This document shows positions 1-40,291 of a stretch of DNA of 40,291 nucleotides, piece after piece. The notes under the pieces are model-generated. The model did not search any database. It had not been told where the DNA came from and was given only the letters and a program-made list of their open reading frames with translations. Origin of the DNA: an uncultured Gammaproteobacteria bacterium (lineage in GTDB: Bacteria; Pseudomonadota; Gammaproteobacteria; Pseudomonadales; Litorivicinaceae); NCBI GenBank assembly GCA_913057215.1, contig CAJXNQ010000014.1:1-40291 (forward strand). The letters run 5' to 3'. Both the position numbers and the translations under genes were made by a program. Within the stretch, counting starts at the first letter, position 1. Every line of letters begins with the position of its first letter.

Positions 1-141
1 CGTTGGATCACCACATTGATCAACGACATCGCCAATCGCCATGCAGAATCACGCATCGTCTCAATGCTGGAGGGCGGGTATCATTTGGGTGCATTGGGTC
101 GCAGTGTCTGCGCTCACATTGAGATGATGCTCCATGATTGA
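1..141 (+). CDS. C-terminal fragment of a histone-deacetylase-like (AcuC/AphA family) hydrolase
   Basis: Frame 1 is open from the window edge to TGA at 139-141 and gives 46 residues. It contains the LEGGYHLGALGRSV segment, close to the conserved EGGY-x-x-x-x-LARSV end of bacterial histone-deacetylase-like amidohydrolases, where the GGY tyrosine region lines the zinc site. These zinc enzymes remove acetyl groups from polyamines, acetoin-related compounds or lysines; the substrate cannot be told from the tail. The last 8 bases overlap the start of the aminotransferase gene that follows, so the two are probably co-transcribed. The 5' part lies outside the window. Confidence 0.65.
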   Translation, partial: RWITTLINDIANRHAESRIVSMLEGGYHLGALGRSVCAHIEMMLHD

Positions 142-1354
142 CTTAGCCGACTACGAAACCTATCTCACTCCAAACTATGGCACACCGCCAATTTTGATGA
201 CTGAGGGATCAGGCTGTCAGCTCACATCTGCCACAGGTGAGACCTATCTCGATTGTGCGGGCGGAATCGCCGTCAGTGCGCTCGGACACTGCCATCCTGC
301 TCTGATTGAAAGCCTGACCAACCAAGCTCAGAAGGTCTGGCACTTATCGAATACACTGGCAAATGAACCGGCTATAGCGCTCGCCAAAGCCCTCGTCCAT
401 GCCACAGCACTGGACCAAGTCTTTTTCTGTAATTCCGGTGCTGAAGCCAATGAAGCTGCAATCAAGGCAGCGCGGCGCTACGCTTCGGATCGACACGGGT
501 CTGATAAAGATCAAATTCTCTGCTTCCACAATGCCTTCCACGGCCGCACGATTGCGACGGTTACAGCAGGCGGCCAGCCTAAATATATGCAGGGATTTGG
601 TCCCATGCCTGGAGGCTTCTCGCATATTCCATTCAATGACTGTCAAGCGCTCGAGGCGGCCATTTCAGATCAAACCTGCGCAGTCATGGTCGAACCGATC
701 CAAGGCGAAGGTGGTGTTCGGCCTATTTGCCCGACCTTCTTTCAAAAGATTCGAGCCGCTTGTGACCGTGTTGATGCGGTTTTAATTGTTGACGAAGTTC
801 AATCTGGCATGGGACGCACTGGGAAATTGTTCGCCTATGAACATGCGGGGGTTGAGCCAGACATCCTCACCAGTGCAAAAAGTCTCGGCTGTGGATTTCC
901 AATTGGGGCGACACTTTGTAAACACCATGTTGCTGAGCATCTCACAGCAGGAACCCATGGCAGCACCTATGGTGGGAATCCAATGGCAACCGCTGTCGCC
1001 TTAACCGCGCTGTCGCTGATCAACCAACCTGACTTTCTCAGGCGCGTCGAGCAATCAGGTCAATATTTTCAGGCGGGGCTCGTGCAATTGAACGCCCAAT
1101 TTGGGCTTTTCGAAAAAATCAGAGGACGTGGATTACTGATTGGCGCGGTGTTGAATACACCCTTTGCCGGACGCGCAAACGAGCTTGTAAAGCTTGCACA
1201 TCAAGAGCACCTTCTCACGCTTGTTGCCGGCCCCGATGTGCACCGATTTGCACCTCCACTGATTATCAGCGAGACACAAATTGACGATGCACTCTCGCGA
1301 CTTGAACGTGTTTATGCGACCTTTAGCGCAGATACAGCGATGGAAATGAATTAA
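134..1354 (+). CDS. argD: Class III PLP aminotransferase, probably acetylornithine aminotransferase
   Basis: A 406-residue fold-type I aminotransferase, the usual length for ArgD. SGAEANE near residues 101-107 is the phosphate-binding loop, FHGRT follows, VDEVQSGMGRTG carries the PLP-pyridine aspartate, and K249 in TSAKSLGCG is the lysine forming the Schiff base. ArgD moves an amino group between glutamate and N-acetylglutamate semialdehyde in arginine synthesis and often also serves succinyldiaminopimelate in lysine synthesis. The family includes AstC, GabT and other omega-transaminases. ArgD is favoured by length and overall sequence, but no arginine gene is adjacent. It starts inside the end of the deacetylase-like gene, and the next gene begins 1 base after its stop. 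Confidence 0.75.
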   Translation: MIDLADYETYLTPNYGTPPILMTEGSGCQLTSATGETYLDCAGGIAVSALGHCHPALIESLTNQAQKVWHLSNTLANEPAIALAKALVHATALDQVFFCNSGAEANEAAIKAARRYASDRHGSDKDQILCFHNAFHGRTIATVTAGGQPKYMQGFGPMPGGFSHIPFNDCQALEAAISDQTCAVMVEPIQGEGGVRPICPTFFQKIRAACDRVDAVLIVDEVQSGMGRTGKLFAYEHAGVEPDILTSAKSLGCGFPIGATLCKHHVAEHLTAGTHGSTYGGNPMATAVALTALSLINQPDFLRRVEQSGQYFQAGLVQLNAQFGLFEKIRGRGLLIGAVLNTPFAGRANELVKLAHQEHLLTLVAGPDVHRFAPPLIISETQIDDALSRLERVYATFSADTAMEMN

Positions 1355-1355
1355 A

Positions 1356-1868
1356 ATGACGCGCATGAAGAACCAAACACTGAAAACATTCACTGCAAGC
1401 GTCCTGTTCGGCTTGGCGCCACTGGCATCTGCATTTGATGTGGCCGGATTGAGAATTGGTGACACCGTTGAGCAATTCGAGGCACTCGAAAGTCCGGCCA
1501 AGGAATTCTTGACCATCACCCATGATCCTGAAGGGAACATCGTTCGGATTTTTTATCGCCAAGAAGGTCTGCCAAATGATGAGCGCACGCAAACGAAACT
1601 CGTCAACCGGATCTGTGACAAATATGGCCGCGTGACGCCGTGTTACTCCGCAATGTCTGACATTGAGTCAAACGACAAGCAATTCCTGCGGTTTTTTCAC
1701 CTCTACCGAGACGACGCAGAGACTCAAGAATTGCGCGCACGAATTCGTCGCACCAAGGCGTTTAGCTTAACGCCTGACCTCACCGTCGAAATCGACTTGA
1801 TGGATTCTGAGTACGCCGAAGCGTTGAGAGAGCAAAAGGCAACCGCCTCAGATTTGATTGATTTCTAA
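1356..1868 (+). CDS. Small secreted protein of unknown function
   Basis: 170 residues with a clear Sec signal: basic MTRMKNQTLK, hydrophobic core, then ASA before FDVAG, so cleavage is expected near residue 26. The mature part starts with GLRIGDTVEQFEAL, which resembles the GIRLGMT-type opening of small periplasmic repeat proteins, and has two cysteines in ICDKYGRVTPCYS that could form a disulfide. The C-terminal third is highly charged. I do not recognise the family. The start is 1 base after the argD stop; an ATG at 1365 is an alternative. Transcription probably comes through from argD, and a hairpin at 1874 follows. Confidence 0.6.
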   Translation: MTRMKNQTLKTFTASVLFGLAPLASAFDVAGLRIGDTVEQFEALESPAKEFLTITHDPEGNIVRIFYRQEGLPNDERTQTKLVNRICDKYGRVTPCYSAMSDIESNDKQFLRFFHLYRDDAETQELRARIRRTKAFSLTPDLTVEIDLMDSEYAEALREQKATASDLIDF

Positions 1869-1873
1869 ACACC

Positions 1874-1892
1874 AAGCCGGCGATGCCGGCTT
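1874..1892. terminator. Perfect hairpin between converging genes
   Basis: AAGCCGGC-GAT-GCCGGCTT is a perfect 8-bp stem with a 3-base loop, placed 5 bases after the stop of the secreted-protein gene and 7 before the 3' end of dsbA on the other strand. The T-tract on either side is weak, so it may act as a shared inefficient terminator or a 3'-end-protecting stem rather than a strong intrinsic terminator. Confidence 0.5.
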
Positions 1893-1898
1893 GCCAAA

Positions 1899-2525
1899 TT
1901 AAGAACGCGACTTCTCAATCAGGTGGTTCAATAATTCAAATAATTGTTGTTCACCACCGGCTTGCGAAACCCCGGTTACGTACTGCCCATTGACCACCAG
2001 TGCAGGGACGCCCCGGATACCATACGCACGGACACGCGAATCTGTCAGTCTTAACGCACTCTCAGTGGCAAAGCCGCCAAGTTCACGCCGGACTGTGTCG
2101 GGATCGGCACCAAAGCGCTCAAAAAATGCCACCACTTCGTCCACCTGTTGAAGACGCATGCCTTCGCGGTGAATGGCATTGAAAAGTGGCTGATGCATGG
2201 TCTCCAGTAAGCCGAGATTCTTTGCAACCCAAAAAATGCGTGCATGCATCTCCCACGATTGACCAAAAACGACAGGCACCCGCGTAAACATGACGTCGTC
2301 TGGCAACGTGTTTTTCCATGCCTCGAGCGAGGGATCCAGTGAGTCACAATGCGGACAGCCGTACCAGAAAAGCTCGAGGACCTCGATCTTTGCCGGATCG
2401 GCTGTCGTGACCGGATTGGATAATGTCTCGTAATGTTCGCCACTCTGAAATCCCTCGGACGCACACGCTTGCAGCGTCAATGCCGCTAAGCCAAAGGCTA
2501 AGGATGACAGGAATCGTTTGAACAT
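1899..2525 (-). CDS. dsbA: Thiol:disulfide interchange protein DsbA, predicted lipoprotein
   Basis: 208 residues. The thioredoxin-fold active site CPHC is at C57-C60 in FWYGCPHC, and the cis-proline loop is RGVPALVVNG. DsbA introduces disulfide bonds into exported proteins and is re-oxidised by DsbB, which is not in the window. The N-terminus [21 protein letters not shown] fits a lipoprotein signal peptide, with C21 in LQAC as the lipidated residue and A at +2, which would send it to the outer membrane or at least not retain it in the inner one. Classical DsbA is soluble; membrane-anchored DsbA is known in Neisseria. The gene follows cytochrome c4 with a TGATG stop-start junction, so the two are translationally coupled. 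Confidence 0.9.
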   Translation of the reverse strand: MFKRFLSSLAFGLAALTLQACASEGFQSGEHYETLSNPVTTADPAKIEVLELFWYGCPHCDSLDPSLEAWKNTLPDDVMFTRVPVVFGQSWEMHARIFWVAKNLGLLETMHQPLFNAIHREGMRLQQVDEVVAFFERFGADPDTVRRELGGFATESALRLTDSRVRAYGIRGVPALVVNGQYVTGVSQAGGEQQLFELLNHLIEKSRS

Positions 2526-3139
2526 CAGCGGAGCCCCTCCACATAACTCGAGACCGCTGCGATATCCGCATCGGACATATTTTTTGCCACGCCATTCATC
2601 ATGAGGTTTTCTCGCGTGCCTTCACGAAATAGCTTGAGCTGGACTTCGGTATACCCCGCCCATTGGGCATTCAACGCGGGGAACAGTGCAGATCCAACGC
2701 CTTGTCCCGTTGGACCATGGCATGCAGCGCATGCACTAATTCCCTTGTCTTGGTCGCCAAATCGATACAGGGCCTCACCCCGTGCCAACAGGGCAGGGTC
2801 CGTTGCACCCGGCGTGATGTCTTGCTCTGAATAATAGGCAGCCAAGTCAGCAATGTCTTCATCAGACAATGCCGCTGCCAAGCCTTGCATAATTGCATTC
2901 ACGCGCACCCCATCGCGGTACGCTTTGAGCGTCGACGCAAGGTAACTGGCATGCTGTCCGGCGAGTTTTGGATAATCAGCAACCGCACTGTTTCCATCTT
3001 GCCCGTGACATGCAGCGCATGCGGCACTCTTTGCCTGTCCCTGAGCGGCGTCTCCGACATACTCAGGCGCTACTGTTTCGGCGGCATGAGCCATTGAGGT
3101 CACCATGCTAAACGCCGCAGCCATCCATATTTGCTTCAT
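2525..3139 (-). CDS. Dihaem cytochrome c4
   Basis: With the start at the ATG at 3139 the product is 204 residues. It has a Sec signal ([19 protein letters not shown]) and two class I c-type domains with haem motifs CAACH at 41-45 and CAACH at 137-141. The two-domain layout with matching CxxCH spacing is typical of cytochrome c4, a periplasmic electron carrier that feeds terminal oxidases such as cbb3. Possible axial methionines lie in NAIMQG and NLMMNG. An 18-residue upstream extension is open, but the purine-rich AGAGAAGAGAA just before 3139 and the signal peptide fix the start. The gene overlaps dsbA by one base. Confidence 0.9.
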
Positions 3140-3230
3140 TCGTCTGTTCTCTTCTCTCAAAACGCGACAATCTACTGGTGCGATAGTATACATATCACCT
3201 CATTTTTATGCAGTTTAGGAATAAGACAAA

Positions 3231-3842
3231 GTGCGTGATTTTCAGCTCGATCCACTTCTGACTCAGGCAAAATTCCTAAAAAGTGCACCTTCACTGGCCG
3301 ATTGCCCACCCGAGTGCGGGCCAGAAATTGGCTTTTGTGGGCGCTCAAATGCAGGAAAATCGAGTGCCTTAAATACCATTACAGGGCAAAAAGCGCTTGC
3401 TCGTGTCTCAAAAACACCCGGTCGCACACAATTGATTAATTTCTTTGAAGTCCCTGAAACCGGCGGGTTTCTTGTGGATTTACCCGGGTATGGCTTTGCC
3501 AAAGTGCCCGAATCCATGAAGCGGGAATGGCAACGTCACTTAGGGACGTTCCTCGCAGAGCGACGGACACTTATTGGCTTGGTTGTATTGATGGATGCAA
3601 GACATCCAATGACTGATCTCGATCAACAAATGCTCAGTTTTGCAGATCATCGTGAGATGGCGACCCTGTTATTGCTGACCAAGAGCGACAAACTGAGCCG
3701 AAACCAAGCTGCTCAAGCGCGGCTTGGCGTTCAGAAATTAAGACCGCACTCGACTGTACTGAACTTTTCAAGCTTAGATAAACAGGGTGTGGTGCATGCA
3801 TCGGAGTGGATCAGAGTGCATTTGGTGGAATCAGCCCCCTAA
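3231..3842 (+). CDS. engB: Ribosome-biogenesis GTPase EngB (YihA/YsxC)
   Basis: 203 residues, standard length. The G1 motif GRSNAGKS is at 37-44, followed by [13 protein letters not shown] (G2 region), [11 protein letters not shown] (G3) and TKSDK (G4). EngB is an essential small GTPase that helps mature the 50S ribosomal subunit. The start is GTG, with AGGA at 3217-3220 as ribosome binding site; an ATG at 3208 is in another frame. It is divergent from cytochrome c4 and converges on polA, with a shared hairpin at 3850. Confidence 0.93.
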
Positions 3843-3849
3843 AAATAAA

Positions 3850-3876
3850 AAACCCCGGTAGCTCAATCCGGGGTTT
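3850..3876 (-). terminator. Intrinsic terminator between engB and polA
   Basis: AAACCCCGG and CCGGGGTTT form a 9-bp stem around a 9-base loop. Read on the minus strand, the stem runs into a T-rich tract (TTTTTTATTTTT), as expected for termination of polA transcription. On the plus strand only three T follow, so it would end engB transcription less efficiently. It lies about 100 bases past the polA stop and 8 past the engB stop. Confidence 0.75.
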
Positions 3877-3977
3877 CAAGCCGACAGGGGTATGTCGGAA
3901 ACGAAGAACGAGGGAATCTCATCGTTATTAAGTGAGACCGCCGCGCGTAAAAAAAGTTCACTATTTTTTTGATTTTT

Positions 3978-6680
3978 TTAATGCGCCTCAAACCAACTGG
4001 GCCCAACACCAATCTCAACCACCAAAGGAACCGTGAGATCTGCAGCCGCCTCCATCTCTTCGCGCACCAGACTACGGGCTTGATCAACCGAATCGTCTCG
4101 GACTTCAAACACCAATTCATCGTGCACTTGCAGCAGCAAGTGACAATGCAAGGCTGCCTGCGCAAGCGCGCTATCTACGCGCAACATCGCCCGCTTAATG
4201 ATATCTGCGGCCGTTCCTTGCATCGGCGCGTTAATCGCGGCGCGCTCGGCAGCTTGGCGAATCTGAGCCTGTCGCGCATGAATGTCGGGAAGCGTCAGTC
4301 GGCGGCCAAACACCGTTTCAACATATCCAGTCTCATGTGCCATGGAGCGTGTCCGGTCCATGTATGCGCGAACACCCGGGTATCGCTCAAAGTAGATATC
4401 GATATACCGTGCGGCCTCGGCACGTTCGATGCCGAGCTGTCGAGCCAAACCAAAAGCGCTCATGCCGTAAATCAAGCCGAAGTTAATCGCCTTTGCACGC
4501 CGACGTTGCTCATCGGTGACGAACATCGGCTCAATTGCAAACACTTCAGCCGCCGTCGCGCGGTGAATATCCTCGCCTTTGGCAAAGGCATTCACCAAGG
4601 AGGAATCACCTGACAAATGCGCCATGATCCGAAGCTCAATCTGCGAATAGTCGGCCGCCATGACTGACCATCCTGTGGGCGCTACAAACGCTTTTCGGAT
4701 GCGTCGGCCTTCGTCTGTCCGAATCGGGATATTTTGCAAATTTGGATCTGACGAGGACAGCCGGCCAGTCGATGTCACGGCTTGATGAAAAGACGTATGA
4801 ATGCGTCCATCTGCAGGGTCGCAATCTGCAGGAAGTTTGTCCGTATACGTTCCTTTCAATTTTGAAAGACTTCTGTGCTCAATTAAAAGCTTTGGCAGGG
4901 GATAGTCTAAAGCCAATTCGCTTAATACTTCTTCATTCGTTGAGGGCGCACCTTTCGGTGTTTTTTTCAGAACCGGCAATTTCAGTTCGTCAAAGAGGAC
5001 CTCTTGCAACTGTTTTGGACTTGCCAGATTGAAGGACCGACCCGCCAGCGTATGGGCCTCAGATTCAAGTTCTTCCAGTCGCCGACCCAGTAACTCCGAC
5101 TGCTGATTCAGAATAGATGGGTCCAACAAGGCACCATGATTTTCAATGGTTCGAAGAACCTCCATTACAGGCAACTCAAGGTCATGGTAGATCGTCCACA
5201 ATCCAGCGTGTTCTTTGAGTTGTTCACTGAGTGATTCGTAGAGGCGACGTGTGATGTCTGCATCTTCGGCCGCGTATTGGCAGGCGGCCTCCAGTGGTAC
5301 CTCATCAAATCCAATTTGCTTTGCACCCTTACCACAGACCGCTTCATACGAGGTGGTCTCGACACCGAGAATGCGGGTGGCAATGCTATCCATGTCGTGA
5401 CGCCCTGCCGATGCATCCAAGACATAACTCATCAACATGGTGTCAGCGAGGGCACACTGCGGTTTCAAGCCCACAGTTTCGAGCACCGTCAGATCATATT
5501 TGAGGTTGTGCGCGACCAGGGTCAGCTCTGGATCTGCAATCAGGCGAGCCAGCTCTGTAAGAACCTCTGTCATCGACAATTGCGCACCTTCGCGATGCCC
5601 AACCGGGATATAACAGGCCTCACCAGGCGCATCCGACAGCGAGACGCCCACAAGCTTTGCATGCCGTGCGATCAGTGATGTCGTCTCCGTATCAAGGCTG
5701 AATACCTTCGCCTTCTGACAGCGTTCCACCCAGCGCTTTAGAGCATCAGACGCAGTGACCAATTCATAGTGCACCGCTGTCGGCGCACTCGGCTGCGATT
5801 TGGCTGGTTGCGAGGGCGCGGATAGGCCATTCGAAGCTGTCAGTTGTTTTAACAATTGATTGAATTCGAGCTCGGTATACAGGGCGGTCAGTGCATCCAT
5901 ATCAGGCGTCTTTCGATTCAATGCATCCAAGCCCACCGGAAGTTCACAATCTGTTTTGATCGTCACCAGTTGCTTAGAGAGAGGAAGAACATGCATGTGT
6001 GCCCGAAAGGTCTCGCCTATTTTTCCACTGATCTGATCTGCGTGCTCGACGACCCCATCAAGCGAGCCATACGCGTTGAGCCATTTTGCTGCAGTTTTTG
6101 GACCGCATTTTGGAATCCCAGGCACGTTGTCCACGCTGTCACCCGTGAGTGCCAGAAAATCAATAATGCGCTCAGGCGGCACACCGAACTTGGCCTCGAC
6201 ACCCGCGGGGTCGAGCGTTGAATCACTCATGGTGTTGACCAGAGTGACTCGGTCTGTCACCAATTGCGCGAGGTCCTTGTCACCGGTTGAGATGAGAACC
6301 TCCTCACCCGCTTCTGCGGCGCGATGTGCCAAGGTTCCAATCACATCATCGGCCTCCACGCCTGGGACAACCAATAGGGGGTATCCGAGTGCTTCAACGA
6401 TGCGGTGCAGTGGTTCGATCTGCGCCCTCAAGTCATCGGGCATTTTCTCTCGATTGGCTTTGTAGTCTGGATACATGTCATCGCGAAAGGTTTTACCCGA
6501 TGCGTCAAAAACCACAGCCATGCGGCCCGCATCAGTGCTATCAGCGAGCTTTTTCAGCATCGAAACCACGCCCCGAATCGCGCCAACCGGCTGTCCTTGG
6601 CTCGTAGTCAATGGTGGCAGCGCATGAAACGCACGATACAAATAAGACGACCCGTCAATCAGTACCAAGGGGGCAGACAT
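3978..6680 (-). CDS. polA: DNA polymerase I
   Basis: 900 residues in three parts. The N-terminal 5'-3' exonuclease begins VLIDGSSYLYRAFHALPP and includes STGDKDLAQLV. The 3'-5' proofreading domain keeps its acidic residues: DTETTS, HNLKYDL and AAEDAD. The polymerase domain has motif A DYSQIELRIMAHLSGD, motif B RRRAKAINFGLIYG and motif C QVHDELVFEV. It therefore looks fully active in all three activities, for Okazaki-fragment processing and repair synthesis. The ATG is preceded by AGGAGCGTGA. It is divergent from the homoserine kinase gene and ends at the hairpin shared with engB. Length is close to the E. coli enzyme (928). Confidence 0.97.
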   Translation of the reverse strand: MSAPLVLIDGSSYLYRAFHALPPLTTSQGQPVGAIRGVVSMLKKLADSTDAGRMAVVFDASGKTFRDDMYPDYKANREKMPDDLRAQIEPLHRIVEALGYPLLVVPGVEADDVIGTLAHRAAEAGEEVLISTGDKDLAQLVTDRVTLVNTMSDSTLDPAGVEAKFGVPPERIIDFLALTGDSVDNVPGIPKCGPKTAAKWLNAYGSLDGVVEHADQISGKIGETFRAHMHVLPLSKQLVTIKTDCELPVGLDALNRKTPDMDALTALYTELEFNQLLKQLTASNGLSAPSQPAKSQPSAPTAVHYELVTASDALKRWVERCQKAKVFSLDTETTSLIARHAKLVGVSLSDAPGEACYIPVGHREGAQLSMTEVLTELARLIADPELTLVAHNLKYDLTVLETVGLKPQCALADTMLMSYVLDASAGRHDMDSIATRILGVETTSYEAVCGKGAKQIGFDEVPLEAACQYAAEDADITRRLYESLSEQLKEHAGLWTIYHDLELPVMEVLRTIENHGALLDPSILNQQSELLGRRLEELESEAHTLAGRSFNLASPKQLQEVLFDELKLPVLKKTPKGAPSTNEEVLSELALDYPLPKLLIEHRSLSKLKGTYTDKLPADCDPADGRIHTSFHQAVTSTGRLSSSDPNLQNIPIRTDEGRRIRKAFVAPTGWSVMAADYSQIELRIMAHLSGDSSLVNAFAKGEDIHRATAAEVFAIEPMFVTDEQRRRAKAINFGLIYGMSAFGLARQLGIERAEAARYIDIYFERYPGVRAYMDRTRSMAHETGYVETVFGRRLTLPDIHARQAQIRQAAERAAINAPMQGTAADIIKRAMLRVDSALAQAALHCHLLLQVHDELVFEVRDDSVDQARSLVREEMEAAADLTVPLVVEIGVGPSWFEAH

Positions 6681-6747
6681 TCACGCTCCTGAGTGTGTTC
6701 TTTTACAAATGCATAGGCATAATACCGCGCTTGAACAGGACCGGGCG

Positions 6748-7713
6748 ATGAGTGTTTACACAGAACTAACGTTTGCTGAACTTGAGACCTTTGTTGCCCA
6801 GTTTGACCTCGGGGCGCTGACTGGGTTTCAGGGCGTCGACGCCGGTGTTGAAAACACAACTTATTTTGTGTCACTCGGTCGCTGTGAGACTGTCTTGCAA
6901 ATCTTTGAAGAGCAGGGCTTCGACGAGATTCCATTTTTCATCGAACTCAACCGACAGCTCTCCGATGATCACGTACCGGTCGCAAGACCATTGGCCAACC
7001 GCGATGGCGTGCGTTTGTTTACGCTAAAAGGCAAGCCCGCTGCACTCTTTTCGCGACTCAAAGGAACCACGCTGGTTGATGTGACCCGCGATGCCTGCCG
7101 TCAAATTGGCGAGGCGCTCGGCAAAATGCATCACCACACGCAGGATTACTCACACCTCTCACGCGAGAATCATCGATGGAGTCCATGGTGGCGCTCGAAT
7201 CACGCGCGCGTCGAACCTTTTGTTGAAGAAGAATTCAAAGCACTCTTAGCTGATCAAATTGATCGCAGTGAGTCCTTTGTACGCCAAAGCACCACGCTTC
7301 CAAACGGCATCATTCATGGGGACTTGTTTATCGACAATGCACTTTTTGATGGGCCCGAGTTAACTGGCATTATCGATTTTTACAATGCCTGTAACGGCGC
7401 CTTTGTGTTTGATCTGGCAGTGGCTGTCAACGATTGGTGCTCCGATGCCTCAGGCCGATTGGATGAGCAGCGCACACGTGCCTTTATCGGCGGATACCAA
7501 ACACATCGCCCCCTCACAGCTGAAGAAATCAGTGCGTGGCCGGATGCACTGGAAACCGCCGCCCTCCGATTCTGGATGCTCCGTTTGGTGGCGCTTGCCA
7601 GACAGCAAGAAGGTGGACCTCAGGCACCCCCGCATGTGAAAGATCCCAATGACTTTTTACACATACTGCGTGCACGCCGAGCGGACCCACAATGCGAACT
7701 GTTGCAGCCCTAA
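6748..7713 (+). CDS. thrB: Homoserine kinase (ThrB2/APH-like family)
   Basis: 321 residues from the ATG at 6748, which has AGGA 7 bases upstream; an open 13-residue extension upstream lacks such a site. The protein has the aminoglycoside-phosphotransferase fold: Brenner-type catalytic loop IIHGDLFIDN followed by GIIDFYNA, whose aspartate binds metal. The start MSVYTELTFAELETFV and overall length match the Pseudomonas-type homoserine kinase, which phosphorylates L-homoserine for threonine synthesis and is unrelated to the GHMP-family enteric ThrB. A choline/ethanolamine or stress-kinase role is the alternative. It lies beside polA, as in pseudomonads, and overlaps the MATE gene by 22 bases. 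Confidence 0.85.
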   Translation: MSVYTELTFAELETFVAQFDLGALTGFQGVDAGVENTTYFVSLGRCETVLQIFEEQGFDEIPFFIELNRQLSDDHVPVARPLANRDGVRLFTLKGKPAALFSRLKGTTLVDVTRDACRQIGEALGKMHHHTQDYSHLSRENHRWSPWWRSNHARVEPFVEEEFKALLADQIDRSESFVRQSTTLPNGIIHGDLFIDNALFDGPELTGIIDFYNACNGAFVFDLAVAVNDWCSDASGRLDEQRTRAFIGGYQTHRPLTAEEISAWPDALETAALRFWMLRLVALARQQEGGPQAPPHVKDPNDFLHILRARRADPQCELLQP

Positions 7714-9050
7714 AGCACGCCACGCATCGACACTGGGCTCTCGCTTGGCCGCTGATCATTGCAAATAGTGCAACGCCATTACTCGGGCTCGCAGATGCCG
7801 CCATTGCCGGACACCTTGCAGCTCCTTTTTATTTAGCGGCCGTCACGGTGGGCGCTGAGTTGTTCGCCATCTTATTTGGTACCTTTTTGTTTTTAAGAAT
7901 GGGCACCACCGGTCTTGTCGCGCAAAGTGAAGGACGCGGCGATACACACGGTGGTCTACAGCTTTTGATGCATGCGCTGTTGATGGCTATTTCCATCGGA
8001 TTGGTGCTGGTCTTCTTTGGTCATTGGCTGCTTGAACCCATCGTTCAAATCATCCGACCTGCATCGGAAATCGACGCACCCCTGGCTGAATATCTTGAAA
8101 TACGTCTTCTAGGCGCACCAGCGGCACTCTGTATTTTTGCAATCACCGGTTGGTTGGTCGGCCGTGGTCGGACCAAAATCTCACTGTATCTCGCCCTTGG
8201 CATCAATGTGGTCAACATCGTGCTGAATTACACGCTTGCGATTGGTCTTGAAATGAACAGCAAGGGCATTGCGTGGGGCACAGTCATTTCAGAATATTTG
8301 GGCCTCATCTATGGGGTGGTTTGGCTGTTCATCCTCGTGGGCCAACGTGATGTGTGGGCCAACTTTCGATTTCGAAGCAAACAGCTTTGGGAACTGGTGC
8401 GTGTGAATGGCCCGCTGATGCTTCGCACCCTTGCGCTGCACGCCGTCTTTGCCGGTCTATCCATTTCCGCCGCCCGCATTGGCGCAATTGAAGCGTCAGC
8501 TGTTGGCATCTTTCTGGTGCTATTAGCCACTGCCGCATATGCACTGGATGGATTTGCCTATGCCTCTGAAATCGAGGCCGGTCAGGCACTTGGACAACGA
8601 AACTATTCACGCTTTCGTGACAGCCTCTGGGCAGGCGCACTGCTGACTTTAATTACTGCGGCCTGCATGACGCTTGTGATCGCAGTGTTCGGATCAGCCA
8701 TTGTCTCTGCGCTGACTGCACATGATGCAGTGATCGCTGAAGCGACCCATCGACTGAATGCCTTTACCTTAATATTGCTGGCACTTTGTCTATCTTACTG
8801 GCTCGACGGCGTATTTATTGGGCTGACGCGCACCATAGACATGTGTGTGACCATGTGGCTAGCCGCCTCGATTGGCTGGTTTGGGATGCTCACTTGGTAT
8901 CAACACCCGACCTTGGATGAGCTCTTTGTCGCTTTTCTTGTCTTTGCGATCTTGAGGACCACACTGTTAGGCGCGCGCCTCCCGATGGCCATGCGGCAGA
9001 TCAATGTGCGCTTTTCGGATCATCATCCAAAAGTATCCGAACCGGCTTAA
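7692..9050 (+). CDS. MATE-family efflux transporter (DinF-like)
   Basis: 452 residues, about twelve hydrophobic segments in two homologous halves. The opening WPLIIANSATPLLGLADAAIAGHL is the conserved MATE first helix, with the asparagine and aspartate typical of the DinF branch, and the second half restates it near residues 235-290 (VNGPLMLRTLALHAVFAGLS). MATE proteins export cationic drugs and metabolites in exchange for Na+ or H+; the substrate cannot be predicted. The start lies within the last 22 bases of thrB, and its end overlaps the convergent yheV gene by 50 bases. Confidence 0.88.
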   Translation: MRTVAALKHATHRHWALAWPLIIANSATPLLGLADAAIAGHLAAPFYLAAVTVGAELFAILFGTFLFLRMGTTGLVAQSEGRGDTHGGLQLLMHALLMAISIGLVLVFFGHWLLEPIVQIIRPASEIDAPLAEYLEIRLLGAPAALCIFAITGWLVGRGRTKISLYLALGINVVNIVLNYTLAIGLEMNSKGIAWGTVISEYLGLIYGVVWLFILVGQRDVWANFRFRSKQLWELVRVNGPLMLRTLALHAVFAGLSISAARIGAIEASAVGIFLVLLATAAYALDGFAYASEIEAGQALGQRNYSRFRDSLWAGALLTLITAACMTLVIAVFGSAIVSALTAHDAVIAEATHRLNAFTLILLALCLSYWLDGVFIGLTRTIDMCVTMWLAASIGWFGMLTWYQHPTLDELFVAFLVFAILRTTLLGARLPMAMRQINVRFSDHHPKVSEPA

Positions 9051-9255
9051 CATCTTCATCAAACACCGGGTCGGTATAATTGACTCGCGTCGGAATCTCA
9101 TCGGCGTCTGATTTCATTGCAATCACATCTTCATGCCCGCAGGCGACGCACTCGCGGCGCATCAGATTTGCATCAGGGTCTTCCCATGAACGCACCTTAT
9201 CCTGTTGGCCGCACCGCTGGCAGACCGCACCCGCGATAAATCGTTTTAAAGGCAT
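9001..9255 (-). CDS. yheV: YheV-type zinc-ribbon protein (DUF2387)
   Basis: 84 residues. The N-terminus MPLKRFIAGAVCQRCGQQD, then RRECVACGHED, gives two CxxC pairs in a zinc-ribbon, the pattern of the small YheV family found in gammaproteobacteria, whose function is not established. An acidic tail of about 35 residues (DEIPTRVNYTDPVFDED) follows. Its last 50 bases overlap the end of the MATE gene on the opposite strand. A start 63 bases from the divergent carbonic-anhydrase-like gene leaves room for back-to-back promoters. Confidence 0.8.
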   Translation of the reverse strand: MPLKRFIAGAVCQRCGQQDKVRSWEDPDANLMRRECVACGHEDVIAMKSDADEIPTRVNYTDPVFDEDVKPVRILLDDDPKSAH

Positions 9256-9317
9256 GATTGACTCCCATCGTGTCTCGAGAAATAGTGAAGATCAAAATAC
9301 AGAACACAAGGATTTCG

Positions 9318-9854
9318 ATGACCATTCGCCGCTTTAAAGATCACGAGCCCCTCATTCCACAATCTGCCTGGATCGATCCCAGCGCCTTGGTTGCGGGTGA
9401 TGTCACTCTCGGTGAGGAGGTGTCCGTGTGGCCTCAAGCCACCATTCGGGGTGACGTCAATCAAATCACAATTGGCAACCAAACCAATGTTCAAGATGGC
9501 GCTGTCCTTCATTGCACGCACGATGGACCCTATTCCCCAGGTGGTAAGGCGCTGATCATCGGTGATCGAGTCACGATTGGCCATCAAGCCTGCTTACATG
9601 GCTGTACAGTCGAACATGACGTTTTAATCGGAATTGGCGCGACTGTTCTCGACGGTGCGATCATTGAACACCACGTGATGGTCGGCGCAGGCGCACTGGT
9701 TCCACCAGGGAAAGTTCTAGCATCCGGATTTTTATATGTCGGCAGCCCCGCCAAACAGGCGCGCGCGCTGACGGACAAGGAACAGGAGTTCTTGAGTTAT
9801 TCCGCCACGCATTACGTGAAACTCGCTCACGCTCATCGTGAGGTGACGGGCTAG
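9318..9854 (+). CDS. Gamma-carbonic-anhydrase-like hexapeptide-repeat protein (YrdA family)
   Basis: 178 residues from the ATG at 9318, preceded by AAGGA; an upstream start at 9258 would add 20 residues without homology support. The sequence is a left-handed beta-helix of hexapeptide repeats (WIDPSALVAGDVTLGEEVSVWP...), with metal-ligand histidines in LHCTHDG and IGHQACLHGC, where gamma-class carbonic anhydrases bind zinc. YrdA-type proteins keep these ligands but enzyme activity is variable. It probably acts in the cytosol as a trimer. Its last 4 bases overlap the 3' end of purE on the other strand. Confidence 0.88.
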   Translation: MTIRRFKDHEPLIPQSAWIDPSALVAGDVTLGEEVSVWPQATIRGDVNQITIGNQTNVQDGAVLHCTHDGPYSPGGKALIIGDRVTIGHQACLHGCTVEHDVLIGIGATVLDGAIIEHHVMVGAGALVPPGKVLASGFLYVGSPAKQARALTDKEQEFLSYSATHYVKLAHAHREVTG

Positions 9855-10345
9855 TCGGCAGCACGCTCGACTTTACGGGCCTTCTCTAAAACCTGTTCGG
9901 CAAGCGTATCTTTGTAAGCCCGAATGCGATCACGCAAGCCGTGATCGGAAGTACTGACAATCTGTGCTGCGAGAAGCCCTGCGTTGTATGCGCCATTGAT
10001 CGCGACAGTCGCCACCGGCACACCCTTGGGCATTTGAACGATGGACAACAAACTGTCTTCCCCATCCAAGCTTGTCGCCACCACGGGCACGCCGATAACA
10101 GGCAGTTCAGTGACCGCAGCAATCATGCCAGGCAAGTGCGCAGCACCACCTGCACCAGCGATAATCACATCAAATCCATTTGCTCGCGCAGATTTTGCAT
10201 AGTCCATGAGCCGATCGGGTGTCCGATGCGCAGACACGACCGTCGCCTCAACGGCGACTCCGAGACTTTTAAGCGCGTCGACGGCTGCTTCCATCACCGG
10301 CCAATCGGAATCTGATCCCATAATCACACCGACTTTTGCTGTCAT
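9851..10345 (-). CDS. purE: 5-(carboxyamino)imidazole ribonucleotide mutase
   Basis: 164 residues, class I PurE. MGSDSDWPVM near the N-terminus, VVSAHRTPDRL (catalytic histidine), IIAGAGGAAHLPGM and the QMPKGVPVATVAING segment are all present. It converts N5-CAIR to CAIR in purine synthesis and forms octamers. It follows purK with a 4-base ATGA overlap, so the pair is one operon in the order purK-purE, the reverse of E. coli. Confidence 0.97.
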   Translation of the reverse strand: MTAKVGVIMGSDSDWPVMEAAVDALKSLGVAVEATVVSAHRTPDRLMDYAKSARANGFDVIIAGAGGAAHLPGMIAAVTELPVIGVPVVATSLDGEDSLLSIVQMPKGVPVATVAINGAYNAGLLAAQIVSTSDHGLRDRIRAYKDTLAEQVLEKARKVERAAD

Positions 10346-11496
10346 ATTGCTTGTTCTCCACGAATGAATAGCTGCTCGCGTATCTGATTTGCACGCTCAA
10401 TCAGTCCAGAATGGTCTTGGCCAAGAAGGGTCAGGTGACCCATTTTTCGACCGGGGCGACACGATGCTTTTCCGTACAGGTGCACATGCACATCGGGCAG
10501 TCCGCTGACCCATTTAAGACCTTCAATGACGGGTCGCCCCTCAAATCCGTCTGCGCCCACCAAGTTCATGGTTAAGGCATGCGCTCTGAGATCCGTCTGC
10601 CCTAAAGGTAAATCCAAACACGCACGCAGTTGGTTTTCAAACTGGCTCGTCACACAGGCTTCAATCGTATGGTGACCTGAATTGTGGGCACGCGGTGCGA
10701 CCTCATTGACCCATAAGTCACCATCGGCTGAGACGAACAGTTCAACACCGAACAATCCAGGCGTTCCAAAAGAGGCAACCGTCTTTCGAGCTAATTGAAC
10801 CGCCTCCCGAGCAATCTCAGCCGGCACCCGTGCGGGTGCAATCAGATAGTCGAGCAAATTCAACTCAGGATCGACGACCATCTCAACAGGGTCATAGACC
10901 ACCATTTCGCCGGAAGCACGTGTGGCAACCATGACGGCGAGCTCCGTGGCGTGCGGGACATAGGCCTCCACAAAACTCGGACCCAACAGACGATTTGGCC
11001 AGTCGGCACTGGAATGCAAGATATGCACGCCGCGACCGTCATACCCGCCGGTATTCGCCTTCTGAACGCAGGGCCAACCGAACCGTTCAACCTGACTCAG
11101 TGCATGGGGCTCATCAAGAGCCTCAAATGCCGTGGTTGGAATGTCATGCGCTTTGTAATGACGCTTTTGTTCCAACTTATTTTGAATCAGTTGCACAGTT
11201 GCAGGGTCTGGAACCATTCGGACGCCCTGATTCGCCAAGGTGACTAACATGTCAGCACCGACATTTTCTAAATCAAAGGTAACGACATCTGAAACCGCAC
11301 ACAGCGCGGATAACGCATCGGCATCGTGAAGACTGCCAACAATCTGACCATTTGCAGCCTGTGCGGCAGGTGATTGATCCAGCGGGTCGAGGATATTCAA
11401 TTCGACTTGATACGCGTGACAGGCCGGCGCCAACATCCGAGCCAATTGCCCACCGCCGACGATTCCTAAACGCGCAAGGGGAAGAGGGTGCGTCAT
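10342..11496 (-). CDS. purK: 5-(carboxyamino)imidazole ribonucleotide synthase
   Basis: 384 residues from the ATG at 11496. LARLGIVGGGQLARML opens the preATP-grasp domain, an ATP-grasp core follows (KANTGGYDGRGV, VEAYVPHATELAV, WVNEVAPRAHNSGHHT), and a C-terminal domain carries HLYGKASCRPGRKMGH. PurK uses ATP and bicarbonate to carboxylate AIR to N5-CAIR, the substrate of PurE next to it. An upstream start at 11538 would add 14 residues (MTLWYTHDLLRLGI) not usual in the family, so I chose the inner ATG. Confidence 0.95.
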   Translation of the reverse strand: MTHPLPLARLGIVGGGQLARMLAPACHAYQVELNILDPLDQSPAAQAANGQIVGSLHDADALSALCAVSDVVTFDLENVGADMLVTLANQGVRMVPDPATVQLIQNKLEQKRHYKAHDIPTTAFEALDEPHALSQVERFGWPCVQKANTGGYDGRGVHILHSSADWPNRLLGPSFVEAYVPHATELAVMVATRASGEMVVYDPVEMVVDPELNLLDYLIAPARVPAEIAREAVQLARKTVASFGTPGLFGVELFVSADGDLWVNEVAPRAHNSGHHTIEACVTSQFENQLRACLDLPLGQTDLRAHALTMNLVGADGFEGRPVIEGLKWVSGLPDVHVHLYGKASCRPGRKMGHLTLLGQDHSGLIERANQIREQLFIRGEQAI

Positions 11497-11547
11497 GATT
11501 CCAAGCCGTAAAAGGTCATGAGTGTACCAGAGGGTCAATAAGCTGTG

Positions 11548-13806
<2,259 letters not shown>

Positions 13807-13810
<4 letters not shown>

Positions 13811-14298
13811 GGTTTACCCATATTCACGTTTTGCACATCATAGACGCCGATCGAGTTGTCGTCTTCTACGGCTAACAGTGTCAACTGGGTCTGCAACGCA
13901 CCTGTGAGTGCGATCGGAACCTGCATCCCAGGCCGAAGTCCGTGTTTTTGGCCACGCGGATAGGAAGTGATGCGACACGTCTTGACACCGATACTGGTGC
14001 CAAACTCAACCCGTTGACGCGTCAATGGAAAGGGGGCACTACCAACATATTGAAGTGCAATGAGACTCGACCGACTCACGTGATCACCGGCGTCGAGTGC
14101 GGGATAGATTACCAGCGGCGTGCCCTCAAGCGGTTGGACTGTCACACAATCGGACTGACACTCGCCATCATGTTTCATGTGAAACAACCGCTCTAAACCA
14201 CAGCCAGTGGCATCCGATGGGAGCCAGACAAGCAGTGCGAAGAGCCACTCAATTCGGGTACAATCAGCCGGCTGAATTAACTGTTTGAGGAAACGCAT
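13807..14298 (-). CDS. Unknown protein upstream of tsaC
   Basis: The frame is open from def leftward; I give the first start that does not lie antisense to def, ATG at 14298 (163 residues). It would begin [10 protein letters not shown] and have a hydrophobic run, [18 protein letters not shown], possibly an atypical signal or lipobox. The other in-frame ATG, 14178, gives 123 residues without it. The C-terminal half ([35 protein letters not shown]) looks like a small beta-rich domain. I do not recognise a family; it is not a LysM or DprA protein, which usually occupy this place. The 4-base ATGA overlap with tsaC argues that it is translated. A parS-like site lies within it at 14171. Confidence 0.5.
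14171..14186. other. parS-like site, one mismatch
   Basis: TGTTTCATGTGAAACA differs from the parS palindrome TGTTTCACGTGAAACA at one central base. ParB usually tolerates outer changes better than central ones, so this may be a weak site. It lies in the unknown gene upstream of tsaC, about 100 bases before the def start. Confidence 0.45.
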
Positions 14299-14809
14299 GG
14301 CACTTCGACAGATTCTCGAATTTCCCGATCCGCGCCTGCGCACGATTGCCAAACCAGTTGCAATCGTTGATGACAGCATCCGGACACTCGTCGACGACAT
14401 GTTTGAGACGATGTATGACGCCCAAGGAATCGGTCTCGCCGCTACCCAAGTGGATGTCCATCTACGTGTCATTGTCATTGATCTCCAAGATGACGAACAT
14501 GCGCCGCTTGTGATGATCAACCCGGAATATGAGGTGTTGACTCAACAAATCGACGAGATGCAAGAGGGGTGTTTGTCGGTCCCTGGGTTTTACGAGGTCG
14601 TCAAACGGCCCGAGCATGTGTTGCTGAAAGCCCTCGATCGTGATGGCAAGGCCTATGAACTTGAGGCCACGGGCTTGTTGGCGGTGTGTATTCAACACGA
14701 GTGCGACCACCTCAATGGTAAATTATTTGTCGATCATCTCTCGAACCTAAAGCGCAGTCGGATTCGGTCAAAAATTACGAAACAAAAGCGAGTTGAGGCC
14801 ACGACTTAG
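14297..14809 (+). CDS. def: Peptide deformylase
   Basis: 170 residues from the ATG at 14297, with GAGGAAA just upstream; a TTG at 14285 in the same frame is the ribosome-site region and not the start. Three catalytic motifs are intact: GIGLAATQ at 44-51, EGCLS with metal ligand C92, and HECDH with H134, E135 and H138. It removes the formyl group from the starting methionine of new proteins, with Fe2+ or Zn2+. It heads the run def-fmt-rsmB-trkA-trkH. The stop TAG is directly followed by the fmt ATG. A TACAAT at 14259-14264 may be its -10 box. Confidence 0.97.
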
Positions 14810-15760
14810 ATGCTCCGCACCGCATTTGCCGGAACGCCTGAGTTTGCTGTCCCAACACTCAAAGCGTTGCATGCGCATCCTGAGATTCTGCTCGAGTGTG
14901 TTCTAACCCAGCCAGATCGTCCGAGTGGTCGGGGACGCCAGCTGTCAGAGAGTGCCGTAAAGCAGTGTGCGAAATCGCTGAATCTACCAATTCATCAGCC
15001 TGAATCTCTGAAAACGGAGGACGCGCTGCAGTGGCTTCAAACACTTCAACTTGATGTGCTTGTTGTGGTTGCCTACGGCCAAATCCTGACACCTGCGATT
15101 TTAGAAACGCCCCGATTGGGTTGCTTAAATGTTCATGCATCGCTTCTGCCACGCTGGCGTGGAGCCGCACCCCTGCAACGTGCCATCGAGGCCGGCGACA
15201 ACAAAACCGGTGTCACCATCATGCAAATGGAGTCGGGTCTTGATACCGGACCCATACTCGCGGTTTCAGAGGTTCCCATCTCAGACTCCACAACCACGGA
15301 GGTCTTGCACGACGTACTGGCAGAAGTCGGCGGTCCGCTATTAACCAAAACCTTACTGGCGCTTGCCGCGGGTGAAATTAAGGCGCAACCACAGCCCACA
15401 GATGGCGTAACCTACGCCTCAAAAATTACAACCGCGGATGCATGCATTGATTGGACCGCATCATCAGAGCGCCTGATGCGCCAGATCCATGCATTCAATC
15501 CAGTTCCGGGTGCGTTCTGTTACGCCAACGAAACGCGGCTGAAAATATTCCGTGTCGAAAAGTTCTCGACTGACATGCAGGGCCCGCCGGGACAGTTACT
15601 CAGAGTCAATGACCACATCTTGGTCAACTCAGGCAACGGGACACTCCGAATTCTTGAATGCCAGCTTGCCGGCGGCAAACGGATGCTTGAACCACAGATG
15701 GTCCAACATGGATCAGCGCCCTGGGTCATCGGCTGTCAGTTGACGTCAGGCACAGCATGA
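14810..15760 (+). CDS. fmt: Methionyl-tRNA formyltransferase
   Basis: 316 residues. AFAGTPEFAVPTLKAL opens the Rossmann domain; NVHASLLPRWRGAAPLQRAI contains the catalytic asparagine-histidine pair and the SLLP formyl-folate motif; GVTIMQMESGLDTGPIL follows. The C-terminal barrel begins near residue 205. It formylates Met-tRNAi using 10-formyl-THF, the partner reaction of def directly upstream with no spacer. It overlaps rsmB by 4 bases. Confidence 0.97.
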   Translation: MLRTAFAGTPEFAVPTLKALHAHPEILLECVLTQPDRPSGRGRQLSESAVKQCAKSLNLPIHQPESLKTEDALQWLQTLQLDVLVVVAYGQILTPAILETPRLGCLNVHASLLPRWRGAAPLQRAIEAGDNKTGVTIMQMESGLDTGPILAVSEVPISDSTTTEVLHDVLAEVGGPLLTKTLLALAAGEIKAQPQPTDGVTYASKITTADACIDWTASSERLMRQIHAFNPVPGAFCYANETRLKIFRVEKFSTDMQGPPGQLLRVNDHILVNSGNGTLRILECQLAGGKRMLEPQMVQHGSAPWVIGCQLTSGTA

Positions 15761-17073
15761 GCAAGTCACTTCGAACCCATGCCTGTGAAGTGGTGTACGC
15801 ACTTCAAAATCAACAGTCCAATCTGGATGCGTTGCTGAAAAAGCATGGGAAGCAGTTGTCGCCCGCCGATCAACGGCATTTGCAATCCCTGTGCTACGGA
15901 ATCTGTCGTGAATGGTTTCACTTGGCAGAAATTGAAAGCAAGCTTCTCGATAAACCGCTCAAGGCACGTGATCAGATCCTCAGTGCCATCGTTCGGTGCG
16001 GTCTGTATGAACTCGGATGGATGCGCTCCAAGGACTACGCTGTCGTATCGGAATATGTCAATGTCACCGTCATCGAGGGACGCCCGTGGGCTCGCGGACT
16101 GATTAATGCCGTCCTTCGGCAATTCATTCGCAAACAGTCTGAGCTGAAAATGCAACGACACGGCATTGAAGCGCTTTGGAATCACCCAGCATGGCTGATT
16201 GAAGCGATTCAAACAGCGTGGCCTGATCATTGGGAGCGCGTGTTGGTTGAGAACAACGTGCATCCACCGATGACACTGCGGATCAATCGTCTAAAGAGTA
16301 CCGCATCAGAGTATCTTCAGACCCTGGTCGCACACGGTATTGATTGCATCGCAGGCTCGGCACCAGACAGCATCCGCCTCACTGAGCCACGTCCAGTGCA
16401 TGACTTACCTGGGTTCAGTGACGGAGTTGTGAGTGTTCAAGATGAATCCAGTCAGTGGGCGTCTATTGCGCTCGATCCACAGCCCAGCGAGCGGATTCTC
16501 GATGCCTGCGCCGCACCCGGTGGCAAAACCTGTCATCTTCTTGAAATGGCATCGTGCGACGTAACCGCGCTCGATATCAGCGAGCAGCGTCTGACGCTGA
16601 TCAAAGAAAACTTGATTCGGCTGGGTCTTCGAGCTCATCTGCACCCCGCGGATGCATCGCACGTCGACGGTTGGTGGGATCAGCAGCCATTCGATGCGCT
16701 GCTCATTGATCTTCCATGCTCTGCAACCGGCGTTATTCGACGCCATCCAGATGTTCGCCTGATGCGATCAGAGTCGGCGCTTAGGTCGCTTACGGGGATG
16801 CAAAGTATGATTCTTGACGCGGTCTGGACCACACTCAAACCGGGTGGGCGCGCCTTGGTTACAACCTGCTCGGTGTTGCCGCAAGAAAACGATGTGCAAA
16901 TTGAGAATTTCCTGAACCATCACTCGGATGCATCCATTGCAAAACTGGACGGCATTCCTGGAATCAAAACACCCTTTGGGATCCAGCAACTGCCCGACCA
17001 CTCAGGCGGTGATGGCTTCTATTATGCACTTCTGGTTAAATCACCGCCTCAACATGACAGGGCATCTGCATGA
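15757..17073 (+). CDS. rsmB: 16S rRNA m5C967 methyltransferase
   Basis: 438 residues. An N-terminal NusB-like RNA-binding domain (about 1-140) precedes the NOL1/NOP2/Sun methyltransferase domain. SAM motif I is [30 protein letters not shown] (motif IV cysteine) and [11 protein letters not shown] (motif VI cysteine) supply the two catalytic cysteines of m5C enzymes. It methylates C967 of 16S rRNA. It is coupled to fmt and trkA by 4-base ATGA overlaps. Confidence 0.96.
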
Positions 17074-18461
17074 AGATCATCATTTTGGGTGCAGGGCAGG
17101 TCGGCGCCACGCTCGCCGAGAGTCTTGCTTCTGAAGCCAACGACATCACAGTGGTGGATACAGATCGATTCCGGTTGAGAGCATTGCAAGACCGGATGGA
17201 TATCCGCACCATCCACGGCAATGCATCCTATCCAGATATCCTAAAACAAGCAGGTGGCGTGGATGCTGACATGCTCATCGCCGTAACCAATTCAGATGAA
17301 ATCAACATGGTCGCCTGCCAGATCTCAAGCGCGTTATTTCGTACACCGACGAAAATTGCGCGCGTACGGTCCCCTGCATATGACACAACCGAAGATCTGA
17401 AAAATAATCCCCTCTTCGGTGGCAAATCCTCCTTTGCAATTGATCAAATCATTCGTCCTGAGCAATTGGTGACTGAAGCGATTTTCCGATTGATTCAACA
17501 ACCCGGTGCGCTTCAAGTCATGGATTTCGCCGGTGGCCTAGTCCAGTTGGTTGCAGTCAAAGCGTACGCCGATGGTGCGCTTGTTGGTCGCGAACTCAAA
17601 GATTTACGACAAGATTTACCTGACGTTGATACTCGAGTCGCCGCGATTTTCAGAAAAGACAGGCCCATCATCCCCAAAGGCAGCACAATCATCGAAGCCG
17701 ACGATGAGGTGTTTTTCATCGCGGCACGGAAACACATTCGATCCGTCGTCTCTGAACTCCAAAAGCTCGAAAAACCATACCGCCGCGTCCTGATTGCCGG
17801 TGGCGGAAATATTGGTGCGCGACTGGCGAACTCAATCGAGAATCAGTATCGAGTCAAACTGATTGAGCGTGGTCAAAGCCGATGCAAAGAGCTGTCTGAA
17901 ATGCTGAATCGGACTGTCGTACTGCAAGGCGATGCCTCTGATCAAGATCTACTGATCGAGGAGCAAATTGATGACGTGGATGTCTTTTGTGCTGTTACTA
18001 ACAGTGATGAAGCGAATATCATGTCATCGATGCTGGCTAAGCGCTTGGGTGCGCGGAAAGTCATGACATTGATCAATAACGCAGCATATGTGGACCTGGT
18101 TCAAGGTGGCTTAGTCGACATCGCAATCAGCCCCGAACAAGCCACGATCGGCTCGTTACTCCAGCTGGTGCGTCGTGGCTCGATTCAAGCAGCACATTCA
18201 TTACGACGGGGGGCGGCTGAGGCCATTGAGGCCATTGCACATGGGGATGCGAAATCAAGCCGTGTGGTCGGCCGCGCGATTGGCTCGGTTGATCTGCCAG
18301 CAGGCGCAACCATCGGCGCAATTGTGCGTGATGATGAAGTACTGATCGCCCACGACCACATTCTCATCGAACACCAAGATCATGTGATTCTGTTTTTGAC
18401 GGACAAACGGAAAATTGGCGAGGTTGAACGCTTATTTTCGGTGGCACCGACGTTCCTCTGA
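17070..18461 (+). CDS. trkA: Trk potassium uptake regulatory protein TrkA
   Basis: 463 residues with two RCK repeats. Each has an NAD(H)-binding Rossmann half, [17 protein letters not shown] at the start and [17 protein letters not shown] near residue 232, each followed by a TrkA-C domain. TrkA is the cytosolic gating ring of the TrkH potassium transporter, tuned by nucleotides. The gene is followed 1 base later by trkH, so the two partners are made together; in E. coli they are unlinked. Confidence 0.97.
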
Positions 18462-18462
18462 T

Positions 18463-19911
18463 ATGAGAATTACCACAACCCTCCGTATTTTAGGTCTGTT
18501 GCTGATGCTGTTCAGCTTCACCATGCTGCCACCAATTGCCGTGAGTATTCTGTTTAGCGACGCACAAACCCCGCTGTTTTTGAATGCATTCATCCTCATT
18601 TTTGGAATCGGAACTGCGTGTTGGCTTCCACTTCGGAATCAAAAACGAGAACTTCGGATCCGAGATGGCTTTTTGATTACGGTACTATTCTGGGTCGTAC
18701 TCGGATGCGCAGGTTCGGTACCGCTAGTTCTCTCAAATCAATTAAATCTCAGTGTCGTTGATGCGCTGTTCGAGTCCATCAGTGGGCTCACAACAACAGG
18801 CGCAACTGTGATCGCAGGGCTGGACAGCTTGCCCAAATCAATTCTGTTTTACCGCCAACAACTGCAGTGGCTTGGGGGCATGGGAATTGTCGTTTTGGCG
18901 GTCGCCATTCTTCCGATGCTCGGTATTGGAGGCATGCAGTTGTATCGGGCTGAAACACCAGGTCCGGTCAAAGACGCGAAATTATCACCGCGCATTGCCG
19001 AGACGGCCAAGGCGTTATGGTTTGTCTATGTATCACTGACTCTCGCATGCGCGTTGGCGTACTGGATCGCAGGTATGTCCGCGTTTGATGCCATCTGCCA
19101 CGCATTTTCCACCATTGCGATCGGTGGATTTTCTCCATATGACGCATCCATCGGGCATTTCAACAGTGTCACGATCGAACTGGTGGCGATTGTCTTTATG
19201 ATCATCGCCGGCATGAACTTTTCGCTGCACTTTGTTGCATGGCACAGCAAGGCTGTAGGTCACTACATACAGGATCCAGAATGGCGTACATATTTGGCGT
19301 TTATAGGCTGTCTCGCATTGTTGGTGTCTGTCGCTCTGATTGAGCAGGGTAGTTATGATCCCGGCACTGCATTTCGGTACGGAATCTTCGAGACCGTATC
19401 AATTGCAACCACGACTGGATTCGCCACGGTTGGCTATGGAGATTGGCCAACCTTTCTTCCATTTCTATTGCTCATGAGTGCGTTTATCGGCGCCTGTGCT
19501 GGGTCAACAGGCGGCGGAATTAAGATCATTCGAATGGTTCTTCTGTACAAGCAAGGCACGCGGGAAATTAAGCGACTCATCCATCCAAATGCGGTGATTC
19601 CGATCAAATTGGGACAAAAACCGGTCGGCCCCAGAGTGATCGATGCGGTCTGGGGATTTTTGGCTGCATATGTAGTGGTGTTCACAGTTCTGATGCTGAT
19701 CTGTATGGGTTTGGGTGAAGACCCAATCACCGCATATTCAGCCGTGGGTGCGACTTTAAACAATCTTGGTCCAGCGCTTGGAGAGGCCGCCACAACCTAT
19801 GCACCCCTTGCAGATGGATCGAAATGGGTCCTCATCTTCGCCATGCTACTTGGGCGGCTCGAGCTGTTTACCTTGTTGGTCGTTTTGTCACCGGCCTTTT
19901 GGGAGCGTTAA
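18463..19911 (+). CDS. trkH: Trk potassium uptake transmembrane protein TrkH
   Basis: 482 residues from the ATG at 18463, one base after the trkA stop; an in-frame start at 18415 inside trkA would add 16 charged residues with no helix. It has the four pore-loop pattern of the superfamily of K+ transporters: GLTTTGATV, STIAIGGFSPYD, ATTTGFATVGYGDWP and a last one near LNNLGPALGE. AGSTGGGIK is the intramembrane-gate region. It imports K+ across the inner membrane with TrkA. It converges with the acyltransferase gene, overlapping by 4 bases. Confidence 0.95.
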   Translation: MRITTTLRILGLLLMLFSFTMLPPIAVSILFSDAQTPLFLNAFILIFGIGTACWLPLRNQKRELRIRDGFLITVLFWVVLGCAGSVPLVLSNQLNLSVVDALFESISGLTTTGATVIAGLDSLPKSILFYRQQLQWLGGMGIVVLAVAILPMLGIGGMQLYRAETPGPVKDAKLSPRIAETAKALWFVYVSLTLACALAYWIAGMSAFDAICHAFSTIAIGGFSPYDASIGHFNSVTIELVAIVFMIIAGMNFSLHFVAWHSKAVGHYIQDPEWRTYLAFIGCLALLVSVALIEQGSYDPGTAFRYGIFETVSIATTTGFATVGYGDWPTFLPFLLLMSAFIGACAGSTGGGIKIIRMVLLYKQGTREIKRLIHPNAVIPIKLGQKPVGPRVIDAVWGFLAAYVVVFTVLMLICMGLGEDPITAYSAVGATLNNLGPALGEAATTYAPLADGSKWVLIFAMLLGRLELFTLLVVLSPAFWER

Positions 19912-20762
19912 GGATACCGAAGCGAGCCATCTGGCGCTTTGCGAAACCGTCTGTATTCCCATTGATATTGTTCCGGATAGTCGGACACGAGCCGCTCAAT
20001 TTCTAAATTCATATGCGACAGCCAAGCGAGCTGATCCAGCTCATCAGCTCGAGGTAATGGACGCACGAGAATGCGATAACCTCCAGCATCCCAAACCGCT
20101 GCACCTAGGACAACTTGTGCCTTGGTCGCGAGTGCGAGCCTATACGGCAGGGTCGTCGTGGCTGTTTCGATTCCAAAGAATGATGTAAACACCCCACGAT
20201 CTGTTGGGCTTTGATCAGGAAGCACGATTGCTTGTTTCCCAGCCTTCAAATCATGCAACAGTGTTTTAATGCCTGCTGGCGTTGTTGGCACCAATGTATT
20301 CCCATCACGCTCGCGTGCTCCCTTGACCACGTCTGTGAATTGAGGAGCACGCAGGGGACGAAACATTGCTGTGTATGGACGAATTGACGACAGCCATACA
20401 CCGAACAATTCCCAATTCCCCAAATGAGGCAACAAAATCAAGGTTGGCTCTGCGTGTGAATCAAGCACTCCGTCGGGGCATTCCACAGCCTTGATATCGG
20501 CTCGGATTTGTTCCAAGGGTCGGTGCCAGGTGCTCAATAGCTCCAATGACTTCCAGCCGAGCTCTCGAAGCGACGCATTCACTAACTTGTTTTGCGCGTG
20601 GCGTGATAATCCTGGAAACGCGAGTTGAATGTTGGTGTGCGTCATCGCACGTGTCTTTGTCGGCAAAAACTGAAGGAAACTCCCAAGAGTCGCGCCAACA
20701 CCTCGTCGCACATTGGGGGGTAAACGACCGAGAAAACGAACAAACCACTGAATCAACTGCAC
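19908..20762 (-). CDS. Lipid A / lysophospholipid acyltransferase (LpxL/HtrB family)
   Basis: 284 residues. HLGNWE is the HX4E catalytic motif, and [17 protein letters not shown] and the ending [14 protein letters not shown] are typical of the family. These inner-membrane enzymes add secondary acyl chains to lipid A; LpxL versus LpxM or an ornithine-lipid role cannot be separated here. The start is GTG at 20762. It is divergent from glyQ; an HtrB-like gene also sits upstream of glyQ in Pseudomonas. Confidence 0.85.
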
Positions 20763-20781
20763 AACCCCATGCCCTGTTAGA

Positions 20782-20787
20782 TATACT
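20782..20787 (+). promoter_or_regulatory. Possible -10 box for glyQS-gmhB
   Basis: TATACT lies 34 bases before the glyQ ATG in the 58-base divergent gap. No good -35 box is seen at 16-18 bases upstream, so this is a weak call. The short gap leaves no room for a T-box or glycine riboswitch. Confidence 0.3.
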
Positions 20788-20820
20788 GTCGCCCTTTATC
20801 CCAAAACCAATGGAATTGTT

Positions 20821-21765
20821 ATGCCAACTGCAGGCACCCCAGATGTCTCAACATTTCAAGGACTCATTCTCGCGCTTCAGCAATATTGGGCTGAACACGG
20901 CTGTGTCATCTTACAACCCTATGACATGGAAGTGGGTGCTGGGACGTTTCATCCCGCAACATTTTTGAGGGCAATCGGTCCTGAGCGCTGGAATGCGGCG
21001 TATGTGCAACCATCCCGTCGTCCGACCGACGGGCGATATGGCGAAAATCCAAACCGCGGCCAACACTATTACCAGTTTCAAGTTGTTATGAAACCCAACC
21101 CTGAGAATTTAGTTGAATTGTATTTCGATTCACTCAAAAGCCTGGGCATTGACTCGAGCGTTCATGATTTGCGTCTTGTTGAAGATAACTGGGAGTCACC
21201 CACACTTGGTGCCTGGGGTCTTGGCTGGGAAGTGTGGCTCAATGGCATGGAGGTGACACAGTTCACTTATTTCCAACAAGCCGGCGGCCTGGAGTGCTAT
21301 CCAGTGACAGGCGAGCTTACCTATGGTTTAGAGCGGATTGCGATGTATCTGCAAAATGTGGAATCGATGTACGACCTGGTTTGGACCCGACACGATGACA
21401 CAATCGTCACCTACGGGGATGTGTTTCTCCAAAATGAACAAGAAATGAGCGCGTATAATTTTGAGCACGCGAACACGGAATTTCTATTTGATGCCTTCAA
21501 CGAAAGTGAGCGCATGTGTGAGCAACTTCTCACGGCAGAGCTCCCCTTGCCTGCGTACGAACAAGTCCTGAAAGCCAGCCATACATTCAATCTTCTTGAT
21601 GCGCGACATGCGATCAGCGTCACCGAGCGTCAGCGGTTCATCCTCAGGGTCAGAAACCTTGCGAGACAAGTTGCAGCGGCCTATTACCAGTCTCGACTCA
21701 ATAAAGGATTTCCGCTTGCGGATCCTGACATCCGAGCGTCGATCCTGAAGGAGGCAGCATCATGA
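20821..21765 (+). CDS. glyQ: Glycyl-tRNA synthetase alpha chain
   Basis: 314 residues, the class II catalytic subunit of the bacterial alpha2beta2 glycyl-tRNA synthetase. [53 protein letters not shown] and [13 protein letters not shown] are near-invariant in the family (each read separately). It activates glycine with ATP and charges tRNA-Gly together with glyS. GGA precedes the ATG. It overlaps glyS by 4 bases. Confidence 0.98.
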
Positions 21766-23825
21766 GCCACTTCTATCTGTTTGAGCTTGGCTGTGAGGAA
21801 TTACCAAGCTCCGCCTTACCCAACATGGCAGCTGACTTACAAACACATGTAGAAAGCGCATTGAAAACTGCAATGCTTGGATACGGTAAGGTTGAGGTGA
21901 TCGCCGCACCAAGGCGACTCGGCGTCATGATTGAACACGTTGCGCCACGATCTGAAGACAAAGCGGTTGAACGAAAGGGCCCCGCGGTCAAAGCGGCCTT
22001 TGATGCGAACAATGAACCGACAAAAGCGTTGTTGGGTTTTTGCCGAAGCCTTGGTGTAGAACCTGATGCACTCACAGTCGAAGAGAGTGAGAAGGGGGCG
22101 TGGTTGGTCTACCGCGGCACAGATCCCGGGGTATTGGCAAACGAGCTCATCGGCTCGTTAATGACAGAGGCAGTCAGTGGATTGCCGTTGGCAAAAGCAA
22201 TGCGCTGGGGAAGTCAACGGGACGAGTTCCCGAGACCCGTGCATTGGATTGTCAGCATGCTGGATAACGAGGTCGTTCCTGTTGAATTATTCGGACTCAG
22301 CGCGGGTCGTACGACCTTTGGTCACCGCTTTCATGCTCCAGATGCAATTCAGCTTGAGCACGCAACGGATTATCAACGGGCGATGCAAAACGCATTTGTG
22401 ATTGCATCACTCGAATCGCGTAAAGAAGCGTGCTGGAAAAGCATCCAACAGGTAGCGGCTGATCACCAACTTCAAGTTGAACCAGATGAGTCTTTGCTTG
22501 AAGAGATTGCGTGTCTGGTGGAATGGCCGGTTGCTCTGTGTGGAGAGTTTGAGGATCGGTTTCTTGAAGTCCCAGATATTGCACTCATTGCCGCCATGCG
22601 CGGGCACCAAAAGTATTTTCACACGCGCAATTGCGTAACAGGCGATCTGTCGAACCACTTCATTACAGTCTCGAACATTCAAAGCCAAAAACCGGATGAA
22701 GTGATACGGGGAAACCAGCGGGTCATCCGTGCTCGACTATCCGATGCCGCGTTCTTTTATCACACAGATTGCCAAAAGACTCTATTCGAACGACGCGCAG
22801 CGCTTGATTCGATCACGTTTCATCCGGATCTCGGATCATTAGGCGATAAGACAGCACGGATCGCTTCTCTCCTGAAAGCAATGTCAGAAGCCATGAACAT
22901 GTCCCCTGATCAGGCTGTACGTGCTGCTGAATTGTCACGGTGCGATCTCGTGACCGAAATGGTGCTCGAATTCGACGAGTTGCAAGGAGCCATGGGTTCG
23001 ATCTATGCCACACGGGATGGCGAGGATGTTGAGGTATGTGACGCAATTGGTGATCTGTATGCACCTGCTGGGCTGCATGATGACATCCCTCAAACCCGTC
23101 TCGGATGCCTTCTGGCTCTTGCTGACAAACTGGATACACTGACGGGCCTGTTTGCAGCCAAGCAACCGCCAACGGGCAGTAAGGATCCATTCGCATTGCG
23201 CCGTGCCGCCATTGGCATGTTGCGCATTAATGAACACCCAGAGCTTCAGCTCGATCTCCAACCTTGGGTTGAGCAAGCGCTGGCAGGACAACCCATACAA
23301 TCCGACAAGGACACACTGGATGCGGTCATACAATTCATACAAGATCGAGAACGTGTGCGATTAACAGATCAGGGTATTGGGCATGATGCTGTGCATGCAG
23401 CACAGGCATCGCACGGACTAAAGACAACACGGGTCACGAAAGTCGCACACACCCTGTATCAGTGGCAAACAAACAACGAGTTTGCAGCGGTGGTGGAAGG
23501 CAACAAACGCGCGGCGAATTTGTTATCTAAATATCCCGATGCACTGAAGCCAGTTGATCCAACACGCTTCGAATCCGACGCCGAAGAAGCGCTTTTTCGG
23601 GCCTTACAACAGGCCAGCGCATCTGTGGCAGCGGATGTTTCACGTGAAACCTTTAACCAGGCGCTTGAAACAATCGTGTCACTCAAGGGGCCCATTGATG
23701 CGTTTTTCGAGAGTGTTATGGTCAACGCCGATGATGTCAGCCTCCGGGAAAACCGGTACGCGCTTCTCCACGAAGTTCGATCGGTCGTTATGCAAGTCGC
23801 AGATATCAGCATGATTCAATATTAA
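21762..23825 (+). CDS. glyS: Glycyl-tRNA synthetase beta chain
   Basis: 687 residues, standard beta-chain length. [15 protein letters not shown] opens it, [17 protein letters not shown] and [14 protein letters not shown] follow, and the HD-like middle contains [11 protein letters not shown] and [15 protein letters not shown]. The C-terminal part resembles an anticodon-binding domain and carries tRNA recognition. It overlaps glyQ by 4 bases. A parS site at 23636 lies within its last 200 bases and encodes VSRETF. Confidence 0.98.
23636..23651. other. parS site inside glyS
   Basis: TGTTTCACGTGAAACC matches the 16-bp parS palindrome at 15 of 16 positions, differing only at the last base. Its core TTTCACGTGAAA is perfect. 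ParB, encoded at 38018, is expected to load here. Confidence 0.85.
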
Positions 23826-23826
23826 T

Positions 23827-27865
<4,039 letters not shown>

Positions 27866-27868
27866 ACG

Positions 27869-28975
27869 TCATAGCCGCATTGGCATTACGACATAGCGAC
27901 CCGCATCATCACCCACACCAAGAATTAACGCGCTGCGATTACTGTCACCAAACCGCAGCTCAACTAGATCTGTTTCGATTGTTGCCAACACATCCAACAA
28001 GTAACTGACATTGAAACCGATCTCAAACCCATCTTGCCCCACGAATTCAACTTCGAGAGACTCTTGGGCCTCTTCCTGGTCCGCATTATTGGCCACTGCC
28101 TCCAACTGACCTTGTGTCAATCGAAGCCGAACGCCACGGTACTGCTCACTCGATAAAATCGATGCACGCTGAAGCACTTCACGTAACCGCTTCCGATCAG
28201 ACCGAACAACATGATCACCGCCTTGGGGCACGACGCGTTCATAATCAGGAAACCGACCGTCAATCAGCACACTGGTGAACACAAACCCTGGTGCAGACAC
28301 CCTGAAGTGACTGCTTGAAAAGGCCAAATCAACAGACTCTTCCGCATTGTTCACCAATCGCGCCAGCTCGAGTACGGCTTTCCTTGGCACGATCAACGAA
28401 ACGGGCTCTGCAGACATTCCCTCGAGAGGCGTCTGATACATACTCAAACGATGCCCATCGGTGGCGACCGTTCTAAAATCACCGCCACCAATCGAAAACA
28501 ACATCCCATTTAAATAGTACCGAACATCTTGTTGAGCCATCGCAAACTGGGTTTTCGAAATCGCATCCTGCAATGGCTGTTTCGCGAGGGTCACAGACGT
28601 GAGGTCACCTCGGATTTCCAGTCGAGGATAATCTTGCGATGGAAGCGTGGCTAACTTAAACCGAGACCGTCCACAAGATAACAACATCTGTGCACCGTCT
28701 TGCTTGAATTGGACAACTGAACCGTCTGGCAGCGCTTTCGCGATCTCTACTAACTTTTTTCCCGGAACCGTGACTGTACCGCCAGATCCCACTTCGACCA
28801 GCTCCATTTTGGTCGAAATTTCAGTATCGAGATCAGTCCCAGTTAACACAGCACCGGTTGCATCGACCTCAACCAATACGTTGGCCAGAATGGCCATGGT
28901 CTGTTTACGCTCGACGACAGACGCCGCGATTTGCGCTTTTTCCAAGAGCTGTTCGCGAGAAACAGAAAACTCCAT
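27869..28975 (-). CDS. dnaN: DNA polymerase III beta sliding clamp
   Basis: 368 residues from the ATG at 28975; AAGGA is 6 bases upstream, whereas a TTG at 28981 would fall on it. Three clamp repeats are seen: MEFSVSREQLLEKAQ and KQTMAILANVLVEV at the start, and the C-terminal end YVVMPMRL matches the VMPMRL ending that is nearly universal. The ring holds Pol III and other factors on DNA. It lies 9 bases after dnaA and 3 before recF. Confidence 0.98.
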   Translation of the reverse strand: MEFSVSREQLLEKAQIAASVVERKQTMAILANVLVEVDATGAVLTGTDLDTEISTKMELVEVGSGGTVTVPGKKLVEIAKALPDGSVVQFKQDGAQMLLSCGRSRFKLATLPSQDYPRLEIRGDLTSVTLAKQPLQDAISKTQFAMAQQDVRYYLNGMLFSIGGGDFRTVATDGHRLSMYQTPLEGMSAEPVSLIVPRKAVLELARLVNNAEESVDLAFSSSHFRVSAPGFVFTSVLIDGRFPDYERVVPQGGDHVVRSDRKRLREVLQRASILSSEQYRGVRLRLTQGQLEAVANNADQEEAQESLEVEFVGQDGFEIGFNVSYLLDVLATIETDLVELRFGDSNRSALILGVGDDAGRYVVMPMRL

Positions 28976-28984
28976 TGCCAATCC

Positions 28985-30394
28985 TTATCCGGTTAACGCT
29001 TTTAACAAATTGTTGTAATCATCACGGATGCTCAAATCCGTATCGCATAATTCTCTAATTTTACGACATGCATGAAGCACTGTCGTGTGATCACGCCCAC
29101 CAAATGCGTCACCGATTTCTGGTAACGAATGCTCAGTGAGTTCTTTGCACAACGTCATCGCCACCTGACGCGGTCGTGCCACCGATCGATTCCGACGTTT
29201 TGATAACAAATCTGAAATTTTGATCTTAAAGTAATCTGCGACCATCCGTTGGATATTATCGACGGAAATCTGCCGGTCATGGACAGCGATCAAATCACGA
29301 AGCGTCTCTCTAACAAAATCCAGCGTAATGGTTTGGCCGAAAAAGTGCGCATTCGCGAGCACGCGCTTCAGCGCGCCCTCAAGATCCCGTACGTTACTTC
29401 GCACCTTTTGAGCGATAAAAAACGCACAATCACGCTTTAACTCGACCCCAGAGTTCTGAGCCTTATTGATCAAAATCGCGACGCGTGTCTCTAACTCTGG
29501 AGGCTCGAGACGCACCGTCAGTCCCCAACCAAAGCGCGACTTCAGCCGGTCTTCCATGTTGTCAATTTCCTTGGGATACCGATCTGACGTCAAAATAATT
29601 TGCTGGCCACCTTCGAGTAAGCTATTAAATGTATGGAAAAATTCTTCTTGGGACTTTTCCTTGCCGGCAAAGAATTGGATGTCATCAATTAACAGCGCAT
29701 CGACGTTTCGGTACACCCGCTTAAAATCGGAAATCGCATTTAGCTGAAGCGCTTTGACCATATCTGCCACGAAACGCTCTGAGTGCACGTAGATAATCTT
29801 GGCACGCTCATTCCTTGCACGAATTTGATTTCCCACTGCATGCATTAAATGAGTCTTGCCAAGCCCAGTATCGCCGTAAAGAAACAACGGATTGTATTCC
29901 GACCCTGGTTTTTCAGACACACGATGCGCAGCAGCTCTCGCCAGTTGATTTGATTTGCCTTCAACGAAGTTCTCGAATCGAAACTCGTTATTCAGACGGT
30001 TACTGTGCTTGATCGACCCCTCAACCACCGGCGGTTCTCGCTCAACGGCCTGAGTCACCGGGACTTCCGCCTCCGGAAGAATCGAACGCATGGCCTCATT
30101 TTTCAGGACGACTCCTGGGTGGCTGCGACCTGGTTGCGATACAGACGCACCCCCTGAATCTGCGTGACCAACCTGTATATCCACTCGGTTAATCCCATCG
30201 TAATCTGAGAGTAATGCCTGGATACGCTCGAGGTAGCGGTTGACCACCCAATCCTTGACGAACCGGTTGGGTGCATACAGAACCATGTCAGCCTCAGACA
30301 CTCTGGCCTGAAGCGGACGAATCCATGTATTTAATTGTTCAGCAGACAGCTCTTCAGCCAATCGCTCAACGCACGCGTCCCAACTCACGGTCAT
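28985..30394 (-). CDS. dnaA: Chromosomal replication initiator DnaA
   Basis: 469 residues from the ATG at 30394. Domain I begins [16 protein letters not shown] with the NTWIRPLQ motif; a variable linker follows; the AAA+ domain has Walker A GDTGLGKT at about 174-181, Walker [10 protein letters not shown] and the [15 protein letters not shown] region; domain IV ends [15 protein letters not shown], the DnaA-box-binding signature. DnaA opens the origin. The ribosome site is unclear: GGGAG abuts the ATG, and a GTG at 30403 would add three residues. A near-DnaA box upstream at 30419 suggests autoregulation. Confidence 0.97.
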
Positions 30395-30417
30395 CTCCCG
30401 CACAAAACAGGGGATAA

Positions 30418-30447
30418 GTTATGCACAAACCGACCCGCCCGGGTCAA
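30418..30447 (-). promoter_or_regulatory. Possible dnaA promoter overlapping a DnaA-like box
   Basis: On the minus strand TTGACC (30447-30442) and CATAAC (30423-30418) are 18 bases apart. The -10 region overlaps TTATGCACA, one mismatch from a DnaA box, and the spacer holds a GACCCG/CGGGTC inverted repeat (30432-30445). The leader to the ATG would be only about 15-20 bases. Confidence 0.35.
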
Positions 30448-30651
30448 GAGAAACATCGCGATTATTTTTAAATTATTGATTCATATATAAAAATTAAATA
30501 GTGGGCATGTCTGTGGATAACTATTTCAAAAGTTTCATGGTCCGGTAAAATTCTCAATAAAATGAGCGGTTTTCATCGTGGCCTCTCGGTTTTCCACAGC
30601 ACCGAAAGCTGCAACAAGTGCATATTAATTTTCAACCCGATCGAAAAAACT

Positions 30652-30679
30652 TTGTTTTCGCGCATCAACTCGGTACACT
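30652..30679 (+). promoter_or_regulatory. Likely promoter of rpmH-rnpA-yidD-yidC-mnmE
   Basis: TTGTTT at 30652-30657 and TACACT at 30674-30679 are 16 bases apart, followed 36 bases later by the rpmH start with TAGGA as ribosome site. It is a reasonable sigma-70 fit; no other promoter is seen before yidC. Confidence 0.5.
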
Positions 30680-30715
30680 TCGCGCCCGGATTTTTTGAAT
30701 TGGTAGGACAGTGTT

Positions 30716-30850
30716 ATGAAGCGTACGTTTCAACCGAGTGTGATCAAGCGTGCTCGCAATCATGGGTTCCGCGCACGGATGGCCACAAAGAGCGGTCGCC
30801 AAATTATCGCTCGTCGCCGTGCCAAAGGTCGCAAGCGTCTCACCGCTTAA
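30716..30850 (+). CDS. rpmH: 50S ribosomal protein L34
   Basis: 44 residues: starts [18 protein letters not shown], then [17 protein letters not shown] and ends KGRKRLTA. This is the complete canonical L34, a small basic protein of the large subunit near the 23S rRNA. TAGGA lies about 8 bases before the ATG. It is the first gene of the plus-strand block, and rnpA starts 11 bases after its stop, the usual arrangement. Confidence 0.98.
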
Positions 30851-30861
30851 TCGAGCCAGTC

Positions 30862-31218
30862 GTGACGACAGTGGTAGCACTGCCGTCGCGCAGTGACTTT
30901 GACAAAATTTTTGGAAGTCCCGATGCTAAAGCCAGTAATCGGGACTTTTTAATTTTAGCCTGCCTTAGACAACACCCCGAGACGATCTCTCGAATCGGGT
31001 TCGTTACACCAAAGAAAAAACTGCGCCGGGCCGTCGACCGGAATCGTTTTCGCCGCGTGCATCGCGAATATCTCAGAGCGCACGGCCCATCATTTGGAAT
31101 TGATTGTATTGTCATCGCAAAGATGCGACCGGATGAACTTTTTGGACCTGCTTTTCAACATCAAGTCCATCGGATATTTCAGAAATTATTTCGTCATTTG
31201 GCCGAGTCAACCATCTAA
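30862..31218 (+). CDS. rnpA: Ribonuclease P protein component
   Basis: 118 residues from the GTG at 30862 ([18 protein letters not shown]). The frame is open further upstream through rpmH, but that is a frame shadow of L34. The RNR signature lies in [29 protein letters not shown], read in parts: [16 protein letters not shown] then FRRVHRE. It binds the RNase P RNA and pre-tRNA 5' leaders. A GTG at 30871 is an alternative start (115 residues). It shares the A of TAATG with yidD. Confidence 0.93.
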
Positions 31219-31466
31219 TGCGCGCGTTGATCCGACAGCCAATCATTGCGGTCATCCGCTTCTATCGGTACTTTATCTCCCCACTTTATCCACCGTCATG
31301 CAGGTTCGAGCCGACATGCTCCGCTTACATGATTGAAGCCATCGAGACACATGGTGTTGTTCGAGGCCTTTGGCTTGGATTGAAAAGGGTCGGAAAATGT
31401 CATCCTGGATGCGATGGAGGATATGATCCTGTACCGACATCCACACACAAAACGGAATCGAATTAA
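31218..31466 (+). CDS. yidD: Membrane protein insertion efficiency factor YidD
   Basis: 82 residues. [20 protein letters not shown], then [16 protein letters not shown] and [13 protein letters not shown], the near-invariant pattern of YidD. This small amphipathic protein sits at the inner face of the membrane and helps YidC insert proteins. It is coupled to rnpA and yidC by one-base TAATG overlaps. Confidence 0.96.
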
Positions 31467-33133
31467 TGGACATTCAACGCACTGGTTTATTAGTGATGCT
31501 CGGCATTCTGACTTATGTGCTGTTCTTGCAATGGAACACATATACCGAAGATTCAGCTGACCGCGCTCAACAGACACAGGCCGAATTAACCACGGAAGTG
31601 CGTGAGAATTCCTCTGACCTCGAAATTCCTACCACTGAGTCCAGCAGCAGCGTTCGCGACGTGCAAACTACGCAAAGCGGTCAAACAATCTCAATCACCA
31701 CGCCAGTGCTGCAACTGACCATCGACCTCACAGGCGGCGATGTCACCCAAGCGTTACTCAAGGACTATCCAACCGACATTGATCGGCCTAACGATCCGAT
31801 TGCTTTACTCGATTCACGTGACCGCATATACGTTGCGCAAAGCGGATTGGTCGGACAAGACGGTCCTGATGGATTCGAATCGGGCCGCCCTATCTATACC
31901 AGTGCTCAAAACGCGTACGAAATTTCAACTGAGCAGACCGTGGTACTGCAAACAACAGCTGACAATGGATTGATCGTCGAAAAACACTTTCATATTCATC
32001 CTGAACGTTACGACATCGAAGTCTCGCACCACATCCAAAACACCAGTTCAGAACTTCGAAGTGTCACGCCATTCGTTCAGATCAAACGTGACAACTCAGC
32101 TGATCCATCCATTCAAAATTCAATGGGTATGCAGGCATTTCTTGGGTATGCATTGCGCACTGCTGACGAGCGCTACCGAAAAATCTCGTTTGATGACTTC
32201 GAAACCGCCTCCGATGCGCGTGAGCTCAATGCGGAATTACGTGATGCAGCGATCGATGGCGGCTATCTCGCCTTACTGCAACATTACTTTACGACGGCCT
32301 GGGTACCCAGCGCAGACACTTCCCACCGCTATACGTTTAGACAGAATAATGAAGGGCACAATATCGGTAGCATCGTCAGTCCTGATTTGATACTCGAGCC
32401 TGGACAAACTGCTTCGACTGCTTCGATTTTGTATGTTGGACCCAAAGATCAAGATGCACTGGAAGCACTCACTCCAGGCCTTGAGTTAGTGGTTGACTAC
32501 GGCTGGCTCTGGTTTATCGCGCAACCGCTCTTTTGGTGCCTCCAATTCATTCATTCCTATGTAGGTAACTGGGGCGTTGCAATTATTTTGGTCACCGTTC
32601 TTGTCAAAGCCGCATTCTTTCAATTATCGGCGTCTGCCTATCGTTCCATGGCAAAAATGCGGAAATTCACGCCCGAAATCAGCAGACTGAGAGAGCTCTA
32701 CGGCGACGATAAACAACGGATGTCCAAAGAAATGATGGATCTTTACAAAAAAGAAAAGATCAATCCGCTCGGCGGCTGTCTGCCGATCATCGTTCAAATG
32801 CCTGTATTCATTGCTCTCTACTGGGTTCTATTGGAATCAGTTGAATTAAGACAGGCGCCTTTTGTGCTCTGGATCCAAGATTTGTCAGCAAAAGATCCAT
32901 TCTTTGTATTACCGCTTTTGATGGGCGTTTCGATGTATATACAAACGTCGTTAAACCCAACTCCACCAGACCCAATGCAAGCCAAAATTATGAAGTGGAT
33001 GCCTGTGGCCTTCACATTCTTCTTTTTATGGTTCCCCGCTGGACTTGTCCTGTACTGGGTTTGTAACAACGTACTTTCGATCGCGCAGCAATGGGTTATC
33101 ACTCGGTCCATTGAAAAAGCTCAGGCTGCTTAA
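31466..33133 (+). CDS. yidC: Membrane protein insertase YidC (Oxa1 family)
   Basis: 555 residues, the gram-negative form. TM1 is near residues 5-22; a large periplasmic domain (about 40-340) follows; the five-helix core contains LVKAAFFQLSASAYRSMAKM, NPLGGCLPIIVQMPVFIALY and WFPAGLVLYWVCNNVLSIAQQ, read separately. The conserved arginine (in YRSM) sits in the hydrophilic groove. It inserts and folds inner-membrane proteins alone or with SecYEG, including subunits such as AtpE encoded nearby. Coupled to mnmE by a one-base overlap. Confidence 0.98.
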   Translation: MDIQRTGLLVMLGILTYVLFLQWNTYTEDSADRAQQTQAELTTEVRENSSDLEIPTTESSSSVRDVQTTQSGQTISITTPVLQLTIDLTGGDVTQALLKDYPTDIDRPNDPIALLDSRDRIYVAQSGLVGQDGPDGFESGRPIYTSAQNAYEISTEQTVVLQTTADNGLIVEKHFHIHPERYDIEVSHHIQNTSSELRSVTPFVQIKRDNSADPSIQNSMGMQAFLGYALRTADERYRKISFDDFETASDARELNAELRDAAIDGGYLALLQHYFTTAWVPSADTSHRYTFRQNNEGHNIGSIVSPDLILEPGQTASTASILYVGPKDQDALEALTPGLELVVDYGWLWFIAQPLFWCLQFIHSYVGNWGVAIILVTVLVKAAFFQLSASAYRSMAKMRKFTPEISRLRELYGDDKQRMSKEMMDLYKKEKINPLGGCLPIIVQMPVFIALYWVLLESVELRQAPFVLWIQDLSAKDPFFVLPLLMGVSMYIQTSLNPTPPDPMQAKIMKWMPVAFTFFFLWFPAGLVLYWVCNNVLSIAQQWVITRSIEKAQAA

Positions 33134-34485
33134 TGATATCGAGTGACACGATCGTCGCCTCTGCCACCGCCAGTGGTCAGGGCGCGGTCAGTGTGATTCG
33201 GTTGTCGGGCCCATCTGCAATTCAGATTGGTGAGACGCTTGCACAACGGACGCTCCACCCTCGAACGGCACATTATGGGGCGCTCCACAACAATTCAGAA
33301 CAAATCGACTCAGGCCTCTGGCTGTGTTTTCCTAAACCCAAAAGTTTCACCGGTGAAGATGTTGTCGAATTTCAGGGTCATGGCGGCCCAGTTGTCATCC
33401 AGCGATGTATTCAAGCCATGGTCGACCAGGGAGCACGACCTGCCAAACCCGGTGAGTTCAGTGAGCGCGCATTCCTCAATGATAAAATCGACTTAACGCA
33501 AGCCGAAGCAATCGCTGACCTCATCGCAGCCTCATCAGACCAAGCAGCGCGCGCAGCAAACCACTCGATGAACGGCGTTTTTGGTAACCGCATCAATGCA
33601 CTTGTTGACTCACTCACGCACATTCGAACCCACATTGAAGCCCATATTGATTTCCCAGATGAAGAAATCAGTCCTACGGCACTCACACGTATTCAATCTG
33701 AGCTCGACACGGTCCATACGTCCTTAAGTGACCTGCTCAGCCGTGCTGAAGACGGAGTCAAACTCAATCAATCGCCGCGCATTGGCCTCATCGGCGCCCC
33801 TAACGCAGGCAAAAGTTCACTGTTGAATGCCCTGTCTCAACAGCCCTTAGCCATTGTGACCGACATCCCTGGAACCACACGCGATCTTATTCGTCACACC
33901 ATCGTAGTTCGGGGCCTTGAACTCTCGATTACGGACACTGCCGGGATTCGTGACACAACAGATCGTATTGAACAAGAAGGCATCAAACGTGCACAAGACG
34001 CAGTCAAACACTGTGACATTATCGTGTGTCTATTCGACGCAACCAGCCATCCGAGTATTCACGATCAAGACATTGAGAGACTTGTGTCTCATGCGTTGAC
34101 ACCCACCCAGACTCTGCTGACGATTCATAACAAAATCGACCTCGACACAGATCCACTTGAGAACCACTCTTCATACAATTACGTTCAGATTTCTGCGGTC
34201 AAAGGTGATGGAATTGACCAACTGTTAGATTGGTTTGAGGAGCATCTACGCAGTAATCATCAAGCAGAAACGATCTTCACAGCACGTGCTCGCCATCTGA
34301 AACATTTGCGTGAATCGTTAAATTATTTGGAAACAGCACGCACACTCGAGCTCACGTCCATGACCATTGACCTGGTCGCAGAAGATCTAAGACTTGCACA
34401 ACACTGTCTGTCAGAAATTACGGGACGATTCAGTTCCGACGATCTTTTGGGTGAGATCTTTTCGAGTTTTTGTATCGGTAAATGA
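33133..34485 (+). CDS. mnmE: tRNA uridine-5-carboxymethylaminomethyl modification GTPase MnmE
   Basis: 450 residues. The N-terminal folate-binding domain opens DTIVASATASGQGAVSVIRLSG; KPGEFSERAFLNDKIDLTQAEA marks the helical domain; the G domain has GAPNAGKSS, TDIPGTTRD, DTAGIRD and NKID; the protein ends FCIGK, whose cysteine is conserved. With MnmG it makes the cmnm5 group on U34 of tRNAs. It ends the plus-strand rpmH operon; mnmG is 241 bases away across the second origin candidate. Confidence 0.98.
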   Translation: MISSDTIVASATASGQGAVSVIRLSGPSAIQIGETLAQRTLHPRTAHYGALHNNSEQIDSGLWLCFPKPKSFTGEDVVEFQGHGGPVVIQRCIQAMVDQGARPAKPGEFSERAFLNDKIDLTQAEAIADLIAASSDQAARAANHSMNGVFGNRINALVDSLTHIRTHIEAHIDFPDEEISPTALTRIQSELDTVHTSLSDLLSRAEDGVKLNQSPRIGLIGAPNAGKSSLLNALSQQPLAIVTDIPGTTRDLIRHTIVVRGLELSITDTAGIRDTTDRIEQEGIKRAQDAVKHCDIIVCLFDATSHPSIHDQDIERLVSHALTPTQTLLTIHNKIDLDTDPLENHSSYNYVQISAVKGDGIDQLLDWFEEHLRSNHQAETIFTARARHLKHLRESLNYLETARTLELTSMTIDLVAEDLRLAQHCLSEITGRFSSDDLLGEIFSSFCIGK

Positions 34486-34726
34486 TGTCTATAACTGCCC
34501 CTCAACGACCGTTAAAACCTATGGATAATTCAGGGTGTGTATAAAACCGGATTCCGCGAACAGGTTATGCATGCAATGCATACAATCTACAAGCACCTAC
34601 TTCACAGAGTCTAAAAACGCCTAATCATCTGAATTTATTTAAAAAGCATCGCTTTTCCACAGGTTCGTTTCGACGTAATATAAACAACATCAATAATCTT
34701 CTTTTTTAAACATTCTTTATATATAT
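34486..34726. other. mnmE-mnmG intergenic region: preferred origin candidate
   Basis: This 241-base AT-rich gap has one-mismatch DnaA boxes TATGGATAA (34520-34528), TGTGTATAA (34536-34544) and TTTTCCACA (34653-34661). A TATGCAT-gca-ATGCATA inverted repeat is at 34566-34582. Its right end is a strongly A/T unwinding-type region, with AATCTTCTTTTTT (34695-34707) two mismatches from the E. coli 13-mer pattern GATCTNTTNTTTT. The placement beside mnmG is that of E. coli oriC. GC skew changes sign here (see findings). No GATC sites are seen, so SeqA/Dam control is unlikely. Confidence 0.6.
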
Positions 34727-36622
34727 ATGGATTACAGACAACAATTTGACGTCATCGTCGTCGGTGGTGGTCACGCTGGAAGTGAAGCAGCACATGCGGC
34801 CGCTCGCATGGGTTGTAACACGCTTTTAGTGACGCATTCGATTGAAGCGCTTGGGCAGATGTCTTGTAATCCAGCGATCGGTGGAATCGGCAAAAGCCAT
34901 CTCGTGCGCGAAATTGACGCGTGCGATGGTCTTATGGCTCAAGTCACAGATCAAGCTGGCATTCAGTTTCGAGTTCTTAATCGACGAAAAGGCCCAGCTG
35001 TTCGAGCAACTCGGGCCCAGGCAGATCGTGTGCTGTATCGCCACCACATGCGGTCGCGGTTAGAAAACACAAAAAATCTGACGATATTTCAACAGCCGGT
35101 GACTGATTTGATGATTGAAAATCATCAAGTGACTGGTGTGAAACTGGCGATGGGACTGTGCTTGTCCGCCAAAACCGTGGTTTTGACTGCGGGAACATTT
35201 TTAGCTGGGCAAATTCACATCGGCATGCAGCAACAGTCTGGTGGTCGTGCGGGTGATCCAGCCTCAGATCAACTTGCCACTGCTTTGAAACAATATCCGT
35301 TTCGCATTTCAAGATTAAAAACAGGGACTCCACCGCGGATCGATTCTAGGACAGTTGATTTAGAGCAATTAACAACCCAGCCTGGCGATGACCCTGTGCC
35401 CTATATGTCCATGATGAGCCAAGGAAACGAGCATCCTGAACAGGTGGCTTGTTATTTATCACGCACGACCGAGCGGACCCGCGACATCATCTTAGAAAAT
35501 TTACATTTGAGTCCAATGTATGCCGGTGTCATTGACGGGGTTGGGCCTCGATATTGCCCATCCATTGAAGACAAAATTGTTCGCTTTGCCGACAAACCAA
35601 CACATCAAGTGTTCTTAGAGCCAGAGGGACTCACCTCAAATGAACTGTATCCGAATGGCGTGAGCACATCGTTACCCTATGAGGTACAGCTGGATATCAT
35701 TCGATCGATGGATGGTTGTGCCGAAGCCATTATCACTCGTCCGGGTTATGCCATTGAATATGACTATTTTGACCCTCGAGATTTAAAAGCGACGCTTGAA
35801 AGTAAGCTTGTCAGCAATTTATTTTTTGCCGGTCAAATCAATGGCACCACAGGGTACGAAGAGGCTGGTGCTCAAGGATTGTTGGCAGGCGCGAATGCAG
35901 CGCTTCGAGCAAATGATCGTGATCCATGGATTGTTGGACGTGATGAAGCATACCTTGGTGTCATGGTTGATGATCTCATTACGCTTGGAACACAAGAACC
36001 GTATCGGATGTTTACATCGCGCGCGGAATACCGTTTGGCATTACGAGAAGACAATGCAGATACTCGATTGACTGAGACTGCACGATCGCTCGGCTTGGTG
36101 TCAGATGCTCGATGGAGTGCTTTTAATAAGCGCCAAGACGCCATTCGTGTCGAATCTGCTCGGTTACAGCAGATTTGGGTTCGTCCACAGGATGCATGTG
36201 TGGAAAAATTGAATCCTCATTTAACAGCCCCGTTGTCAAAAGAAGTGACATTGCATGACTTATTAAAGCGCCCTGAGATGGACTATGACGCGATCATGTC
36301 ACTGACTGAACAGCCACCACATGAAGATCCATCGGTCTCAACTCAAGTTGAAATTTTGGTGAAGTATTCAGGATATATCGCCCGTCAAACTGATGAAATT
36401 GCCAAGCTGAAACGCAATGAACACATTCGTATTCCGACGGATGTCGATTATGATCAGATCTCGGGTTTATCAAGTGAGGTCACACAAAAATTGAAGGACC
36501 ACCAACCCGAAACGCTTGCGCAGGCAGCCCGTATTAGTGGTGTGACACCGGCAGCGATCAGCCTATTACTTGTTCATTTAAAACGGCATCAAACGATGCC
36601 AAAAGGACAACTTGCCAGTTGA
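34727..36622 (+). CDS. mnmG: tRNA uridine-5-carboxymethylaminomethyl modification enzyme MnmG (GidA)
   Basis: 631 residues, the long form. The FAD-binding [17 protein letters not shown] is at the start, [18 protein letters not shown] follows, [18 protein letters not shown] marks the core, and the C-terminal helical domain binds MnmE. It uses FAD, NADH and methylene-THF to modify U34. It starts at once after a TATATATAT run with no Shine-Dalgarno sequence, so translation may use an AU-rich standby. It heads mnmG-rsmG-parA-parB, linked by 4-base overlaps. Confidence 0.98.
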
Positions 36623-37245
36623 AGGTTTTGGCGGATTGGGCAGCGTCACGTCTATCGCTTGATGAGGCACAATTGAATGCGTTTGAATTAGTGTGTTCGG
36701 AACACCTCAAATGGAACACTGTATTTAATTTGAGTGCGCATCGCTCGCATGATCAAGTCGTCAATGATCAACTCATTGATTCGTTAACAGTCGCAGATGC
36801 GATTACGGGATTATCTATTCTCGATATTGGTACAGGGCCTGGTTTTCCCGGGCTACCACTTGCCATTACTTTTCCTGATATTCAGTTTGTTCTCTTGGAT
36901 TCAAATGCAAAGAAGCTTGCATTTGCCAAACATGTCGTCGGTCTATTGAAGCTTCAAAATGTGGAGATCGTTCATCAACGCATCGAACATTACGTACCAG
37001 CTCATAAGCATGATCAAATAATCAGCAGGGCCTTTTGTTCGCTCAGTGATATGATTCACTATGCACTTCCAATTCTTGCACCAAATGGGCAGATTTTGGC
37101 GATGAAAGGCCCGGGTGTATTTACTGAGCAGGCTGACGCCGAACTGAAATACCCGCGTTGTAAGATTAACGTAAGGGCGTTACATCATGCACGAGATGAA
37201 GAGAAAACGCGTTTTCTTGCGACAGTGACACGGACCGAAACATGA
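36619..37245 (+). CDS. rsmG: 16S rRNA m7G527 methyltransferase
   Basis: 208 residues. [42 protein letters not shown], read as [15 protein letters not shown] (SAM motif I), and [12 protein letters not shown] are typical of GidB. It methylates G527 of 16S rRNA and its loss gives low-level streptomycin resistance in other bacteria. The start is TTG at 36619, inside the mnmG stop (TTGA). It overlaps parA by 4 bases. Confidence 0.95.
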
Positions 37246-38021
37246 CTCGAATTATCGCAATTACAAATCAAAAAGGCGGGGTTGGTAAGACAACGACCTG
37301 CGTCAATTTGGGTGCGACACTCTCAGAAATGGGATACGGGGTATTAGTGATCGACTTTGACCCACAAGGAAACGCAACCAGTGGTAGCGGTGTGGAAAAG
37401 CGTCACATTCAGCATGATGTGCGTGGATTATTACTGGGTGAACACAGCTTCCGCGAAACGTGTGTGATGGGAACCGCCGCTGGGTACGACTTGTTGCCGT
37501 CGGATATCCAATTGACCGAGGCTGAGGTTGCTCTGATTTCAATGCCTGCTGCACAGAGTCGATTGAAAACGATGTTGGCCGAACAAGCAGGCAGCTATGA
37601 TTTCGTTCTGATTGATTGTCCACCGGCGCTTTCAATGCTCACGATTAACGGCTTGGTAGCGGCAGACGGTGTCATAATCCCGGTCCAGTGTGAGTTTTAT
37701 GCACTTGAGGGGATCGCAGCGCTGATCGAAACAATCGAACAAGTAAGAGCCTCTCACAATCCAAGCCTCCAAATCGATGGAGTCTTGCGCACCATGTATG
37801 ATCCGAGAACCAGCTTGACGCGCCAGGTGTCGGTGCAGCTTGAACAATTCTTTGATGACAAAGTCTTCAAAACAGTGATTCCAAGAAATGTCCGTTTGGC
37901 TGAAGCGCCAAGCCATGGCCTTCCGGTCTTGCGATATGATCGATTGTCAAAGGGCGCATTGTCCTATTTAGCGCTCGCATCTGAATTACGAAAACGATTG
38001 AAGTTGAAAAAAGCAGCATGA
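37242..38021 (+). CDS. parA: Chromosome-partitioning ATPase ParA (Soj)
   Basis: 259 residues, chromosomal type without an N-terminal DNA-binding extension. Deviant Walker A NQKGGVGKTTTCVN is at residues 8-21, VIDFDPQGNATSG is the Walker A' region, and VLIDCPPALSMLTINGL the Walker B. ATP-bound ParA dimers coat the nucleoid and are displaced by ParB-parS complexes, moving origins apart. It is followed by parB with a 4-base overlap. Confidence 0.97.
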   Translation: MTRIIAITNQKGGVGKTTTCVNLGATLSEMGYGVLVIDFDPQGNATSGSGVEKRHIQHDVRGLLLGEHSFRETCVMGTAAGYDLLPSDIQLTEAEVALISMPAAQSRLKTMLAEQAGSYDFVLIDCPPALSMLTINGLVAADGVIIPVQCEFYALEGIAALIETIEQVRASHNPSLQIDGVLRTMYDPRTSLTRQVSVQLEQFFDDKVFKTVIPRNVRLAEAPSHGLPVLRYDRLSKGALSYLALASELRKRLKLKKAA

Positions 38022-38911
38022 CGCAGAAAAAACGAGGTCTCGGTTTTAATCCGCTACTGGGACTGGATCAAAACACCGTTGATGCGGTTCTCAGCCATTC
38101 ATCTCAAGGATCCCAGCAAACACATTCGATTGCTGAAGGCTTGGTGAATATCCCGGTTGAGCACATCGTCGCGAATCCATACCAGCCGCGAATTCGTTTT
38201 GCGGAAACGGAATTGGACGAACTCGCAGATTCGATTCGGCAACATGGCGTCATGCAGCCGGTTGTCGTGCGACAGACCGCCTCGGGATATGAATTGATCG
38301 CGGGTGAGCGGCGTTGGCGTGCATCGCAGCGGGCCGGGCTCGCTGACATTCCTGCGTTAGTTCGCGCGCTTGACGATCAGCAAGTTGCTGCCTTGGCTCT
38401 GATTGAAAACGTGCAACGTGAACAATTGACAGCCATTGAGCAAGCGCGTGCCTTAGGCCGCATGCGCGACCAATTTTCAATGGATCAAACATCACTCGCA
38501 GACCTGATGTCTTTCAGTCGATCCAATGTCGCTAACTTGTTGCGCCTTTTGAATTTAGCGCCGGCTGTGCAAACTATGATGGAAACAGGCACGCTTGACA
38601 TGGGCCATGCGCGCGCGCTCCTACCACTGCCAGAGACCATGCAAACGAGAACTGCAGAGCAGGTGGTCGAGGGTGAATTATCAGTTCGGCAGACCGAGGC
38701 ACTGGTTAAGCGGATGCTCGCAGAAAATCAGCCAGCACCGACAACCTATACAGATCCAGATATTTCAAGGCTTGAAACTAAACTGTCTGATCGCCTTGGC
38801 GCATCTGTGCAGATCCGAGCCAAGAAAAATGGACAAGGTCAGATTGTCATTAAATATGCATCACTGGATGTCCTTGATGGCATTGTGACGCGACTAAAGA
38901 GTAAGGATTGA
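38018..38911 (+). CDS. parB: Chromosome-partitioning CTPase ParB (Spo0J)
   Basis: 297 residues. A short basic N-terminus (MTQKKRGLGFNPLLG) for ParA contact; the CTP-binding domain with NPYQPR, LADSIRQHGVMQPVVVR and GERRWRASQ; a central helix-turn-helix for parS recognition (SLADLMSFSRSNVANLLRLL); a C-terminal dimer domain. It loads at parS as a CTP-dependent clamp that slides along DNA and recruits SMC. Four parS or parS-like sites are in this window. Confidence 0.97.
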   Translation: MTQKKRGLGFNPLLGLDQNTVDAVLSHSSQGSQQTHSIAEGLVNIPVEHIVANPYQPRIRFAETELDELADSIRQHGVMQPVVVRQTASGYELIAGERRWRASQRAGLADIPALVRALDDQQVAALALIENVQREQLTAIEQARALGRMRDQFSMDQTSLADLMSFSRSNVANLLRLLNLAPAVQTMMETGTLDMGHARALLPLPETMQTRTAEQVVEGELSVRQTEALVKRMLAENQPAPTTYTDPDISRLETKLSDRLGASVQIRAKKNGQGQIVIKYASLDVLDGIVTRLKSKD

Positions 38912-38944
38912 GGGCGACATTGGGCCAATCCGTCATTTTAGTCG

Positions 38945-38974
38945 TTGATCCGACACATTTGACTGCCTATACTC
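38945..38974 (+). promoter_or_regulatory. Possible promoter of the atp operon
   Basis: TTGATC at 38945-38950 and TATACT at 38969-38974 are 18 bases apart in the 95-base gap between parB and atpI. This is the only reasonable sigma-70 match in the gap. The start of atpI lies 32 bases downstream. Confidence 0.45.
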
Positions 38975-39006
38975 CGGACACGATGCGTGATTTAGGCAGG
39001 TGATCG

Positions 39007-39378
39007 ATGCAACTTGTCGGGCGGATATTAAAAATTCAGACGCTCGTTGCGGTCCTGCTTGCTGGTTTAGGGGTATTTTTTATCTCGTGGCCTTTCGGGA
39101 TGAGTGCGTTGATAGGAGGCCTCATTGCGGCCATTCCGCAATTGATTTTCGGATTATGGGCGTTTCGAGTACGAGGGGCCCGAAATGCCAGACGAATCAC
39201 ACAAAACGTGTTCGTTGGCGAGGCATTAAAATTAGTGACGACCGCTGTGGCATTTGTTGCCGTTTGGACGTCGGTCCCTTGGCTTGATGCTGCGGGGTTA
39301 TTCGCAGGTTTTGTGATGACGATTGTCACGCTGCAGTTGAGTCTACCGTGGACGCTCGGTAGGGCAAAAACACTTTAG
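39007..39378 (+). CDS. atpI: ATP synthase protein I
   Basis: 123 residues with four predicted membrane helices (LVAVLLAGLGVFFISW; ALIGGLIAAIPQLIFGL; LVTTAVAFVAVW; GLFAGFVMTIVTLQLSL). It has little sequence conservation, but its position before atpB and the helix pattern identify it. AtpI acts as a non-essential chaperone that helps assemble the c-ring and/or Mg2+ handling. AGGT precedes the ATG. Confidence 0.85.
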   Translation: MQLVGRILKIQTLVAVLLAGLGVFFISWPFGMSALIGGLIAAIPQLIFGLWAFRVRGARNARRITQNVFVGEALKLVTTAVAFVAVWTSVPWLDAAGLFAGFVMTIVTLQLSLPWTLGRAKTL

Positions 39379-40212
<834 letters not shown>

Positions 40213-40251
40213 AACAGTTCTGTTTAACTTATCCTTAGATTGGAGGAAACC

Positions 40252-40291
40252 ATGGAAGCAGTAGTATCAATGACCATTCTGGCGGTCGCGA
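40252..40291 (+). CDS. atpE: F0F1 ATP synthase subunit c, 5' fragment
   Basis: ATG at 40252 after the strong ribosome site GGAGG (40242-40246), then MEAVVSMTILAVA before the window edge. The position after atpB, the strong ribosome site expected for the high-copy c-ring protein, and the hydrophobic start identify it. The rest of the operon is outside the window. Confidence 0.85.
   Translation, partial: MEAVVSMTILAVA

Follow-up and report, generated by a model that had tools for sequence, protein, structure and literature searches.

The question raised by this locus is where on the chromosome replication starts. The window (the whole stretch of DNA analysed, 40,291 bp) is the entire contig C14 of a 1.58-Mb assembly in 53 contigs, and two of its intergenic gaps have to be considered. 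One lies between dnaA and rpmH, reportedly the site of the replication origin in Pseudomonas. The other lies between mnmE and mnmG, and a position beside mnmG is the standard one for origins of E. coli-like bacteria. The relevant part of the window is organised as follows:

24360-30403, minus strand: dnaA-dnaN-recF-gyrB, predicted leading-strand genes of the leftward arm
30404-30715: dnaA-rpmH gap, containing a second DnaA-box cluster (TTATGCACA at 30419, plus strand; TTATCCACA at 30512, minus strand; TTTTCCACA at 30590, plus strand)
30716-34485, plus strand: rpmH-rnpA-yidD-yidC-mnmE block with C-excess, probably head-on to the leftward fork
34486-34726: mnmE-mnmG intergenic gap of 241 bp, proposed oriC on account of the skew turn and the anatomy
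34727-36622, plus strand: mnmG (gidA), predicted first leading-strand gene of the rightward arm, with the skew minimum (34,756) inside

Nine of the ten window proteins scanned against curated profiles scored above the cut-off (DnaA, DnaN, MnmE, MnmG, RsmG, ParB, YidC, RecF, and GyrB). ParA matched partition ATPase families, in all cases below the cut-offs of those families. The identity of rnpA, yidD, atpI and atpB rests on their position and on matches of the window sequences at the same places in relatives; rpmH was identified by eye and is absent from the third-position skew values given below.

Strand bias turns at the mnmE-mnmG gap

From rpmH to atpB all genes are on the plus strand, and the sign of the G-C skew switches within this array, at the mnmE-mnmG gap. 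Full counts give 635 G and 783 C for positions 31,561-34,440 (skew -0.104) and 1057 G and 927 C for positions 35,521-39,600 (skew +0.066). The cumulative G-C skew of the window reaches its minimum at 34,756, 29 bases inside mnmG, which starts at 34,727. Third codon positions, read on the plus strand, turn at the same place: rnpA (-0.13), yidD (-0.10), yidC (-0.17), and mnmE (-0.29) are negative, while mnmG (+0.12), rsmG (+0.26), parA (+0.06) and, further right, parB (+0.22), atpI (+0.33), and atpB (+0.04) are positive.

The first-pass annotation had counted G and C in sampled rows only, and had proposed that C-excess gives way to G-excess at mnmE/mnmG, that transcription cannot explain the change in an array read from one strand, and that the origin is placed as in E. 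coli. The full counts agree with the sampled ones, the genes across the turn do share a strand, and both cumulative and third-codon-position skew, suggested there as a check, turn at this gap in the window; on long contigs of two congeners the cumulative minimum lies there too. The minimum was not found at 30.4-30.7 kb, the position named as speaking against the proposal. An E. coli-like placement is thus supported by the skew minimum at the mnmE-mnmG gap together with the oriC-like anatomy described below.

The skew minimum in related genomes

At chromosome scale the position of the minimum rests on long contigs of two congeners, G008 and G001, neither of which is a finished chromosome. On the G008 contig (C9, 638,152 bp) the minimum is at 401,567 and mnmG starts at 401,555; on the G001 contig (C2, 475,866 bp) the two positions are 408,065 and 408,053. 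The distance is 12 bases in both. Another G001 contig (C1, 1,442,657 bp) has positive skew in samples up to 810 kb, near-zero skew at 860-880 kb and negative skew afterwards, i.e., one positive-to-negative change at approximately 860-930 kb that resembles a terminus. No second minimum was seen in 22 sampled 20-kb tiles of this contig.

The same-genus set comprised 22 genomes; six yielded no locus for lack of an mnmG match, leaving 16 loci. In all 15 that hold dnaA, mnmE and mnmG the cumulative skew is lower at the mnmE-mnmG gap than at the dnaA-rpmH gap. In 12 of these 15 the local minimum is no more than 150 bases away from the mnmG start; in the other three it is 787-1092 bases inside mnmG. 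MnmG of the same-genus matches is 72-80 percent identical to that of the window. For the wider comparison the best 80 of at least 592 MnmG matches were kept, and none among these exceeds 64% identity to the window. In one genome (G015, L022/L131) mnmG is split into two adjacent pieces, possibly by a sequencing error. The split gene produces an artefactual long branch in the tree, which was used solely to show that the Pseudomonas and Marinomonas rows fall among loci of the same order.

Replication signal or codon use

A skew turn between genes may reflect codon preferences of these particular genes. We therefore calculated a difference, D, by subtracting the coding-sense GC3 skew of the flanking genes from that of rnpA-yidD-yidC-mnmE; the flanking genes are on the leading strand whichever of the two gaps is the origin. 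In the window the block has a GC3 skew of -0.21 vs. +0.26 in the left and +0.15 in the right flank, giving D = -0.41 with a binomial z of -8.4 (inflated, as codons are not independent). D is negative in all 16 same-genus loci including the window, with z from -5.1 to -12.2.

The long contigs allow a comparison with ordinary genes. Pooled GC3 skew of leading genes is +0.137 in G008 and +0.149 in G001, that of lagging genes -0.087 and -0.130, and that of the rnpA-mnmE block -0.206 and -0.241, respectively. The value of the block was reached by none of the equal-size runs of leading genes (0/336 in G008, 0/230 in G001) and by hardly any run of lagging genes (0/240 and 1/180). The block is of the lagging type with no sign of dilution. 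mnmE is C-richer than typical lagging genes (-0.43 in G008 against the lagging mean of -0.087; yidC of G008 has -0.08), and part of its bias may be gene-specific.

In the betaproteobacterial control D ranges from -0.02 to +0.09 in all nine rows having mnmE and mnmG. A locus titled Paucimonas (L060, D -0.02) was kept out of this count, as its values resemble the Pseudomonas rows. None of the 19 loci counted as Pseudomonas by their record titles has a lagging-type rnpA-mnmE block (z from -2.2 to +2.3). The raw cumulative curve is nevertheless lower at the mnmG side in all 18 Pseudomonas-titled loci holding dnaA. Since the coding-sense test gives no difference in 19/19, the raw curve was discarded as an origin test in Pseudomonas, and we explain its mnmG-side dip by codon preference. 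The genes of E. coli itself lack the skew contrast of the block, so the coding-sense test is not universal.

Anatomy of the mnmE-mnmG gap

The gap contains an arrangement of putative sites similar to that of E. coli oriC, whose DnaA boxes include those named R1 and R2:

34520-34528, minus strand: DnaA-box-like TTATCCATA, differing from TTWTNCACA at one position and located 16 bp upstream of the R2-like box
34536-34544, minus strand: R2-like DnaA box TTATACACA, 117 bp from the R1-like box
34622-34634, minus strand: IHF-like site, two mismatches to YAANNNNTTGATW, beginning 31 bp before the R1-like box
34653-34661, plus strand: R1-like DnaA box TTTTCCACA, facing the AT-rich stretch and mnmG
34678-34727: proposed duplex unwinding element, the 50-bp stretch of lowest stability in the window, ending on base 1 of the mnmG start codon

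This geometry of boxes, IHF-like site and AT-rich stretch is conserved in the genus. The distance between the mnmE and mnmG hits is 240-245 bp in 16/16 loci, the position of the putative IHF site has 0-1 mismatch in 12 of them and two in the other four (the window included), and in 15/16 the 50 bp of lowest stability in the locus end at the mnmG start codon, give or take about 20 bases. Three HU/IHF-family genes are present in the genome the window comes from.

In the region 34700-34740 the mnmG start codon is located within a TATATATATATG run that forms part of the proposed unwinding element. The start TATGGATTACA is almost invariant across the genus, and no Shine-Dalgarno-like sequence before mnmG is evident by eye. 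A perfect parS palindrome is situated about 10 kb from the proposed origin:

24297-24312: perfect parS palindrome TGTTTCACGTGAAACA

Palindromes with one mismatch to parS are found at 23636-23651, 26811-26826 and 14171-14186. Relative to the proposed origin, all four sites are on the side of dnaA, and parAB is on that of mnmG.

The R2/IHF/R1 composite and the spacing of its boxes

The three sites were combined into a composite and compared with shuffled sequences, using 72 of 121 sequences plus E. coli; as the spacing rule was derived from these loci and E. coli, the shuffles are partly post hoc and descriptive. No shuffle out of 200 was as good as the real sequence in 15/16 genus loci, and one was in the remaining locus (L126). 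With up to four mismatches the composite occurs once in 638 kb of G008 and once in 476 kb of G001, at the mnmE-mnmG gap in both cases. Among other gammaproteobacterial loci it is at or under 2/200 shuffles in 19/47 and not in 28/47; the best value in the betaproteobacterial control loci (n = 9) is 47/200. The loci of Shewanella (L059), Alteromonas (L074), and Acinetobacter (L112) gave no composite score; boxes upstream of mnmG are present in the Shewanella and Alteromonas loci.

Both strands of the dnaA-rnpA gaps were scanned in 15 genus loci, and the best matches to the composite have 6-10 mismatches. Only in L126, with six mismatches at the mnmG side, where R2 is poor, and six at the dnaA gap, does the former fit no better. 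In L129 the R1 box is poor (TTTTCCCCG), and the 50 bp of lowest stability are found at the dnaA gap. The TTATGCACA box close to dnaA is kept in 15/15 aligned genus loci; the dnaA-rpmH gap has two further box positions.

With the IHF-R1 offset fixed at 31 bp and the R2 distance left free between 85 and 134 bp, the R1-IHF anchor was found in 43 loci; an R2 box with no or one mismatch is present in 31 of these and absent from 12. The R2-R1 distance is 106 bp in seven loci besides E. coli (three Colwellia, Psychromonas, two Rodentibacter, and Moritella) and 117 bp in 16 loci (11 of this genus, two Pseudomonas, one titled Paucimonas, Marinomonas, and G049). Six genus loci have 133 bp, which corresponds to the next box upstream, and distances of 97, 105, 116, 122, and 125 bp occur in one locus each. 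The 11-bp difference between the two common spacings is about one helical turn. Our literature search found nothing on the origin of this genus or on the 106/117 spacing; subscription papers were mostly outside the search, which makes this weak evidence of absence. No precedent in Coxiella burnetii was found among the literature matches listed.

Alternative explanations

The dnaA-rpmH gap possesses parts of a Pseudomonas-type origin, the boxes and an AT-rich stretch, while the skew minimum is absent. An origin there, as in Pseudomonas, with the rnpA-mnmE skew caused by gene-specific codon use, would agree with the three TTWTNCACA matches in 312 bp vs. 105 in the 1.58-Mb genome, with a 50-bp stretch (30451-30500) that ranks second in the window for low stability and with the conservation of the boxes within the genus. 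The motif is hardly commoner in the genome than its backward control (89 matches), and the mnmE-mnmG gap has two exact DnaA box matches vs. three in the dnaA-rpmH gap. Against this placement, no skew turn was found at the dnaA-rpmH gap in the window, the long contigs or the genus loci; the cumulative curve drops further at the mnmG side in all 15 genus loci, with the long-contig minima there as well; no run of leading genes is as C-rich as the block; and the same genes have no such bias in the betaproteobacterial rows. The long-contig minima, the leading-gene runs and the genus-wide comparison lead us to reject this gap as the main origin, and we regard this explanation as very unlikely. It is hardly credible that the turn marks no origin and was left by a recent inversion or caused by transcription. 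Local skew can be moved by inversions, but gene order around the gap, gap length and turn are shared by 16/16 genus loci despite the MnmG divergence given above, and the turn is the minimum of both long contigs; a transcription effect is opposed by the single strand that carries all genes across the turn.

An unlikely, though less remote, alternative is that both gaps are used, the mnmG side as the main origin and the dnaA-rpmH gap as a dormant, stress-induced or helper origin in addition to controlling dnaA transcription. A box cluster and an AT-rich stretch are present in both gaps, and PMC12000880 describes an initiation zone bordering dnaA that is UV-induced and DnaA-dependent in rnhA/rnhAB mutants of E. 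coli, with oriC inactive. However, the intervening block is no less lagging in character than ordinary lagging genes, so any long-term use of the dnaA side must have been small, and boxes at dnaA promoters are also accounted for by autoregulation. We read the dnaA-rpmH boxes as serving dnaA autoregulation and perhaps a standby origin too.

Proposed origin and its working

From the skew minimum at the gap and its E. coli-like anatomy we infer that the mnmE-mnmG gap (34,486-34,726) is very probably the chromosomal oriC of this organism. Presumably, DnaA would load on the R1-like and R2-like boxes and on weaker sites between them, and IHF would introduce a bend at its site 31 bp ahead of R1. The resulting complex could then melt the AT-rich stretch at 34,678-34,727, and firing would send off two forks. 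The rightward fork would copy mnmG-rsmG-parAB-atp co-directionally, the leftward one would run head-on through mnmE-rpmH and then co-directionally through dnaA-gyrB.

The first-pass annotation had also described rpmH-mnmE as transcribed head-on to the leftward fork, unlike the rule for such genes. The head-on orientation stands, because it follows from an origin at the mnmE-mnmG gap; its being unusual does not, as E. coli K-12, with rpmH-mnmE on the plus strand at 3.884-3.888 Mb, left of oriC (3.9257 Mb), has the same head-on block. We therefore rejected the block as a peculiarity of this organism.

Among the 24 loci from other families of the order, five (L132, L135, L137, L140, and L148) lack mnmE and are outside the D counts; D is negative in 18 of the 19 loci with mnmE and mnmG, with z of -3 or below in 10 of them. 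In both Porticoccaceae loci (L064, 5489-9212; L081, 5567-9198) rnpA-yidD-yidC-mnmE is inverted relative to dnaA and mnmG, and the inverted block is co-directional with the leftward fork. mnmG keeps its place there, with the skew minimum at +10 and -129 from its start. A different picture is seen in L143 (G044), where D is near 0: third-position skew changes sign between dnaA and rnpA, the cumulative curve is lower at the dnaA side with the minimum 1.9 kb from dnaA, and no DnaA-like boxes occur within 350 bp upstream of mnmG. This locus is a candidate for an origin switch within the order.

Most likely, this is an origin of the E. coli style that retains the old gene order, dnaA being just 4 kb away. 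The new aspects are modest and comprise an mnmG-side oriC of compact size within an undivided array, lacking GATC enrichment and apparently SeqA, and a one-turn difference in R2-R1 spacing between groups, for which no earlier description was found in the literature searched. We speculate that an IHF-phased mnmG-side orisome is ancestral in Gammaproteobacteria and predates SeqA/Dam control and the separation of dnaA from oriC. It would exist in two helical-phase versions, one of 106 bp (E. coli, Rodentibacter, Psychromonas, Colwellia, Moritella) and one of 117 bp (Pseudomonadales, e.g., this genus, Marinomonas, some Pseudomonas). Pseudomonas would have retained the orisome and shifted its use to dnaA-rpmH, and in this genus the dnaA-rpmH cluster would be a standby origin. 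We consider this wider scenario possible but rather doubtful.

Origin placement by dnaA alone, or a choice between candidates by GATC, would be misleading or silent here. The genus has kept the old gene order, in which 4 kb separate the two candidate origins, and can therefore show how oriC use passes between the two sides. The one-turn difference in R2-R1 distance at a fixed IHF-R1 distance amounts to a testable prediction on orisome geometry, and the head-on rpmH-mnmE block together with the Porticoccaceae inversion is a natural test of selection against replication-transcription conflict.

Comparison with known origins

Like the proposed origin, E. coli K-12 oriC (mnmG-oriC-mioC) adjoins mnmG, has an R1 box facing an AT-rich stretch between R1 and mnmG, an opposed box with the identical 9-mer TTATACACA at the R2 position in the same orientation relative to mnmG, and an IHF site beginning 31 bp before R1; the order towards mnmG is R2, IHF, R1, AT-rich DNA, and mnmG in both. 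The differences concern the R2-R1 distance (106 bp in E. coli, 117 bp in the window), the distance from R1 to mnmG (176 and 74 bp), the left neighbour (mioC and mnmE), and the distance to dnaA (about 42 and 4 kb). E. coli has 10 GATC in the last 250 bp before mnmG, whereas the window's gap has none and the gaps of its congeners 0-2, so there is no enrichment of the enteric type. SeqA (PF03925) was found in none of the 19 genomes searched, 12 of them at least 90% complete, with a positive E. coli control.

The gene array is that of Pseudomonas, and the mnmE-mnmG gaps of two Pseudomonas loci (L042, L054) share the R2-R1 distance of 117 bp. The window differs in having its skew turn at the mnmG side and a lagging-type block, missing from the Pseudomonas-titled loci. 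The essential origin of P. aeruginosa is the dnaA-rpmH one. The excerpted text of PMC4403523 speaks of two autonomously replicating elements in this species, one alone being essential, and a figure legend in PMC12000880 gives the order dnaA-oriC-rpmH for P. putida.

According to the excerpted description of DoriC 10.0, some Gammaproteobacteria have two candidate oriCs, and the gidA-side one was kept for its GATC. The window lacks the GATC enrichment by which these gidA-side records were chosen; here, skew and the R2-IHF-R1 core decide instead.
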